Below, piece by piece: positions 1 to 64,000 of a stretch of 64,000 nt of DNA (position 1 is the stretch's first letter; every line of letters starts with the position of its first letter). The stretch is taken from assembly GCF_900114785.1 (NCBI RefSeq), contig NZ_FOUG01000024.1, forward strand, positions 1 to 64,000. Reading direction: 5' to 3'. The notes under the pieces were generated by a model. That model saw only the letters and a list, made by a program, of their open reading frames with translations. It did no database searches and was not told where the DNA came from. Position numbers and translations under genes: made by a program. Source of the DNA: Variovorax sp. OV329 (GTDB taxonomy: Bacteria > Pseudomonadota > Gammaproteobacteria > Burkholderiales > Burkholderiaceae_C).

Positions 1-3
1 GCT

Positions 4-80
4 GTTCACCCGGTTGTTCCTTCTGGAAAGTTCTGAAGCGTCGTAACTCCAGTCTCCCAGACTCTTCCGGGTGAACAACC
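4..80. promoter_or_regulatory. Inverted-repeat element upstream of the first Bug gene
   Basis: The 10-mer GTTCACCCGG (4-13) is the exact reverse complement of CCGGGTGAAC (67-76). The overlapping GGTTGTTC (12-19) is the reverse complement of GAACAACC (73-80). The element lies 47 bp before the start of the downstream binding-protein gene and could be a pair of regulator sites. No cognate regulator is inside the window, so the role is inferred from position and symmetry only. Confidence 0.35.
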
Positions 81-126
81 TATTGAGACATCACATCTAG
101 GCAGGCAGTCAAACAGGGAGACAACA

Positions 127-1119
127 ATGATCAGGTTCAGGAAAGACGGCACATCATCGAAGAGGGCGGCAGCACTGGCCTGCCTGCTGTGGGCAGGCGC
201 CACGTGGGCGCAGGGCTACCCGGCCAAGCCGATCACGCTCGTGGTGCCGTTTGCGGCCGGCGGGCCCACCGACGTCGTGGCGCGCATCCTGGCCGGGTCG
301 ATGACCCGCACGCTGGGCCAGACCGTGGTGGTGGAGAACAAGGTCGGCGCCGGCGGCACGATCGCCGCGGCCTACACCGCGCGCGCCACGCCCGACGGCT
401 ACACCTTCCTCATCCACCACAACGGCATGGCGACGGCGCCCGCGCTCTACCGCAAGCTGAGCTACAGGCCGTTGGCCGACTTCGAATACGTCAGCCAGGT
501 GATCGACGTACCGATGACGCTGGTGGGGCGCAAGGACATGCCCGCCAGGGACTTCCGCGAGCTCATGGCCTACGTCAAGGCCAACGGCGACAAGACCAAC
601 CTGGCGCATGCGGGCCTGGGGGCCGTGTCGCACCTGTGCGGCGCGCTGCTTCGCCAGGCCATGGGTGCATCGATGACCACCGTCCCCTACCAGGGCACGG
701 GCCCGGCGATGAATGCGTTGCTGGCCGGCCAGGTCGACCTGCTGTGCGACCAGACCACCTCCACCACGCCCTACATCAAGGCGGGTTCGGTCAAGCTCTA
801 CGGCGTGACCACGAGCACGCGCCTGAAGACGCTGCCCGACACGCCGACCCTGGCCGAGCAGGGGCTGAACGGATTCCACCTGGTGGTCTGGCATGGCATC
901 TACGCGCCCAAGGGCACGCCCCGCGAGGCCATCGACAAGTTCGGCGCTGCGCTGAGGGCGGCGTTGAAAGACCCGGCGGTCGCGCAGCGCCTGGCGGAAC
1001 TCGGTGCGGTGATTCCCTCCGACGACAAGCTGACGCCGGCCGGCCTGCAGAGCTGGCTGCAGGAGGAGACGAAGCGCTACGAGCCGGTGATCAAGGCGGC
1101 GGGACAGTTCGCCGATTGA
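127..1119 (+). CDS. Bug/TctC-family periplasmic tricarboxylate-type solute-binding protein
   Basis: This 330-residue protein has a Sec-type signal peptide of about 28 residues ending near TWAQG. The Bug-family opening PITLVVPFAAGGPTD follows directly, and the usual KVGAGGTIAA-type loop comes soon after. Bug proteins bind small carboxylates or related organic acids in the periplasm and either feed TctAB permeases or act as sensors. No tctA or tctB gene is nearby, so it is an orphan receptor here, as is common in Burkholderiales. The ATG at 127 follows a clear SD site (GGGAGA). It converges on the next gene. The ligand cannot be read from sequence. Confidence 0.9.
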   Translation: MIRFRKDGTSSKRAAALACLLWAGATWAQGYPAKPITLVVPFAAGGPTDVVARILAGSMTRTLGQTVVVENKVGAGGTIAAAYTARATPDGYTFLIHHNGMATAPALYRKLSYRPLADFEYVSQVIDVPMTLVGRKDMPARDFRELMAYVKANGDKTNLAHAGLGAVSHLCGALLRQAMGASMTTVPYQGTGPAMNALLAGQVDLLCDQTTSTTPYIKAGSVKLYGVTTSTRLKTLPDTPTLAEQGLNGFHLVVWHGIYAPKGTPREAIDKFGAALRAALKDPAVAQRLAELGAVIPSDDKLTPAGLQSWLQEETKRYEPVIKAAGQFAD

Positions 1120-1134
1120 GTCGGCCGCCTTGCC

Positions 1135-1779
1135 CTAGAAGCTCACGCCCAGCGACAGCACCACGACCTGGTCGGCCGATCCCGGATTGAACCAGTAGCC
1201 GCCCAGCGTGAACCGCTCCCAGCTCAGCTGGGCGAAGGGCCCGGCCTGGACGTTGCGGTCGCCGCCGTAGGCGCGGGTGCGCTGCACCGCCGCGCCCAGC
1301 CGCAGCCAGGGCGCGGCCTTGAAGCCCAGCTCGTTCCAGGCGTAGAGATAGCGGCTGCTGCGGTCGTCGGGGTTCCGCACGTATTCGATCTCGGTGTAGA
1401 AGTCCACGCGGCCCCAGGCGAGGCTGCCTTCCAGGCCCGGCACGAAGGCGTCCGTCGTGCCCCAGGCGCCGCCCAGCAGCGGCGTCAGCTCCCAGCTCAG
1501 CGGGCCGCTGCTGCCCGAGAAATTCCAGCCCACGAAGGCCGAGCGCGCGCCCACCGATTCATAGTTGTAGCGGGCTTCCAGGTGCAGCGCGCCGCGGTCG
1601 GCGGTGACGATGGCGGACGTGTAGCTGTCGCCGTTGCGGATGGAGGTGGGATAGACCGTGGCCGCAAAGCTCCAGGCCGACTCGTCCTTCTGTGCAGCAC
1701 CGTCGTCTGCGGCCTGCGCAGCGCCTGCTGCAGCAGCCACCAGCAGAAGCAGGATGCCCTTGCGCACGATCGCCCTCAT
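1135..1779 (-). CDS. Outer-membrane beta-barrel-like protein, function unknown
   Basis: The 214-residue product starts with a signal peptide (MRAIVRKGILLLLVAAAAG, cleavage likely near AQAAD). Alternating polar/hydrophobic strands rich in Tyr and Trp follow, and it ends in LSLGVSF, the C-terminal Phe typical of barrels inserted by BAM. The ATG at 1779 overlaps the stop of the upstream membrane-protein gene (ATGA), so translation is probably coupled. A longer upstream reading frame exists but belongs to the overlapping gene. I do not recognise a named family. An eight- to ten-stranded small barrel is an inference. Confidence 0.75.
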   Translation of the reverse strand: MRAIVRKGILLLLVAAAAGAAQAADDGAAQKDESAWSFAATVYPTSIRNGDSYTSAIVTADRGALHLEARYNYESVGARSAFVGWNFSGSSGPLSWELTPLLGGAWGTTDAFVPGLEGSLAWGRVDFYTEIEYVRNPDDRSSRYLYAWNELGFKAAPWLRLGAAVQRTRAYGGDRNVQAGPFAQLSWERFTLGGYWFNPGSADQVVVLSLGVSF

Positions 1780-2450
1780 CCGCCCAGCGCGTGAATGGCG
1801 CCCACCAGCAGCGTGCCCAGCGCCGCCATCTTGATGCCGGCGCGCCAGCTGCCATAGCCGGCGTAGTGGCCCAGCGTGAAGCCGCCGAAGAAGAGCATGG
1901 CCAGTGCAATGATGCGCGACAGCGTCTTGGCCGCGCCTACGTCGTCCATCAGCGCGAAGGGAATCACGACCGGGAAGGTGGCAATGACCACCAGCAGGAA
2001 CACCGCCAGCGCTGCCAGCAGGTCGCGCCCGTTCAGGCTGGCGCGCGCGGGCACCGAGGGCAGGGAGACGATGCGCAAGCGGATGGCCTCCAGCTCTGCG
2101 GTGGAGACCAGGCCGGAGACCACGCGCGTGAGCGAGCGCTCGATCAGGTCCTGGCCGGCCTGCGGACTGGCGCCCGCCGCGCGCACCGCGTTCAACAGCG
2201 TGAGCGACTTGCCGCGTTCGGTCGCCGTGCGCACCAGGTACATCACCGCGTCCACCAGCCCCCATGCCAGGTTGCAGCCCACGGCGGCCACGAACAGGGC
2301 GCGGATCTCCGCGTGCCCGGCCTCGGCCACCGACACGGCGCCTGTGAAGCTCACGGCCATCAGCAGGCCGAAGATCAGTTCGGAAATCCGGTCCACGGGA
2401 TTGAGCACCGGCTCGCGTTGGGCACGTGCAGGGACGGCGTCCTGGCTCAT
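1776..2450 (-). CDS. VIT/CCC1-like integral membrane protein
   Basis: The 224-residue protein begins with a polar N-terminus and then a helix carrying DRISELIFGLLMAVSFTG. This opening resembles VIT1/CCC1-type and related small membrane proteins. More helices are visible around AAVGCNLAWGLVDAVMYLV, LLAALAVFLLVVIATFPVV, and the Gly-rich C-terminal pair. The start at 2450 is preferred over the in-frame ATG at 2456 because AGGAG sits 8 nt before it. It forms a two-gene unit with the beta-barrel gene through a 4-bp overlap. Metal transport is possible from the fold, but the long linker (about residues 75-140) is unlike classical VIT proteins, so function stays open. Confidence 0.75.
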   Translation of the reverse strand: MSQDAVPARAQREPVLNPVDRISELIFGLLMAVSFTGAVSVAEAGHAEIRALFVAAVGCNLAWGLVDAVMYLVRTATERGKSLTLLNAVRAAGASPQAGQDLIERSLTRVVSGLVSTAELEAIRLRIVSLPSVPARASLNGRDLLAALAVFLLVVIATFPVVIPFALMDDVGAAKTLSRIIALAMLFFGGFTLGHYAGYGSWRAGIKMAALGTLLVGAIHALGG

Positions 2451-2549
2451 GGGCATTTCTCCTCGCAACCCTCTTGGGGCCGGATGATGGCCACACGCAG
2501 GCGCCGTGGCAAGTAGACTCGTGCCGGGTGGAAGCTAGGAGGTGGTGAT

Positions 2550-3638
2550 ATGGCAACACTGTGGCGGGACATTCGCCAGAGCCCCTTGCTGTGGCTGCTG
2601 GTGTTCGTGCCGGTGGTCTTCGTGGCGGCCCGGCTGCGGCCGAGCTCGCACACGCTGCTCTTCGTGCTCTCGGTGCTGGCCATCGTGCCGCTGGCGGCGC
2701 TGCTGAGCCACGCCACCGAGTCGGTCGCGGCCAAGACCGGCGACGCCGCCGGCGGGCTGCTCAATGCCACGCTGGGCAACCTCACCGAGCTGGTGATTGC
2801 GCTCACCGCGCTGGCGGCGGGGCAGGTGATGCTGGTGAAGGCGTCCATTGCCGGCGCGATCGTCACCAACACGCTGTTCATGCTGGGCGCGTCCTTCCTG
2901 CTGGGTGGCCTGAAGCACCATGTGCAGGAGTTCAACCGGCTCAGCGCGCGAGTGCAGTCGGGGCTGCTCTTCCTGGCCACGATTGCGCTGCTGGTCCCCT
3001 CGGCCATCACCACCGCCGACCCCGCCGCCAAGGCGGCCTTCACGCAGACGCTGAGCGTGGGACTTGCAGTGCTGCTGATTGCGGCCTACGGGCTGGGCCT
3101 GCTGTTCTCGCTGAAGACGCACCGCGAGCTCTTCGCCAGCGCCTCGCATGGGGAGGAGGGCGAGGCACCCTGGCCCATCGGCCTGGCGCTGGCTACGCTG
3201 GCTGCCGTCACCGTCCTGGTGGCCCTGGTGAGCGAGGTCTTCGTCGAGTCGGTGCAGGCCGCTGCCGAAGCCTTCGGCATGACGCCGGCGTTCGTGGGCT
3301 TCATCGTGGTGTCGCTGGTGGGCGGCGCGGCCGAGATGGCCTCGGCCTTCTCCGGCGCGCGCAAGAACCGGCTGGACCTGAGCGTGGGCATCGCCCTGGG
3401 CAGCGCCTCGCAGATCGCGCTGTTCGTGGCGCCGGTGCTGGTGCTGGTGAGCTACTTCATCGGGCCGGCGCCGATGAGCCTGCAGTTCTGGCCCGGCGCG
3501 GTGGTGATGATGCTGGTGGCCACGCTCACTGCCGTGTTCGTGACCAACGGCGGACGCTCGGCCTGGTTCGTGGGCGTGCTGCTGCTGATGGTCTACCTGA
3601 TTTTCGCGATGACGCTTTACCTGATGCCGCCGCGCTGA
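2550..3638 (+). CDS. Cax-type calcium (cation)/proton exchanger
   Basis: The 362-residue inner-membrane protein has two homologous halves with the signature alpha-repeats of the CaCA superfamily. GNLTELVIALTAL (around residue 75) is in the first half. GGAAEMASAFSGARKN, followed by IALGSASQIALFVAP, is in the second. The acidic residues in these repeats bind the cation in Cax/ChaA proteins. About eleven helices are visible. A strong SD (AGGAGGTG) precedes the ATG. The expected role is export of Ca2+ (or Na+) in exchange for protons. The last codons and the stop sit in a 26-bp tandem duplication. Confidence 0.9.
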   Translation: MATLWRDIRQSPLLWLLVFVPVVFVAARLRPSSHTLLFVLSVLAIVPLAALLSHATESVAAKTGDAAGGLLNATLGNLTELVIALTALAAGQVMLVKASIAGAIVTNTLFMLGASFLLGGLKHHVQEFNRLSARVQSGLLFLATIALLVPSAITTADPAAKAAFTQTLSVGLAVLLIAAYGLGLLFSLKTHRELFASASHGEEGEAPWPIGLALATLAAVTVLVALVSEVFVESVQAAAEAFGMTPAFVGFIVVSLVGGAAEMASAFSGARKNRLDLSVGIALGSASQIALFVAPVLVLVSYFIGPAPMSLQFWPGAVVMMLVATLTAVFVTNGGRSAWFVGVLLLMVYLIFAMTLYLMPPR

Positions 3639-3662
3639 CGCTGTACCTGATGCCGCCGCGCT
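3611..3662 (+). repeat. 26-bp tandem duplication spanning the exchanger stop codon
   Basis: Bases 3611-3636 and 3637-3662 are two adjacent 26-bp copies that differ only at 3617/3643 (t versus g). The first copy encodes the last residues (LYLMPPR) up to the first base of the stop. The period is not a multiple of three, so the second copy is out of frame and untranslated. A shortened third start (GACGCGGC) follows. This is a recent local duplication by slippage or unequal exchange. Confidence 0.9.
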
Positions 3663-4023
3663 GACGCGGCGGGCGGCGTGATGGCCAGGGTCTCAGCGGG
3701 CAGGCAGTGGTTCCAGTTTCTTGAGCAGCTCTCGATCCGCCGGCATTGGAACCGAGGCCGGGCGAAGCAGCGAGGGGCTTCTGGGTCAGCTACTGATCGG
3801 CGGGCGCCCACCAAGAGGCATGTCAAACCCCCCAGTCGCATCTCCCGGGACGCGGCGCCCGCGCGTCAACCACCTTGGCGCAGCGTTCAGCGAAATGACC
3901 CACGCCCGCGGTGGAATTTGACCTACGCGCGTGGCGCGCCGCAACGCTCACGGCTTGGGTTCCTTGATATTTACATTGGTGCGACGCAAATTTTCCAGAG
4001 CGAACGTCGAAACAGGACTTGCC
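3663..4023. other. Intergenic stretch without a convincing gene
   Basis: About 360 bp separate the exchanger gene from the KaiC-like gene. Short open frames exist on both strands, but none has a ribosome site or a recognisable product. The last 70 bases (about 3955-4020) are noticeably more AT-rich than the surroundings and are the likely promoter zone of the KaiC/kinase operon. Confidence 0.6.
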
Positions 4024-5526
4024 ATGACGAGCCGAAACACAACTTTTCAAACTTCGACTCCCGAGCCAACAGGCGTACCTGGCCTGGACGAGGTATTGAC
4101 TGGCGGACTGCCCGGTGGCCATCTCTATCTCATCGAAGGAACGCCCGGTGCGGGCAAGACGACTCTCGGCTTGCAGTTTCTTCTTCAAGGTCGAACCCTT
4201 GGTCAGAAAGGGCTGTACGTGACCTTGTCAGAAACCTCCGATGAACTGGCTGAAGGCGCCTTCTCGCATGGTTGGGACTTGCAGGACATCGAGATCTTCG
4301 ATCTCCTGAGCGACGAAGGTCTCAGCGCGGAGGCAGAGCAGAGCATCTTGCAGCCCTCCGATTTTGAACTCGGGGAGACGATTCGCGGGATCATGGCGCT
4401 CGTAGAGCGCATCCGGCCGGAGCGCGTGGTCTTCGATAGTCTTTCTGAGCTGCGACTGTTGTCGCAGAATCCGCTGCGCTATCGACGTCAGATACTGGCG
4501 CTCAAACGCTTCTTCCATACGCATCAATGCACCGTTCTGATGCTTGACGACATGTCGACTGGTGCAGGAGATATGCATCTGCACAGCATTGCGCACGGCG
4601 TGATCCGACTGGAGCAGAACACAGGGACTTATGGGCCCGACAAGCGGCGTCTGCGAGTGGTGAAGTTGAGAGGCGTTCGGTTTCGCGAAGGCGTCCATGA
4701 CTTCAACCTGGACAAGGGCGGAGTTCAGGTATTCACCCGCCTGGTGGCCAGCGAACACGGACGCGCACATGCGGTCGAGGCCGTCAGTTCCGGCAACGCG
4801 CAGCTTGACCAGCTGTTGGGCGGCGGTCTCGTCCCCGGAAGCAATGTGTTGTTTGCGGGCCCTGCGGGCGTCGGAAAGACGACGACGGCTGTGTGTTGCG
4901 CGCGGGCGGCAATGGAGCGTGGAGAAAAGGCTGCTCTCTTCCTGTTCGACGAAGGCATCAAGACTCTTCTCATGCGGTCGCGGGCTTTGGGACTTGACGT
5001 CGAGCGGTTCCACTCGACAGGGCAGTTGTCCATTCGAACCGTCGATCCCGCCGAGATCTCCGCGGGCCAGTTCTCGCACTATGTTCGCGATGCCATCGAG
5101 CAGCAGGGCGTGAGCACGGTGGTCATCGATACGCTGAACGCTTACCTGCTCGCAATGCCTGGCAGCAACTTCCTGCTCCTGCAGATGCACGAGCTATTGA
5201 CATACCTCAATTTGCAGGGGGTGACGTCCATTCTGGTCCTGTCTCAGCACGGCCTCGCGGGAGACATGCCGAACGATGTTGATCTGAGCTATCTGAGCGA
5301 TTCGATGCTGCAGTTCCGCTACTTCGAGGCCCGAGGGCAACTCTTGAAGGCAGTGTCCGTGGTCAAGAGTCGCGCCACCGCTCATGCTTCCACCATTCAT
5401 CAGTTTCGACTCGGTGTGGGTGGATTGGAGATCGGCAATGCGTTGACGGACTTTCAGGGTGTCATGGCGGGCGTTCCGCGCTACCTTGGTCGCACATCGT
5501 TGCTGGGCGAAACTGGTCAAGCTTGA
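4024..5526 (+). CDS. KaiC-like double RecA-domain ATPase
   Basis: The 500-residue protein has two tandem KaiC domains. Domain 1 carries Walker A GTPGAGKTT (39-47) and a Walker B-like RVVFDSL (134-140). Domain 2 has Walker A GPAGVGKTT (279-287) and VVIDT (366-370). At the catalytic Glu pair, domain 1 shows Ser69-Glu70 and domain 2 Asp309-Glu310. By alignment from memory with cyanobacterial KaiC, the autophosphorylation pair S431/T432 corresponds to Ser422/Tyr423. No KaiA or KaiB gene is present. The next gene is a hybrid histidine kinase 7 bp downstream, so the ATPase probably signals through it. The start at ATG 4024 fits the family's N-terminus; an earlier in-frame start adds only unrelated residues. 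Confidence 0.9.
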   Translation: MTSRNTTFQTSTPEPTGVPGLDEVLTGGLPGGHLYLIEGTPGAGKTTLGLQFLLQGRTLGQKGLYVTLSETSDELAEGAFSHGWDLQDIEIFDLLSDEGLSAEAEQSILQPSDFELGETIRGIMALVERIRPERVVFDSLSELRLLSQNPLRYRRQILALKRFFHTHQCTVLMLDDMSTGAGDMHLHSIAHGVIRLEQNTGTYGPDKRRLRVVKLRGVRFREGVHDFNLDKGGVQVFTRLVASEHGRAHAVEAVSSGNAQLDQLLGGGLVPGSNVLFAGPAGVGKTTTAVCCARAAMERGEKAALFLFDEGIKTLLMRSRALGLDVERFHSTGQLSIRTVDPAEISAGQFSHYVRDAIEQQGVSTVVIDTLNAYLLAMPGSNFLLLQMHELLTYLNLQGVTSILVLSQHGLAGDMPNDVDLSYLSDSMLQFRYFEARGQLLKAVSVVKSRATAHASTIHQFRLGVGGLEIGNALTDFQGVMAGVPRYLGRTSLLGETGQA

Positions 5527-5533
5527 GGGCAGC

Positions 5534-7225
5534 GTGGAAAACCGAATACTCGTGCTCGCCCCCTTCGGTCGCGATGCCCAGGTCATCAGCGAGGTGCTTT
5601 GCTCACGGAATCTCAAGGTACAAATCTGTCCGGATGGCGATTCATTGGTTCAAGAGATCCAGAAAGAATCCGCAGCGACCATCTTGACGGAAGAGACTCT
5701 TGGCGAGGGTTTGGTGAAGGAACTGCATGCGCTGTTGGAGCGGCAGGCGCCGTGGTCAGACTATCCTTTTGTCGTTCTGGCAGCGAAGCAGACGTTGCGG
5801 CGCTCCGAACGTGCGCGGTCAGCGCTGGAAGGCCTCACCAACCTGGTACTGCTCGAACGCCCGGTCAATCCTGACACGCTCGCGAGTGCCGCGCAGTCGG
5901 CACTCCGCGCACGCCAACGCCAGTACCTGACACGCAAGCATCTCGCCGAACTCCAGGCGTCGAAAATCAGCGTCGAGCGGCTCAACGACCAACTTGAAAC
6001 ACGAATTGCCGAGCGCACCACTGACCTTGCCAGCGCAAATGATCGACTGATGCGCGAGATACTGGAGCGCGAGCGAGTCGAGAACTCGCTTGTTCAGAAT
6101 CAGAAGATGGAAGCATTGGGCAGGTTGACAGGGGGCATTGCGCACGACTTCAACAACCTGCTGCATGTCGTCAACTTGAATCTGCAACTGATTCAGCGAG
6201 GGGAGGTCGCGGACGGCCGCGTGAGTGAGTGTGCGCGAAGGGCGAAGGAAGCCGTCGATCGGGGATCGAGATTGACGGGCCAGTTGCTCTCGTTCGCTCG
6301 CACGCAAAGCCTGGTCCCCAAATTGCACGACGTCAACGCATTGATACGAAACATCGGAGAGCTGGTTTCGATCTCGGTCGGAGCGCACGTCAAGCTGTCA
6401 CTGGTGCTTTGCTCCGAGCCGGCGTATGTTGTAGTCGACGCGGCGCAATTGGAGATGGCGATTCTCAATCTATGCGTGAATTCGCGCGATGCGATGCCCA
6501 AGGGCGGTGATCTTGAGATCGCTACCTCGATCGCGGCCGCGCAGGACGGCCGGGGCTGCCCGGAGCACCATCTTGGCTCACTGTGCGTGTCGGTGCGAGA
6601 CACCGGCGAAGGAATCGCGGAGAACCTGCTGGGGAAGATCTTCGATCCGTTCTTTACGACGAAGCAGCATGCAGGGACAGGGCTCGGATTGAGTCAAGTC
6701 TACGGATTTACTCGTCAAACAGGCGGCACGGTTGAAGTCCAGAGCAAAGTCGGTGCAGGAACGACGGTGACGCTGCGCTTTCCGCTCGCACCCGTGCCGG
6801 AAGATGCGATTTCCGAGGGCTCGACAGCTGCGCCCGAGGCAGCAGTGATGTCTGCGGCAGAAATCCTGGTGGTGGAGGACGATCCAGGCGTTCGCAGAAG
6901 CATGGTCGAGACCCTGCAGGTTCTGGGCTTCCGGGTTCGCCAGGCAGTGGACGGCGTCGAGGGATTGGTTGAGCTCGAGAAGTCGAGGCCGGACCTTCTG
7001 CTGGTCGATTTCCTGATGCCGCGCATGAACGGCGCGGAGCTGATCAGTCACGCGCGCGCGATGTACAGCGACATTCCAATACTGCTGGCCACTGGTTATG
7101 CCGACATGAATGCAGTGGAACGCCAGATTGGGCCGCAATCGATACTGGCGAAGCCCTTCGACCTGGACACCCTGGGCAAGGCCGTTTCAGCAGCGCTGCG
7201 AGGGAGGCCCCCGGCTTTGGGATAG
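5534..7225 (+). CDS. Hybrid sensor histidine kinase/response regulator partnered with KaiC
   Basis: The order is: a receiver-like N-terminal domain (about 1-125), a coiled coil (about 135-190), HisKA with H-box GRLTGGIAHDFNNLL (His204), HATPase with N-box NLCVNSRDAM, DTGEGI and GTGLGLSQVYGF, and a C-terminal receiver (about 443-555) with Asp492 in LLLVDFLMP and the switch Lys in ILAKPF. The N-terminal receiver lacks an Asp at the usual place (AATILTEE), so it is likely a pseudo-receiver used for protein contact. The GTG start at 5534 follows GAGGG and lies 7 bp after the KaiC-like gene, implying one transcript. The product is cytoplasmic, with no membrane segment. The output is unknown because the receiver carries no effector domain. 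Confidence 0.9.
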   Translation: MENRILVLAPFGRDAQVISEVLCSRNLKVQICPDGDSLVQEIQKESAATILTEETLGEGLVKELHALLERQAPWSDYPFVVLAAKQTLRRSERARSALEGLTNLVLLERPVNPDTLASAAQSALRARQRQYLTRKHLAELQASKISVERLNDQLETRIAERTTDLASANDRLMREILERERVENSLVQNQKMEALGRLTGGIAHDFNNLLHVVNLNLQLIQRGEVADGRVSECARRAKEAVDRGSRLTGQLLSFARTQSLVPKLHDVNALIRNIGELVSISVGAHVKLSLVLCSEPAYVVVDAAQLEMAILNLCVNSRDAMPKGGDLEIATSIAAAQDGRGCPEHHLGSLCVSVRDTGEGIAENLLGKIFDPFFTTKQHAGTGLGLSQVYGFTRQTGGTVEVQSKVGAGTTVTLRFPLAPVPEDAISEGSTAAPEAAVMSAAEILVVEDDPGVRRSMVETLQVLGFRVRQAVDGVEGLVELEKSRPDLLLVDFLMPRMNGAELISHARAMYSDIPILLATGYADMNAVERQIGPQSILAKPFDLDTLGKAVSAALRGRPPALG

Positions 7226-7227
7226 CG

Positions 7228-7386
7228 GCCGGCTGGTTGCACGAACGTCTTGCGCCGCGGCCGCCGTATACGCCCCTGATCAGAAAGATCGGCGACGTGG
7301 TGATCACCGGCACGCCCGAGGGCCCAGGAAGCCATCAGACCGAGCAGCTGCCAGTGCCGGAGATCCGCGGCTCGACGCTCGGCTAG
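7228..7386 (+). pseudogene. Possible remnant of an FAH-fold hydrolase gene
   Basis: In frame with 7291, the translation reads LIRKIGDVVITGTPEGPG and runs to a TAG at 7384. GDVVxTGTPEGxG is the hallmark late motif of fumarylacetoacetate hydrolase / hydratase-decarboxylase proteins. The rest of such a gene (about 200 residues before it) is absent: the frame runs back into the kinase gene. The downstream residues also do not match the usual C-terminus. It may be a decayed fragment left by a deletion, or a chance match. The tail overlaps the last bases of the convergent methyltransferase gene. Confidence 0.3.
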
Positions 7387-8195
7387 GCGCGCGCGAGGTA
7401 CATCCCGCTGAAGCTCGGGAAGGAATGCGCCGGATGCCCCGGCAGGATCAGCGAGCGCTCGTGCACCGCCCACTGGTCCTGCAGCGCGAAGCCGGTGCCT
7501 TCGAAGTCCGCGATGAAGTCGGCACGGTTGTGCACATGAAAAGGTGCGTAGCAGCCGTCGCCGATGTTCTGCGCCGTGACGAAGTCCGGCCCGTCGTACA
7601 GCGGCAGCTTGTTCAGCAGCACATGGCGGGGCCGCAGGCCGTTGGCCTCGAGCAGTTCGGTCGGCCGCTCGTAGTCGAAGAACTGGAGCGCACCCGCGGA
7701 CAGGACGATGTCGCAGTCGGGGGCCTGAGCGAGATCGTCGACGAATTCCAGTGCGCTCACGCCGCGCCGGCGGGCTTCCTCGCGGCCGATGCGCGTCATG
7801 GCCGGGACCTCGACCACGCACCAGGCCAGATCTTCGGGCATCTCCATGTATCTGGCATAGGCGTAGTAGTGCACGCCCACCGAGCCGCCGAGGTCCAGCA
7901 CCCGTCGCGCGCCGCTGGCCAAGGCCAGGCGCAGCCACCACAGGATCGGGTAGTCGTAGGAGAAGATCTGGTTCGAGCGGATGTTGATGTATTCATCGGC
8001 CAGCGAGTCCTGGTTGAACTCGTTGCTCGCAGGCAGTGCCGCCCGGGCCTGCGCGAAGTTGCTGTACAGGCCGTGGTAGGACCCCGCACCAGCCTCGGAA
8101 AGAAAGTACTTGCAGTGCTCGTTGATCCGTGCGGAACGAGCCAGTGGACTGTCTGCGACCTGGCGAACCAGATGGCGCAGGCGTGTGATCGCCAT
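7383..8195 (-). CDS. TIGR04325-type SAM-dependent methyltransferase
   Basis: The 270-residue protein has a Rossmann motif I, RVLDLGGSVGVHYY, near residue 95. Aromatic-rich flanks (SNQIFSYDYPILWWL before it, GALQFFDYERPTEL after) are characteristic of the putative methyltransferase family TIGR04325. These proteins occur in surface-polysaccharide and nodulation-type contexts, but their substrate is undefined. The start at 8195 has GGAG 9 nt upstream; a TTG five codons earlier overlaps that site and is less likely. It stands alone, convergent with the kinase gene, with no polysaccharide genes beside it. Confidence 0.75.
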   Translation of the reverse strand: MAITRLRHLVRQVADSPLARSARINEHCKYFLSEAGAGSYHGLYSNFAQARAALPASNEFNQDSLADEYINIRSNQIFSYDYPILWWLRLALASGARRVLDLGGSVGVHYYAYARYMEMPEDLAWCVVEVPAMTRIGREEARRRGVSALEFVDDLAQAPDCDIVLSAGALQFFDYERPTELLEANGLRPRHVLLNKLPLYDGPDFVTAQNIGDGCYAPFHVHNRADFIADFEGTGFALQDQWAVHERSLILPGHPAHSFPSFSGMYLARA

Positions 8196-8346
8196 TTCGG
8201 GAAACTCCAATCAAGTCTGGGAACATGCCGGCCCACCCTTCGTGGGCTCGGCCGGGATTCGCGGGCCAACTGCATGCAGGCCGATGCCTGGTGCAGATGG
8301 CATGCAGCGCGGACCGTGCAGGCACGGCCTCTGGCTGCAGGGCAGA

Positions 8347-8694
8347 TCAGGAAATGAAGCGAGGGGGACGCTCGATGCCGTCGAGAAGAGGTGGGCGCGG
8401 AACCGGTACGGCCGGGGTATGCGGGCGCATCGACTGCGTCTGGATCAGCTGGATGTGGTGATCGCCCACCAGGCCCGTGGGTTGGACCTGGTTGTCTTGC
8501 GCGATGTACTCGAAGGACTCGGTCGATGCATCCTGCGAGACGGCGCCGTCACGAAGATGGTCCGCCTGTTGCGGCAACTGGAGGGGGGCTGTGCGACCGC
8601 GCAGATCTGCCTGGATCATGGCTTGGATGTGCGCAGCGCTGCCCGCAAGAAACACAGCGATCATCATCCAGGCAAACAGGAGTCGGCGGGGCAC
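8347..8694 (-). CDS. Small secreted protein of unknown function
   Basis: The 115-residue frame starts with GTG and a convincing signal peptide (LLFAWMMIAVFLAGSAAHIQA). A polar, proline-rich mature part rich in Gln, Asp and His follows. No family is recognised and no clear SD is visible. The signal peptide and the lack of a competing frame support a real gene. It could be a periplasmic accessory protein, but nothing around it gives a role. Confidence 0.5.
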   Translation of the reverse strand: MPRRLLFAWMMIAVFLAGSAAHIQAMIQADLRGRTAPLQLPQQADHLRDGAVSQDASTESFEYIAQDNQVQPTGLVGDHHIQLIQTQSMRPHTPAVPVPRPPLLDGIERPPRFIS

Positions 8695-8805
8695 GCGAGC
8701 AGTCTAGCAGGGCCCCTTTCTGCGAAGCGCTTTTCGGGCAGGTGGCTGCGAAGGACGGCGTCCGCGGGTGTTGTAGGCCGCAACTGACGAGCCGGGCGCA
8801 GGGAC

Positions 8806-9723
8806 TCAGCGCGCGGTGGCCGCCTCGAAGTGCGCCTTGGCATGGCGCTGGATGCAGGCGACGAACTGCTCTGCGGCCGGCGTGAGTGGGCGCCCGCGCC
8901 TTCGCACCACGCACACGCGCATCTCGGGCAGGGGCTCGTCGACGTCCACGCGCACGATGCCGTGGCGCTTGAAGGCCAGGTCTGCCAGGGGTTCGACGAA
9001 CAGGCCCACCAGGTCCATCTGCCCCACCAGCGCCAGGGCCACGGTGACCGATTGCCCCAGTACCACGCGGGTGGACGGCGGCAGGGCCAGCGGCGCGATC
9101 AGCGTGCTCGACATGGCATCGGCCTCCGCACCCCCGTCCCCGGGCAGCACCCATTCCGCGGCGCGCAGGCCTTCCAGCGAGCGAACGTGCCTCAGCGGAT
9201 GCCGCGTGCGCATGCCCACGACCAGGCGCACCGGGAACAGCTCGGTGCTCTCGAAGTCCGGCCCGAGCGAGCCGGGCTGCACGTGGATCACGGCGAAGTC
9301 GATCCGTCCCTCGTGCAGCAGCTTGAGCATCTCCGGCAGCACCGCCTCGTTGAAGTGCACGTCGACCGAAGGCTGGCGCGCATGGAATTCCTTGAACACC
9401 GGCGGCAGCAGCGTCAGCGCGAAGGAGGTACTGACGGCCAGCGACACGCGGCCCTGCAGGCCGTCGCGCAGTTGCGCCACCTCGTCACGGGCGCGGCGCA
9501 TGTCCTCCAGCAGCTGCCGCGCACGGGGCGCGAAGGCGGCGCCGTACTCGGTGAGGCGCACGCCCTTCACGCTGCGCTCGACCAGCGGCACGCCGAGTTC
9601 GCGCTCCAGCTCTCGCACGATCTTGGTCACCGCGGGCTGCGACACGCCCAGCTGGCGTGCCGCGCCGCGGATGCTCTGGTGGCTGGCGACAGCGACGAAG
9701 GCCTGCAGCTGGTTGGGCTTCAT
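8806..9723 (-). CDS. LysR-family transcriptional regulator
   Basis: The 305-residue protein opens with the LysR winged helix-turn-helix (LQAFVAVASHQSIRGAARQLGVSQPAVTKIV, about residues 5-35). The effector-binding domain follows, with the usual LRDGLQGRVSLAVS entry into its first strand. It is divergent from the transporter/peptidase operon. A 17-bp perfect palindrome (9736-9752) sits 13 bp before its start, so it probably represses itself and controls the neighbouring MFS gene in response to a pathway ligand. The ligand is unknown. Confidence 0.9.
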   Translation of the reverse strand: MKPNQLQAFVAVASHQSIRGAARQLGVSQPAVTKIVRELERELGVPLVERSVKGVRLTEYGAAFAPRARQLLEDMRRARDEVAQLRDGLQGRVSLAVSTSFALTLLPPVFKEFHARQPSVDVHFNEAVLPEMLKLLHEGRIDFAVIHVQPGSLGPDFESTELFPVRLVVGMRTRHPLRHVRSLEGLRAAEWVLPGDGGAEADAMSSTLIAPLALPPSTRVVLGQSVTVALALVGQMDLVGLFVEPLADLAFKRHGIVRVDVDEPLPEMRVCVVRRRGRPLTPAAEQFVACIQRHAKAHFEAATAR

Positions 9724-9735
9724 GGTGGGCGGGAT

Positions 9736-9752
9736 GATAACGAGGGGTTATC
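9736..9752. promoter_or_regulatory. LysR-type operator palindrome
   Basis: GATAAC-GAGGG-GTTATC is a perfect inverted repeat with 6-bp arms and 5-bp spacer. It contains the T-N11-A core expected of LysR-family sites. It lies between the divergent LysR gene and the MFS transporter gene. Assignment to this regulator is inferred from position. Confidence 0.6.
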
Positions 9753-9875
9753 TCCTGATGCACATTTTTGTCTTTTCGCTGATAGCGCGGCCGCCTACCA
9801 TGCCGGCGCGACTTCGCCGTGAAAGCAAGTGCCGGCGAGGCCCGAGGCACCTCCAACACCAAAGAGCCCATCCCG

Positions 9876-11177
9876 ATGACCGTTTCTCCCGCACGCCGGC
9901 CGGGCAGCCGCCGGCAGACCATCGTCGCCACCACCATCGGCAACGCCCTCGAGTTCTTCGACTTCACCGTCTACGGCTTCCTGGCCGTGCTGATCGGCAA
10001 GCTCTTCTTCCCCACCTTCAGCGAGTTCGGCCAATTGCTGGTGGCGGTGGCGACCTTCGGCGTGGGCTTCATCATGCGGCCGCTGGGCGGCATCGTGATC
10101 GGCGCCTATGCCGACCGCTCGGGCCGCAAGAAGGCGATGACGCTCACCATCTTCCTCATGGCGCTGGGCTGCGCCATGATCGGCCTGACGCCGACCTACG
10201 CGCAGATCGGCGTCGCGGCGCCGATCATCATCGTGCTGGCCCGCCTCATCCAGGGCTTCTCGGCCGGCGGCGAGGTCGGGGCCTCCACCACGCTCCTGGT
10301 GGAGCACGCCACGCCTGCCAACCGCGCCTACATGGCCAGCTGGCAGTTCGCCAGCCAGGGCCTGGGCATCCTGATGGGCGCGGTGCTGGTGGGCGCGCTC
10401 ACCGCGACGCTGGCGCCCGCGTCGATGGAAAGCTGGGGCTGGCGCCTGCCCTTCCTGCTGGGCATGGTGATCGCGCCGGTGGGCATGTACATCCGCCGCC
10501 ACCTCGAGGAATCGCTGGACGAGGCCTCCAGCGCACCGCGGCCCGAGAAGAGCCGCCTGGCCGAGGTGCTCAGCGAGCACGGCGGCACGGTGCTCGCAGC
10601 CATCCTCACCATCAGCGGCGGCACCGTCGCGGCCTACGTGGTGACCTTCTACATGCCCACCTACGCCATTCGCGAGCTCGGCCTGCCGCCGCTGGCGGGA
10701 TTGATCGGCGCTGTCCTCACCGGCCTGCTGTCTTTCGTGCTGGCGCCCTTCGTGGGCCTGATGGCGGACCGCTGGGGCCGCAAGCGCCTGATCGTGTGGA
10801 GCCGCCTGGCGATGGGGGTGCTGATCTATCCCTGCTTCCTGTGGCTGAACGCCGCGCCCTCGCTGGGCGTGCTGTGCACGGTGGTCGTCATCCTCACCAT
10901 CGGCCTGGTGGTGCAGACCGTGCCGGGCCTGACCATGCTGCCCGAGATGTTCCCCAAGCGCGTGCGCGCCAGCGGCATGTCGCTGGTCTACAGCGTGGGC
11001 GTGGCGCTCTTCGGCGGCTTCTCGCCCTTCATCAGCACCTGGCTGGTCAACGCCAGCGGCCACAAGCTGGCGCCGGCCTGGTACCTGCTCATCATGACGC
11101 TGCTGTCGCTGGTCGGCCTGATCTGGCTGAAGGACCACACCGGCCGCGACATCGATGCCGTGCCAGCCGCGGCCTGA
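9876..11177 (+). CDS. MFS transporter of the metabolite:proton symporter (MHS) type
   Basis: The 433-residue inner-membrane protein shows the MHS-subfamily first helix (GNALEFFDFTVYG, near residue 22). The MFS motif A, GAYADRSGRKKAM, lies between helices 2 and 3, and a second copy (MADRWGRKRL) follows helix 8. About twelve helices are visible. Family members import organic acids, betaines or similar solutes with protons. The ATG at 9876 is chosen because the family begins just before the first helix; an in-frame GTG at 9819 would add an unrelated polar leader. The next gene begins 25 bp downstream, so substrate uptake and hydrolysis by that peptidase are probably linked. Confidence 0.85.
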   Translation: MTVSPARRPGSRRQTIVATTIGNALEFFDFTVYGFLAVLIGKLFFPTFSEFGQLLVAVATFGVGFIMRPLGGIVIGAYADRSGRKKAMTLTIFLMALGCAMIGLTPTYAQIGVAAPIIIVLARLIQGFSAGGEVGASTTLLVEHATPANRAYMASWQFASQGLGILMGAVLVGALTATLAPASMESWGWRLPFLLGMVIAPVGMYIRRHLEESLDEASSAPRPEKSRLAEVLSEHGGTVLAAILTISGGTVAAYVVTFYMPTYAIRELGLPPLAGLIGAVLTGLLSFVLAPFVGLMADRWGRKRLIVWSRLAMGVLIYPCFLWLNAAPSLGVLCTVVVILTIGLVVQTVPGLTMLPEMFPKRVRASGMSLVYSVGVALFGGFSPFISTWLVNASGHKLAPAWYLLIMTLLSLVGLIWLKDHTGRDIDAVPAAA

Positions 11178-11202
11178 AATCACCTGGAGCCATCGGAACC
11201 CC

Positions 11203-12297
11203 ATGACGAATTCCCAAGCCATTTCGCGTTGCTTCTCCGGCACCTATGCCGAGGCGCGCGGCAAGTTCCTGGATGCGGCCGCTGCTCGTGATGCCCGGGT
11301 GCAGAGCTTCGAGCTGCCCGGCCTGCGCGGTGCCCTGGGCGAGACGCTGGCCATGGACGTGGCCCGCCTGGGCCCGGCCGACGCGAAGCGCCTGCTCGTC
11401 GTCAGCTCCGGCACGCACGGCCCGGAGGGCTTCTGCGGATCGGGCTGCCAGGTGGCGCTGCTGAACGACGACGAACTGCTGGGCCGCCTGGCCGACGCGA
11501 AGCTGGGCCTGCTGCTGATCCACGCGGTGAACCCTCACGGCTTCTCGCACCTGCGCCGCACCAACGAGGACAACATCGACCTCAACCGCAACCACGTGGA
11601 CTTCGGCAAGGCGCTGCCGCTCAACCCCGCCTATGCCGAGGTCGACCCGCTGGTGCTGCCGGCCACCTGGCCGCCGACGGAGGCCGACAATGCGGCGCTG
11701 GCCGCCTACATCGGCAAGCACGGCGAGGCCACCTACCGCGCCAACGTGACCCGCGGGCAGTACGTGGTGCCCGACGGGGTCTTCTACGGCGGCGCGGCGC
11801 CCAGCTGGAGCAACCGCACCGTGCGCGCCATCCTGCGCGAGCATGCGGCCGAGGCGACGCACATCGGCTGGATCGACGTGCACACGGGCCTGGGCCCCTA
11901 CGGCCACGGCGAGAAGATCTACCCCGGCCGCCCCGAGGGCCTGGCACGTGCGCGCGCCTGGTGGGGCGCGGACGTGTTCGCGCCCTTCGAGGGCACCTCC
12001 GCATCGGCCGACGTGTCGGGCCCGGTGGTGTCCACCGTGTACGACGAATGCCCGGACGCCGCCGTGGCCCTGATGGGCCTGGAGTTCGGCACGCTGCCCA
12101 GCATGGAAGTGCTGCAGCGCCTGCGCGCCGACCATTGGCTGAACCGACACCCCGAGGCATCGCAGGCGCAGCGCCGCGCCATCCGGCAAGGGCTGCGCGA
12201 GGCCTTCTATTGCGACGAGGACACCTGGAAGGGCATGATCGTCGGCCAGTCGCGCGTCGTGTTGCTGCAAACCACCCAGGGGCTGCGCGCGGCCTGA
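11203..12297 (+). CDS. DUF2817 / M14-like zinc carboxypeptidase-family protein
   Basis: The 364-residue protein has the zinc-ligand motif SSGTHGPEGFCGS (His-x-x-Glu) near residue 70. A substrate-contact segment, NEDNIDLNRNHVDF, and a second conserved His in GWIDVHTGLGPYG (third zinc ligand) follow. These are signatures of DUF2817 within the carboxypeptidase A superfamily. It has no signal peptide, so it acts in the cytoplasm, probably trimming a peptide or acylated amino-acid-like compound imported by the adjacent transporter. The ATG at 11203 lies after CTGGAG. Substrate inference rests on gene order alone. Confidence 0.8.
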   Translation: MTNSQAISRCFSGTYAEARGKFLDAAAARDARVQSFELPGLRGALGETLAMDVARLGPADAKRLLVVSSGTHGPEGFCGSGCQVALLNDDELLGRLADAKLGLLLIHAVNPHGFSHLRRTNEDNIDLNRNHVDFGKALPLNPAYAEVDPLVLPATWPPTEADNAALAAYIGKHGEATYRANVTRGQYVVPDGVFYGGAAPSWSNRTVRAILREHAAEATHIGWIDVHTGLGPYGHGEKIYPGRPEGLARARAWWGADVFAPFEGTSASADVSGPVVSTVYDECPDAAVALMGLEFGTLPSMEVLQRLRADHWLNRHPEASQAQRRAIRQGLREAFYCDEDTWKGMIVGQSRVVLLQTTQGLRAA

Positions 12298-12374
12298 GCC
12301 CCCGGGGCGGCGCACCACTTCGGCGCCTTCGGAGGGCGCCCGATCGGCACGCACATTGCTTCGACCCTCCGCCC

Positions 12375-12860
12375 ATGGACCCACTGCTCATTCTTGCTGC
12401 CGCGCTTCCCGAATGCCGCCTGTCTGCGGGTGAGGCGGTGGTGCGCGAGGGCGAGTCGGGCAGCGGGCTCTGGATCCTTTCATCGGGCGCCCTGAAGGTC
12501 GTCAAGGCCGGGACCGAGATCAACACCATCACCCGTCCCGGTGCGGCGGTCGGCGAGATATCGCTCCTGCTCGATGCGCCCTACAGCGCCACCGTGGTGG
12601 CCAGCGAGCCCACGGTGCTGCGCTACGCGGCCGACGGGCGCGCCTTCCTGGCCAGCGATCCGCGCATCACGCAGCTCATCGCCGTCGGCCTGGCCGAGCG
12701 GCTGCACTTTGTCACCACCTACCTGGCGGACCTCGTCCGCCAGTACCGCGACGCGTCGCCGGGCCTGGCCATGGTCGGCGAGGTGCTCGGCCAGCTGGCG
12801 CACCACCAGCGCCCGGCAGCGTGGCCCGGCTCGGTGCGCGAGCCCGATCCCGACTACTGA
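12375..12860 (+). CDS. Cyclic-nucleotide-binding-domain protein
   Basis: The 161-residue protein is mostly one CNB (Crp-type) domain: RLSAGEAVVREGESGSGLWILSSG, then PGAAVGEISLLLDAPYSATVVA, the phosphate-binding cassette region. There is no helix-turn-helix at the C-terminus; instead it ends in a helical stretch and an acidic PDPDY tail. The canonical Arg of the cassette is replaced (LLLDAPYSATV), so true cAMP binding is uncertain. Such stand-alone CNB proteins are regulatory adaptors. It lies 78 bp after the peptidase gene on the same strand. Confidence 0.75.
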   Translation: MDPLLILAAALPECRLSAGEAVVREGESGSGLWILSSGALKVVKAGTEINTITRPGAAVGEISLLLDAPYSATVVASEPTVLRYAADGRAFLASDPRITQLIAVGLAERLHFVTTYLADLVRQYRDASPGLAMVGEVLGQLAHHQRPAAWPGSVREPDPDY

Positions 12861-12882
12861 ACCCGTCGCCGCCTGGAGTTGC

Positions 12883-13647
12883 TCAGAACACGGAGCGCGC
12901 CGGTGCGTGCGCTGCATCCAGCGCCACGGACTCCTCTCCCATCATCGAATACCAGGTGGCCGCCCCGGCTGCGAGATCGATCACGATGTGCGCCGGCACC
13001 GGCCCGATCTGCCGGCCCGCATTGAAGACCCAGGTGCCGCCGATGCGGTCGGCCCAGGCGCCGGCGGGCTTGAAGGGCGGTTCGTGCACATGGCCGGCCA
13101 GGACGAAATCCGGCTGGAATGTTGCGATCCAGCCGGCCAGGTCGGCGTCGCCGTAGTGGCGCCTGCCGTTCCAGCAGGTGGGCGAGCCCATGGGCGGCCA
13201 GTGGTAGACCCAGGCCCAGCAGGCCGGTCGGCGGTCTGCGTCGGCGGCCAGCAGGCGCTCGACCTCCTCGCGGCCTGCGGGGCCGTCCCACCAGGGGCAG
13301 ATGGTGACGAGGGTGTCGTCGCCGGCCTGCGCGTGAAGGTGCAGCGAATCGCCGTCGGTGGCCACGCCCGGCCGGCGGCTGTCGGGCAGCCACAGCGCGG
13401 CGCGCTCGCCGTGCCGGTCGCTTCCGGTCAGGTCATGGTTGCCGGACGCCAGCACCAGGGACCGGCCCGGCTTCATCAGCGAGAAGTAGCGCAGCAGCAC
13501 CAGCGACTGGGTGCCCAGCGGGACGGGCGAGCTCACGTCCAGGTGGTCGCCGGCAATCACCACCAGGTCGAAGGAGGGTGCGCAATGCACCACCCAGTCG
13601 AGCTGTGGCAGCGTGTAGTGCAGGTCGGAGACGAGGAGGATGCGCAC
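12883..13647 (-). CDS. Calcineurin-like metallophosphoesterase
   Basis: The 254-residue protein carries the five-block metallophosphoesterase signature: SDLHY (Asp-x-His) at residues 6-10, AGDHLD, SGNHDLTG, YHWPP, and GHVHEPPF. These residues bind the two metal ions. The likely start is the GTG at 13647 just ahead of the first block; no nearby ATG exists. It has no signal peptide. It is convergent with the CNB gene and follows gcvP on the same strand after 59 bp. The substrate (phosphodiester, nucleotide or phosphoprotein) is not determinable. Confidence 0.85.
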   Translation of the reverse strand: MRILLVSDLHYTLPQLDWVVHCAPSFDLVVIAGDHLDVSSPVPLGTQSLVLLRYFSLMKPGRSLVLASGNHDLTGSDRHGERAALWLPDSRRPGVATDGDSLHLHAQAGDDTLVTICPWWDGPAGREEVERLLAADADRRPACWAWVYHWPPMGSPTCWNGRRHYGDADLAGWIATFQPDFVLAGHVHEPPFKPAGAWADRIGGTWVFNAGRQIGPVPAHIVIDLAAGAATWYSMMGEESVALDAAHAPARSVF

Positions 13648-13706
13648 CCCGAGGACGCAGCAATATCCTTGCCTGCCACCCTTCGCGGGCGGCACCTGCC
13701 GGCGCG

Positions 13707-16646
<2,940 letters not shown>

Positions 16647-16695
16647 GGCAGGCAGGCAGGTGTGACAGCAATGGAAAAGGGAGCAGGGGCGGCGC

Positions 16696-17067
16696 TCAGG
16701 CGTCGGCGGAGAATTTCTCGTAGCTGGTGGCGTCCATCAGCGGGTCGAGCTGGCTGGCGTCGGCCAGCTTGATCTTGAAGAACCAGCCGCCGGCCATCGG
16801 GTCGCTGTTCGCCAGCGAGGGATCGGCGCGCAGCGCCTCGTTCACCTCTGTGACTTCACCCGCGACGGGCATGTACACGTCGGCGGCGGCCTTCACCGAC
16901 TCGACCACGCCGGCCACCTCGCCCTGGGCATAGCCCTGGCCGACTTCCGGCAGGTCGACGAAGACCACGTCGCCCAGCGCGTCCTGCGCATGCTGGGTGA
17001 TGCCCACGGTGGCGATGCCGCCATCGACGGCAACCCATTCGTGGTCCTTGGTGTACTTGAGGCTCAT
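16696..17067 (-). CDS. gcvH: Glycine cleavage system H protein
   Basis: The 123-residue lipoyl carrier shuttles the methylamine group from GcvP to GcvT. The lipoylation site is the Lys of [12 protein letters not shown]. The N-terminus YTKDHEWV and the C-terminal WFFKI segment are standard. The ATG at 17067 follows GGAG. It lies 55 bp after gcvT; that spacer is a run of pyrimidines on the coding strand. Confidence 0.97.
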
Positions 17068-17122
17068 GGTTGGCTCCGTGAAAGAAGTCGAAGTTGAAGA
17101 AGATGAAGAAGAGAGAGGGAAT

Positions 17123-18328
17123 CTATCCGCGGTAGTAGCGGGTGGGAACGAAGGGCAGGGTGCTCACTTCCATCGGCACGGGCTTGCCGCGCACGATGGC
17201 CTGCACCCGGGTGCCCGGTTCGGAGAATGCCGTGGCGACGTAGCCCATGGCAATGGGCCGATCGGCGGTGGGGCCCAGAAGGCCGCTGGTCACCTGGCCG
17301 ATGGGCTGGCCTTCGAAGGATTGCAGCTCGCAGCCTTCGCGCACCGGCACGCGGTCCAGCGCGACCAGGCCGACGCGGCGGCGCTTGAGCACCTGCTGGT
17401 CGACGTGGCCGGCCAGGTCGGCCGCCACAGCGAGTTGCGCAAGGATGGTGCCCGCGCCCGGGAAGCCGCCTTCGCGCGCACCGCCCTGGCGGCGCACCTT
17501 CTGGATCGCCCAGTTGAGCGAGGCTTCCACCGGCGTGGTGCGGGTGTCGATGTCGTTGCCGTACAGGCACAGGCCGGCTTCCAGGCGCAGCGAATTGCGC
17601 GCGCCCAGGCCGACGGGCTTGACCTCGGGCTCGGCCAGCAGCAGGCGGGCCAGCGCCTCGGCCTGGTCGGCGGCCACCGAGATCTCGAAGCCGTCTTCTC
17701 CGGTGTAGCCGCTGCGGGTGACGAAGGCCGGGATGCCGCCGATCTGCACCGCGCCGCCGGTCATGAACACGAAGCGCTCGATGCCGGGCGACAGTCGGGC
17801 CAGCACCGAAGCGGCCTGCGGGCCCTGCAGCGCCAGCAGCGCCTGCTCGGGCAGGGGCACGACCTTGCAGCGCTGGCCGATGCGCTCGCGGATGTAGGCC
17901 AGGTCGGCCGCCTTGCAGGCGCCGTTGACGATCACGAAGAGGGAGTCGTTCCCCTCGTTGAAGAACATCAGGTCGTCGAGGATGCCGCCCTCGTCGTCGA
18001 GCAGCAGGCCGTAGCGCTGCTTGCCGGGCGCCAGGCCGATCACGTCCACCGGCATGATGCTTTCGAAGGCGGCGGCGGCGTCGGGGCCCTGCAGGCGCAG
18101 CTGGCCCATGTGGGAGATGTCGAAGAGGCCGGCGGCCTCGCGGGTGTGCTTGTGCTCGGCCATCAGGCCGGCGGGGTACTGCACCGGCATGGAATAGCCG
18201 GCGAAGGGAACCATGCGCCCACCGAGCTCCAGGTGCAGGGCGTGCAGGGGCGTCTTCAGCAGGTCGTCGGATGCGGCGGTCAAGGCGCTTCTCCAAAAGG
18301 GGCAGTCGAATTCCATGGCTTGCGCCAT
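17123..18328 (-). CDS. gcvT: Glycine cleavage system T protein (aminomethyltransferase)
   Basis: The 401-residue T protein moves the one-carbon unit to tetrahydrofolate and releases ammonia. Diagnostic segments are TPLHALHLELGGRMVPFAGY, GLFDISHMGQ, and GYTGEDGFEI. The start at 18328 (MAQAMEFD) has AGGGG 6 nt upstream and begins just 12 nt after the second glycine aptamer. A second Met lies four codons in, and a TTG nearer the conserved N-terminus is possible, so the first 20 or so residues are uncertain. It is the first gene of the gcvT-gcvH-gcvP operon. Confidence 0.97.
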   Translation of the reverse strand: MAQAMEFDCPFWRSALTAASDDLLKTPLHALHLELGGRMVPFAGYSMPVQYPAGLMAEHKHTREAAGLFDISHMGQLRLQGPDAAAAFESIMPVDVIGLAPGKQRYGLLLDDEGGILDDLMFFNEGNDSLFVIVNGACKAADLAYIRERIGQRCKVVPLPEQALLALQGPQAASVLARLSPGIERFVFMTGGAVQIGGIPAFVTRSGYTGEDGFEISVAADQAEALARLLLAEPEVKPVGLGARNSLRLEAGLCLYGNDIDTRTTPVEASLNWAIQKVRRQGGAREGGFPGAGTILAQLAVAADLAGHVDQQVLKRRRVGLVALDRVPVREGCELQSFEGQPIGQVTSGLLGPTADRPIAMGYVATAFSEPGTRVQAIVRGKPVPMEVSTLPFVPTRYYRG

Positions 18329-18340
18329 GGGCCACCCCTG

Positions 18341-18555
18341 CTGTCCGCTTTACCTGAGAGATTCGCCCCACGATCGGGGTTTGCTCCTTCGGTGGGTGCC
18401 ACGCTCACGAAGGGCGCCGCACCTCTCTCCAGCCGGGAAACGCCTTGCAAGAAAGCAGGGCGCCTTGTCAGTCCTTTTGCCTGAGCGTTCGGGCCGCGTG
18501 ATCGCGGTCCTGCGCCTTCGGCGGCCTCGTCTGGCGAGGCTCTCTCCTGACCGCT
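18341..18555 (-). promoter_or_regulatory. Tandem glycine riboswitch upstream of gcvT
   Basis: Read on the minus strand there are two gcvT-motif aptamers in series. Aptamer 1 (about 18555-18468) opens with GGAGAGAGCC, has the core GCCGAAGGCGCA and closes with CTCAGGCAAAAGGAC. Aptamer 2 (about 18432-18341) opens with GGAGAGAGG, has CACCGAAGGAGCAA and closes with CTCTCAGGTAAAGCGGACAG. These are the conserved glycine-binding cores. The SD of gcvT follows immediately, so control of translation start is likely: glycine would switch the operon on. Confidence 0.95.
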
Positions 18556-18619
18556 GGAGTGTAAGGGATGCACGGGCCGACTATGCTGGCGCCACGGCCA
18601 CTTCCGCAAAGAGCCCGCC

Positions 18620-19108
18620 ATGGCGCAAGCACCGATCACGGACATGAATCCCACGGTCGCCGAGATGGAGGCGCGCGTCGCGCGTTTCCGTCGGTTGCAG
18701 CCGACCGCCGACTACGTGGACGCGGCCTTGCCCGGCTGCGAGCGCAGCACCTACCGGGTGCTGGGCGTGCCGCCCGGCGCGCCGCTGGCGGCCGAGGGCT
18801 TCCACCTGAACTTCGTGTGCTGCGGGCCGGGCAAGTCGGCGCCGCTGCACAACCACCTCACGCAGGAAGTCTTCGTGGCGCTCAGCGGCCTGTGGGAGGT
18901 GTTCTGGGGCCCCGAGGGCGAGCGCAAGGTGGTGCTGGAGCCCTGGGACACGATCAGCGTGCCGCCGGGCGTCTCGCGCGGTTTTCGCAACGCGGGCACC
19001 GAGGTCGCCTGCCTGATGGGCATGGCCAGCGGGCAGGACCCCGGGATGATCAACTGGCCGCCCTCGGTGCGCGAGGCCGCGGCGGCCGCGGGCGTCTCCC
19101 TGCCCTAG
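18620..19108 (+). CDS. Cupin-domain protein
   Basis: The 162-residue protein has one cupin barrel. Motif 1 is LHNHLTQEVFVALSG (His-x-His-x3-Glu-x6-Gly), and motif 2 lies around PPGVSRGFRNAG with an Asn in place of the usual second-motif His. Three of four metal ligands are therefore clear. It reads away from the glycine operon from a start 64 bp outside the riboswitch. The role is unknown; single cupins range from dioxygenases to sugar isomerases and ligand-binding proteins. Confidence 0.8.
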   Translation: MAQAPITDMNPTVAEMEARVARFRRLQPTADYVDAALPGCERSTYRVLGVPPGAPLAAEGFHLNFVCCGPGKSAPLHNHLTQEVFVALSGLWEVFWGPEGERKVVLEPWDTISVPPGVSRGFRNAGTEVACLMGMASGQDPGMINWPPSVREAAAAAGVSLP

Positions 19109-19125
19109 GCGCGCCGCGCGTCCCC

Positions 19126-22100
19126 TCAGAACTTCCAGGCCAGGGTGGCCCGAAGGCCGTGGTCCTTCACGCCGCTGCCGACCTGCCCGCTGTAGCTCAC
19201 GCCCAGGTTCAGGTCGCGGGCCAGCGCCAGGCCAACCCCGGCCTCGATCACCGCGACGTCCTTGGCCAGCGGAACGCCTGCCACCGTGAAGGCGGACTGG
19301 CCGGCGAAGGCCAGGGCCGCCGTCGGCGACACGTCGCCGAAGGCATGGCGCCAGCCCACCATGCCGCGCAGCGTGAGCGGCATGCCGGCGGCGTCGACCT
19401 GTGTGGCGGCGCGCAGGCCCAGCGTGCTGAAGGTGGTGTTGCTGCTGCTGCTGTCCGCCCTGAGCGCCGCGGCGCCGCCGCTTTCGGTGAAGCCGTCGGT
19501 GCGCAGGTTCACGTGGGCCAGGCCAGCGAAAGGCTCCAGCGCCGCGCTGCCGGCATCGATGCGCCAGCCCAGCTCGCCGAAGGCCTGTGCCGTCTGCGCG
19601 TGGTAGCTCGCGGCCGGCTGCTCGGCCACGCCGGGAATGTTGACGCTGCGCTGCGTGTCGACGCTGCCATCGGACCAGCTGGCGCCCGCGCGCAGGCCGA
19701 GCGCGCCCCACTGGCGTCCGCCGTACACGCCCAGGTGGTAGGCATCGGTGGTGGCCGAGGAAACGGGGGTGTCCAGCTTCACGTCGCTGTGGCTGTAGCC
19801 GGCCAATGCGCCGACGCGCCAGTCCTCGGCCACGACGGTGTCGGCGCCGATGAACAGGCCGCTGATCGAGCGGTCGACGTTGGTGGCGTTGCCGTCGCCG
19901 TCGATGTCGGCGCGCGAGCCGAAGGCGCGGGCCCACACGCCGCGCGTCGCGGCCACGTCGGCCGGCGCGGCCACCGCACCAAGCGCCTGGCGCACGCGGT
20001 CCAGGCCGGCATCGCGCACGAAGCGGCTGTCCTCGATGGCGGTGGTCCTGAGCGAGGCATGCACTTCGCCGGAAAGCTGGTCGAAGGCCGCGCGGCTGGT
20101 GGGCGCGTCGAGCTGGACGATGGCGCTGTACAGCGGCTCGCCAGCCTTGTCCACGGCGTCCGCCGCCGCGCGCTGGTTCGGCGTGCCGGCCACCGATTCG
20201 AAGCTCACGTCGTTGCGCTGCAGGCGCAGCGCGACGCTCTGCCCGTCGTACGACAGCGTGGGGTCGAGGAAGGCCATGTTGGTCGTGACGCTTCCGAAGC
20301 TGCCGCTCACGCCACCGCCCGCCTCGAGGAGGGTGTAGCTGCTGACCGGGTTCCAGTTGCCGCTGGCCAGCACCGACACCGCGCCGCCCTGCAGCGCGAC
20401 GCTGCCGCTGGCCTGGATCTTGTCGGCCTGGCCGCTGCCCTGCGCCTCCACCTGGTAGGTCGAGCCGGCGGCCAGCGTCAGGTTGCCGGCCACATGCAGC
20501 GTGCCGATCGAATTGCCCGGGGCCACGGTGGCGCCGGCCTGCACAAGCGTGTTGCCCACCGTGCCGTTGCCCTTGAGGGTCGTGCCGCCGGCCATGGTCA
20601 GCGAGCCGCCCAGCGCGCCGTTGACGGCGAGCGTGCCCTCGGCGACCTGCGTGCTGCCGGTGAAGGCGGCGCTGTTGCCGACGAGGTCGAGCGCGCCGGC
20701 GCCGCGCTTCACGAAGATGCCGCTGCCAGACATGGCGTTGGCCATGCTGGCAGTGGCCAGCTGGGTCAGCTCGAGCCTGCCGTTGTTGGCGATCGGGCCA
20801 GTGCCCAGGCTGCCGGCCGTGCCTGCCAGCGTGCCGGCGCTGATGACGGTGCCACCGCTGTAGCTGTTGCTGCCGGTGAGCGTGGTGGTGCCGCTGCCCA
20901 TCTGCTCGACGCTGCCGCTGCCTGAGATCGTGCCCACGAAGGTCACGGCATCGCTGCGGTTGAAGGCGAGCCTGCCGTTGTCGATCACGTCGCCGGTGAT
21001 GGCGCCGCTGGTGCCGCCGTCGCCGATCTGCAGCGTGCCGCCGGAGATGCGCGTGCCGCCGCTGTAGCTGTTGCTGCCGGTGAGGACCAGGCGGCCCTGG
21101 TCGGTCTTCTCCAGCTGCGCGGCACCGGTGAGGGCCGAGGCGATGGTCGCCGTCACGGGCGTGGCACTGCCATCGCCCACGCGGATGATCGACTGCGCCG
21201 CCGCGAGTTCGACCGGACCGCCTTGCAGCAGGTAGCCGTCGGTGGCGAACTGCATGCCGGTCACGGCGATCGCGCCCTGCGTGTTGTCGATCGTCACCGT
21301 GCCGGCGGCGGCCTGGAAGACCGCGAAGCCCGGCTGGGGCGTCATCGGCGCATTGAGCGCGCCCGAGGCGTCGGTCCAGCTGCCGCCCGTGGCGCTCCAG
21401 GTGCCGGTGCCGCCGTCGACGCGGTTGTTGTTGAGGTTCGACACGCTGCCGCCGTCCCAGAAGGCGAGCGCCTGACCGGCGGTGTTGACGAGATTGACCT
21501 GGTTGGCAATTGCCGTTTGCACCGTCACGGCGGAGCCGGCCGTCTGGCTGCCCACCTGCAGGCCGTTGTCGGTGAGCGCGCCGGTGTAGTTCATCAGCCG
21601 GTAGATGCCGGCGCCATAGCCGCCCATGTCGCTGACGTTCACCTGCCCGTCGAGCGTCAGGGCGCCGTTGACCTGGAAGAGGGCCATGCTGCCCGGCGTG
21701 CCGAGCGCGGCCTGGAGGGTCGATCCGCTGGCCAGCGACAGGGCGCCCATCTGCAGCGTCTGTCCCGCGCTGCCTTGCAGTGTGCCGCCGCTAGCCACCG
21801 TCACCGCCGCGCCGATCGTGCCCTGGCCGGCGAGCGTGCCGCCGTTGCCGACGCCGACCGCGCTGTTCGCGACGACGCCATCCACCCGCAGGGTGCCGGC
21901 CGACACGGTGGTGGCGCCGCTGTAGTTGCTGGTGCCGGCGAGCGTGGTGGTGCCTCCGCCGATCTGCCTCACGCTGCCGGTGCCGGTGATGGCGCCTGCA
22001 AAGGCGAGGTTGTCCGAGCGGTCGAAGACCAGGGTGCCGCCGTTGGCTACGTTGCCACTGACGGAGCCCGTGGTGCCGCCGTTGCCGAATTGCAGCGTGC

Positions 22101-25100
22101 CGGCCGTGATGGTGGTGCCGCCCGCATGGCTGCCGTTGCCCAGGAGCACCGTCGTGCCCGTGCCGGCCTGCACCACGCGGCCCGCGCCACTGATGTCGCC
22201 GGCGAAGACGAGTTCGTCGGCGCGGTTGAAGCTGAGCGTGCCGGCGTTGCTGACGTTGCCTGCGAGCGAGCCGCTGGTGCCGCCATTGCCCACTTGCAGC
22301 GTGCCTGCAGTGATGTCGATGCCGCCGCCATGGCTGTTGTCGCCCGTGAGGACCAGCGTGTTGGCGCCTTGCTTGATCAGATTGCCGCCGCCGGACACGT
22401 TGCCGCCGAAGGTGACGGTGTTGGACCGGTTGAAGGCCAGCGTGCCGTTGTTGACCACGTTGCCGGTGATCGAGCCGGTGGTGCCGCCGCTGCCCAGCTG
22501 CAGCGTGCCGGCGGAGATGGTGGTGCCGCCCTGGTAGTTTTCGGTGCCGGTCAGCACCAGCGTGCCTGCACCGGTCTTGCCGAGGGCGCCTGTGCCCGAG
22601 AGGTTGCCGCTTTCGGTCAGCGTGGTGCCGCTGTTGGTGTCGATGCTTCCGCCGCCGGCGCCCAGCGTGATGGGCCGGCTGGTGGTGAAGGTGGCCGTCG
22701 TTTGAAGCGCGCCGCCATCGAGCGTCAGCGTGCGGCCGCTGGCGCCGAGGTTGGCGTCGCGCGAGATGGCCAGCGTGCCGGCCGTCACTGCGGTGCCGCC
22801 GGTGTAGGTGTTGGTGCCGCTGAGTGTCGTGGTGCCGCTGCCGGCCTGGCGCACGCTGCCGGTGCCGGAGATGACGCCGGCAAGCGTCATCGCATTGGAG
22901 CGGTTGAAGGCCAGCACGCCGTTGTTCGTGACGTTGCCGGTGATGGAGCCCGCTGTGCCGCCATCGCCCAGTTGCAGCGTGCCGGCGGAGATCGTGGTGC
23001 CGCCGCTGTAGGTGTCCGTGCCGGCCAGCACCAGCGTGCCGGCGCCCAGCTTGGTGAGCCGGCCGCTGCCTGAGACCGTACCTCCGAGTGTCAGGCTGGT
23101 GCCCGCTGCGGTGTCGAAGCTGCCGCCGCCAGAGCCCAGGCTGACGAGCCGCGTGGCGGTGGTGGTGCCCGTGGTCTGCAGCGTGCTGCCGCCGCTCAGC
23201 GTGAGCGTGCCGGCCGAGCCGCCCAGCGCCGCATCCGAGGCGATCGACACCGTGCCCGCCGAGATGTTGGTGCCGCCGGTGTGGCTGTTGCTGCCGGTGA
23301 TGACGAGGGTGCCCGCGCCCAGCTTGTTCAGCCTGCCGGTGCCCGACACGGTGCCGGCCAGCGCCAGCGTGCTGCCCGCACCGGTGTTGACGCCGCCTGC
23401 CGTGCCGGTGAGCGAGACGGCGCGGTTGGCGACGATGGCGCCGCTGGTCAGCAGGGTGCCGCCGTTGAAGGCGAGCGCGCCGGCGCCGTTGCCCAGGTTC
23501 GCGTCCGAGCCGATCGACACCGTGCCGGCAGACAACGTGGTGCCGCCCGCGTAGTTGTTGCTGCCATTGAGGACCAGCGTGCCGGTCCCGATCTTGGCCA
23601 GGCCGCCCGCGCCCGAGACGGTGCCATCGAGCGTCAGCGTGGTGCCGGTGGCCGTATTGACGCTGCCGTTGCCGGCGCCAAGCGTGACTGCGCGGCTCGA
23701 TGCAAAGCTGGCCGTATTGAGCAGCGTGCCGCCGCCCAGCGTGAGCGAGCCGGTGCTGGCGCCCAGGCTGGCGTCCGAGGCGACCGACAGGGTGCCGGCC
23801 GACACGGTGGTGCCACCTTCGTAGGTCTTCGCTCCCGCCAGCACCAGCGTGCCGGCGCCCGTCTTCTGCAGGCCGCCCAGGCCCTGGACGGTGCCGCCCA
23901 GTGTCAGCGTGGTGCCGCTGTTGGTGTTGAGGGTCCCACCGCCGTTGCCGAGCAGCAGGGTGCGGTTGGTCGCGAAGGTGCCCGTGGTCTGCAGTGCAGC
24001 GTTGTTGTCGAGCAGGACGCCGCCGTTCCCGTTGCCCAGGTTCGAGTCGCGCGACACGGCCAGCGTGCCGCCCGTGACCGCGGTGCCGCCCACGTAGGTG
24101 TTGGCGGCATTGCTCAGGGTGAGCGTGCCTGCGCCCGTCTTGGTCAGCGCCCCGGGGCCCGAGACCACGCCGCTGAGCGTCACGGCGCCGGTGGTGGCAT
24201 TGATGGTGCCGTTGCCGCTGCCCAGCGAGACGGTGCGGCTGGCGCTGAAGCTGGCGGTGGTCTGCAGCGTGCCGCCGTCGAGCGTGAGGCCGCCGGCGTT
24301 GCCGCCCAGGTTCGCGTTGGTGGCGACCGACAGGGTGCCGGCCGTCACCGTGGTGCCGCCGGAGTAGCTGTTGTTGCCCGAGAGCGTGGTGGTGCCGCTG
24401 CCGACCTGGCGCACGCTGCCGGTGCCGGAGACGGCACCCGCGACGGTCAGCGCATCGGACCGGTTCATCGCCAGTGCGCCGTTGTTCGTGACGTTGCCGG
24501 TGATCGAGCCACTGGTGCCGCCGTCGCCCAATTGCAGCGTGCCGGCGGAGATCGTGGTGCCGCCGGTGTAGGTGTCCGTGCCGGTCAGCACCAGCGTGCC
24601 CGTGCCCAGCTTGGTCAGCCGGCCCGCCCCCGACACGGTGCCGCCCAGCGTGAGCGTGGTGCCGGTGGCGGTGCTGAAATTGCCGCCGCCCGTGCCGATG
24701 CTCACGTTGCGGGTGGAGCTGGTGCTGGCAGTGGTCAGCAGCGTGCCGCCGCCGCTGATGGCGAGTGCACCCGCCGCGCTGCCCAGGCTCGCATCGGAGG
24801 CGATGGACAGGGTGCCGGCCGTGATGGACCAGGGCGTCAGGTCCGCCGTGGTGCCGGTGAGCGTCCAGGTCGAGCTGCCCGACTTCACGAAGCCAGCGAA
24901 GTTGCGGTACTGCGCGCCGGCGCCGATGGCACTGGCGTCGAAGTTGCCGGCTGCCGTTCCGCCGAGGATCAGGCGGTCGGTGCCCCCCGCGGTTGCCACC
25001 ACGTTGCCCGTGATGACCGAGGTGCCTTCCAGCGACAGCGTGTTGGTGCCGCCACCGTTGAACCTGATGGCGTCGCCGGCCGCGCCGGCGCCCGAGTTGC

Positions 25101-26118
25101 CCGCCGTGATGGTGCCGATGTTGAGCACCGTGGCGCCGCCGCCGGCCACGATGGCCGTGCCGCCCGCGCCCGCTGCGCCGGTCGCCCCGCCTTGCGACGA
25201 CGCGCCCGCGGCGCCGCCGTTGCCGCCGGCGATCGTGCCGCGGTTCGTGAGCGTGCGCACGCCGGAGAACTGGATGCCCGTGCCGCCATCGCCGCCGTTG
25301 CCGCCCGAACCCTGGGTGGCCGTGCCGCCGTTGCCGCCGTCGCCACCGCGCACCGAGGCGCCCGCGTTGACCGTGACGGCGCCGGTGGCGCCCGTCAGGA
25401 GCACCCCGATACCGCCCTGGCCGCCACCGCCCGCGCCACCCCAGCCCCAGCCGCCGGGTGAGACCGCCTTGCCTGCGGCACCGCCGTCGCCGCCGCGCCC
25501 GCCTGCCACGCTGCTGCCGATGGTGAGCGAGCCGGTGCTCGAACTCGCGATGCCTGCGCCGCCGCCTCCGCCGCCACCGCCACCGCCGTCGATGTAGCCG
25601 GCCACGGCGGTGGACGCTTCGGCGCCGGCCACGCCGTTGCCGCCGGTGGTCACTGCCGTGATCGTGGTGTTGCCGCTGGTGATGCGCCGGAATGTCGTGC
25701 CCCCCGCACCGCCGGCCGCGGCCGGTGCGGTGCCGCCGCCATTGCCGCCCGCGGCGCCGTCGCCGTTGGCCAGCATGCCGCCGCCACCGCCCCCGCTGCC
25801 CAGGGTGTAGCCGTCGAGGGACGCGGTGCTTCCCGTGCCGCCGACCGGCTGCGCGGCCGTGCCGCCGACGCCTGCCACGCCGTTGCCCTGGTAGCCACTG
25901 CCGCCCGCACCGCCGTCGGCCCGGGCGCCGGTGGTCCCCAGGGCCGCCAGGGCCGTCAACGCCAGCAGGCAGGCCGTGGCCAGGGCTGATCGCGCCGGCA
26001 TCGAGGCCACCGCGCTGGCGGAACCGTCCGCGCCGGGCCGCGCCGCGGAAGCCACCTCTGACACGGCCTGGCAGACGCCCTTGGCGCGGTTGAAGACGAT
26101 GCGGTGGATGCGATTCAT
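19126..26118 (-). CDS. Giant type V autotransporter with PATR-repeat beta-helix passenger
   Basis: The 2330-residue protein starts with an extended signal peptide region (MNRIHRIVFNRAKGV) and a hydrophobic core near residues 48-66. A Gly-rich entry (about 70-390) leads into a passenger built of about 14 autotransporter-associated beta-strand (PATR) repeats of the form GTLVLTG-x-N-x-Y-x-GGT-x-ISAGTL. Two repeat flavours alternate: one with GNVTNNG-x-L-x-FNRSDA, one with SDASLG and TLQTTASF. The last 280 or so residues (from about RGVWARAFGSR) form the translocating barrel and end in LAWKF. Repeats drive passenger secretion and stack a beta-helix; adhesion or biofilm roles are typical. The ATG at 26118 is chosen for the ESPR match. 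Confidence 0.93.
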   Translation of the reverse strand: MNRIHRIVFNRAKGVCQAVSEVASAARPGADGSASAVASMPARSALATACLLALTALAALGTTGARADGGAGGSGYQGNGVAGVGGTAAQPVGGTGSTASLDGYTLGSGGGGGGMLANGDGAAGGNGGGTAPAAAGGAGGTTFRRITSGNTTITAVTTGGNGVAGAEASTAVAGYIDGGGGGGGGGGAGIASSSTGSLTIGSSVAGGRGGDGGAAGKAVSPGGWGWGGAGGGGQGGIGVLLTGATGAVTVNAGASVRGGDGGNGGTATQGSGGNGGDGGTGIQFSGVRTLTNRGTIAGGNGGAAGASSQGGATGAAGAGGTAIVAGGGATVLNIGTITAGNSGAGAAGDAIRFNGGGTNTLSLEGTSVITGNVVATAGGTDRLILGGTAAGNFDASAIGAGAQYRNFAGFVKSGSSTWTLTGTTADLTPWSITAGTLSIASDASLGSAAGALAISGGGTLLTTASTSSTRNVSIGTGGGNFSTATGTTLTLGGTVSGAGRLTKLGTGTLVLTGTDTYTGGTTISAGTLQLGDGGTSGSITGNVTNNGALAMNRSDALTVAGAVSGTGSVRQVGSGTTTLSGNNSYSGGTTVTAGTLSVATNANLGGNAGGLTLDGGTLQTTASFSASRTVSLGSGNGTINATTGAVTLSGVVSGPGALTKTGAGTLTLSNAANTYVGGTAVTGGTLAVSRDSNLGNGNGGVLLDNNAALQTTGTFATNRTLLLGNGGGTLNTNSGTTLTLGGTVQGLGGLQKTGAGTLVLAGAKTYEGGTTVSAGTLSVASDASLGASTGSLTLGGGTLLNTASFASSRAVTLGAGNGSVNTATGTTLTLDGTVSGAGGLAKIGTGTLVLNGSNNYAGGTTLSAGTVSIGSDANLGNGAGALAFNGGTLLTSGAIVANRAVSLTGTAGGVNTGAGSTLALAGTVSGTGRLNKLGAGTLVITGSNSHTGGTNISAGTVSIASDAALGGSAGTLTLSGGSTLQTTGTTTATRLVSLGSGGGSFDTAAGTSLTLGGTVSGSGRLTKLGAGTLVLAGTDTYSGGTTISAGTLQLGDGGTAGSITGNVTNNGVLAFNRSNAMTLAGVISGTGSVRQAGSGTTTLSGTNTYTGGTAVTAGTLAISRDANLGASGRTLTLDGGALQTTATFTTSRPITLGAGGGSIDTNSGTTLTESGNLSGTGALGKTGAGTLVLTGTENYQGGTTISAGTLQLGSGGTTGSITGNVVNNGTLAFNRSNTVTFGGNVSGGGNLIKQGANTLVLTGDNSHGGGIDITAGTLQVGNGGTSGSLAGNVSNAGTLSFNRADELVFAGDISGAGRVVQAGTGTTVLLGNGSHAGGTTITAGTLQFGNGGTTGSVSGNVANGGTLVFDRSDNLAFAGAITGTGSVRQIGGGTTTLAGTSNYSGATTVSAGTLRVDGVVANSAVGVGNGGTLAGQGTIGAAVTVASGGTLQGSAGQTLQMGALSLASGSTLQAALGTPGSMALFQVNGALTLDGQVNVSDMGGYGAGIYRLMNYTGALTDNGLQVGSQTAGSAVTVQTAIANQVNLVNTAGQALAFWDGGSVSNLNNNRVDGGTGTWSATGGSWTDASGALNAPMTPQPGFAVFQAAAGTVTIDNTQGAIAVTGMQFATDGYLLQGGPVELAAAQSIIRVGDGSATPVTATIASALTGAAQLEKTDQGRLVLTGSNSYSGGTRISGGTLQIGDGGTSGAITGDVIDNGRLAFNRSDAVTFVGTISGSGSVEQMGSGTTTLTGSNSYSGGTVISAGTLAGTAGSLGTGPIANNGRLELTQLATASMANAMSGSGIFVKRGAGALDLVGNSAAFTGSTQVAEGTLAVNGALGGSLTMAGGTTLKGNGTVGNTLVQAGATVAPGNSIGTLHVAGNLTLAAGSTYQVEAQGSGQADKIQASGSVALQGGAVSVLASGNWNPVSSYTLLEAGGGVSGSFGSVTTNMAFLDPTLSYDGQSVALRLQRNDVSFESVAGTPNQRAAADAVDKAGEPLYSAIVQLDAPTSRAAFDQLSGEVHASLRTTAIEDSRFVRDAGLDRVRQALGAVAAPADVAATRGVWARAFGSRADIDGDGNATNVDRSISGLFIGADTVVAEDWRVGALAGYSHSDVKLDTPVSSATTDAYHLGVYGGRQWGALGLRAGASWSDGSVDTQRSVNIPGVAEQPAASYHAQTAQAFGELGWRIDAGSAALEPFAGLAHVNLRTDGFTESGGAAALRADSSSSNTTFSTLGLRAATQVDAAGMPLTLRGMVGWRHAFGDVSPTAALAFAGQSAFTVAGVPLAKDVAVIEAGVGLALARDLNLGVSYSGQVGSGVKDHGLRATLAWKF

Positions 26119-26151
26119 TCGTTGCGACCCAATTGAAAACAAAGTGATGAC

Positions 26152-26177
26152 ATTGTTAACAATTTAGTTACAACTAA
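26152..26177. promoter_or_regulatory. AT-rich double palindrome in the autotransporter promoter region
   Basis: Two perfect palindromes lie side by side 34 bp before the autotransporter start: ATTGTTAACAAT (26152-26163) and TTAGTT-AC-AACTAA (26164-26177). The stretch is sharply AT-rich against a GC-rich background, as expected for a promoter or a nucleoid-protein/repressor target. No regulator gene is adjacent, so the binding protein is unknown. Confidence 0.5.
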
Positions 26178-26314
26178 GGCGTGTCCGCCGCAGGATCAAC
26201 CCGGAGAAAACGAGAAAAAAGCACTCATTTGGGGAAGAGCAACGGGGTGCCGGGGCGCGTTCACCACACCGAGTGCGCACCGCGCACGGCGGCGGTCACG
26301 GATTCCGGGACGAA

Positions 26315-27658
26315 TCAGGGCCGGCGGCCGGGCTGGACCTGCCGGTCGAGCTGGGCGCGCACGTAGTCCACGTGCTGGCGCAGCGTGTAGACGCGGTCGG
26401 AGATCTCCAGCGGGAACTTGGTCCTGACGATCTCGTTCTCGATGCGGTCCAGCTGCTGGTGAGCGCGGACCAGTTCGTCCGCGCCCATTTGCCGCGAGGC
26501 CAGATCCAGTTCCAGGTACTTCAGTTCGCCGTAGCGGCGGTACAGCCGGCTCTGGCGGCGCCAGTTCAGCAGGGCCGGCAGTACGCGCATCAGAGGCACC
26601 AGGATGGCCGCCAGCGGCACCAGCCACAGCAGCAGCCGCTGGACGTAGATCGCCACCCAGAAGGGCAGGTAGTTCTGCAGGAAGGGCTGGCCGTGCTTGA
26701 AGAAGCGCTCGGCCTGTTCCGACAGCGGGTAGTCGGTGTCGCTCGGGCTGGGGAACTCACCCGGGCGGCGGATCAGGGTGGGCTGCGAATGCACCTGCTT
26801 GGCCGCTTCCAGCAGCAGGTAGGCCAGGGCGGGGTGAAGCTCGTCGCGCACCACCAGGTTGGCGGTGGTGGCCAGCAGGTGCACGTCGGCCGGTGGCAGG
26901 TTGCGCGCCGGGTCCACCGCGCCGCGGCGCAGCACGATCGACTGGAAGTAGGGATGGCGCTGCGCCAGGCCCTCGACCTGGTCCAGCGAGGCCAGGCGCA
27001 GGCGCCCATCGTTGAGCAGCTGCTGCACCGCCGGTGCCTGCGAGGCCGCGATCATGATCACCGCGTCCACCTGGTGCTCCAGCAGCAGCTTGGCCGCGGC
27101 CGTGCCGCCTTCCCTGACGAACTGGGTGCCGTCCTTGTCCGCGCGCACGTTGAAGCTGGAGAGCAGTTGCTGGGCCACGCGCTCGTTGCCGCTGCCCGGC
27201 ACGCCGACGGCGATGCGCTTGCCCGCCAGCGCGCCCAGACCCCTGGACACGTCCAGGGTGTGGGTGAAGATCCAGACCGGCTCGAAGGCCACCGTGGCCA
27301 GCGCGCGCAGCGGGGTGGAATCGGGCGTGGCTTCCGGGTCGGTGGCCAGGATGCCCGTGCCGCCCTGCACGAAGCCGACCGACGCGGTGCCGGCATTGAG
27401 CCGCTCGATGTTCTCCATGCCGCCGCTGGAAGGCAGCAGCTCCAGCCGGATGCCGCTGGCGCGCAGGATCTCCTGGTAGCGCAGGCCGAAGCGGTGGTAG
27501 GCGCCGTCGGTGGCGCCGGTGCTCATGACCAGGGTGCGCGGCGGCGCCGGGCTGACATAGCGCACCGCAAGCCACAGCAGGCCCGCCAGCACGACGATGA
27601 GCAAGGCCCACCATGCCAGGCGCCGGCCGGTGGGCAGGTGCAGCTCGGGCAGCGTCAT
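26315..27658 (-). CDS. Membrane-anchored TAXI-family solute-binding protein
   Basis: The 447-residue protein has an N-terminal helix (about 14-34) and then a TAXI-type periplasmic binding domain (STGATDGAYHRFGLRY, GTASVGFVQGGTG, AVGVPGSGNERVAQQLL). A second hydrophobic stretch (about 345-372) is followed by a cytoplasmic, Arg-rich helical tail with coiled-coil character. Ordinary TAXI proteins are free periplasmic receptors for TRAP permeases. Here the receptor is tethered at both ends and no TRAP permease gene is near. A sensing role, or handing ligand to a distant permease, is inferred. It follows the ETF-QO gene on the same strand after 27 bp. Confidence 0.85.
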   Translation of the reverse strand: MTLPELHLPTGRRLAWWALLIVVLAGLLWLAVRYVSPAPPRTLVMSTGATDGAYHRFGLRYQEILRASGIRLELLPSSGGMENIERLNAGTASVGFVQGGTGILATDPEATPDSTPLRALATVAFEPVWIFTHTLDVSRGLGALAGKRIAVGVPGSGNERVAQQLLSSFNVRADKDGTQFVREGGTAAAKLLLEHQVDAVIMIAASQAPAVQQLLNDGRLRLASLDQVEGLAQRHPYFQSIVLRRGAVDPARNLPPADVHLLATTANLVVRDELHPALAYLLLEAAKQVHSQPTLIRRPGEFPSPSDTDYPLSEQAERFFKHGQPFLQNYLPFWVAIYVQRLLLWLVPLAAILVPLMRVLPALLNWRRQSRLYRRYGELKYLELDLASRQMGADELVRAHQQLDRIENEIVRTKFPLEISDRVYTLRQHVDYVRAQLDRQVQPGRRP

Positions 27659-27685
27659 CGGGCGGGAACGGGCCCTGCGCCGGGC

Positions 27686-29386
27686 TTACATGCCCACGTA
27701 GTTGGGGCCGCCGCCGCCCTCGGGCGTGACCCACACGATGTTCTGCGTCGGGTCCTTGATGTCGCAGGTCTTGCAGTGCACGCAGTTCTGCGCGTTGATC
27801 TGCAGGCGTTCCTTGCCGGCGTTGGCTTCGTCGGGCACGAACTCGTACACGCCGGCCGGGCAGTAGCGCTGCTCGGGGCCGGCGTACTGCGGCAGGTTGA
27901 TGCGCGTGGGAACCGTCGGGTCCTTCAGCGTCAGGTGGGCCGGCTGGTTCTCTTCGTGGTTGGTGTTGCTGATGAACACCGAGGAGAGGCGGTCGAAGGT
28001 GAGCTTGCCGTCCGGCTTGGGATAGGCAATCTTCTTCGATTCGGCTGCAGGCTTGAGGCGCACGTTGTCGGGCTCGGCGCGGTGGATGGTCCACGGCACG
28101 TGGCCGCGCAGCAGGAACTGCTCGATGCCGGTCATGAGCGTGCCTACCGTCAGGCCCTTCTTGAACCACTGCTTGAAGTTGCGCGCCTTGTGCAGCTCCG
28201 TGCGCAGCCAGCTCTTCTCGAAGGCCTCGGGGTAGGCGGCGAGCTCGTCGTGCGAGCGGCCGGCCATGACGGCGTCGTAGGCGGCATCGGCGGCCATCAT
28301 GCCGGTCTTGATGGCGGCATGGCTGCCCTTGATGCGGCTGGCATTGAGGTAGCCGGCGTCGCAGCCCACCAGGGCGCCGCCCGGGAACACCGTCTTGGGC
28401 AGCGAGAGCAGGCCGCCGGCCGTGATGGCGCGCGCGCCGTAGCTCAGGCGCTTGGCGGGCTTCAGGCCCTTGTCCTGGCCCTCGAAGTACCAGCGGATGT
28501 TGGGGTGCGTCTTGAAGCGCTGGAACTCCTCGAAGGGGCTCAGGTGCGGGTTCTGGTAGTCCAGGCCCACCACGAAGCCGACCACGACCTTGTTGTCTTC
28601 CGCGTGATAGAGGAAGGAACCGCCGTAGGTGTCCGAGGGCAGGGGCCAGCCGGAGGTGTGCACCGCCAGGCCGGGCTGGTGGCGCGCGGGGTCGATCTCC
28701 CACAGCTCCTTGATGCCGATGCCGTAGCTTTGCGGGTCCTTGCCGTCGGCCAGCTTGAACTTGTCGATCAGCTGGCGGCCCAGGTGGCCGCGGGCGCCCT
28801 CGGCGAAGATGGTGTACTTGCCGTGCAGCTCCATGCCGAGCTGGAAGTTCTCGGTGGGCTCGCCGTCCTTGCCGATGCCCATGTTGCCGGTGGCCACGCC
28901 CTTGACGGCGCCCTTCTCGTCGTAGAGCACTTCGGCGGCGGCGAAGCCGGGGAAGATCTCCACGCCCAGGCCCTCGGCCTGCTGGGCCAGCCACTTGACC
29001 ACGTTGCCCAGGCTGACGATGTAGTTGCCCTCGTTGTGGAAGTTGTGGGGCAGCATGAAGTTCGGAACGCGCGTGCCGCCGGTCTCGGACAGCATCAGGA
29101 AGGCGTCTTCGGTCACGGGCTGGTTCAGCGGCGCGCCCTGCTCGCGCCAGTCGGGCAGCAGCTCGTTGAGGGCGATCGGGTCCATGATGGCGCCCGACAG
29201 GATGTGCGCGCCGGGCTCCGAGCCCTTCTCGAGCACCACCACGGAGATTTCCTTGCCATGGTGCGCGGCCTGCTGCTTGAGGCGGATGGCGGTCGCGAGG
29301 CCGCCGGGGCCCCCGCCGACGACAACCACGTCGTATTCCATCGCTTCGCGCGGGCCGAATTGGGCAAGGATCTCTTCTTGTGTCAT
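27686..29386 (-). CDS. Electron transfer flavoprotein-ubiquinone oxidoreductase
   Basis: The 566-residue enzyme moves electrons from reduced ETF (from acyl-CoA and other flavin dehydrogenases) to ubiquinone at the inner membrane. It shows the FAD Rossmann motif VVVVGGGPGGLATAI (GxGxxG at 24-29). Near the C-terminus it has the 4Fe-4S cysteines NCVHCKTCDIKDP, with an additional Cys in RYCPAG. Length matches the family (about 550-600). The ATG at 29386 gives the normal short N-terminus; an earlier frame extension has no SD. Acyl-CoA dehydrogenase-type genes elsewhere in the genome would feed it. Confidence 0.95.
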   Translation of the reverse strand: MTQEEILAQFGPREAMEYDVVVVGGGPGGLATAIRLKQQAAHHGKEISVVVLEKGSEPGAHILSGAIMDPIALNELLPDWREQGAPLNQPVTEDAFLMLSETGGTRVPNFMLPHNFHNEGNYIVSLGNVVKWLAQQAEGLGVEIFPGFAAAEVLYDEKGAVKGVATGNMGIGKDGEPTENFQLGMELHGKYTIFAEGARGHLGRQLIDKFKLADGKDPQSYGIGIKELWEIDPARHQPGLAVHTSGWPLPSDTYGGSFLYHAEDNKVVVGFVVGLDYQNPHLSPFEEFQRFKTHPNIRWYFEGQDKGLKPAKRLSYGARAITAGGLLSLPKTVFPGGALVGCDAGYLNASRIKGSHAAIKTGMMAADAAYDAVMAGRSHDELAAYPEAFEKSWLRTELHKARNFKQWFKKGLTVGTLMTGIEQFLLRGHVPWTIHRAEPDNVRLKPAAESKKIAYPKPDGKLTFDRLSSVFISNTNHEENQPAHLTLKDPTVPTRINLPQYAGPEQRYCPAGVYEFVPDEANAGKERLQINAQNCVHCKTCDIKDPTQNIVWVTPEGGGGPNYVGM

Positions 29387-29609
29387 GGGGTCTGGCTCAG
29401 TGTGGTTATCTCGGACGTGCGCCGGCGCACAGCCCACAATTCTATTGCCCCCCGATGGGGGCGGCCCCTACCCATAGAGGGGGCGGCGGTGGCGTGCCAC
29501 GGGGCGCGCCGCGGGATGCTGTCGCAAATGCGATAGCCTGCCTTTCTACGGGCATCGTGCTGCGCGCGCCTTGCTTCTCTCCTCTACGGACCCTCGAAAG
29601 AACTCCCTG

Positions 29610-30185
29610 GTGCAATCGGCAGACGTCTACTTCTATCTCCTGCTCAACGCGGACTCGGCCTGGCCGCTCTGGTCCATCCGGCTCTTCACCTGGATCGGCG
29701 ACTGGCTGCCCAAGGCCCTGATGGTGCTGCCTGCACTGCTGGCGCTGGCCCTGCCGGCCTGGCGCCGCACGCTGTGGCTGGCCGTGTGCTGCCTGGCCAT
29801 CACGTGGCTCATGGTGCGGGTGTTCCGCACCTGGCTGCCGATGCCTCGCCCCGACGCCCTGAACCTGGGCATGCAATGGCTGCCGCAGGGTGCGCGGCCG
29901 GGCTTTCCGAGCATGCACGCGGCCGGCAGCTTCGGCGTGGCGGTCGTGATGCTGATGTCGCGCGGCGGCCCGCTGGCCTGGGCCTACCTCCTGGCAGCCG
30001 CGCTCATCTCGGCCAGCCGCGTCGTGCTGGGGCTGCACTTTCCGCTGGACATCGTGGTGGGTGCGCTGCTGGGCAGCCTGGTCGCGGTGGGCGTGGTGGG
30101 CGCAGCGAACCGCGCCGTGCTCGCGGGCCGGGTCCACTCGCTTCGCCGCCTCCGGGCCGCGCGAGGCCGCGGCACGCGAGGCTAG
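29610..30185 (+). CDS. PAP2-family membrane phosphatase (copy 1)
   Basis: The 191-residue, multi-helix protein has the three-part PAP2 motif: VFRTWLPMPRP, GFPSMHAAG, and SRVVLGLHFPLD. These form the Arg/His/Asp active site that removes phosphate from lipids on the outer face of the inner membrane. The GTG at 29610 is preferred; a TTG at 29571 would add 13 polar residues. It is about 40% similar by eye to the copy at 34921. Substrates could be undecaprenyl diphosphate or phosphatidic acid/lipid A. It is convergent with the sensor kinase gene, and a GC-rich hairpin lies at the junction. Confidence 0.85.
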   Translation: MQSADVYFYLLLNADSAWPLWSIRLFTWIGDWLPKALMVLPALLALALPAWRRTLWLAVCCLAITWLMVRVFRTWLPMPRPDALNLGMQWLPQGARPGFPSMHAAGSFGVAVVMLMSRGGPLAWAYLLAAALISASRVVLGLHFPLDIVVGALLGSLVAVGVVGAANRAVLAGRVHSLRRLRAARGRGTRG

Positions 30186-30195
30186 CGCGGCCTCG
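30162..30195. terminator. GC-rich hairpin at convergent gene ends
   Basis: CGAGGCCGCG (30162-30171) and CGCGGCCTCG (30186-30195) form a perfect 10-bp stem with a 14-nt loop. It spans the stop of the PAP2 gene and lies just before the end of the kinase gene. No T-run follows on either strand, so it may act as a processing or attenuation hairpin rather than a classical intrinsic terminator. Confidence 0.4.
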
Positions 30196-30202
30196 GGCGG
30201 CC

Positions 30203-31609
30203 TCAGCTGGCCGGTTGCAGGACGATGCGTGCCTCCAGCCCGCTGTCGGCGCCTGGCGGCGGCGAGTACAGCTCGAGCTGCCCGTCGTGCTTGTCGACGA
30301 TGGTGTGCACGATGGACAGGCCGAGGCCATAGCCCGCGCGCTCGGCGCTGTGGCGCACGTGGCGCTGGTGCAGCGTCTGCAGCTTCTCCGCGCTCACCCC
30401 GGGACCGAAGTCACGCACGGCCAGGGTGCAGGGCGGCAGCACCTCCAGCACCACCGGCTTGCCGTTGCCGTAGTGCAGCGCGTTCTCCACCAGGTTGCGC
30501 AGCGCGATGGCCAGCGCGTCCACGTCACCCAGTGCGGGCGGCACCTCGACGGGCGGCACGCGCAGGTCCAGGCGGGCCCGGGCCTCGTCCTCGCGCCAGA
30601 ATTCCTGCGCGACCAGGGCGGCAAGCCGGACCAGGTCCACTGGCTGGCGCGAGAGCGAGGCGCCCGATTCGGCGCGCGAGAGCTGCAGCAGCTTTTCGGT
30701 GCGGTGGCTCAGCGTGCGCAGGGCGCTCAATGCCCCCTCCACGTCCTCGCGGCGCAGGCCATGGTCCAGCGCCGTCTGCAGCCGCAGGCGGGCCGAGGCC
30801 AGGGGCGTGCGCATCTCGTGCGCCGCGTTGGCCGCCAGTGCGCGCTCCACGTCCAGCGCCTGTGACAGCCGCCCCAGCAGGCGGTTGACGTCGTCCCCCA
30901 CGGACTGCAGCTCCTGCGGCAGTTCGGGCAGTGCGACGGGGCGCAGGTCGGAGCCCCCGCGCTGCGCGATCTGTTCGGCCAGCCACTGCAGCGCGCGCAG
31001 TTCCTTGCGCGCGATGTTGCGCAGCACCAGGGCCAGCAGGGGCAGCCCCGCGGCCAGCGGGATGATCAGGCCCAGCAGCGTGCTGTTGACGGCTTCGCGA
31101 CGCTCGTCCAGCGGGTCGGCCACCTGCAGGTACAGCGGCCGCGTCGGGTGCTGCACGGTGTAGATGCGCCAGGGGCCCGAGTTCTTGAACCCGGGGCGAA
31201 GCGGCACGTCGAAGGCCTTGCCGTCGATGGCGGCGGTGTGCATGAGCACGCGGCCTTCGCCGTTCTTCACCACGAACATCACCACGTCTTCGCTGAACAG
31301 CGGGTCGGAGGCCACCAGGGGCTCCACGCCGGGGCGGGCCTGGATCCCGCGGTCGAGGTCGCGCGCGGCGAAGTCGAACAGGCGGTGCGAGATCTCGGCC
31401 AGCTCGTTGTCGAAGTTGTGGTTGATCTCGCTGCTTACGTACCACACCACGCCCATTACGCTGAGCAGCCACACGCCGCCCACCCAGATGATCAGCGTGC
31501 GCGTCAGGTGACCGGCGAGCGACTCGCGCTTGCGTGCGCCGCTGCGATCACGCGTGCCCTTGTGTTCGCGCGTGGCCTGTGCCACGCCGTCGGCGGCCTC
31601 AGTCTTCAT
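30203..31609 (-). CDS. PmrB/QseC-like sensor histidine kinase
   Basis: The 468-residue kinase has helix 1 (about 37-58), a periplasmic sensor loop of about 115 residues, helix 2 (about 175-198), and a HAMP region. HisKA follows with NAAHEMRTPLASARL (His264), and HATPase motifs are NLVENALHYGN, VRDFGPGV and GYGLGLSIVHTIV. The architecture and pairing resemble QseC, PmrB and TctE kinases. The ATG at 31609 overlaps the end of the response-regulator gene by 11 bp. Neighbouring lipid A modification genes suggest it senses envelope stress, metals or cationic peptides; this is inference from context. Confidence 0.9.
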   Translation of the reverse strand: MKTEAADGVAQATREHKGTRDRSGARKRESLAGHLTRTLIIWVGGVWLLSVMGVVWYVSSEINHNFDNELAEISHRLFDFAARDLDRGIQARPGVEPLVASDPLFSEDVVMFVVKNGEGRVLMHTAAIDGKAFDVPLRPGFKNSGPWRIYTVQHPTRPLYLQVADPLDERREAVNSTLLGLIIPLAAGLPLLALVLRNIARKELRALQWLAEQIAQRGGSDLRPVALPELPQELQSVGDDVNRLLGRLSQALDVERALAANAAHEMRTPLASARLRLQTALDHGLRREDVEGALSALRTLSHRTEKLLQLSRAESGASLSRQPVDLVRLAALVAQEFWREDEARARLDLRVPPVEVPPALGDVDALAIALRNLVENALHYGNGKPVVLEVLPPCTLAVRDFGPGVSAEKLQTLHQRHVRHSAERAGYGLGLSIVHTIVDKHDGQLELYSPPPGADSGLEARIVLQPAS

Positions 31610-32270
31610 CGTCCGAGGGCGAGAGGCGGTAGCCCAGGCCGCGCAGCGTGACGATGTGGCCGCGCCCGAGCTTGCGGCGCAGGCGGCTGATGAACACCTC
31701 CAGCGTGTTGCTGTCGGCTTCCTCGTCCCAGCCGTACAGCGCATCCTGCAGCAGGTCGCGGGTGTGGATGCGCTCGGGCCGCGAAGCCATCACGCGCAGC
31801 AGCGCCCATTCCTTCTGCGTGAGCGGCACCTGCCTGCCGTCCTTGCGCACCATGTCGCGTGCCAGGTCGATCTCCAGGCTGCCCAGCTGCAGCACCGGCG
31901 TGTTGCTGGCGCTGCGCCGGCGCTCCACCGCGCGCAGCCGTGCCAGCAGTTCGCCCGGGTCGTAGGGCTTGATGATGTAGTCGTCGGCGCCGGCATCCAG
32001 GCCGCGGATGCGGTCGGTGACCTGGTCGCGCGCAGTGACCACGATGACGATCGGCCGGTCGGCCAGCGCCCGGATGCTGGGCAGCAGCGACAGGCCCTCG
32101 CCGTCGCCCAGGTGCAGGTCCAGCAGCACCGCGGCGTACTGCGGGCCCAGCAGCGCGGCGCGCGCATCGCTCAGGCCGGGCGCCACGTCGACCACGAAGG
32201 CCTTCGATTCGAGATAGCTGCAGACGGCACTGGCAAGTGCCTCGTCGTCTTCGACCAGCAGGATGCGCAA
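31599..32270 (-). CDS. OmpR/PhoB-family response regulator, PmrA/QseB-like
   Basis: The 223-residue regulator has a receiver domain (acidic pair Glu7-Asp8-Asp9 and phospho-acceptor Asp51 in AAVLLDLHLG, switch Lys in YIIKPYDP). A winged-helix DNA-binding domain follows (LTQKEWALLRVMASRPERIHTRDLLQDALYG). It starts with TTG at 32270; AGGAG sits 7 nt upstream. It is transcribed with the sensor kinase and divergently from the PAP2/eptA operon. A direct repeat TTCAGG-N5-TTCAGG lies between them and has the spacing typical of sites for this family. Confidence 0.92.
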   Translation of the reverse strand: MRILLVEDDEALASAVCSYLESKAFVVDVAPGLSDARAALLGPQYAAVLLDLHLGDGEGLSLLPSIRALADRPIVIVVTARDQVTDRIRGLDAGADDYIIKPYDPGELLARLRAVERRRSASNTPVLQLGSLEIDLARDMVRKDGRQVPLTQKEWALLRVMASRPERIHTRDLLQDALYGWDEEADSNTLEVFISRLRRKLGRGHIVTLRGLGYRLSPSDDED

Positions 32271-32316
32271 CAGGGGACTCCTTGAGTGGGCGGGGTGATT
32301 ATGGAAGAGCGCCAGC

Positions 32317-32333
32317 TTCAGGGTGCGTTCAGG
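32317..32333 (+). promoter_or_regulatory. Likely response-regulator box (TTCAGG direct repeat)
   Basis: TTCAGG-GTGCG-TTCAGG is a perfect 6-bp direct repeat with an 11-bp period, the arrangement bound by dimers of OmpR/PhoB/PmrA-type regulators. It is placed between the response-regulator start (32270) and the PAP2 start (32357). It could therefore activate the PAP2-eptA operon and auto-regulate the two-component genes. Assignment is inferred from spacing and position. Confidence 0.6.
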
Positions 32334-32356
32334 CTGATTCCCTACGCTTGCGTCCC

Positions 32357-33076
32357 ATGCTCAGAATGCCTTTCAGCCGCGCGCTGGGCTGGACTGCCAT
32401 TGCCTTCTTGCTCCTGCTCGCATGGGACGCAAGCGGCTTCGATCTTCCAGCTGCCAGACTCTTCGCGACCCCCGCGGGCTTCGCGCTGCGCGACAACGCC
32501 TTCCTGGTGCAGGTGATGCACGAGGGCGCGAAGACGTTCAGCTGGGTGCTGGTCATCGCCTTGTTCATCAGCGTCGCCCGGCCCGTGGGCTTCTTGCGCG
32601 CGCTGGACAGATTCGAGCGCGCGCAACTGGCGCTGAGTATCGTGGCCGGCGTGCTGGTGATCACTCTCATCAAGCACGGCAGCCGCACCAGCTGCCCCTG
32701 GGACCTGGACGCCTTCGGCGGCGTCGCGCACTACGTGTCGCACTGGTCGTGGGGGCAGGGCGATGGCGGGCCGGGGCGCTGCTTCCCGGCCGGGCACGCA
32801 TCGGCGGCCTTCGCATTCCTCGGTGGCTACTTCGTGCTCGCGCGGCGGCTGCCCAAGGTGGGCCGCTGGTGGCTGGCCGGCGCGCTCGCGGGCGGGCTGG
32901 CGCTGGGCCTCGTGCAGCAAGCGCGCGGCGCCCACTACATGAGCCACACCCTGTGGACCGGCTGGCTGTGCTGGACCACCGGACTGCTCATCGATGGCGC
33001 TTGCCAGTGGTGGCGTGCGCGTGCCGGCCATGCCGCGGCATTGGCCGCGGCCCATTCCTCAAGAACGCTTCTCTAG
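32357..33076 (+). CDS. PAP2-family phosphatase, lipid A phosphatase-like
   Basis: The 239-residue membrane protein has a variant PAP2 motif: LIKHGSRTSCPWDL, CFPAGHASAAF and ARGAHYMSHTLW. The final Asp of the third motif is replaced within HYMSHTLWTGW, a form known to me from PAP2 proteins beside eptA-type genes. It is first in an operon with the phosphoethanolamine transferase 12 bp downstream, so removal of a lipid A phosphate, or of a phosphate from a lipid donor or by-product, is likely. The ATG at 32357 is used; another Met follows three codons later. Confidence 0.85.
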   Translation: MLRMPFSRALGWTAIAFLLLLAWDASGFDLPAARLFATPAGFALRDNAFLVQVMHEGAKTFSWVLVIALFISVARPVGFLRALDRFERAQLALSIVAGVLVITLIKHGSRTSCPWDLDAFGGVAHYVSHWSWGQGDGGPGRCFPAGHASAAFAFLGGYFVLARRLPKVGRWWLAGALAGGLALGLVQQARGAHYMSHTLWTGWLCWTTGLLIDGACQWWRARAGHAAALAAAHSSRTLL

Positions 33077-33088
33077 TCCTTCACGCCC

Positions 33089-34900
33089 ATGGCGCGCAAT
33101 CTCTCCTGGCCGCTGGCCCTCTCCGGCACGCCCGACACGGGCGCCTCCTCCCTCGCGCAGGTTGCGACGCAACTGGCCGGCAGCCGCTGGCAAGCCGTGC
33201 GCGACTGGCTCGCACGACCGCGTTCGGCACGCACCCTGGTCGTCTGGCTCGGCCTGTATCTCACGCTGGCCTGCAACTGGCCGCTGTGGGGAGAGCTGAT
33301 GCACATCGGCAACGGCCAGGCCGCCGACTACCTGCCGCACGTGGCGCTCATGGCCCTGCTGGTGGCCTGCGGGAGCATCGCGATGCTGTCGCTGAGCGCG
33401 TGGTCGCGCTGGATGAAGCCGCTGTGGATGGCCGTGGTGCTGGTGGCCGCCGTGTCGCAGCACTACATGGCCACCTATGGCGTGGTGATGGATCCGACCA
33501 TGATGGCCAACGCCACGCAGACCGACATGAGCGAGGTGCGCGACCTGCTCAATTGGCGGCTGCTGTTCAACGTGCTGCTGGTTTCCGCGCTGCCGATGGT
33601 GGTGATCTGGCATGCGCGCCTGCGGCGCGAGCGCCTCCTGTCACAGGTCTGGCGCAACGCGGTGCTGCTGCTGGCCGTGGCGGCAGTGGCTCTGGGCGCC
33701 GCGCTGGCCATGAACCGCGAACTCGCACCGCTCATGCGCAACCACACCAAGCTGCGCTACATGACCAACCCGCTGGCGCCCGTCTACTCGGCGGTGATGA
33801 CCGGAAAGCGCGTCATCTTCAAGCACCAGCGCAAGCTGATCCCGGTGTCCGGCGGCGCCGCACTGGGGGCAAGCTATGCGGACCAGGCGAAGCCGCCGCT
33901 GTTCGTGGTGGTGGTGGGCGAGACCGCGCGTGCCGACCACTTCGCGCTCAACGGCTACGAGCGCGACACCACGCCCCAGCTGGCCGCACGCAAGGTGCTG
34001 AGCTGGAAGAACGTGCACTCCTGCGGCACCAGCACGCTGGCCTCGGTGCCCTGCATGTTCTCGCCGCTGGGCAAGGCCGGCTACGAGTCGGCAAGCGACG
34101 ACTACGAGAACCTCGCCGACGTGCTGCAGGCCGCAGGCCTGGCCGTGTTCTGGCTGGACAACCAGCCTGGCGGCTGCAAGGGCGTGTGCGACCGCGTTCC
34201 CCATGCCTCGGCCTTCGCCGACCTCGATTCCGTGACCAAGACAGCCCTGTGCCCCGGTGGCGACGAGTGCCTGGACGAAGTGATGCTGCGCGGCCTGGAT
34301 GCCCGCATCGAGGCACTGCCGGCCGAGCGCCGCGCCCGCGGCGTGGTGCTGCTGATGCACCAGATGGGCAGCCATGGCCCGGCCTATTACCAACGCTCCT
34401 CACGCAGCACCAAGCGCTTCATGCCGGAGTGCAAGGTGAACGTGCTGTCGGACTGCAGCCACGACGAACTGCTCAACGCCTTCGACAACTCCATCGCCTA
34501 CACCGACGACTTCCTGGGCAAGACCATCGACTGGCTCAAGGCCCGCTCGGACCGTTACGACACCGCCATGCTCTACCTGAGCGACCACGGCGAGTCGCTG
34601 GGCGAGTTCGGCCTGTTCCTGCACGGCATGCCCTACGGCGTGGCGCCCGAGGTGCAGAAGCACGTGCCGTGGGTGATGTGGTTCAGCGACGGCATGCGCG
34701 AGCGTGAGAAGCTCTCGCGCAACTGCCTGGAGGGCGAGCTGGACAAGCCGCTGACCCACGACAACCTCTATCACACCGTGCTGGGCACGATGGACGTGCA
34801 GTCGCCCACCTACAAGCCCGGCCTGGATGCACTGGGCGAGTGCCGGGGCGATGCGCTGGCCGGCAAGCCTTCACCGAAGGTGACGCGAGCCCTCGGCTAG
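33089..34900 (+). CDS. EptA-type lipid A phosphoethanolamine transferase
   Basis: The 603-residue protein has about five N-terminal helices (to about residue 210) and a periplasmic sulfatase-fold domain. Zinc and nucleophile residues lie in VVVVGETARADHF (Glu278, Thr279). CGTSTLASVPCMFS, HQMGSHGPAYYQR and YLSDHGESLGE follow; these are the hallmark blocks of EptA/MCR enzymes. It adds phosphoethanolamine to lipid A, lowers surface charge and gives polymyxin tolerance. The N-terminus is some 40 residues longer than usual before the first helix. It sits between two PAP2 genes and opposite a PmrAB-like pair. Confidence 0.93.
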   Translation: MARNLSWPLALSGTPDTGASSLAQVATQLAGSRWQAVRDWLARPRSARTLVVWLGLYLTLACNWPLWGELMHIGNGQAADYLPHVALMALLVACGSIAMLSLSAWSRWMKPLWMAVVLVAAVSQHYMATYGVVMDPTMMANATQTDMSEVRDLLNWRLLFNVLLVSALPMVVIWHARLRRERLLSQVWRNAVLLLAVAAVALGAALAMNRELAPLMRNHTKLRYMTNPLAPVYSAVMTGKRVIFKHQRKLIPVSGGAALGASYADQAKPPLFVVVVGETARADHFALNGYERDTTPQLAARKVLSWKNVHSCGTSTLASVPCMFSPLGKAGYESASDDYENLADVLQAAGLAVFWLDNQPGGCKGVCDRVPHASAFADLDSVTKTALCPGGDECLDEVMLRGLDARIEALPAERRARGVVLLMHQMGSHGPAYYQRSSRSTKRFMPECKVNVLSDCSHDELLNAFDNSIAYTDDFLGKTIDWLKARSDRYDTAMLYLSDHGESLGEFGLFLHGMPYGVAPEVQKHVPWVMWFSDGMREREKLSRNCLEGELDKPLTHDNLYHTVLGTMDVQSPTYKPGLDALGECRGDALAGKPSPKVTRALG

Positions 34901-34920
34901 CACGCGCATCGCGCTGTTTC

Positions 34921-35475
34921 ATGAACCGCCTGTTCCACTTCGATGCGTGGATGTTCGGACTCGTCAACGCGGGTGCCGGCACGCCGATGTGGCGCATCCA
35001 CGCCGCCACCTTCGTCTCCGACTTCCTGCCCGCCTGCCTGCTGCTGGCGCTGGCCCTGCTGGCACTGGTGCAGCCGGAGCGCCGGCGCACGCTGTGGATG
35101 GCGCTGCTGAGCCTTTGCATCACCTGGCTGGTGGTTCGCTTGGTGCGTGAGCAATGGCCGCTGCCCCGGCCGGCGGCGCTGGAACTGGGCATCCAGTGGG
35201 TGGTGCACAACGCTCGTGGCGGTTTTCCCAGCCTGCATGCCAGTGGCGCGTTCGCGGTGGCGATGGTGCTGCTGTTCGAGCGCCGCGACCGCTGGGCAGC
35301 ACTCTTCGTGTCTGCGGCCGCGGCCATCGCCTGGAGCCGTGTGTACCTGGGGCTGCACTTCCCGACCGACGTGCTGACCGGCGCGGCGCTCGGCAGCCTG
35401 GTGGCGCTGATGGTGCTGCGCGTTTCCGATCGCCGCCGCCCGCCGGCGCGCCGCGCCCGGCGCGCGCTGCCCTAG
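34921..35475 (+). CDS. PAP2-family membrane phosphatase (copy 3)
   Basis: The 184-residue protein has complete PAP2 motifs: LVREQWPLPRP, GFPSLHASG and SRVYLGLHFPTD. It begins NRLFHFDAWMFGLVNAG, the same layout as the copy at 29610 (N-terminal helix, then about four more), so the two are paralogues. It lies 20 bp after the EptA-type gene and is probably co-transcribed. Besides lipid A or undecaprenyl phosphate it could dephosphorylate lipids made when EptA consumes phosphatidylethanolamine. It is convergent with the ethanolamine operon. Confidence 0.88.
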   Translation: MNRLFHFDAWMFGLVNAGAGTPMWRIHAATFVSDFLPACLLLALALLALVQPERRRTLWMALLSLCITWLVVRLVREQWPLPRPAALELGIQWVVHNARGGFPSLHASGAFAVAMVLLFERRDRWAALFVSAAAAIAWSRVYLGLHFPTDVLTGAALGSLVALMVLRVSDRRRPPARRARRALP

Positions 35476-36062
35476 GCCTTCTTCTCGCGCGGCAGGCGCC
35501 CCATCAGGTAGAACTCGTCGTTGGGCTGCATGCCGCTGAAGCTGGCCATGCGGTTGGACAGGCCGAAGAAGGCGGTGATGGCCGCGATGTCCCAGATGTC
35601 CTCGTCCGAGAAGCCGTGGGCATGCAAGGGCGGGAAGTCGGCGTTGTCGATCTCGTGCGAACGCTCGCACACCTTCATGGCGAACTCGAGCATGGCCTTC
35701 TGCCGCATCGAGATGTCGGCCTTGCGCCAGTTCACCGCCACCTGGTCGGCCACCATCGGCTTCTTCTCGTAGATGCGCAGCAGCGCGCCGTGCGCCACCA
35801 CGCAGTACAGGCACTGGTTGGCGGCGCTGGTGACGGTGACGATCATCTCGCGATCGCCCTTGGTGAGCGAGCCTTCTTCCTTGAGCATGAGCGCGTCGTG
35901 GTACGCGAAGAAGGCGCGCCACTCGGCCGGCCGCCGAGCCAGTGCGAGGAAGACGTTGGGCACGAAGCCGGCTTTTTCCTGCACCTCCAGGATCTTGTCG
36001 CGGATGTCCTCGGGCAGGTGGGCCAGTTCGGCCATGGGGTAGCGGCTGCTGACGGGGGTCAT
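35472..36062 (-). CDS. AhpD/carboxymuconolactone decarboxylase-like peroxidase-related protein
   Basis: The 196-residue protein carries the AhpD-fold motif CLYCVVAHGALLR (Cys-x2-Cys-x3-His) around residue 84 and the family's FPPLHAHGFSDEDIWDI segment near residue 140. Such proteins reduce peroxides or act as thiol relay proteins. The ATG overlaps the stop of eutC (ATGA), so it is co-translated with ethanolamine ammonia-lyase. A link to protection of the radical, B12-dependent enzyme or handling of reactive acetaldehyde is inferred. Its last bases overlap the PAP2 gene on the other strand by 4 bp. Confidence 0.85.
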   Translation of the reverse strand: MTPVSSRYPMAELAHLPEDIRDKILEVQEKAGFVPNVFLALARRPAEWRAFFAYHDALMLKEEGSLTKGDREMIVTVTSAANQCLYCVVAHGALLRIYEKKPMVADQVAVNWRKADISMRQKAMLEFAMKVCERSHEIDNADFPPLHAHGFSDEDIWDIAAITAFFGLSNRMASFSGMQPNDEFYLMGRLPREKKA

Positions 36063-36877
36063 GGGCTTGTCTCCTGATTCGTCTTGGATGCGGGCAGGAG
36101 GGCCGCCGCAGGGGCGGCCTCCAGGGTGTCGTTCTCGCTCTCGTCCTTGAGCGCCACGCCGCTGAGCGCGCGGCGCAGCGACTCGCGCATCAGCCAGGCC
36201 AGCCTGGCCGCCGCGGCCGCCGGCACCAGGCCTTCGTTGCGCACGTTGGAGATGCAGTTGCGTTCCGCATCCGTGCGTCCGCGCCGCGGGCCGAAGGTGA
36301 GGTACAGGCCCAGGCTGTCGGGCGAGCTGAGGCCCGGCCGTTCGCCGATGAGCATGACCGAAAGGCGGGCACCCAGGCGCTCGCCGATGTCGTCGGCCAG
36401 CGCGACGCGGGCCTGGCTGGCGAGGACCAGCGGGCCGTAGCGCCAATCCGATGGCAGCAGGGGCTTGAGCGCAGCCAGCAGGGGCGCGGCATGGCGCTCG
36501 ACCGCCAGGGCCGAGAGCCCGTCGCCCACCACGATGCACACCTCGCAGCCGCCGGGCACCGGCTGCAGCCGCTGCGCATCCGCTTCGTCGAGCAGGCGCC
36601 CCAGGTCGGGCCGTCGCAGGTAGGTGATGCGGTCGCTTGCCTGGCTCTTCACGCGCAGCGTGTCCCAGCCCTGGGCCTGCAAGGCGCCCTCCAGCGCGTC
36701 GAGGTCGGGCTGGGCGTGGATGGCATCGCGCGCGCTGGCGTGCGCCCAGCCGAAGCGCAGCAGTTCGGCGGTGGGCGCGGCGTCGCCCACGCGGCCGAGG
36801 CCGATGCGCGCCGGCGTGCTGCGACGCCAGTGTTCCCAGGCATCGGGCGTGTCGGTCGTGCTGGGCGGCTGGCTCAT
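36059..36877 (-). CDS. eutC: Ethanolamine ammonia-lyase small subunit
   Basis: The 272-residue light chain pairs with EutB to convert ethanolamine to acetaldehyde and ammonia with adenosylcobalamin. Recognisable segments include ARIGLGRVG, VKSQASDRITYLRRPDLGR, CEVCIVVGDGLSALAV, IGERPGLSSPDSLGLYLT and NCISNVRNEGL. Length is near the usual 250-300. Its ATG overlaps the stop of a 43-codon ORF that bridges from eutB. No microcompartment shell genes are nearby, so this is the simple, assimilation-type arrangement. Confidence 0.95.
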   Translation of the reverse strand: MSQPPSTTDTPDAWEHWRRSTPARIGLGRVGDAAPTAELLRFGWAHASARDAIHAQPDLDALEGALQAQGWDTLRVKSQASDRITYLRRPDLGRLLDEADAQRLQPVPGGCEVCIVVGDGLSALAVERHAAPLLAALKPLLPSDWRYGPLVLASQARVALADDIGERLGARLSVMLIGERPGLSSPDSLGLYLTFGPRRGRTDAERNCISNVRNEGLVPAAAAARLAWLMRESLRRALSGVALKDESENDTLEAAPAAALLPASKTNQETSP

Positions 36878-37005
36878 TGGCGTACCTTCGTGCTTCGCAG
36901 CGCAGTGAGAGCTTGCGCGGTGCGGCCCGGCGCTGTGTTCATTCGCGCACCTTCGTGCTGCGCACTGCGGTGCCAGCTTGCTTGGGTCGGTCCGGCTGCG
37001 CTCAT
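36874..37005 (-). CDS. 43-codon bridging ORF between eutB and eutC
   Basis: This ORF starts at an ATG that overlaps the eutB stop (ATGA, 37005-37002) and ends at a TGA that overlaps the eutC start (36877-36874). It thus closes the whole eutB-eutC gap with continuous translation. The peptide is basic and low-complexity (MSAAGPTQAS... ending TKVRQ) with no known fold. It covers two imperfect tandem copies of about 64 bp. The most likely role, if any, is passing ribosomes from eutB to eutC so the subunits are made in balance; a functional peptide is less likely. Confidence 0.45.
   Translation of the reverse strand: MSAAGPTQASWHRSAQHEGARMNTAPGRTAQALTALRSTKVRQ
36878..37005 (-). repeat. Imperfect tandem duplication between eutB and eutC
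   Basis: Copy 1 (37005-36943, 63 bp) and copy 2 (36942-36878, 65 bp) each begin with ATGA and share blocks such as GCAAGCT and AGCACGAAGGT near their ends. The stretch that follows copy 2 is the eutC start, again ATGA. Copy lengths differ by two bases, so the copies are read in different frames. The pattern suggests duplication of the original eutB-eutC junction followed by decay. Confidence 0.8.
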
Positions 37006-38396
37006 GCGCTCAGGGCCGCCAGGGCGTCCATGCCGGCCAGGCGCGGCGTGGCGCCGGCTTCGAGCAGGTGGCCGCCCGCGTCGGTGATCTGCATGCGCTG
37101 CAGCCAGTCCTCGAACTCGGGCGCGCGCTTCAGGCCCAGGGTGCGGCGCAGGAAGAGGGCGTCGTGGAAGGAGGTGCTCTGGTAGTTCAGCATCACGTCG
37201 TCGGCGCCCGGCACGCCCATGAGGAAGTTGAGGCCCGCGCTGCCCAGCAGCACCAGCAGGTTGTCCATGTCGTCCTGGTCCGCCTCGGCATGGTTGGTGT
37301 AGCAGATGTCGCAGCCCATGGGCAGGCCCAGCAGCTTGGCGCAGAAGTGGTCCTCCAGCCCGGCGCGGATGATCTGCTTGCCGTCGTAGAGGTACTCGGG
37401 CCCGATGAAGCCCACCACCGTGTTCACCAGCAGCGGCTGGTAGCGGCGCGCCAGGCCGTAGGCGCGCGCTTCGCAGGTCTGCTGGTCCACGCCGAAGTTG
37501 GCGTTGGCCGACAGGGCGCTGCCCTGGCCCGTCTCGAAGTACATGAGGTTGCGGCCCACCGTGCCGCGCGAGAGCGACTGCGCGGCGTCGTGCGCCTCGT
37601 GCAGCAGCTCGGGCGTGATGCCGAAGGAGCGGTTGGTGGCCTCGGTACCGCCGATGGACTGGAACACCAGGTCCACCGGCACGCCCTGCTCGATGAGCTG
37701 CAGGGTGTTGGTCACGTGGGTGAGCACGCAGGATTGGGTGGGAATGGCAAAGCGCTGGATGACCTCGTCCATCATGCGCGTGAGCCGGCCCAGCGCGTGG
37801 ATGCTGTCGGTGACGGGGTTCACGCCGATGACTGCGTCGCCCGCGCCCATCAGCAGGCCGTCGAGCATCGAGGCGGCGATGCCGCGCAGGTCGTCGGTGG
37901 GATGGTTGGGCTGCAGCCGCACCGCGATGCGGCCCGGCAGCCCCAGCGTGTTGCGGAAGCGGCTGACCACGCGGCACTTGCGGGCCACCGCGATCAGGTC
38001 CTGGTTGCGCATGAGCTTGGAGACTGCCGCCGACATCTCGGGCGTGAGGCCCGGCGCCAGTGCGGCCAGGGTCTCGGAATCGGCCGCCTCGGACAGCAGC
38101 CAGTCGCGCAGGCCACCCACCGTGAGGTGCGCGACCGGCGCGAAGGCGGCCGCGTCGTGGGTGTCGATGATCAGACGCGTGATGTTGTCGCTCTCGTAGG
38201 GCACCAGCGCCTCGTCGAGGAACTGCGAGAGCGGCACGTCGGCCAGCACGTGGCGCGCCGCCATGCGCTGCTGCGCGCTGGCGGCGGCCACGCCGGCCAG
38301 CTCGTCGCCGGAACGCGGCGGGCTGGCCATGGCCATGACCTGGCGCAGGTCGTCGAAGGAGAAGCTCTCCGTGCCGATTCGGGTGCGATAGCGCAT
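37002..38396 (-). CDS. eutB: Ethanolamine ammonia-lyase large subunit
   Basis: The 464-residue heavy chain is the catalytic, substrate-binding TIM barrel of the B12-dependent lyase. Typical segments: KLMRNQDLIAVARKCRVVSRFRNTLGLPGR, LQPNHPTDDLRGIAASMLDGLLMGAGDAVIGVNP, GGTEATNRSFGI, YFETGQGSALSANA, and MGCDICYTNHAEADQDD, read here as separate blocks. Length matches the family (about 455). It heads a four-frame chain (eutB, bridging ORF, eutC, AhpD-like gene) joined by ATGA overlaps. Its promoter must lie in the 44 bp shared with the divergent FKBP gene. Confidence 0.96.
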   Translation of the reverse strand: MRYRTRIGTESFSFDDLRQVMAMASPPRSGDELAGVAAASAQQRMAARHVLADVPLSQFLDEALVPYESDNITRLIIDTHDAAAFAPVAHLTVGGLRDWLLSEAADSETLAALAPGLTPEMSAAVSKLMRNQDLIAVARKCRVVSRFRNTLGLPGRIAVRLQPNHPTDDLRGIAASMLDGLLMGAGDAVIGVNPVTDSIHALGRLTRMMDEVIQRFAIPTQSCVLTHVTNTLQLIEQGVPVDLVFQSIGGTEATNRSFGITPELLHEAHDAAQSLSRGTVGRNLMYFETGQGSALSANANFGVDQQTCEARAYGLARRYQPLLVNTVVGFIGPEYLYDGKQIIRAGLEDHFCAKLLGLPMGCDICYTNHAEADQDDMDNLLVLLGSAGLNFLMGVPGADDVMLNYQSTSFHDALFLRRTLGLKRAPEFEDWLQRMQITDAGGHLLEAGATPRLAGMDALAALSA

Positions 38397-38440
38397 CGGA
38401 CAATAATGAACTGCTTCCCACCAACGCCAAAGGACCTGTT

Positions 38441-38854
38441 GTGAGATCCCTACTGATTGCCACTGTCATTGCCGGTGCATTGCCCTTCGCCGCCTGGGCC
38501 CAGGGCAGCGCCCCGGAGAAGACGTCGAGCGGCCTGATCTTCCAGACGACCAAGGAAGGCACGGGTCCGTCGCCGACGGCCAACGACACGGTGCGGGTGC
38601 ACTACCGCGGCACCTTCCCCGACAGCGGCAAGGAGTTCGACAGCTCCTACTCGCGCGGCGAGCCGGCCGAGTTTCCGCTGCGCCGCGTCATTCCCTGCTG
38701 GACCGAGGGCGTGCAGAAGATGAAGGTGGGCGGCAAGGCCAAGCTCACCTGCCCGGCGGCCATCGCCTACGGCGCGGCCGGGGCGCCGCCTGCCGTGCCG
38801 CCCAACGCCACGCTGGTGTTCGAGGTCGAGCTGCTGGCCATCAAGGGCCGCTGA
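38441..38854 (+). CDS. Periplasmic FKBP-type peptidyl-prolyl isomerase
   Basis: The 137-residue protein has a signal peptide (about 20 residues, ending AAWAQG) and a single FKBP domain: VRVHYRGTFPDSGKEFDSSYSRG, then VIPCWTEGVQKMKVGGKAKL and PPNATLVFEVELL. It catalyses prolyl cis-trans isomerisation in periplasmic folding. The GTG at 38441 has AAAGGA 6 nt upstream. Two Cys in the mature part (IPCW and LTCPA) are typical of this subgroup. Confidence 0.92.
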   Translation: MRSLLIATVIAGALPFAAWAQGSAPEKTSSGLIFQTTKEGTGPSPTANDTVRVHYRGTFPDSGKEFDSSYSRGEPAEFPLRRVIPCWTEGVQKMKVGGKAKLTCPAAIAYGAAGAPPAVPPNATLVFEVELLAIKGR

Positions 38855-38860
38855 TCTTCT

Positions 38861-40639
38861 TCAATCCGCCGCGGCCCAGCGGCTTTCCGACAGCATGATC
38901 TGGTGATGGCCGCAGCCGGCCGGGATCATCGGGAAGCAGTTCTCCTGCGGCAGCACCGCCACGTCGAGCACGAAGGGGCCGGGCGAGGACAGGCAGGCGT
39001 CCAGCGCGCCGTCCAGCTCGCCCGGGTGCTCGACCCGCCCGGCTGACCAGCCGAAGGCCCGCGCCAGCGCCACGAAGTCGGGCAGGGCCTCGGTGTAGCT
39101 GTGGCTGTAGCGGCCGCCGTGGTGCAGCTGCTGCCACTGGCGCACCATGCCCATGCAGCCGTTGTTGGAGATGATCAGCTTCACCGGGCAGCGATGCTGC
39201 GCCGCGGTCGACAGCTCCTGGATGTTCATCAGCACCGAGGCGTCGCCGCTCACGCACAGCACCAGCCTGTCCGGATGCGCGACCTGTGCGCCGATGGCCG
39301 CCGGCAGCCCGTAGCCCATGGTGCCCGCGCCGCCCGAGGTGAGCCAGCGGCGTGGCCGCTCGAACTTCAGGTGCTGCGCGGCCCACATCTGGTGCTGGCC
39401 CACGTCGGTGGCGACGATGGCGTCCTGGCCCTCGACCTGCCGCGCGATGGCGCTCATGAGCTGCTGCGGAAGGATCACGTCCTCGCGCGGCGTGAAGGAC
39501 AGCGAGCGCTGGTCCCGCCATGTCCCGATGCGTTGCCACCAGTCGTGGGTGCGCTGGCGGGTCACCGCCTCATTCTCATCGGGCAACGCCTGCAGCAGGG
39601 CTTCCAGCAGTTCGGTGGCGTTGCCGGTGAAGGGCAGGTCGGCCTTCACCACCTTGTTGATGGAAGTCGGGTCGATGTCCAGGTGGATCACCTTCGCCTG
39701 CGGGCAGAAATCCTGCAGCCGCGCGGTGACGCGGTCGTCGAAGCGCGCACCCACGCACACCACCAGGTCGCTGTGGTGCATGGCCAGGTTGGCCTCCAGC
39801 GTGCCGTGCATGCCCAGCATGCCCAGGTACAGCGGATGCGATGCGGGAAAGGCGCCCAGGCCCATCAGCGTGAGGGTGCAGGGGCTGTGCAACTGCTCTG
39901 CCAGTTTTCCGAAAAGCTCGCAGGCCCTTTCTCCGGCGTTGACGAGCCCGCCGCCTCCATAGAGCACCGGCCTTTGCGATTCGCGCATCAACGCGGCCGC
40001 TTCCCGCAGGCGCTTGGGAGGCGGCAGCGCCGGCGCGGCTTTCGCGCAGGGCGCGGCCGGCCCAGGGGCGGCCTGCGCAAGCACTTCCTCCTTCTGCACG
40101 TCCTTGGGCAGGTCGATCAACACCGGCCCCGGCCGGCCTTCGGTGGCCACGCGCAGGGCGCGCCGGGTGACGTCCGCGACCCCGGCCGCACGGCGCACCT
40201 GCACGTTCCACTTGGTCACCGGGCGCGAGATGCCCATTGCGTCGCATTCCTGGAAGGCGTCGGTGCCGATGGCGGCGCGCGCCACCTGGCCGCTGACGCA
40301 CAGCACCGGGATCGAGTCGCTCATCGCATCGAGCAACCCCGAGATGGTGTTGGCCACGCCCGGCCCCGAAGTGACGAAGACCACGCCCACGCGGCCGGTG
40401 GAGCGCGCGTAGCCCTCGGCCGCATGGACCGCGGCCTGCTCGTGGCGCACCAGCACGTGGCGGATGCGTGGCTGCGCGTGCAGCGCGTCGTACAGAGGCA
40501 GCACCGCGCCGCCGGGGTAGCCGAAGACCGTGTCCACGCCCTGTTCGATGAGGGCTTCGAGCAGGGCGCTCGCGCCGGTGGCTGGCGTCGTGGCGGGATG
40601 GGGATTCGAAGCTTGCGTAGGGGCCAGGGCGGAAGTCAT
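38861..40639 (-). CDS. Acetolactate synthase-like large subunit, unlinked to a small subunit
   Basis: The 592-residue thiamine-diphosphate enzyme shows GVDTVFGYPGGAVLPLYDAL, the catalytic Glu in RHEQAAVHAAEGYAR, and the cofactor motif GDASVLMNIQEL...NN. It closely resembles IlvB-type acetohydroxyacid synthases, which join two pyruvates or pyruvate and 2-ketobutyrate. No ilvN or ilvC gene follows. Instead a divergent Lrp-family gene lies 85 bp away, so this is probably a regulated paralogue and not the housekeeping enzyme. The start is ATG 40639; a TTG two codons earlier is possible. Confidence 0.9.
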   Translation of the reverse strand: MTSALAPTQASNPHPATTPATGASALLEALIEQGVDTVFGYPGGAVLPLYDALHAQPRIRHVLVRHEQAAVHAAEGYARSTGRVGVVFVTSGPGVANTISGLLDAMSDSIPVLCVSGQVARAAIGTDAFQECDAMGISRPVTKWNVQVRRAAGVADVTRRALRVATEGRPGPVLIDLPKDVQKEEVLAQAAPGPAAPCAKAAPALPPPKRLREAAALMRESQRPVLYGGGGLVNAGERACELFGKLAEQLHSPCTLTLMGLGAFPASHPLYLGMLGMHGTLEANLAMHHSDLVVCVGARFDDRVTARLQDFCPQAKVIHLDIDPTSINKVVKADLPFTGNATELLEALLQALPDENEAVTRQRTHDWWQRIGTWRDQRSLSFTPREDVILPQQLMSAIARQVEGQDAIVATDVGQHQMWAAQHLKFERPRRWLTSGGAGTMGYGLPAAIGAQVAHPDRLVLCVSGDASVLMNIQELSTAAQHRCPVKLIISNNGCMGMVRQWQQLHHGGRYSHSYTEALPDFVALARAFGWSAGRVEHPGELDGALDACLSSPGPFVLDVAVLPQENCFPMIPAGCGHHQIMLSESRWAAAD

Positions 40640-40658
40640 GGCCAAGGATCGTATTCAA

Positions 40659-40679
40659 TGAAGCACGGAAAGTGCTTCA
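40659..40679. promoter_or_regulatory. Palindromic operator between the ALS-like and Lrp genes
   Basis: TGAAGCAC-GGAAA-GTGCTTCA is a perfect inverted repeat with 8-bp arms, 20 bp upstream of the ALS-like start and 46 bp before the Lrp-family start. It is placed to let the Lrp-type regulator control both divergent genes. A shorter symmetric element, GAAGAATATTCC, sits next to the Lrp start. Binding by this regulator is inferred. Confidence 0.6.
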
Positions 40680-40724
40680 TAATCTTCCAATCGTGGTGCC
40701 TCTGACTTGAAGAATATTCCGTAA

Positions 40725-41201
40725 ATGGCCAAAACGAAGGAAAACAATTACGATTCGATCGACCTGGCGCTGCTGCGCGAGCTGCTCAAGGATTCACGCC
40801 GCAGCTTGCAGGAGATCGGCCAGCAGGTCGGCCTGTCCTCCACCGCCTGCTGGAACCGCATCAAGCAGCTGGAGAGCGCGGGCGTCATCGAGGGCTACAC
40901 CGTCAAGGTGGACCTGGAGCGGCTGGGCTTCCAGAACAGCGTGATCGTGCAGGTCAACCTGGAAAGCCACAGCGACGAGACGCTCTACGAATTCGGCCGC
41001 GTGCTGCAGACCATTCCCGAGGTGCTGGAGGCGCACCTCATCTCCGGCGACTACGACTACCTGATCCGCATCGCGGTGAAGGACACGCGCGACTACGAGC
41101 GCCTCTTGCGCGAGAAGCTCTACAAGATCCCCGGCATCCGGCACAGCAAGTCCAGCTTCGTGCTGCGCACGCTGAAGAAGTCGGACACGCCGCTGATCTA
41201 G
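40725..41201 (+). CDS. Lrp/AsnC-family transcriptional regulator
   Basis: The 158-residue regulator has the N-terminal helix-turn-helix (LLRELLKDSRRSLQEIGQQVGLSSTACWNRIKQLESAGVI) and the C-terminal RAM ligand-binding domain (VLEAHLISGDYDYLIRIAVKD). The N-terminal extension is short and charged (MAKTKENNYDSIDL). It is divergent from the acetolactate synthase-like gene. Amino acids, probably branched-chain ones, are the expected effectors for such a pairing, but that is inference from the neighbour. Confidence 0.93.
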   Translation: MAKTKENNYDSIDLALLRELLKDSRRSLQEIGQQVGLSSTACWNRIKQLESAGVIEGYTVKVDLERLGFQNSVIVQVNLESHSDETLYEFGRVLQTIPEVLEAHLISGDYDYLIRIAVKDTRDYERLLREKLYKIPGIRHSKSSFVLRTLKKSDTPLI

Positions 41202-41210
41202 CGGCAATCT

Positions 41211-43151
41211 TCAGTCGCGTCGGATCGCGACCTTGAGCGGCAGCGGCTCGATGGCCGCCTGCAGCGCCTTGTGCAGCGCATCGGCGCGCTCGCCGCCCAG
41301 CGAGGTGGCATCGATGCGCACCACCACGCCCTCGGGCTCGCTGGCGCGCACCTGCGGCGCCAGCGCCTCGCCGAGCTTCATCTCGCCGGCCACCTTCGCG
41401 ACCAGCGCCTGCACCACGGCCTGCGCGGCCATGAGCCGCAGTTCGGGCTTGTAGACCTTGCCGACGTTGGTCATCGGGATCTTGTCGAGGATCACCACCG
41501 ACTTGGGCCGCGCGGGCGCCTCGTCCACGCCGCGAGCAGCGAAGTCCAGCAGTTCGCCTTCATCCACCGAGACGCCGGGCAGCAGGCTCACATAGGCCAC
41601 CGGCAGCTCGCCGGCATAGGCATCGGGCGCGCCCACCGCTGCGCAGATCTGCACGGCGGGATGGGCCGAGAGCGCGTCCTCGATGGTCTTGGGGTCGATG
41701 TTGTGGCCGCTGCGGATGATCAGGTCCTTGGCGCGGCCGCTCAGGTTCAGGCGCTCGTCGGCGTCGATGAAGCCCAGGTCGCCGGTGATGAGCCAGCCGT
41801 CCTCGGTGAAGGCGCCCTCGTTGTCCTTGGGATTCAGGTAGCCCGAGAACAGGTTGGGCGACTTGAACAGCACCATGCCGGCTTCGCCACGCGGCATCTC
41901 GCGCTGCGAGGGCTTGCCGCTGGCGTCCAGCGCCACGATGCGCAGTTGCGAATAGGGCAGCCGGAAGCCCACGCAGCCGGCCGGCCCCACCACGCCCGGC
42001 GGCGTGATGGTGGAGATGCCGGCCATCTCGGTCATGCCCAGGCTTTCGTGCACGTGGACGCCGAAGAGCCGCTCGAAGCGCGCCGCCAGCTCGGGCGAGA
42101 GCACCGATGCGCCGGTGCGGCAGAAGCGCACCGAGGAGATGTCGGCGCCGTCCAGCGGGACGGTGCACAGTGCTGCCAGCACCGTGGGCACGGCGGAAAC
42201 GGAGGTGGCTCGATACGCCTGCACCAGGCGCCAGTAGTTGGCCAGCACCTCGCGGTTGCGCATCAGCGAGGGCGTTGGGATGACCGTCTCGGCACCGGCA
42301 GACAGCGAGGTGAGCGCCGCCGGCAGCACGCCTGCGACGTGGAAGAGCGGATAGCCGTTGATGCCCAGGTCCGTCGGCCCGATGGCCTGCAGCTGCGTGC
42401 TGGCCCAGGCGGTGAAGACCTGCGCCCCGTGGCTGTGGCGCGCGAGCTTGGGCGCGCCGGTGGTGCCACCGGTGTGGAAGTAGGCGGCGATGTCGGTGGG
42501 CTGGATGCGCCGGCCGCTCACCAGGCGGTCGTCGGCTTCGCCCGCGCGCTCGGCATTGAAGTCCAGCACGCCGGCGGGCAGGTCGACGGGCGGCGTGGCC
42601 TCGTCATGCGGCGCCACGCGCAGCAGGTACTTGAGCGTGGGCACGTCGCCGCGGATGCGCAGGGCCTTGGACCACATGCCCGATTCCTCGTCCGATCCGT
42701 AGGCGATCAGCACGCGCGCCCCGGCGGTGCGCATCAGCGAGACGAGCTTCTCGTCGGTGAGCAGCGGATTGAGCGGCTGCACGATAGCGGCTGCCTCGCC
42801 GCCCCAAAGGGCCAGGTGGTAGTCCAGGCAGCCGGGCAGCAGCACCGCCACCGCGTCGCTGGGCTGCACGCCCAGGCGGTGCAGCAGGTTCGCGGTCTGG
42901 TGGATGCCCTGGAGCAGCTTCGCGTAGCTCCAGCGGATCGGTTCGTCCTCGGGCTTGCCGGTGCGCAGGAAAGTCAGCGCGGTCTTGTCGCCGAAGGCCC
43001 GCGCCGAGTTGCGGAAGATCTCGTAGGTGCTGGCCACCGGCAGCGCCTCTGCGATGGGCGTGCGCTCCAGCCGCTGCACGTCCTCGATGCTGCGGATGGG
43101 AAAGGCGGCTGCGAAAGGCGCGGCGAAGCCGTCGTGGGCGGCAGCGGTCAT
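41211..43151 (-). CDS. Acyl-CoA synthetase (AMP-binding enzyme)
   Basis: The 646-residue adenylating enzyme contains the P-loop AYFHTGGTTGAPKLA, ESLGMTEMAG, TGDLGFID, GRAKDLIIRSGHNI and the C-terminal GKVYKPELR whose Lys activates the carboxylate. It makes acyl-CoA from a free acid, ATP and CoA. SD AGGAGA precedes the ATG. It follows a Tat-exported Bug receptor gene, so uptake and CoA activation of the same organic acid is a reasonable inference. The C-terminal extension (about residues 560-646) is longer than in many homologues. Confidence 0.9.
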   Translation of the reverse strand: MTAAAHDGFAAPFAAAFPIRSIEDVQRLERTPIAEALPVASTYEIFRNSARAFGDKTALTFLRTGKPEDEPIRWSYAKLLQGIHQTANLLHRLGVQPSDAVAVLLPGCLDYHLALWGGEAAAIVQPLNPLLTDEKLVSLMRTAGARVLIAYGSDEESGMWSKALRIRGDVPTLKYLLRVAPHDEATPPVDLPAGVLDFNAERAGEADDRLVSGRRIQPTDIAAYFHTGGTTGAPKLARHSHGAQVFTAWASTQLQAIGPTDLGINGYPLFHVAGVLPAALTSLSAGAETVIPTPSLMRNREVLANYWRLVQAYRATSVSAVPTVLAALCTVPLDGADISSVRFCRTGASVLSPELAARFERLFGVHVHESLGMTEMAGISTITPPGVVGPAGCVGFRLPYSQLRIVALDASGKPSQREMPRGEAGMVLFKSPNLFSGYLNPKDNEGAFTEDGWLITGDLGFIDADERLNLSGRAKDLIIRSGHNIDPKTIEDALSAHPAVQICAAVGAPDAYAGELPVAYVSLLPGVSVDEGELLDFAARGVDEAPARPKSVVILDKIPMTNVGKVYKPELRLMAAQAVVQALVAKVAGEMKLGEALAPQVRASEPEGVVVRIDATSLGGERADALHKALQAAIEPLPLKVAIRRD

Positions 43152-43191
43152 GGCGGTCTCCTGGACGAGGCGGGCGACGAGGAACGGCGGC

Positions 43192-44208
43192 TCAGTCGAG
43201 GCTGGCGCCGGTGTCTTTCACCACACGTTGCCACACCGGCAGCTCGCGTGCATAGAGGGCGGCGAACTGCTCGGGCCCGTAGGCGGTGGGTTCGCTGCCC
43301 AGCAGCGCGAGCATGCGCGTGCGCACCTCCGGCAATTCGCAGGCCTTGCGGATCTCCTCGGCCAGCTTGTCGATGACCGGCTTGGGCGTGGCGGCGGGCG
43401 CGGCCACGGCGGCCCAGCCGGTGATGCGGAAAATGTCGTCCTTCCAGCCCTGCTCCAGCAGGGTAGGCGAATTGGGCAGGGCGCCGCTGCGCTTCTCGCC
43501 GGTGACGCCCACGATCTTCAGCTTGCCTGCCTCGGCGAAGGTCTTGGCCTGCAGCGTGCTGGCAAAGGCCATCTGGATCTGGCCGCCGACCAGGTCCTGC
43601 AGCATCGGCGCCTCGCCCTTGTAGGCCACGTGCGTCATGTCGGCGCCGAACTTCTGGCTCATCTCGGCCAGCGAGAGGTGGCCGGCCGAGCCCACGCCCC
43701 ACGAACCGTAGGAGATCTTGCCCTTGTTGGCGCTGATGTACTTCGCCAGCTCGACGGCGTTGCTGGCCGGCAGGCTGGGATGCACCAGCAGCGCGATGGG
43801 CGCGTTCACCACATGGCTGACCAGCGCGAGGTCCTTCTGCGGGTTGTAGGGCAGCTTCTTGTAGAGGAACTGGTTGATCAGCAGCGAGGTGCTCAGCGAG
43901 AACACCACCGTGTGCCCGTCGGCCGGTGCCCGGGCGACGAAGTCGGTGCCCAGGATGCCCGAGGCGCCGGGCTTGTTGTCCACCAGCACCGGCTGGCCCA
44001 GCTGGACGCGCAGCTTGTCGGCGATCAGGCGCGCCGCGCCGTCGGTCGCGCCGCCGGCGGGGAAGGGCACGACCATCGTGATCGGCTTGCTGGGAAAGCC
44101 GGCGGCGTTGGCGCCCTGCGCATGCGCGTCGCGCGTGGCGGCGGCGACAGCGGTCGAGGCGAGGGCGAGGCCCAGAAAATCGCGGCGGCGGACGGTGGCA
44201 GCTTGCAA
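43192..44208 (-). CDS. Bug/TctC-family binding protein with a Tat signal
   Basis: The 338-residue receptor starts at TTG 44208, with AGGAG 6 nt upstream. It has a twin-arginine signal peptide (VRRRDFLGLALAS, cleaved near AHAQG). The Bug entry FPSKPITMVVPFPAGGATDG follows, with VDNKPGASGILGTDFVA after it. Most Bug proteins use the Sec route; a Tat signal suggests folding before export. No TctAB permease is present. The gene lies 41 bp upstream of the acyl-CoA synthetase gene and is divergent from a LysR gene, pointing to a small organic-acid operon. Confidence 0.9.
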   Translation of the reverse strand: MQAATVRRRDFLGLALASTAVAAATRDAHAQGANAAGFPSKPITMVVPFPAGGATDGAARLIADKLRVQLGQPVLVDNKPGASGILGTDFVARAPADGHTVVFSLSTSLLINQFLYKKLPYNPQKDLALVSHVVNAPIALLVHPSLPASNAVELAKYISANKGKISYGSWGVGSAGHLSLAEMSQKFGADMTHVAYKGEAPMLQDLVGGQIQMAFASTLQAKTFAEAGKLKIVGVTGEKRSGALPNSPTLLEQGWKDDIFRITGWAAVAAPAATPKPVIDKLAEEIRKACELPEVRTRMLALLGSEPTAYGPEQFAALYARELPVWQRVVKDTGASLD

Positions 44209-44311
44209 ACGAGTCTCCTGAAATTTGTATGTGACGGCGGATCGGGGCGTCCGTTGCGGCGCCAGCCTGAATTCTTGATTCGGCGGGCCTTCTTGACAAT
44301 CAGAAGGCTGG

Positions 44312-44326
44312 TTGACAGACTGTCAA
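44312..44326. promoter_or_regulatory. LysR operator palindrome TTGACAG-A-CTGTCAA
   Basis: A perfect 15-bp palindrome with 7-bp arms lies between the divergent Bug receptor and LysR genes. It has further TTGACA elements at 44293-44298 and TTTGACA just after it. A TTG that opens a longer reading frame of the LysR gene falls inside the palindrome, so the site argues for the later GTG start. Its use by the adjacent LysR protein is inferred. Confidence 0.6.
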
Positions 44327-44350
44327 AAACTATTTGACACCCCGCAGTCC

Positions 44351-45247
44351 GTGGAGCCCGGCGCACTCACCCTCCTGGTCGACATCATCGACGCCGGCAA
44401 CCTCAGCGAAGCCGCGCGCCGCCTGAAGATGACCCGGGCCAACGTCAGCTACCACCTGGGCCAGCTGGAGCGTGCCGTGGGCCTGCAACTGGTGCGCCGC
44501 ACCACCCGCCGCCTGGAGCCCACCGAGGCCGGCCTGCGCCTGTACCAGCATGGCCTGGGCATCCAGAACGAGCTGGCCGCCGCGCGCGAGTCGGTCACCG
44601 CCCTGGGCCAGACCCTGCAGGGGAGGGTGCGCCTGAACGCGCCCAGCGGCTACGGGCAGGTGGTGCTGGCACCCTGGCTCATCGAGTTCAAGCTGCGCTA
44701 TCCCGGCATCGTGCTGGACGTGATGTTCGAGAACCGGGTGGAAGACCTGCTGAGCGACGAGGTGGACATCGCCATCCGCATCATGTCCGAGCCGCCGCCG
44801 CACCTGGTGGCGCGCGAGATGGGGCCGGTGCGATACGTCGCCTGCGCCTCGCGTGCCTTTGCGGACCAGCACGCCATGCCGACGCAGGTGGAAGACCTGC
44901 GCAGCATGCCGCTCTTGACCTCCGGCGTGGTCAGCCGGCAGTTGCGCCTCTCGGCCTACCGCGACGAGCAGCGCCAGGTGCTGATGCTGGAGCCCACGCT
45001 GACCTCGGAGAACTTCAACTTTTTGCGCCAGGCGGTGCTGGCCGGCATCGGCGTGGGCATCGTGCCCGACTACGTGATGGCCGACGACGTGGCCTGCGGC
45101 GACGCCGTCACCGTGCTGGACGACTGGCGCCTGAGCATCTTCGGTGACCGCATGTTCATGCTGTACATGCCCAACCGGCATCACACGCGGGCGACGGCGA
45201 CCTTCATCGAGCACGTGCTGGCGCGGGCGAGGGCGGCGCCCGCCTAG
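44351..45247 (+). CDS. LysR-family transcriptional regulator
   Basis: The 298-residue protein has a LysR helix-turn-helix (ALTLLVDIIDAGNLSEAARRLKMTRANVSYHLGQLE). The effector domain follows with LQGRVRLNAPSGYGQ and ends VLARARAAPA. The GTG at 44351 is preferred since the alternative TTG at 44312 lies in the palindromic operator and would add 13 atypical residues. It is divergent from the Bug/acyl-CoA synthetase operon and is its probable regulator. It is convergent with the GNAT gene. Confidence 0.88.
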   Translation: MEPGALTLLVDIIDAGNLSEAARRLKMTRANVSYHLGQLERAVGLQLVRRTTRRLEPTEAGLRLYQHGLGIQNELAAARESVTALGQTLQGRVRLNAPSGYGQVVLAPWLIEFKLRYPGIVLDVMFENRVEDLLSDEVDIAIRIMSEPPPHLVAREMGPVRYVACASRAFADQHAMPTQVEDLRSMPLLTSGVVSRQLRLSAYRDEQRQVLMLEPTLTSENFNFLRQAVLAGIGVGIVPDYVMADDVACGDAVTVLDDWRLSIFGDRMFMLYMPNRHHTRATATFIEHVLARARAAPA

Positions 45248-45263
45248 TGGTCGGTGTCGAGCT

Positions 45264-45788
45264 TCACCACGCGGGCAGCATCGGCGGACACGGATGCATC
45301 CGGGCCATCGCGATGGCGTCGACGTATTGGCCGTTGCGCAAGGCGTATGCGAGATGCCGGCCTTCGTGCATGAAGCCCAGGCGCGAGTAGAGCGCGATCG
45401 CCCGTTCGTTGTCGGCATTGACCGTGAGCTCGATTCGAAGCACCGCGCCCCATCCGTCGGCCCAGCGCAGCAGGCGCTCCATCAACGCGCGGCCCAACCC
45501 TTGGCCTTGATGCGACGAGGCGATCGCGATGCCCAGGCCGCGCACGTGCTGCCTTCGAATACTGTTCTGCGTCTTGTGCAGTCCCGCATGAGCGACGACT
45601 CGGTCGCCATCGAGGGCGACCAGGCGGCAGATTTGCGCATCCGTGACCCTCAGCGTCTCAATGCGCGAAGCCACTGGCACGTCTGGCATCTGAAGCAACT
45701 GTTCGAAGACGCCGCTACTGCCCATCAATTCAGAAATGCGTTCCGCGTCCGCCGGTTCGGCGCTGCGGATGACGATCGAATCGCCCAT
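45264..45788 (-). CDS. GNAT-family N-acetyltransferase
   Basis: The 174-residue enzyme has GNAT motif A, IASSHQGQGLGRALMERLL, with the acetyl-CoA pyrophosphate loop GQGLGR. The C-terminal NADNERAIALYSRLGFMHEGR motif B follows. It transfers an acetyl group from acetyl-CoA to an amine of unknown identity. The resemblance to the L-amino acid/ribosomal acetyltransferase branch is general only. It is transcribed in line with the LuxR gene 52 bp upstream of it. Confidence 0.88.
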   Translation of the reverse strand: MGDSIVIRSAEPADAERISELMGSSGVFEQLLQMPDVPVASRIETLRVTDAQICRLVALDGDRVVAHAGLHKTQNSIRRQHVRGLGIAIASSHQGQGLGRALMERLLRWADGWGAVLRIELTVNADNERAIALYSRLGFMHEGRHLAYALRNGQYVDAIAMARMHPCPPMLPAW

Positions 45789-45840
45789 TGCCTGTCCTCC
45801 CTTTTTTGGAAGGATCGTAACCGCTCAGGAAGAGCGAACT

Positions 45841-46404
45841 TCAACCCGCGATCAGCTTCTGCACCAGCTCCGCCGTCGTCGCCGCCGCGTACTTGCGCAT
45901 CAGCCGCGCGCGGTGGATCTCCACCGTGCGGTGGCTGATGGCCAGGGCCTTGCCGATCTCCTTCGACGTGAGGCCGCGCATCACCTGCGCCGCCACTTCG
46001 CGCTCGCGCGGCGTGAGCTGCTCCTTGCCCGTCAGGCGGCGGGCGCCCAGGTCCTCGAAGGTCCAGATGCCGGCCTCGTGCGGGGCCTCCCGGTTCATGG
46101 CGCGGCCGGTGACGTGGCACCAGAAGGATTCACCCGCGTTGCCGCCGCCCACGCGCTTCATCATCCGGTTGTCGGCGTAGTGGCCGCTGGCGTTGAGGAT
46201 GGGCTCCATGCGCTTGCCGATGCGCTCGAACTCGGCAACGCTGGGGTAAAGCACGCTGAAGGATTGCCCCACCAGCGCCTCGGCCGGCGAGCCGAACATC
46301 TCGCACAACTCCTCGTTGCATGCGACGATGGCGCGGTTGCGCGAAACGACCATCCCCACCGGCGCATGTTCGAAGGCCAGCCTGTAATCGATCTGCTGCA
46401 GCAT
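45841..46404 (-). CDS. PAS-LuxR (NarL-type HTH) transcriptional regulator
   Basis: The 187-residue protein combines an N-terminal PAS domain (about 5-105: YRLAFEHAPVGMVVSRNRAIVACNEELCEMFG, then GESFWCHVTGR) with a C-terminal LuxR helix-turn-helix (LTPREREVAAQVMRGLTSKEIGKALAISHRTVEIHR). There is no receiver domain, so the PAS pocket probably senses a small molecule, such as a metabolite of the divergent CoA-transferase pathway. The palindrome between the two genes is the probable binding site. Confidence 0.9.
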   Translation of the reverse strand: MLQQIDYRLAFEHAPVGMVVSRNRAIVACNEELCEMFGSPAEALVGQSFSVLYPSVAEFERIGKRMEPILNASGHYADNRMMKRVGGGNAGESFWCHVTGRAMNREAPHEAGIWTFEDLGARRLTGKEQLTPREREVAAQVMRGLTSKEIGKALAISHRTVEIHRARLMRKYAAATTAELVQKLIAG

Positions 46405-46424
46405 CGGGTCTCACCATTACGAAT

Positions 46425-46448
46425 TACTACGTATGCGAATACGTAGTA
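46425..46448. promoter_or_regulatory. Inverted repeat TACTACGTA-N6-TACGTAGTA
   Basis: Nine-base arms with perfect symmetry and a 6-bp spacer lie in the 90-bp gap between the PAS-LuxR gene and the divergent CoA-transferase operon. Each arm itself contains the palindromic TACGTA core. It is 21 bp from the regulator start and 47 bp from the operon start, fitting activation of the operon and autoregulation. Binding by the adjacent PAS-LuxR protein is inferred. Confidence 0.65.
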
Positions 46449-46494
46449 TCGTCCAATCCTTCCCAGATTCCTTCATCCATCGAGAGGAGCACGC

Positions 46495-47298
46495 GTGAAC
46501 AAGCTTTTTCCCTCCGCCGACGCTGCGCTCAAGGGCGTGGTGGCCGACGGCCAGACACTTGCCGTCGGTGGCTTCGGCCTGTGCGGCATTCCTGAGGCCC
46601 TGATCGAGGCGCTCAAGGAAAGCGGCGTCAAGAACCTGACCTGCATCTCCAACAACGCCGGCGTCGATGGCTTCGGCCTCGGCAAGCTGCTGGAGACACG
46701 CCAGATCAAGAAGATGATCGCCAGCTACGTGGGCGAGAACAAGGAGTTCGAGCGCCAGTACCTGGCCGGCGAACTCGAGCTCGAGTTCACGCCCCAGGGC
46801 ACGCTGGCCGAGAAGCTGCGCGCCGGCGGGGCCGGCATCCCGGCCTTCTTCACCAAGACCGGCGTGGGCACCCAGGTGGCCGAGGGCAAGGAGCTGCGCG
46901 AGTTCGATGGCCAGACCTACGTCATGGAGCGCTCGCTGGTGCCCGACGTGGCGCTGGTCAAGGCCGACGTGGCCGACCGCTCGGGCAACCTGCGCTTCCG
47001 CCTGACGGCGCGCAACTTCAACCCGGCCGCCGCCATGGCTGGCAAGATCTGCATCGTCGAGGTGGAGAAGCTGGTCGAGGTGGGCGAACTGGCCCCCGAC
47101 GACATCCACCTGCCGGGCATCTACGTGCACCGCATCGTGGTCAACAGCAATCCCGAGAAGCGCATCGAGAAGCGCACCATCAGCGCCGCTGCGCCCACCG
47201 ATGTCGTCGCCGCCAAGGTCGAGGCGCAGGCCGTCATCGCGCAAGCCGCTGCCGGCAGCGAAGTGCCTGCCCCCGTCAAGAACACCAAAGGAGCCTGA
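46495..47298 (+). CDS. 3-oxoacid CoA-transferase subunit A
   Basis: The 267-residue alpha subunit of a family I CoA-transferase has the CoA-site loop [17 protein letters not shown] and [14 protein letters not shown], and ends in a tail rich in Ala and Pro. The GTG at 46495 has a strong SD (GAGAGGAG). The beta subunit gene begins 1 bp after its stop. Together they move CoA from succinyl-CoA to acetoacetate or a similar 3-oxoacid. The tail (about residues 238-267) is longer than in ScoA proteins of about 235 residues. Confidence 0.93.
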
Positions 47299-47299
47299 G

Positions 47300-47941
47300 A
47301 TGGCCTGGACCCAAGACCAGATGGCCGCACGCGCGGCGCAGGAGCTGGAAGACGGCTTCTATGTGAACCTCGGCATCGGCATCCCCACGCTGGTGGCCAA
47401 CTTCGTGCCTTCCAACAAGGAAGTCTGGCTGCAGAGCGAGAACGGCATGCTGGGCATCGGCCCCTTCCCGACCGAGGACGAGGTCGACGCCGACCTCATC
47501 AACGCCGGCAAGCAGACCGTGACCACGCTGCCGGGAAGCGCCATCTTCGGCAGCCACGACAGCTTCGCGATGATCCGCGGCGGCAAGATCAACCTGTCGA
47601 TCCTGGGCGCCATGCAGGTCAGCGAGAAGGGCGACCTGGCCAACTGGATGATCCCCGGCAAGATGGTCAAGGGCATGGGCGGCGCCATGGACCTGGTGGC
47701 CGGCGTGCCGCGCGTGATCGTGCTCATGGAGCACGTGGCGCGCAAGAAGGACGGCACCACCGACATGAAGATCCTGCCCGAGTGCACCCTGCCGCTGACC
47801 GGCGTGGGCGTGGTCGACCGCATCATCACCGACCTGGCCGTGATGGACGTGACGCCCAAGGGGCTGAAGGTGGTGGAGCTGGCCGACGGCGTCAGCTTCG
47901 ACGAGCTGCAGGCGAAGACGGGGGTGAAGCTGGTGGAGTGA
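47300..47941 (+). CDS. 3-oxoacid CoA-transferase subunit B
   Basis: The 213-residue beta subunit carries the catalytic Glu in [10 protein letters not shown], which forms the glutamyl-CoA thioester. It also shows [40 protein letters not shown] and GMGGAMDLV, the standard blocks. AAAGGAG lies before the ATG, inside the end of the A-subunit gene. It works as an alpha2beta2 enzyme with the preceding gene, likely feeding acetoacetyl-CoA to thiolase. A clear intrinsic terminator follows. Confidence 0.95.
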
Positions 47942-47970
47942 TGCGAAGCTGCGCTTTGCATTTGCCCAGC

Positions 47971-48000
47971 GGGCCGGCTCATGCCGGCCCGTTTGCTTTC
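47971..48000 (+). terminator. Intrinsic terminator after the CoA-transferase operon
   Basis: GGGCCGGC (47971-47978), loop TCAT, GCCGGCCC (47983-47990) form a perfect 8-bp GC stem, followed by a T-rich tail (GTTTGCTTT). Confidence 0.8.
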
Positions 48001-48243
48001 TGCGGCCCGCCTCGTCTTTCAGTCCACCTCTTGCGTCGAACGTATTGCGCTTTATCGCAGACAGCCAAGCTAGTGTGCGGCGCGATCGGGATGATGTCTG
48101 CTCTCCAACTTGACGAGTGACCGCAAAGGAGCACCATGCCGAAGCGCGTGCACACCCATTCGCCATACGGCAGGATGCGGCCCACAAGCGGTCCTTCGTT
48201 GTCCGGCCACCCGGCGCCAGATCCGGAAGGTATGGGAAAGCCG
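48001..48243. other. Intergenic region without a visible gene
   Basis: Between the terminator and the porin gene end there are about 240 bp with only short frames and no ribosome sites. Nothing further is recognised here. Confidence 0.6.
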
Positions 48244-49473
48244 TCAGAACACGTGCCGGATCCCGACGTCGTATCCGGCTGACGAGCTCGGGACCGGCAC
48301 CGAGCCATTGACGGCCTTGGTGTAGAAGGCCGGACCCCCCACCGTCAGGTCGGCACCATTCGTGTTGTTGATTCGCGCGACGGTGCCGTAGAGGGCGGTG
48401 CGCTTCGACAGGTTGTGCACGTAGCCCACGGCGTACTTTTCCGACTTCGGGTCCGGTGCCAGGCCGGGAATGACCTGGCTCAACGCGGCGACTTTGTTGT
48501 ACTTCACCTGGGTGTAGACGAGGCGAATCAAGCCGGGTCCGACCGGCACGGTTGCGCCTACCAATGCGCCATTCGCACCGGGGCTGGTAAAGCCGAGTGA
48601 GTTGGGCAGGGGCGGGGTGCCGGAGAAGAAGGTTTTCGTCTTGTTGTTCGAGTATTCGGCGAACAGCTTGACGACATCGAAGTTGTAGGTGACCGCTACG
48701 TTCCAGATGTCGAGGACACTCGTCGCGCCCGCGAAGAACTGGTCTCCGATGGTGCTTCGGCCCATGGCCGCAGCGACATCCAACGGCCCACTGGTGTAGC
48801 CGAAGCGACCGCCGACGTAGCGCCCGGCTCGCTGGCTGTTCGGAACATTCGGTGTCAGCGTACCTGGGTCGTACTTGTTCGCTTCATTGAACGCGTACAT
48901 GACTTGTCCGTAGAAGCCTCCGAGGTTGGACGGCAGGAAATAGCCCACCGAGTTGGAAGCGCGTAGGTAGTTGGGGTTGCCTTGAAAACCGTTCGCCACC
49001 TGGCCCGGGGAGTTGAAGCCGCTCGCAGTGGCGATCAGGTTGATGCCCACGCCGTTGGAAGTAAATGGATCGGCCACGGCGTCGTTCCAGAAAGTGGGCG
49101 TGTAGTCCCTGCCCAGGCGAATTTCGCCCAACGCGCCCGACAGGCTGACTGTCGAGCGACGGTTGAAGGCAAGCCCTCCGCCGGCGCCCAGGCCGGCGCC
49201 GGAGTCGTTGAGCAATCCCGCTTCGAGCCAAAAGCCCGCTGAAGCGCCCCCACCGAGATCCTCCGTGCCCCGAAACCCAAGGCGACTGCTGGCATAGCCT
49301 CCGCTGTTCTGCCCCGTGCTGCTGGTGGTGACTGCCACACCAAGCGGTGTCTCAGACCTGTTCGAGTAGTGACTGACCGTGGCGTCCACCACGCCGAACA
49401 CGATGACGGAGGATTGCGCCGACGCGGCGCCGCTGGCGGCGAGGACGGTCATGGCGAGCACGCCTTTGTTCAT
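48244..49473 (-). CDS. Outer-membrane porin, Omp32/Gram-negative porin_4 type
   Basis: The 409-residue general porin has a signal peptide (19 residues, cleaved at ASAQS) and the family opening SSVIVFGVVDATVSHYS. The conserved SRLGFRGTEDLGGGASAGFWLEAG follows, as does an LGEIRLGRDYTPTFW constriction-loop segment. It ends DVGIRHVF, the C-terminal Phe of betaproteobacterial porins. Sixteen strands and a trimer are expected. It is unusually Gly-rich. The quinone oxidoreductase gene lies 113 bp upstream on the same strand, so it may share the catabolic locus and bring its substrate across the outer membrane. Confidence 0.93.
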   Translation of the reverse strand: MNKGVLAMTVLAASGAASAQSSVIVFGVVDATVSHYSNRSETPLGVAVTTSSTGQNSGGYASSRLGFRGTEDLGGGASAGFWLEAGLLNDSGAGLGAGGGLAFNRRSTVSLSGALGEIRLGRDYTPTFWNDAVADPFTSNGVGINLIATASGFNSPGQVANGFQGNPNYLRASNSVGYFLPSNLGGFYGQVMYAFNEANKYDPGTLTPNVPNSQRAGRYVGGRFGYTSGPLDVAAAMGRSTIGDQFFAGATSVLDIWNVAVTYNFDVVKLFAEYSNNKTKTFFSGTPPLPNSLGFTSPGANGALVGATVPVGPGLIRLVYTQVKYNKVAALSQVIPGLAPDPKSEKYAVGYVHNLSKRTALYGTVARINNTNGADLTVGGPAFYTKAVNGSVPVPSSSAGYDVGIRHVF

Positions 49474-49586
49474 GGCTATTACTTCTGTTGAGGAGACGAT
49501 GTGAGAGCGAGTGCTGGCACGTCACAGCGAGTCGCTTGCCGTGCGCCTGAGGTTCTGGTCGACTCGCTTGCGTAAGGGGAGGCAGG

Positions 49587-50558
49587 TCAAGGAACAAGAA
49601 CGGTCGAGCCAATCGTCCGGCGTCCCTCGAGCGCCCGGTGTGCCTCGGCTGCATCGGCCAAGGCAAAGCTTTGCCTCGGCTCGCTGACAATCCGTCCGGC
49701 GAGTACATGGTCGAACAGCTCTCTGGCCATGTCGAGCATGTGAGAGCGTGGTTCGATGTAATGCCTCATGGCCGGACGGGTGAACCAGATGGACCCTTTT
49801 GTCGCCAGCCGCCCGGTGTCGAAGATCACCGGGCCCGAGGCTGTGCCGTTGCTCACCATCGTTCCGCGAACCTGCAAGCTGTCGAGTGAAGCCTCGAGCG
49901 TTTCCTTGCCAACGGAGTCGTAGACGACCGGAACGCCCTTTCCGTCTGTGATCTCGCGCACGCGCCTGGCAATGTCCTCGCGGGAGGTCACGATGGTGTG
50001 GGCGCAACCATTTGCCTTCGCGATTTCGGCCTTCTCGTCGGTGCTGACGGTGCCGATCATGGTCACGCCGATGGCGCGCGCCCACTGGCAGGCGATGAGA
50101 CCGACGCCACCGGCCGCGGCGTGGTAGAGGATCGTCTCGCCGCCCTTGAGCGGGTAGACCTGGCGGAACAGGTACTGGGTCGTCATGCCTTTCATGACGA
50201 GTGACGCCGCCGTGCGATCCGTGACGCCGTCCGGCAGGGGGATCAACACATTGGCGGGCATCACGCGAGCTTGTGAATAGGCGCCTTGCGGGCCCACCAG
50301 ATAACCCACGCGGTCGCCCACATTGATGTCCGTCACGCCAGGGCCGATGGCCTCGACCACACCTACCGCATCGGTGCCCAGACCGTTGGGCAACTCGAGC
50401 GGATAGCGGCCAATGCGGAAGTAGATGTCGGCAAAGTTGACCGCTATGTAGCTGTGACGTATGCGTGCCTCGCCGGGCCCGGGTTCCCCGACCTCGACGT
50501 CTTGCAGTTTCATGACGTCTGCGCCGCCTGTTTCGTAAACGCGAATGGCCTTGGTCAT
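49587..50558 (-). CDS. Quinone oxidoreductase (zeta-crystallin-like, MDR superfamily)
   Basis: The 323-residue NADPH-dependent reductase begins KAIRVYETGGADVMKL, has NFADIYFRIGRYP (quinone reductase signature), GDRVGYL, and the Rossmann-like AAAGGVGLIACQWARAIG. It lacks the zinc-ligand Cys set of alcohol dehydrogenases, as expected for this branch. It reduces quinones or enones one or two electrons at a time. SD AGGAGA precedes the ATG. It is divergent from the Bug-dioxygenase-BKACE operon and shares its regulatory gap. Confidence 0.9.
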   Translation of the reverse strand: MTKAIRVYETGGADVMKLQDVEVGEPGPGEARIRHSYIAVNFADIYFRIGRYPLELPNGLGTDAVGVVEAIGPGVTDINVGDRVGYLVGPQGAYSQARVMPANVLIPLPDGVTDRTAASLVMKGMTTQYLFRQVYPLKGGETILYHAAAGGVGLIACQWARAIGVTMIGTVSTDEKAEIAKANGCAHTIVTSREDIARRVREITDGKGVPVVYDSVGKETLEASLDSLQVRGTMVSNGTASGPVIFDTGRLATKGSIWFTRPAMRHYIEPRSHMLDMARELFDHVLAGRIVSEPRQSFALADAAEAHRALEGRRTIGSTVLVP

Positions 50559-50638
50559 CTGAGTCTCCTGTGATTGCGGTTGGGACGCGATTCTTGCGGC
50601 GCAACCTGGAGACTGAAAGCTCGTCGTCAGCTCTGTCC

Positions 50639-50674
50639 CACTTCATCAAGTTCGTGTCTCACTTGGACAAGTTC
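50639..50674 (+). promoter_or_regulatory. Direct repeat (two 15-mers, 21-bp period), probable AraC-type site
   Basis: CACTTCATCAAGTTC (50639-50653) and CACTTGGACAAGTTC (50660-50674) match at 12 of 15 positions. They start 21 bp apart, two helical turns, in the same orientation. This is the classic layout of AraC-family activator sites. The repeat ends 68 bp before the Bug gene in the divergent gap. The AraC-type gene at 53719-54744 is the likely partner (inference). Confidence 0.65.
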
Positions 50675-50742
50675 ACCGGGCCGGGCCGGCAGATACTGCA
50701 AGCGCTGGTGACCTCGACTTCGCATGGACATAGGAGACAAAC

Positions 50743-51711
50743 ATGAAACTTCAGCGACTTGTACGCTCCGCGCTGCTTCTGGTGAGCTGCTCGCTCGCTC
50801 TCAGCGCATGGGCAATGGGCGAGAAGCCTCTCAAGCTGATCGTCCCGGCCCCGCCGGGGGGGACGATGGACATCGCGGCGCGTGTCGTCGGGCAGCAGAT
50901 GTCCTTGGACTTGGGCCGACCGGTCATCGTGGAGAACCGCGCAGGTGCGAGCGGGTCCATCGGGCTGAGCGCCATGCTGAAGTCAGAGGCCGACGGCAAC
51001 ACGATTGCAGTGGGCGCGAGCAATCTGCTGGTGGAGTCGCCGCTGGTGATGAAGGTCCCTTACGACCCTCTGAAGGACATCACGACGGTCGCAAGAGTGG
51101 CCTTCTCGAGCTACGTGCTGGTGACGGGCTCGAACTACCCGGCCAAGGACTTCCAGAGCCTCGTTGCCCATCTGCAGACGCGCAAGGGCAAGTCCAGCTT
51201 CGCGAGCTATGGCACGGGTACCGTGTCTCACTATTCCGGCTTGATCCTCAGCAGTCAGGCCGATCTCGGCATGCAGCACGTTGGCTATCCCGGATCGCCT
51301 CCCGCACTTCAAGACGTCATCGGTGGCCAGGTGGACATCATGTTCGACGGCATGGTGACTTCATTGCCGCTGATCAAGAGCGCAATGCTGCGGGCCTACG
51401 CCGTCTCCGGCACGAAGAGGTCCCGGTATCTCCCCGACGTGCCCACCATGCCCGAACTCGGCTACCCGGAGCTGCAGTTCCAGGGACAGATCTGCTTCTA
51501 TGGCTCGAGCAAGCTGCCGCCTGACGTACTGGCGAAGCTCCAGGCGAGCATCAAGAAGGCGGCGCAAACACCTTCGGTGCAGCAGAAGCTGAGTGACATC
51601 GGCCTGGAGCCGGACGTGAGCATCGATACGCCCGCCCTGCTCGCAGAAAACAAGGCTCTGTCCAAACGCTACGCCGCCATCGTCAAGAAGTTCGACATCC
51701 AGCCCAACTGA
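50743..51711 (+). CDS. Bug/TctC-family periplasmic binding protein
   Basis: The 322-residue receptor has a Sec signal (to about residue 25, ALSAWAMG) and the Bug pattern KPLKLIVPAPPGGTMDIAAR, then VENRAGASGSIGLSAM and GQVDIMFDG. AGGAGA precedes the ATG. It is the first gene of an operon with a dioxygenase (31 bp later) and a beta-keto acid cleavage enzyme, so its ligand is presumably the pathway substrate. The lone receptor lacks TctAB partners in the window. Confidence 0.93.
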   Translation: MKLQRLVRSALLLVSCSLALSAWAMGEKPLKLIVPAPPGGTMDIAARVVGQQMSLDLGRPVIVENRAGASGSIGLSAMLKSEADGNTIAVGASNLLVESPLVMKVPYDPLKDITTVARVAFSSYVLVTGSNYPAKDFQSLVAHLQTRKGKSSFASYGTGTVSHYSGLILSSQADLGMQHVGYPGSPPALQDVIGGQVDIMFDGMVTSLPLIKSAMLRAYAVSGTKRSRYLPDVPTMPELGYPELQFQGQICFYGSSKLPPDVLAKLQASIKKAAQTPSVQQKLSDIGLEPDVSIDTPALLAENKALSKRYAAIVKKFDIQPN

Positions 51712-51742
51712 GCGACGTCATGCATTTCCCATGGAGACGGTG

Positions 51743-52585
51743 ATGAAGATCAGACAAATCACGCCCAGCATCGGCGCGCAAGTTTCAGAAGTCCACCTCG
51801 GCGAGGCGGCACGCTCGCCCGAACTCTTCGCATCGATCAAGTCCGCCTTGCTCAGGCACAAGGTGCTCTTCTTTCGCAGTCAGGAGATCACGCGTGGCGA
51901 CCACGTCGCATTCGCTCGATGCTTCGGCGATCTCGAAGATCACCCGGTCCTCGACAGCGATCCTCAGTACCCCGGACTGGGTCTCATCTATCGCAGTGAA
52001 AGCAGACACAGCTACGAGAACGTGTATCACTCCGACGGTCTATGGCGACCCAAGCCGCCGATGGGGGCCGTCTTGCGCTGCATCGAATGCCCGGAGGTCG
52101 GTGGCGACACCATCTGGGTCAACATGGTGCAGGCGCATGAAGAGCTTCCCGAAGACATCAGGAAGAAGATCCAGAACCTGCGTGCCAAGTCGAGCATCGA
52201 GCCGTCGTTCGGCGCCGTGATGTCGCAGGAGCAGCGGCAAAAGCTGGATCGGGAGAACCCGCCAGCAGAGCACCCCGTCGTCCGCACGCATCCGGAAACT
52301 GGCGAAAAGGTCCTGTTCGTCGGCAGCTTCACGACGCACTTCGTCAATCACAACACGCCCGAGAACATCCGCCATGGGATCGACAAGACGCCGGGCGCAT
52401 CGCTTCTGCTGAACTACCTGCTGAGCCGCGCCAGTATTCCCGAGTACCAGGTGCGCTGGTCCTGGCAGCCCGGAGATGTGGCTGTCTGGGACAACCGAAG
52501 CACACAGCACTATGCAGTGAACGACTACTGGCCGGCACCTCGCAAGATGGAGCGCGCCGCCATCCTCGGAGACGCTCCGTACTGA
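51743..52585 (+). CDS. TauD/TfdA-family Fe(II)/2-oxoglutarate dioxygenase
   Basis: The 280-residue enzyme has the iron facial triad: His96-x-Asp98 in YHSDGLW and His256 in QHYAVNDYW, with Arg267/Arg271 placed to bind 2-oxoglutarate. The entry VLFFRSQEIT and the C-terminal AVWDNRSTQHYA are family hallmarks. It hydroxylates a substrate next to a heteroatom or carboxylate, often releasing sulfite, an aldehyde or a phenol. The ATG at 51743 is preferred as GGAGA sits 6 nt before it; an ATG four codons earlier lies within that SD. Confidence 0.92.
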   Translation: MKIRQITPSIGAQVSEVHLGEAARSPELFASIKSALLRHKVLFFRSQEITRGDHVAFARCFGDLEDHPVLDSDPQYPGLGLIYRSESRHSYENVYHSDGLWRPKPPMGAVLRCIECPEVGGDTIWVNMVQAHEELPEDIRKKIQNLRAKSSIEPSFGAVMSQEQRQKLDRENPPAEHPVVRTHPETGEKVLFVGSFTTHFVNHNTPENIRHGIDKTPGASLLLNYLLSRASIPEYQVRWSWQPGDVAVWDNRSTQHYAVNDYWPAPRKMERAAILGDAPY

Positions 52586-52637
52586 GCATCCGTCTTCTCA
52601 TTTTTCATCTTGCAACGCAACCCCTTGGGCAATCATC

Positions 52638-53699
52638 ATGAACTTCCTTGACGGCCATCTTTATCCCGAGAACCAACAGCCTTTGATCATCACGGCCGCA
52701 CCTTATGCGCCGGGCTGGATTCCCTCCGATTTTCCGGAAGACATTCCGGTCACCATGGAGGACCAGATCCAGAAGGCCGTGGATTGCTATGAAGCCGGCG
52801 CCCGGGTGCTGCACCTGCATGTGCGGGAAGAAGACGGCAAGGGCAGCAAGCGCCTGTCGCGGTTCAACGAGCTGATTGCCGGCGTGCGAGAGCGGGTGCC
52901 GGAGATGATCATCCAGGTGGGCGGCTCCATCAGCTTCGCGCCTGAAGAAGGACAGCCGGCCAAATGGTTGAGCGACGACACGCGGCACATGCTGGCCGAA
53001 CTCAAGCCGACGCCCGACCAGGTGACGGTGACCGTCAACACCTCGCAGATGAACGTGACGGAGCACGCCGGCGTCGATGACTTCCGCGGCGTCTCGCGCG
53101 GCTTCCCGAACCTGTACTCGACCTACAAGGACATGGTCGTCCCCTCCAACCCCAGCTGGTACGAGGAGCACATCCGTCGTCTGACGGCCGCCGGGATCCA
53201 GAGCGAGTTCCAGGTCTACAACATGAGCAGCTACGAGACGATCGAGCGTCTGATCCGCCGCGGCGTCTACAAGGGCCCCCTGGTGATGAACTGGGTGGCC
53301 ATCAGCGGCGGCATGGACCAGGCGAGCATCTACAACCTTGCCCATATGCTGCGCGCCGTGCCCGACGGCGCGGTGGTGACGGTGGAAAGCTCGGTGCTCA
53401 ACGTGCTGCCCATCAACACCATCGGAATCGCGCTGGGCCTGCATGTGCGCTGCGGCACCGAAGACGTGCTCTGGAACCCCACGCGCACGGGCAAGATGAG
53501 CTCGGTGGAACAGATCAGGCAGCTGGTGCGGATCTCCGGCGAACTGGGCCGCCCCATCGCAACGGCGCAGCAGGCGCGGGAGATCATGCAGATCGGCGTC
53601 TTCTACAAGACGGTGGAAGAGACACTCGAGAAGAACGGCTTCGCGCCGAACCGCAAGGGCGCGCACCAGGGATTCCTGCGCAAGCAGGAATGCATGTAG
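52638..53699 (+). CDS. Beta-keto acid cleavage enzyme (BKACE, DUF849)
   Basis: The 353-residue TIM-barrel enzyme has the zinc-binding motif VLHLHVR (His59, His61) and conserved GGSISFAPEEGQ, SQMNVTEH, EFQVYNMS, TVESSVLN and GLHVRCGTEDVLW. BKACE enzymes condense a beta-keto acid with acetyl-CoA, giving acetoacetate and a CoA ester; the known case is dehydrocarnitine cleavage. It is about 40 residues longer than the shorter BKACEs. It closes the Bug-dioxygenase-BKACE operon. The acetoacetate could be used by the CoA-transferase encoded at 46495-47941. Confidence 0.88.
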   Translation: MNFLDGHLYPENQQPLIITAAPYAPGWIPSDFPEDIPVTMEDQIQKAVDCYEAGARVLHLHVREEDGKGSKRLSRFNELIAGVRERVPEMIIQVGGSISFAPEEGQPAKWLSDDTRHMLAELKPTPDQVTVTVNTSQMNVTEHAGVDDFRGVSRGFPNLYSTYKDMVVPSNPSWYEEHIRRLTAAGIQSEFQVYNMSSYETIERLIRRGVYKGPLVMNWVAISGGMDQASIYNLAHMLRAVPDGAVVTVESSVLNVLPINTIGIALGLHVRCGTEDVLWNPTRTGKMSSVEQIRQLVRISGELGRPIATAQQAREIMQIGVFYKTVEETLEKNGFAPNRKGAHQGFLRKQECM

Positions 53700-53718
53700 G
53701 GAAAGAGGACTGCGGCGC

Positions 53719-54744
53719 TCAGGTAGAAATATCCGCCTTGAGCGCCTTCTTGCTCCACTGCGAGGCGCTGCAGCCGAACGACTTCTGGAACCAATGGCTG
53801 AAGCTGCTCTGGCTTGAAAAGCCCAGCAACTCGCCAATCTCGGCCAGGCGCAGGTCACTTCCCTGCAAATGTTGCGTCGCCAATTCAGCGCGCACGTGAT
53901 CGAGCAAGCCGATGAAGGTGAGACCTTCCGCTTCCAGTCGACGATGCAGGGTGCGGCGATCGACTCGCAAGTGCCTTGCAACCTCTGCCGCCGTGCAAGC
54001 GCCTCCCGGAAGCAGCGCCAGGATGAGCTGGCGGCAGGCTTCTTGCGCGCTTTCAGTGCGACTGCCTAGAGCGGCCTCCAGATACTTCCGGGCAAACCCG
54101 GCCGCCACGTGGTCCACCGACTTCCGCGGCTTGGACAAGTCACTCGCCCTGCACACCAGGCCATTGAATTCCTGATTGAACTTGGCGCTTCGCCTGAAGA
54201 ACGCCCGATAGGGGGAGAGATCCTTTGGCGGACGATGTGTGAAGCAGACTTCCATCGGTTGCCAGTCTTCCCCGATCAGTTCGCCGAGTATCTGGAACAT
54301 GGTGCCGACCGCCAACTCGACGGACTGTCGCATTTGCAGCCCGGGGCTCGGGAGCAGGTCTTCCCGAATGACGACAACGCTGCCGGCATCTTCGACACGA
54401 ATCATCAGCGAGGCATTGACGAGCTTGAGATACCGACACAGCGTGTCCAGGCCATCCCTGGGTGTCGTCTCCTCTTTCAAGACGAGGCTGATAGGTCCGA
54501 GCGAGGAGAGCTTGCGTTGTGACGCAAGACGCAGCGCGAAATCCTCCGTTTGCGTGGCGCGGGCCGTAATCTCCAGGAGCTCGCGGGCTGCATCTCTGGG
54601 GATCAGCATCTCCGGGTCCTTGAGGAACTCCGCCTTGAGCCCCACGGTGCGCAGGAATGCATGGGGACTTCGACCCAGTGAAGTCACCAACTCGACGTAT
54701 CCGTTCAAGCTGGCGCTTCGTATCAGCCGCGCAATGTGCCTCAT
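53719..54744 (-). CDS. AraC-family regulator with arabinose-binding-type (OruR-like) N-terminus
   Basis: The 341-residue regulator has an N-terminal effector domain of the Arabinose_bd type (about 20-200: LVTSLGRSPHAFLRTVGL, LGPISLVLKEETTPRDGL). A C-terminal AraC double helix-turn-helix follows (EVARHLRVDRRTLHRRLEAEGLTFIGLLDHVRAELA, then LAEIGELLGFSSQSSFSHWFQKSFGCS). It is convergent with the BKACE gene and probably activates the operon through the direct repeats at 50639-50674. No close SD is seen. Confidence 0.9.
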   Translation of the reverse strand: MRHIARLIRSASLNGYVELVTSLGRSPHAFLRTVGLKAEFLKDPEMLIPRDAARELLEITARATQTEDFALRLASQRKLSSLGPISLVLKEETTPRDGLDTLCRYLKLVNASLMIRVEDAGSVVVIREDLLPSPGLQMRQSVELAVGTMFQILGELIGEDWQPMEVCFTHRPPKDLSPYRAFFRRSAKFNQEFNGLVCRASDLSKPRKSVDHVAAGFARKYLEAALGSRTESAQEACRQLILALLPGGACTAAEVARHLRVDRRTLHRRLEAEGLTFIGLLDHVRAELATQHLQGSDLRLAEIGELLGFSSQSSFSHWFQKSFGCSASQWSKKALKADIST

Positions 54745-54897
54745 GGACCGTCATTCTGCCGAGTCGTGAGTCCTGGAGGTAGGGTCGCATGCCCAAGCCG
54801 ATCACAGCTGGTGCGCAAGCGCCTGGTTGACGGCATTCGCGCCGCGCGAGCAGCGGCTTTGGCAATCGACACCCTTGGGGGCAGGGCGGCCTGACTG

Positions 54898-56571
54898 CTA
54901 TCGGCTGGCGGCGGCGGGTGCCGACGCAGGAGCAGGCGCAGGCGTAGTAGCCTGCGCCGCCTGCTGCGGATGCGGCGGAATCTGGAAGCTCCAGGTCTCG
55001 CTGATCGCCTTGCCGCCCTGGGCCAGCGCGGCGCGCAGTTCGGTGGGCTGGGCCGGGTCCTTCACCTTCACGCGCAGCGTCAGGCGCCAGCCCTGGGTCA
55101 CCGGATTGGGCTGCAGGGCGGTCTCCAGCAACTCGGCGTTGGGGCTCACGCTCACCTGCGTCTCGGGCTGGGTGCCCGGCGGCAACTTGGCGAGCGCGCC
55201 GCCCACGAAGTCGACCATCAGGGCGGTGCTGCCGTCGGTCTGGCGGATCAGGTTGGGCTGGTACTGCTCGCTCTCCGTCTGGAAGGTCTGGCGCACCCAG
55301 GCGTTCTCGGCCGCGTGCAGCGCGCGCTCGTCGGTGGTCCAGTGCATGCGGTAGGCGAACTGCATCATCTTGCCCTTGGTGGCCGGCTCGTCCGGCGTCC
55401 AGAAGGCGACGATGTTGTCGTTGGTCTCGTCCGCCGTCGGAATCTCCATCAGCGTGACCTTGCCCTTGCCCCAGTTGCCCCGCGGCTCGATCCAGGCGCT
55501 GGGCCGAAGGTCGTAGCGGTCCTTCAGGTCTTCGTAGGCGCGGAAGTCCCGCCCGCGCTGCAGCAGGCCGAAGCCGCGCGGGTTCTCCACCTGGAAGCTG
55601 CTGATGGCCACGGCGCGCGGGTTGTTCAGCGGGCGCCAGATCCACTCGCCGTTGCCGGTGAGGATGGCCAGCCCGTTCGAGTCGTGGATGGCCGGGCGGT
55701 AGTTGCGCAGGTGCTCGGGCCAGCGCTGGTTGGGCCCGTACAGGAACATGCTGGTCAGCGGCGCGATGCCCGGCATCGGCACGCTGTCGCGAAAGACGAT
55801 GTTGGCCTGCACGTCCAGCGTGGTGTCGCCACCGGGCGTGAGGATGAACTGGTAGGCCCCGGTGGCGCGCGGCGAGTCGAGCAGGGCGTAGATCACCAGC
55901 TCCTTGTCCTGCGGCGCGGGGCGGCGGATCCAGAACTCGCGAAAGCGCGGGAACTCCTCGGCGCCGGGCGGCGCCGTGTCCAGCGCCAGGCCGCGGCCCG
56001 AGAGGCCGTACACCTGGCCCTTGCCGATCACGCGGAAGTAGCTGGCGCCCAGCAGGCTCATGACCTCGTCGTACTTGCCCGCCTGGTTGATCGGGTAGAG
56101 CACGCGAAAGCCCGCATAGCCCAGCTTGCTGGTGGCCTGCTTGTCGAAGCTGAGGTTGCCGAAGTCGAAGCGCTCGGGTTCGTAGTTGAGCTCGCGCACC
56201 TCGCTGCCGACGATCTCGTTGATGCGCACCGGGGCGTTGAACTGCATGCCCTGGTGATAGAAGTTGAGGCGGAAGGGCGTGCCTTCGTCGCGCCACTCGA
56301 AGCGGTCCTGCCGGGGCTGGATCTTCATGTAGTCGGCGAACTGCATGTTGGCGAACACCGGCGGCAGGTTGCTGGCCGGTGCCTCGTAGGGCTTGGCGGC
56401 CAGCGCGCGGGCGCGCTCGGTCACGTCGTCGAGCGAGAAGGCGCGCGAAGGGGATGAGAACCACTGGGCCTGGGCGCTGAAGGGCAGAACCAACAGCAGG
56501 CCAAGCAGGGGGGCGATGAAGCGGCCGGCGCGCGATGCGTCCTGGCCAGGTCGTGCGAGGCGGAAGAGCAT
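54898..56571 (-). CDS. opgG: Periplasmic glucan biosynthesis protein OpgG/MdoG
   Basis: The 557-residue periplasmic protein has a signal peptide (ALLG-type core, cleaved near AQAQW) and the MdoG fold: [16 protein letters not shown]-type N-terminus, then [67 protein letters not shown]-like and VAFWTPDEP segments. It is needed for osmoregulated periplasmic glucan backbone processing. It ends in a Pro/Ala-rich tail. The divergent beta-glucosidase gene is adjacent. No opgH gene is seen within the window. Confidence 0.92.
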
Positions 56572-56697
56572 GGAGCGGCAAAGCTTAGCATTGCCCGGCG
56601 CGCTCTCCGGCCATTGCCCGGTGCGCTGCGGGGCCAACGGTAAGATCAACCGCCCCGTGCCTGCCGCGGGCGCCCCTTTCCCCCTAGGAGTCCTTAC

Positions 56698-59007
56698 TTG
56701 TCGTCGTTCAAGTTGTCGTCCGTGACGGCGGCCGCCCTGGCCGCCGTGCTGGCCTCTCCGGCCCTCGCACAGCCCAATCCTTCCCTGTTGAACAACAAGC
56801 AGGCCTTCATCGCCGACCTCATGCGTCAGATGACGCTGGAAGAAAAGGTAGGACAGCTCCGACTCATCAGCATCGGCCCCGAAATGCCCGCGCCGCAGCT
56901 GGCGCGCGAGGTCGCGGCGGGCAAGGTGGGCGGCACCTTCAACTCGGTCAACCGCAAGGAGCAGCGCCCGCTGCAAGAGGCCGCGGTGAAGCAGAGCCGC
57001 ATGAGGATCCCCATGTTCTTCGCCTACGACGTGGTGCACGGCCATCGCACGTCCTTCCCCATCGGCCTGGGGCTGGCATCGAGCTGGGACATGGACTCGG
57101 TGCGCCGGGTGGCGCGCATCTCGGCCATCGAGGCGGCTGCCGACGGCATCGACATCACCTGGTCGCCCACGGTGGACATCGCCCGCGACCCGCGCTGGGG
57201 CCGCAGCTCCGAGGGCTTCGGCGAAGACCCGTACCTGGTCTCGCAGCTGGCGCGCGCCATGGTGACGGGCTTCCAGAACGGCTCGCCCGCCAAGGCCGAC
57301 AGCATCATGTCCTCGGTGAAGCACTTCGCGCTGTACGGCGCGGTGGAAGGCGGGCGCGACTACAACGTCGTCGACATGAGCCCCATGCGCATGTACAACG
57401 ATTACCTCCCGCCCTACAAGGCGGCCATCGACGCGGGGGCGGGCGGCGTGATGATCGCGCTCAACACCGTCAACGGCGTGCCGGCCTCGGCCAACAAGTG
57501 GCTGCTGCAGGACCTGCTGCGCAAGCAGTGGGGCTTCAAGGGCCTGACGGTGAGCGACCACGGCGCCATCACCGAGCTCATGCGCCACGGCGTGGCGCGC
57601 GACGAGAAGGAAGCCGCCAGGCTGGCCATCGAGGCCGGCGTGGACATGAGCATGGCCGACCAGGTCTACACCGCCGAGCTGCCGGGCCTGGTGCGATCGG
57701 GCCAGGTCAAGCAGCGCGACGTCGACAACGCGGTGCGCGAGGTGCTGGGCGCCAAATACGACATGGGGCTGTTCCACGATCCCTTCCTGCGCATCGGCAA
57801 GGCCGAGGACGATCCGGTCGACCCCAAGGCCGACAGCCGCCTGCACCGCGCCCCGGCACGCGAGGTGGCGCGCAACGGCCTCGTGCTGCTGGAGAACCGG
57901 AACAAGACGCTGCCGCTGAAGAAGGGCGCGACCATCGCGCTGGTGGGCCCGCTGGCCGACGCGCAGGTGGACATGATGGGCGTGTGGTCCGGCCAGGCCG
58001 TCACCGCGCAGACCGTGACGCTGCGCCAGGGCATGGGCAATGCGCTCTCGGGCCAGAGCGGCAAGCTGCTCTATGCGCGCGGCGCCAACGTCACCAACGA
58101 CCCGGCGCTGGTCGAGTACCTCAACTTCCTGAACTGGGATTCGCCGGAGGTCACGCAGGACCGCCGCTCGCCGCAGGCCATGATCGACGAGGCCGTCGCC
58201 ACCGCGAGGCAGGCCGACGTGGTCGTGGCCGCCGTGGGCGAGGCGCGCGGCATGTCGCACGAGTCCTCCAGCCGCACGCGCCTGGACCTGCCCGAGAGCC
58301 AGCAGGCGCTGCTCAAGGCGCTCAAGGCCACCGGCAAGCCGCTGGTGCTGGTGCTGCTCAACGGCCGCCCGCTGGCGCTCAATTGGGAGCGCGAGAACGC
58401 CGATGCGATGCTGGAGACCTGGTTCGCCGGCACCGAAGGCGGCAACGCCATCGCCGATGCGCTCTTCGGCGATGCCAACCCCTCGGGCAAGCTGCCCGTG
58501 TCGCTGCCGCGCTCGGTGGGCCAGGTGCCCACCTACTACAACTACCCGCGCATCGGCCGGCCCTTCACGCCGGGCAAGCCAGGCAACTACACCTCGCAGT
58601 ACTTCGACGAACCGCAAGGCGCGCTCTATCCCTTCGGCTACGGCCTGAGCTACACCGAGTTCCAGCTGGGCGAACTCACGCTGTCCAACCGCAGCATGCC
58701 GCGCGGCGGCAAGGTGGAAGCCAGCATCACCGTCACCAACACCGGCGATCGCGCCGGCGAGACGGTAGTGCAGCTCTACATCCAGGACCTGGCCGCCTCG
58801 GTGGTGCGCCCGGTGAAGGAGTTGAAGGACTTCCAGAAGGTGATGCTCAAGCCCGGCGAGAAGAAGACGCTGCGCTTCGACGTCACCGAGGACAAGCTCA
58901 AGTTCTACAACGCCAGGCTGGAGTACGGCGCCGAGGCCGGGGACTTCAACGTGCAGGTGGGCCTGGACTCGCAGACGGTCAAGGAAGCGGTGTTCGAGCT
59001 GAAGTGA
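56698..59007 (+). CDS. bglX: Periplasmic beta-glucosidase, glycoside hydrolase family 3 (BglX-like)
   Basis: The 769-residue enzyme has a signal peptide (about 24 residues) and a GH3 catalytic barrel with [10 protein letters not shown]-type and SVKHFALYG motifs. The nucleophile is Asp287 in [13 protein letters not shown]. The second domain holds [16 protein letters not shown], a candidate for the acid/base, and a fibronectin-type C-terminal domain follows (from about 670). It starts with TTG 56698 after a strong SD (TAGGAG, 7-nt spacing). It is divergent from opgG; a role in trimming periplasmic or external beta-glucans is inferred. Confidence 0.95.
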
Positions 59008-59147
59008 AGCAGGGCGGGCAGGGCGCTTCGCCCGTCCGCCAATTCCTCGCCATCCATCGCACGCCTACGACAGCGATGGCAAGGCGCCGACAGGCCGCGG
59101 CAAGGGCGCACCCTACATTGGGCTCGTTCCAATGAAAGGCCCGTCCC

Positions 59148-59840
59148 ATGCTCGGCATCGTGATCCCCGCGCACAACGAAGAAGAGTGCATTGCGGCTGC
59201 GGTGGAAGCGGCCGCTTCGGCGGCGCGGCATCCGCGATTGCAGGGGGAGGCGGTCGAGATCCTGGTGGTGCTCGACAGCTGCGATGACCTGACCGCGGTT
59301 CGCGCCTGCCAGCACGGCGCCCGCACCCTGAGCCTGCGCGGCCGCAACGTGGGCTATGCCCGCGCCGCCGGCGCCACCGCGCTGCTGGCCATTCGCGCAC
59401 GCTGGCTGGCCTTCAGCGATGCCGACTCGCGTGTTTCCGACGCGTGGCTGGCCGAGCAGATATCCCTGGACGCCGACGCGGTGTGCGGCACCGTGAGCGT
59501 GGACGACTGGTCTTCCCACGGCGATGCGGCGCCCATGCTGCGCGAGCACTTCCGCAAAACCTACCGTGATGCCGACGGGCATTCGCATGTGCATGGCGCC
59601 AACCTGGGCGTCTCCGCCTCTGCCTACCGCCGTGTCGGTGGCTTCAGGCACCTGGCTTGCTGCGAGGACCGGCACCTGGTGGATGCGCTGTCTGCCGGCG
59701 GCGCGCGCATCGCCTGGAGCGCCCGCCCCCGCGTGGTGACCAGCGCGCGGCGCGACACCCGCGCGCACGGCGGCTTCGGCAGCCACCTCGCGGACATCGC
59801 CGCGGCGCGCGTGCCGGGCTACGCCGGGGCCCGGGCCTGA
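59148..59840 (+). CDS. Glycosyltransferase family 2 protein
   Basis: The 230-residue enzyme shows the GT-A fold start IVIPAHNEEECIAAAVEAA. ILVVLDSCDD is followed by GRNVGYARAAG and the metal/nucleotide-sugar Asp-x-Asp in FSDADSRV. A C-terminal acceptor-side segment, GGFRHLACCEDRHLVDAL, ends the domain. It has no membrane helix. It is the first gene of a five-gene unit with a 1-nt gap to the next gene. GAAAGG stands before the ATG. Donor and acceptor are unknown; the neighbours suggest an amino-sugar-containing small glycoconjugate. Confidence 0.9.
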   Translation: MLGIVIPAHNEEECIAAAVEAAASAARHPRLQGEAVEILVVLDSCDDLTAVRACQHGARTLSLRGRNVGYARAAGATALLAIRARWLAFSDADSRVSDAWLAEQISLDADAVCGTVSVDDWSSHGDAAPMLREHFRKTYRDADGHSHVHGANLGVSASAYRRVGGFRHLACCEDRHLVDALSAGGARIAWSARPRVVTSARRDTRAHGGFGSHLADIAAARVPGYAGARA

Positions 59841-59841
59841 G

Positions 59842-60069
59842 ATGCTGGAGCTGCTGCAGTGGCCCGCCTTTGCAGCCTCCCTCGCGGCCGCGTGGCTGGT
59901 GGCATCCAAGTCGATCCATCGGCGCAACATCGGCTTCTGGGTGTTCCTGCTGAGCAATGCGCTGTGGATCGGCTGGGGCTGGCAGGCGAAGGCCTGGGCG
60001 CTGATCGCCCTGCAGGTGGGATTGGCGCTGTTGAACCTGCGCGGCCTGCGCAAGACGGAGGACGCGTGA
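59842..60069 (+). CDS. Small two- to three-helix membrane protein
   Basis: The 75-residue protein is mostly hydrophobic: LLQWPAFAASLAAAWLVAS, then NIGFWVFLLSNALWIGWGW, then AWALIALQVGLALLNLRGL. The spacing resembles one repeat of SWEET/PnuC-like small helix bundles (SNALWIGWGW). It begins 1 nt after the glycosyltransferase stop and overlaps the acyl-CoA dehydrogenase GTG by 4 bp, so it is an integral part of the operon. Export of the product or anchoring of the enzymes is inferred. Confidence 0.8.
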   Translation: MLELLQWPAFAASLAAAWLVASKSIHRRNIGFWVFLLSNALWIGWGWQAKAWALIALQVGLALLNLRGLRKTEDA

Positions 60070-61064
60070 ACGAAACGATGGCCCGGCTGCATGCGCTGGC
60101 CGATGCGAGCGGATCGCGGCCCGGCCTGCGGGAGCTTGCCTCCGCCGGCCTCGACCAGTTGCCACTGCCGGGCGCTGGCCAGACGCTGCTGCGCTGGCGC
60201 ATGCTCGCGGAAGTGGCTGCGCTGGACCTGTCCCTTGCCAAGCTCTACGAAGGCCACACCGATGCGATGGCGATCCTCGCCGAGCTGTCGGGGCCCTCGC
60301 CTGAAGCCGGCAGCCTGTGGGGCACCTGGTGCGCCGAACCGCCGGATGCGCGCGTGCAGATCCGCGGCGCGGGCACCGGCGCCGTGCGCCTGAACGGGCG
60401 CAAGTCATGGTGCTCGGGCGCGGCGGAAGTCAGCCACGCGCTGGTCAGCGGCTGGACAGAGGACGGCAAACCCTGGCTGGCCGCGGTCGCGCTGCGGCAG
60501 GCGGGCGTCAGGGTCACGCGCGAGGGCTGGCCCGCGGTCGGCATGGCCGCGAGCGGCAGCGTGGACGTGGTGTTCGAGGACGCCGAGGCCACGGCCGTCG
60601 GCGCGCCTGGCGACTACCTGTCGCGTCCTGGCTTCTGGCAAGGCGGTGGCGGCATTGCGGCCTGCTGGTTCGGGGGTGCAGCGGGCATCGCAAGAACCCT
60701 GCGTGCGCGCTGCGCGAACTCGTCGGACGCGCATCGGCTGGCGCACCTGGGCGCGGTCGAAGCAGCGCTGCGCCCTGCGCTGGCCCTCCTGCGCGAGACG
60801 GCGGCCTGGATCGATGCGCATCCGCAGGACAGTGCGCAGACACCGGCGCTTACGCTGCGCCTGGCTGTCGAGGCGGCCGCGCAGCAGGTGCTGCAGCACG
60901 CCTCCCGCGCGCTGGGCGCCGGGCCGCTGTGCCGCGACGAGCGCCTGGCCCGCGCGGTGGCGGACCTGCCCATCTACCTGCGCCAGAGCCATGCCGAACG
61001 CGATCTCGAAAGCCTGGGCCGCCAGCTTGCCGAGGCGAATGACAAGGAGTGGCTGCAGCCATGA
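60066..61064 (+). CDS. Acyl-CoA dehydrogenase-like flavoprotein (short)
   Basis: The 332-residue protein keeps acyl-CoA dehydrogenase landmarks: LNGRKSWCSGAAEVSHALVSG (flavin/beta-domain) and the C-terminal LPIYLRQSHAERDLESLGR. It is about 50 residues shorter than usual, mainly at the N-terminus, and the catalytic Glu is not obvious. Its substrate may be a carrier-bound or glycoconjugate acyl or amine group. The GTG at 60066 overlaps the previous stop (GTGA) and follows GGAGG; an ATG four codons in is the alternative. Confidence 0.82.
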   Translation: MNETMARLHALADASGSRPGLRELASAGLDQLPLPGAGQTLLRWRMLAEVAALDLSLAKLYEGHTDAMAILAELSGPSPEAGSLWGTWCAEPPDARVQIRGAGTGAVRLNGRKSWCSGAAEVSHALVSGWTEDGKPWLAAVALRQAGVRVTREGWPAVGMAASGSVDVVFEDAEATAVGAPGDYLSRPGFWQGGGGIAACWFGGAAGIARTLRARCANSSDAHRLAHLGAVEAALRPALALLRETAAWIDAHPQDSAQTPALTLRLAVEAAAQQVLQHASRALGAGPLCRDERLARAVADLPIYLRQSHAERDLESLGRQLAEANDKEWLQP

Positions 61065-61819
61065 CCCAGGAAGACAGATTGATTGGCCCCGGCGATGGCA
61101 CGCCCGAGGCGCAGTGGCTCGGATGGCTCTCGGATCACGCCATGCAGGACGCGGCCCTGGACGAACTCCTGTGCGGCAGCCAGCGCGTGCTGCTGGTGGC
61201 GCCGCATCCGGACGATGAGGTGCTGGCGGCCGGCGGCCTGCTGGCCATGCTCGCGGCGCACAGGCACGATCCGCTGGTGATTGCGGTCACCGACGGCACC
61301 GCCAGCCATCCGGGCTCCACCGAGTGGCCGGCCGAGCGCCTGAAGCGCGAGCGGCCACTCGAGAGCCTGGAGGCACTGACCTGCCTTGGACTGGCCGGCG
61401 TGAACCTGCGCATGCAATTGCCCGACGGCGGGCTGCAAGCGGCCGAGGAAACCCTGTCGCGCCGCCTCGAGGAGTACCTTCACAGCGGCGATATGGTGGT
61501 CACCACCTGGCGGCACGATGGTCACCCCGACCACGAGGCCACGGGCCGTGCCTGCGCACGCGCCTGCGAACGCTGCGGCGCGCGGCTGCTGGAAGCGCCG
61601 GTGTGGGCCTGGCATTGGGCGCAGGTGAACGACGAGCGCCTGCCGTGGGAGCGCGCGCGCAGGCTGCACCTCGATGCGCGCGCCCAGGCCGGCAAGCGCG
61701 ACGCCGTGCGCGCGTTCGCCAGCCAGCTCGCGCCCGATCCGTCGACCGGTGCAGGGCCCGTGCTGCGCAACAGCACGGTGGCGCGAGCCATGCGCCCCTT
61801 CGAGGTCTATTTCGTTTGA
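61061..61819 (+). CDS. PIG-L family (LmbE-like) deacetylase
   Basis: The 252-residue enzyme has the zinc motif VAPHPDDEVLAAGG (AHPDDE block) and the second ligand segment TWRHDGHPDHEATG. These N-acetylglucosaminyl deacetylases remove acetyl from amino sugars in mycothiol, bacillithiol, GPI precursors and related molecules. The ATG overlaps the stop of the acyl-CoA dehydrogenase gene (ATGA). A cytoplasmic amino-sugar made by the first gene's glycosyltransferase is a plausible substrate. Confidence 0.92.
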   Translation: MTQEDRLIGPGDGTPEAQWLGWLSDHAMQDAALDELLCGSQRVLLVAPHPDDEVLAAGGLLAMLAAHRHDPLVIAVTDGTASHPGSTEWPAERLKRERPLESLEALTCLGLAGVNLRMQLPDGGLQAAEETLSRRLEEYLHSGDMVVTTWRHDGHPDHEATGRACARACERCGARLLEAPVWAWHWAQVNDERLPWERARRLHLDARAQAGKRDAVRAFASQLAPDPSTGAGPVLRNSTVARAMRPFEVYFV

Positions 61820-61829
61820 GGGGCTTCTC

Positions 61830-62429
61830 ATGAATCGCGTCGGCTTCGAGCGCCTCTACCGCGACGCGGCGGACCCTTATGGACTGCGCACCCGCTGGTA
61901 CGAAATGCGCAAGCGCGCACTGCTGCTCGCAGCCCTGCCGGACGCGCGCTACCGCAGCGCCTTCGAGCCCGCCTGCGGCAGCGGCGAACTCACGCGCGAA
62001 CTCGCACCGCGCTGCGCGAAGCTTCTGGCCAGCGACTTCGCCAGCCACGCGGTAGACCAGGCGCGCGCGCGCGTGCGCGACTTCGCGCATGTGCGCGTCG
62101 AACAGCAAGGGGTGCCGCAGGACTGGCCGCGGCCGGCCGGCGGCTTCGACCTGATCGTGCTGGGCGAGCTGGGCTACTTTCTCGACGCGGCGCAGATGCG
62201 GGGCGTCGCGCAATGCTGCCGGGAGACGCTGGCCGTGCAGGGCACCCTGCTGGCCTGCCACTGGCTGCCGCCCTTCGAGGGGCGCACCCTTCCCACCAAG
62301 GAAGTCCACGAGATGCTGGATGCGCTGGGCCTGCCCTGCATCGCGCGCTACAGCGATGCGGACTTCGCCATGGCCGTGTGGCGCCGCGAGCCGGAGTCGG
62401 TGGCGCAGCGCGAAGGCATCCGCCCCTGA
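61830..62429 (+). CDS. NodS-like class I SAM-dependent methyltransferase
   Basis: The 199-residue protein starts FERLYRDAADPYGLRTRWYEMRKRALLLAAL, a pattern shared with NodS-type N-methyltransferases. The SAM motif FEPACGSGELTREL and a post-motif LIVLGELGYFLD follow. NodS methylates an amino sugar after deacetylation in Nod-factor synthesis; here it lies directly after a deacetylase gene, which fits the same order of steps. The ATG at 61830 is 10 nt after the deacetylase stop. Chemical detail is inferred. Confidence 0.85.
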   Translation: MNRVGFERLYRDAADPYGLRTRWYEMRKRALLLAALPDARYRSAFEPACGSGELTRELAPRCAKLLASDFASHAVDQARARVRDFAHVRVEQQGVPQDWPRPAGGFDLIVLGELGYFLDAAQMRGVAQCCRETLAVQGTLLACHWLPPFEGRTLPTKEVHEMLDALGLPCIARYSDADFAMAVWRREPESVAQREGIRP

Positions 62430-62527
62430 GAAGCGGGACCTGCGCGCGCAAGAAGGCGCTTGCTTGTCCCACACCATCGCGGCCGGCACGGGTCGAGCAT
62501 GGAGGGCTGTTGCATCAGGAGCAGACC

Positions 62528-64000
62528 ATGTCGATGAACGTCAGCGAGTTCGTGTGGAAGCGCTTGCAGGAGTGGGGTCTCCACCGCGTCTACGGCTACC
62601 CCGGCGACGGCGTCGGCGGGCTGGACGTGGCGCTGGAGAAGGACAAGGGCATGCATTACGTACAGGTGCGCCACGAGGAGATGGCCGCCTTCATGGCTGC
62701 GGGCCATGCCAAGTTCACCGGCGAGGTGGGGCTCTGCTATGCCACCTCGGGCCCCGGGGCCATCCACCTGCTCAATGGCCTGTACGACGCCCGCATGGAC
62801 CACGTGCCCGTGGTCGCCATCGTCGGCCAGCAGGCGCGCAGCGCGATCGGTTCCAGCTACCAGCAGGAAGTGGACCTGCAGTGCCTCTTCAAGGACGTGG
62901 CCAGCGAATTTGTCGCCACAGCCAGCGTGCCGGCCCAGGTTCGGCACCTGGTGGACCGCGCGGTGCGCATCGCCGCAAGCCGCCGCACCGTGACCTGCAT
63001 CATCCTGCCGCAGGACCTGCAGCAGCTGGACTACGAAGACCCGCCGATGGCGCACGGCGCCACGCACACCGGCACCGGCTATGCCGACCCAGCGCCAGTG
63101 CCCGCGCAGGCGCAGCTGCAGCGGGCGGCCGAGGTGCTCAATGCCGGGCGCAAGGTCGCGATGCTGGTGGGCGCGGGCGTCCTGGGCGCCACCGACCCGG
63201 CGATCCTGGTGGCCGACCGGCTGCAGGCCGGCGCCGCCAAGGCGCTGCTGGGCAAGGCGGCGCTGCCGGACGAGCTGCCGTGGGTCACCGGGTGCATCGG
63301 CCTGCTGGGCACCGAGCCGAGCTGGCACCTCATGCAGGAATGCGACACGCTGCTGATGGTGGGCTCGGCCTTTCCGTACAGCGAGTTCCTGCCCAAGCCG
63401 GGCAAGGCGCGCGGCGTCCAGATCGACATCGACCCGGCCCGGCTCAGCCTGCGCTACCCGATGGAGGTGAACCTGGTGGGCGACAGTGCGAGCACGCTGC
63501 TGGCGCTGCTTCCCCTGCTCGAGCAGAAGTCGGGGGAATGGCGCGAGGACATCCAGGGTCGCGTCGCCAAATGGTGGAAGCTGCTGGAAGAGCGTGCCAT
63601 GCAACCGGCCGAGCCGATCAATCCGCAGCGCGTGTTCTGGGAGCTCTCCAGCCGCCTGCCGGAAGACTGCATCTTCACCGGCGACGCCGGCACGGTGGCC
63701 AACTGGTATGCGCGCGACATCCGCATGCGCCGCGGCATGATGGGCTCGCTCTCCGGCGGACTGGCGTCGCTGGGCTCGGCCACGCCCTATGCACTGGCGG
63801 CCAAGATGGCGCACCCCGGGCGGCCGGTGATCGCCTTCATCGGCGACGGTGCGATGCAGATGAACGGCCTGAACGTGATGATCACCATCGCCAAGTACTG
63901 GCGGCAGTGGAAGGACCCGCGGCTGGTCGTCATGGTCCTCAACAACCGCGACCTGTCGCAGGTGACCTGGGAAGAGCGGGTGCAGATGGGCGAGGGCAAG
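62528..64000 (+). CDS. Thiamine-diphosphate-dependent enzyme, pyruvate oxidase/ALS-like (3' end cut by window)
   Basis: The visible 491 codons read MSMNVSEFVWKRLQEWGL with GYPGDGVGGLDVAL, the catalytic Glu in RHEEMAAFMAAGHAK and the cofactor motif GDGAMQMNGL...VLNNRD. This is the PoxB/acetolactate synthase superfamily; PoxB-like enzymes decarboxylate pyruvate. About 80-110 C-terminal residues are missing at the window edge. The 98-bp gap and no overlap suggest a separate transcript from the five-gene cluster. Substrate (pyruvate or another 2-oxoacid) is uncertain. Confidence 0.88.
   Translation, partial: MSMNVSEFVWKRLQEWGLHRVYGYPGDGVGGLDVALEKDKGMHYVQVRHEEMAAFMAAGHAKFTGEVGLCYATSGPGAIHLLNGLYDARMDHVPVVAIVGQQARSAIGSSYQQEVDLQCLFKDVASEFVATASVPAQVRHLVDRAVRIAASRRTVTCIILPQDLQQLDYEDPPMAHGATHTGTGYADPAPVPAQAQLQRAAEVLNAGRKVAMLVGAGVLGATDPAILVADRLQAGAAKALLGKAALPDELPWVTGCIGLLGTEPSWHLMQECDTLLMVGSAFPYSEFLPKPGKARGVQIDIDPARLSLRYPMEVNLVGDSASTLLALLPLLEQKSGEWREDIQGRVAKWWKLLEERAMQPAEPINPQRVFWELSSRLPEDCIFTGDAGTVANWYARDIRMRRGMMGSLSGGLASLGSATPYALAAKMAHPGRPVIAFIGDGAMQMNGLNVMITIAKYWRQWKDPRLVVMVLNNRDLSQVTWEERVQMGEGK

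Follow-up and report, generated by a model that had tools for sequence, protein, structure and literature searches.

In Nod-factor synthesis, NodC, NodB and NodS carry out sugar transfer, de-N-acetylation and N-methylation of the freed amine. The mycothiol and bacillithiol pathways pair a glycosyltransferase with a PIG-L deacetylase (MshA with MshB, BshA with BshB), followed by conjugation, and the glycosyltransferases MshA and BshA are GT4 enzymes. The proteins DnmZ and KijD3 act on amino sugars. The window analyzed here is a stretch of 64,000 nucleotides from Variovorax sp. OV329, in which a sequence-only reading had described a head-to-tail cluster of five genes with gaps of 1, -4, -4 and 10 bp. 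We found these coordinates to be exact, with all open reading frames (ORFs) on the + strand (Table 1). That reading had also heard an echo of Nod-factor and mycothiol logic; the likeness of logic stands, whereas membership in those systems does not; the NodS and MshB/BshB equivalog cut-offs were not reached.

Table 1. Features of the cluster, with positions in the window.
Feature	Position	Strand	Basis
GT2 glycosyltransferase, 230 aa	59148..59840	+	ORF and Pfam PF00535
Small hydrophobic protein, 75 aa, probably membrane	59842..60069	+	ORF; no family over cut-off
Short acyl-CoA-dehydrogenase (ACAD)-fold protein, 332 aa, GTG start	60066..61064	+	ORF, AF2, Foldseek, alignment
PIG-L/LmbE-family de-N-acetylase, 252 aa	61061..61819	+	ORF and Pfam PF02585
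NodS-like class I SAM-dependent methyltransferase, 199 aa	61830..62429	+	ORF and Pfam PF05401

The GT2, the ACAD-fold protein, the PIG-L enzyme and the NodS-like methyltransferase are a conserved four-gene cassette. In a phylum sample of 249 Pseudomonadota genomes, not chosen by sequence, the ACAD-fold clade was present in 17 (~7%, the window's own genome included), all with more than 200 bits and the next score at 69. The methyltransferase profile gave its highest scores in the same 17 of 249 genomes, at least 104.7 bits, with a narrow gap to the next score of 101.1. All 16 strong ACAD matches outside the own genome had a methyltransferase within ~2 kb on the same strand, and same-strand PIG-L and GT2 genes were found at 13 and 11 of them, respectively. 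We also examined 80 named loci, which were brought in via the ACAD protein. On the same strand and within 4.5 kb of the ACAD gene, these carried the methyltransferase in 79/80, PIG-L in 74/80 and GT2 in 62/80; 18 loci lacked GT2 or had it at another place, the same was true of PIG-L in 6, and one locus (L045) had none of the three partners. From the partner counts in both collections, we conclude that the clustering is not due to chance. Tree distances of the four proteins across 65 loci correlated pairwise with r=0.77-0.90, values that still include species kinship. The sequence-only reading would have been refuted had the five genes rarely been neighbours in other genomes. This outcome did not occur, as four of the five lie side by side in different genera and classes and in two phyla.

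The commonest order was ACAD-PIGL-MT-GT2, seen in 33/80 named loci and, with a second PIG-L, in 20 more, and the GT2-first order of the window is a rarer arrangement among them. Plasmid collections also contain relatives, in records from Acinetobacter, Cupriavidus, Comamonas and actinomycetes, and the cassette order is kept in records of this kind from Pandoraea, Acinetobacter and Comamonas, among others. Score-based clustering of ORFs also picked up antisense frames, which left several of the cluster representatives without a family, and neighbour labels were taken only where Pfam or NCBIfam named the protein. Weak, second-tier methyltransferase matches were detected in 7 genomes without ACAD. 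We looked at five regions in four such genomes: two carry ~1000-aa GT2-NodS-polysaccharide-deacetylase fusions (Pfam), and three carry ~200-aa methyltransferases without the remaining cassette proteins.

The small hydrophobic protein matched no Pfam or NCBIfam family over cut-off. Relatives were found at 6/80 named loci and 1/16 phylum-sample loci (7/96 together), twice beside GT2 (L054, L042) and three times just upstream of ACAD (L049, L063, L100). This mini membrane protein, proposed as a cluster member, is an occasional accessory and not core, and we ruled out the five-gene unit as such because the protein is so rare. The flanking bglX and TPP enzyme genes gave no tblastn match at E<=1e-3 in loci L020-L113, and thus the block ends where the sequence-only reading had put its limit. 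The near flanks of the window's cassette hold mdoG (upstream), bglX, the TPP enzyme and a nitroreductase, with an ECF-type sigma gene ~5 kb after the cassette; a promoter and terminator scan found nothing. We also considered and rejected a viral origin, as viral contigs contained no relative in a search with one query protein, which detects only close relatives, and anti-phage defence, as a PADLOC scan of four proteins matched only the methyltransferase to one model (mads_2, 50.9 bits).

The enzyme families fit a gene set able to glycosylate, de-N-acetylate and N-methylate, as had been suggested. GT2 matched PF00535 above cut-off (E=2.3e-11), and its AF2 model (pLDDT 94.8) gave Foldseek matches of GT-A fold, with D91, D93, E173 and D174 invariant across 29 aligned rows. 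The model shows a bare GT-A domain in which no membrane helix is apparent, and the protein is probably soluble. It scored 47.3 bits against the arsenosugar glycosyltransferase family TIGR04283 (equivalog cut-off 182, not reached), and we treat the NCBIfam matches to this family and to glucosyl-3-phosphoglycerate synthase as leads only. The PIG-L protein, the sole PF02585 match in its own genome (E=3.8e-25, above cut-off), has intact HPDDE and DGHPDH motifs in the alignment. The loci contain 108 PIG-L ORFs, of which 83 had HPDDE (78 of these with DGHxDH), 23 had HPGDE and 2 had neither; the HPGDE ORFs are downstream copies, a paralogue that follows PIG-L in Pseudomonas. On one Rubrobacter plasmid (L025), a gene for a polysaccharide deacetylase comes before ACAD and the plasmid record has no PIG-L; this single case of an unrelated deacetylase in the slot of PIG-L favours a deacetylation step. 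The methyltransferase exceeded the Pfam NodS cut-off (E=2.1e-11, 44.5 bits versus 24), and its profile matched the solved structures 4isc (E=7e-77) and NodS 3ofj (E=6e-23). Its closest characterised solved relative is NodS, followed by phosphoethanolamine N-methyltransferases. None of the genes reached an NCBIfam equivalog cut-off, and by this measure the second refuting outcome, a well-characterised orthologue with an unrelated role for each gene, did not occur either. The full-text literature, with subscription papers and preprints outside the scope, gave no study of the cassette among the matches listed, and this is a four-gene cassette for which the searchable literature yielded no described product.

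The sequence-only reading had doubted the catalytic Glu of the short ACAD and had suggested structure prediction. In Pfam its sole match was to the ACAD middle domain PF02770, at 25 bits against a cut-off of 33.3. Its AF2 model (pLDDT 92.6, pTM 0.91) matched DszC, TdsC, MsuC, DnmZ and KijD3 in Foldseek, and true ACADs as well, which ranked close to the monooxygenases. The doubt about Glu was justified: 0/94 aligned cassette proteins had Glu at the MCAD-type or IVD-type catalytic position, compared with 8/9 classical own-genome ACADs that had it at one or the other in the same alignment. In the TEPxAGSD motif, the column of the S of GSD was V/L/A/I in 93/94, and in the RxxFG motif the F was gapped in 92/94 and the G in 89/94. 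A K-x-x-C-S-G signature, defined on the MsuC-like protein of locus L032, was retained (C 91/94, S 94/94, G 94/94). A Q-x-H motif was found in 90/94, with L025, L027, L031 and L033 as the exceptions, and lies outside the C-terminal His column of the MsuC-like protein. Because the catalytic Glu is absent and K-x-x-C-S-G is present, we read the residues as pointing to an MsuC-like class D flavin monooxygenase rather than to a dehydrogenase that oxidises an acyl group, as had been supposed.

We hypothesize that the block, which is in some cases carried on plasmids, is an operon for making a small cytosolic glycoside of an amino sugar that serves in tolerance to osmotic stress, desiccation or stationary phase; we give this model an even chance. 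The small GT2 would put a sugar, probably an N-acetylhexosamine, on a small acceptor, and PIG-L would then strip the N-acetyl group from the transferred sugar. The NodS-like enzyme would N-methylate the freed amine, and the ACAD-fold protein, as a putative FMN-dependent monooxygenase, would oxygenate the amine or a nearby position. We infer the substrates, the order of the steps, the N-methylation, the flavin type, the cytosolic product and its protective role. What the data show directly is the gene order, conservation and co-occurrence, the intact PIG-L and GT motifs, the loss of the dehydrogenase Glu and FAD motifs, and linkage to trehalose, sucrose or glycogen genes at some of the loci, together with published co-expression with otsAB and a catalase in A. 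baumannii. More speculatively, the product could be an N-methylated, flavin-oxygenated amino-sugar glycoside of hydroxylamine, nitrone or N-oxide type, a widespread unrecognised stress metabolite that accompanies trehalose or sucrose synthesis and, as cells dry, protects them or scavenges radicals, with a dedicated pseudo-deacetylase in many Pseudomonas pathways.

The stress-gene neighbourhood was clearest in Pseudomonas, where treYZ lay within 9 kb of the cassette in 35/44 named loci. Outside Pseudomonas, otsAB, sucrose-phosphate synthase or catalase were sometimes nearby; among the named loci of other genera, a disaccharide gene lay within 9 kb in only 2/36 and a catalase in one more. Comamonas has an otsA-cassette-otsB arrangement. 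A trehalose or sucrose gene was present within 8 kb at 6/16 phylum-sample loci and 0/40 control regions (one-sided Fisher 0.0002), with stress queries chosen post hoc from the cassette loci themselves; one of the matches is a self-match (L156), without which the count is 5/15 versus 0/40. The 40 control regions came from 12 of the phylum-sample cassette genomes. Because only one of the five genomes in the first control set had a positive cassette locus, we drew 20 further regions, this time from seven other genomes, and these also gave 0 positive. The trehalose/glycogen and stress gene link lies outside the window, beyond what the sequence-only reading could see. Thirteen stress-gene queries found no match anywhere on the contig, either inside the 64-kb window or beyond it, and so no trehalose or catalase relative; a stress link in the window's own lineage would therefore hold by analogy. 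At locus L028, the cassette lies in an A. baumannii record. A published expression table for that species lists the operon ACICU_02432-02435, whose four product names match those of the cassette and follow its order, so that it is evidently the same operon. Its expression falls 31-62-fold, as otsAB and a catalase also drop; the change belongs to a global shift in mutants that depend on colistin and is not a stress test (PMC5660220). The same genes appear as neighbours of blsA in passages of two further papers (PMC6240043, PMC9948694).

A cassette that modifies a polymer or lipid of the cell surface (LPS, capsule, glycolipid) through GT2 sugar transfer, PIG-L deacetylation and methylation seems unlikely. 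PIG-L and NodS enzymes do act on sugar amines, four annotated glycosyltransferases surround the cassette in a Novosphingobium locus, and the window's cassette is near mdoG and has the small hydrophobic protein. Against this, the modelled GT2 lacks an evident membrane helix, the hydrophobic protein is rare, and no flippase, polymerase, ligase or lipid-carrier enzyme recurs among annotated neighbours; the "glycoconjugate" of the first description is likewise not supported.

We rejected three further readings on cut-offs, missing partner genes and lost motifs. Synthesis of an unsaturated acyl amino-sugar lipid by a true acyl-CoA dehydrogenase would agree with the full ACAD fold, with Foldseek matches that include short-chain and isobutyryl-CoA dehydrogenases, and with cyclohexanecarboxyl-CoA dehydrogenase as the second-best PDB profile match (2.3e-9, behind TdsC at 2.8e-11), but the missing Glu, the loss of RxxFG and GSD, and a cassette with no acyltransferase or ligase make it quite improbable. 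Slightly more doubtful still is a low-molecular-weight thiol pathway like that of mycothiol or bacillithiol. BshB1 is the best NCBIfam match of PIG-L and catalase lies near some loci, yet the scores fell below the cut-offs for BshB1 (51.3 versus 182.5 bits), BshB2 (34.4 versus 195.25), MshB (20 versus 224.35) and Mca, and methylation and oxygenation do not fit. Nod-factor-like lipochitooligosaccharide synthesis is hardly credible: the Pfam NodS match speaks for it, but the methyltransferase reached 53.4 bits against the NCBIfam nod_mtase_NodS cut-off of 300, the window's cassette has no second glycosyltransferase, its GT2 falls far short of the length of a processive membrane synthase, and the cassette is found in Pseudomonas, Acinetobacter and Streptomyces.

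Taken together, a four-enzyme pathway for which we found no described product is present in about 7% of sampled Pseudomonadota and in some plasmid-collection records from Acinetobacter and actinomycetes. The four genes travel together through many bacteria of soil and plants, and in Pseudomonas the cassettes mostly adjoin compatible-solute genes. If the product is a protectant, then a small molecule works alongside the known trehalose, catalase and hydrophilin stress genes and has escaped notice through the acyl-CoA dehydrogenase label on the key enzyme of its pathway. The unit is small and portable, and so deleting it, or expressing it in a laboratory host, offers a way to look for the product.

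Compared with known systems, the cassette shares GT2 transfer, de-N-acetylation and NodS-type N-methylation with Nod-factor synthesis, but it has PIG-L in place of NodB, a small GT2 in place of the membrane protein NodC, no NodA-type acyltransferase, and an additional flavin enzyme. With mycothiol and bacillithiol synthesis it has in common the pairing of a glycosyltransferase with a PIG-L deacetylase; it differs in using GT2 instead of GT4, in lacking a cysteine ligase, and in a deacetylase below the curated cut-offs. The trehalose/glycogen cluster of Pseudomonas (treZ-malQ-treY-DUF2934-glgX) is the cassette's neighbour in those 35 loci, whereas the cassette itself has no trehalose-synthesis enzyme. 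The class D flavin monooxygenases (MsuC, TdsC/DszC and the nitrososynthases DnmZ/KijD3) have an ACAD fold without the catalytic Glu and have lost RxxFG, as has the cassette protein, which also shares K-x-x-C-S-G with the MsuC-like protein of L032. The cassette protein is ~50-75 residues shorter than the crystallised class D chains, with a shorter N-terminal part, its C-terminal His is in another column than the class D MsuC-like His, and the cassette carries no reductase gene.

The sequence-only reading had described a tight head-to-tail block of five genes, and all five ORFs were recovered with exactly the strand and gaps it gave. Four of them form what we call the cassette: a glycosyltransferase (GT2), a 332-aa acyl-CoA-dehydrogenase-fold protein (ACAD), a PIG-L de-N-acetylase and a NodS-like methyltransferase (MT). 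The window is part of a 75.6-kb contig in a 6.3-Mb genome, where the block lies between bglX (GH3) on its 5' side and a gene for a TPP-requiring enzyme (PRK08273) on its 3' side. The cassette PIG-L is the sole PF02585 match in its own genome. After the TPP enzyme, past the window end, comes a gene for a nitroreductase-family protein, and proteins of this family can supply reduced flavin.

Coordinates of the cassette, its flanks and related features (L, locus from another genome or record unless stated; G, genome)
Feature	Location	Strand	Remark
Five-gene block	window:59148-62429	+	
Small hydrophobic protein gene	window:59842-60069	+	Accessory
ACAD	window:60066-61064	+	
PIG-L	window:61061-61819	+	
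MdoG-type periplasmic glucan biosynthesis gene	window:54901-56502	-	bglX separates it from the cassette
Nitroreductase-family protein	L185:2206-2964 (contig 64605-65363)		Own genome
Second PIG-L, example	L046:12214-12870		HPGDE, not HPDDE; 21 further named Pseudomonas loci
Second PIG-L, example	L070:7575-8363		HPGDE, not HPDDE
Polysaccharide deacetylase	L025:6096-6965		Rubrobacter plasmid
Fusion protein	L180:5379-8381		G131
Fusion protein	L181:5950-9003		G095
LigD-linked cassette loci without trehalose genes	L111, L072, L049, L063, L084, L100, L110		

Scanning named genomes with an alignment of nine ACAD sequences confirmed at least 430 relatives, and we kept the best 80 (44 Pseudomonas, 36 other), a set biased to close relatives of the query. 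Among these best 80 of at least 430, 79 loci had a same-strand MT no more than 4.5 kb from the ACAD, 74 a PIG-L so placed and 62 a GT2 so placed; the commonest order was ACAD-PIGL-MT-GT2 (33/80), with a second PIG-L added to it in 20/80. Within this set, the cassette genes are recurrent neighbors, not the rare ones that would have counted against the sequence-only reading. A cleaner test used 249 Pseudomonadota genomes picked independently of sequence. The ACAD profile exceeded 200 bits in 17 of them, own genome counted, with the next score at 69, and the MT profile reached at least 104.7 bits in exactly the same 17. The score gap is wide for the ACAD but narrow for the MT, because seven other genomes, without the ACAD, give MT matches of 77-101 bits. 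At the 16 loci outside our own genome, the MT was present within ~2 kb in all 16, a PIG-L in 13 and a same-strand GT2 in 11. At E ≤ 1e-10, an ACAD-like gene was found in 17 of 37 genomes of the genus, own genome counted, and in 0 of 24 genomes from other families in the order.

Searching a plasmid collection with the ACAD (tblastn) matched 52 records, some of them several megabases long. ACAD, MT and PIG-L occurred together in seven of the eight stretches opened first, six of the seven also with a glycosyltransferase; the PIG-L is ~3 kb off in a Cupriavidus stretch, and a Roseomonas stretch has the cassette without the glycosyltransferase. The eighth stretch is that of the Rubrobacter plasmid (L025), with a polysaccharide deacetylase in the PIG-L position. 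Twenty Acinetobacter records carry an ACAD relative (e.g. CP119202.1), three of them A. baumannii records of 3.6-4.1 Mb. All four genes lie on an annotated Acinetobacter plasmid (L023), with a trehalose-6-phosphate synthase gene nearby, and therefore the cassette can be mobile. The cassette is also present in Novosphingobium (L031). A Methylocystis candidate (L032) was rejected as a sulfonate monooxygenase locus.

The ACAD had been described as a short acyl-CoA dehydrogenase whose catalytic Glu was in doubt. Its AlphaFold2 model (pLDDT 92.6, pTM 0.91) has the ACAD fold, and the top Foldseek matches were the putative ACAD 5gj7, DszC, TdsC and MsuC (E 2e-13 to 1e-12), followed by true dehydrogenases together with DnmZ and KijD3, which are amino-sugar nitrososynthases (~2e-12 to 2e-11). 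A profile search of PDB sequences placed TdsC first (2.8e-11) and cyclohexanecarboxyl-CoA dehydrogenase second (2.3e-9). Because dehydrogenases and monooxygenases are both near, the fold alone is indecisive and the residues decide. We aligned 94 cassette ACADs (the window, 13 from the plasmid collection and the best 80 of at least 430 named loci) with nine classical ACADs of the own genome and two sulfur-type enzymes of the Methylocystis locus. None of the 94 has Glu at either known catalytic position, and the FAD motifs RxxFG and GSD are lost, so the earlier description holds for the fold but is not supported as to dehydrogenase function, and the doubt over the Glu was justified. The cassette ACADs share K-x-x-C-S-G with the MsuC-like Methylocystis protein (C in 91/94, S and G each in 94/94), at a place where the SfnB-like one has T-T-S. 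Near the C terminus, 90/94 carry a conserved Q-x-H that may echo the catalytic His of class D flavin monooxygenases, but its alignment column differs from that of the MsuC-like His. From the missing Glu, the lost FAD motifs and the shared K-x-x-C-S-G, we read the ACAD-fold protein as a putative class D flavin monooxygenase relative.

The window PIG-L has intact HPDDE and DGHPDH motifs; a PDB search with its profile reached sugar deacetylases, among them diacetylchitobiose deacetylase and MshB, and it missed every curated equivalog cut-off applied. On the Rubrobacter plasmid (L025), a search of that record found no PIG-L, and a polysaccharide deacetylase occupies its slot before the ACAD. This unrelated replacement, a single case, favors a real deacetylation step. 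The MT is the cassette protein nearest to a solved structure (4isc, named only 'Methyltransferase', E = 7e-77; NodS, 6e-23), and the GT2 has a 230-aa GT-A domain with conserved D-x-D and E-D residues. A pyridine-nucleotide-disulphide oxidoreductase lies between MT and GT2 on the Rubrobacter plasmid. Of the families tested, the cassette proteins belong only to the PIG-L superfamily in its broad sense, to Pfam's GT2 and NodS families and, judged by residues, to the class D monooxygenases.

The second PIG-L, ~2 kb after the cassette PIG-L, has HPGDE in all 22 named Pseudomonas copies extracted (from the best 80 of at least 430), and DGHxDH is present in none of 23 copies (these and L070). Of the remaining 85 PIG-L ORFs, 83 keep HPDDE, the exceptions being that of Novosphingobium (HADDE) and a fragment in L070. 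The lost Asp serves as the general base in MshB-type enzymes. Judged by its motifs, this protein is a predicted conserved pseudo-deacetylase, and its retention suggests a partner or regulator and adds to the signs that the pathway is real.

Of the 44 named Pseudomonas loci (from the best 80 of at least 430), 35 have both treY and treZ no more than 9 kb from the cassette, and wherever the genes were annotated they run treZ, malQ, treY, a DUF2934 protein, glgX and then the cassette; seven of the nine loci without treYZ instead have, at up to 9 kb, a gene related to that of LigD, an NHEJ ligase. otsA and otsB flank the cassette in Comamonas endophytica, otsB and a GH65 enzyme precede it in Legionella lytica, and a catalase is nearby in Cupriavidus basilensis and Novosphingobium. 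Of the other 36 named loci, those outside Pseudomonas (same best 80 of at least 430), only two have a trehalose/sucrose gene within 9 kb and one more a catalase. In the phylum sample, 6/16 loci have a trehalose/sucrose gene within 8 kb and 2/16 a catalase, compared with stress genes in 0/40 control regions (17 kb each, from 12 of the same genomes); the one-sided Fisher value for 6/16 against 0/40 is 0.0002, or 0.0009 without the self-hit L156, with query proteins taken from cassette loci themselves. These queries had no match in the 64-kb window or the rest of the contig, and the nearest osmotic-stress gene noticed around the window cassette is mdoG.

Full-text literature searches found no paper on the cassette, and it is not the subject of the passages of PMC6181384, PMC3238334, PMC13130816, PMC9657202 and PMC3758355. 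In section 8 and Table 2 of PMC5660220, ACICU_02432-02435 of A. baumannii (glycosyltransferase, SAM methyltransferase, LmbE and ACAD-related) are given as one operon that drops 31-62-fold in two colistin-dependent mutants. In these mutants otsA/otsB (ACICU_00761/2) drop as well, as does a catalase operon (ACICU_01425/6). From the names, the order and the presence of the cassette in an A. baumannii record (L028), it follows that this operon is the cassette. From PMC13232832, we infer that the catalase operon is katE with dtpC. Passages of PMC6240043 and PMC9948694 name cassette genes as blsA neighbors.

We propose that glycosylation would give a small amino-sugar glycoside, which would then undergo de-N-acetylation, N-methylation and flavin-dependent oxygenation, and that the product may protect under osmotic and drying stress. 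We consider this four-step proposal as a whole evenly balanced. That the genes form a conserved stress-associated biosynthetic cassette we hold with greater confidence, and any specific chemistry is more doubtful than the whole. Two ~1000-aa proteins (L180, L181) fuse a GT2, a NodS-type methyltransferase and a polysaccharide deacetylase, and further glycosyltransferases adjoin them. These fusions would be single-chain relatives of the cassette in logic, but without the ACAD. The cassette itself would work in the manner of NodC/NodB/NodS, with a flavin step in addition.
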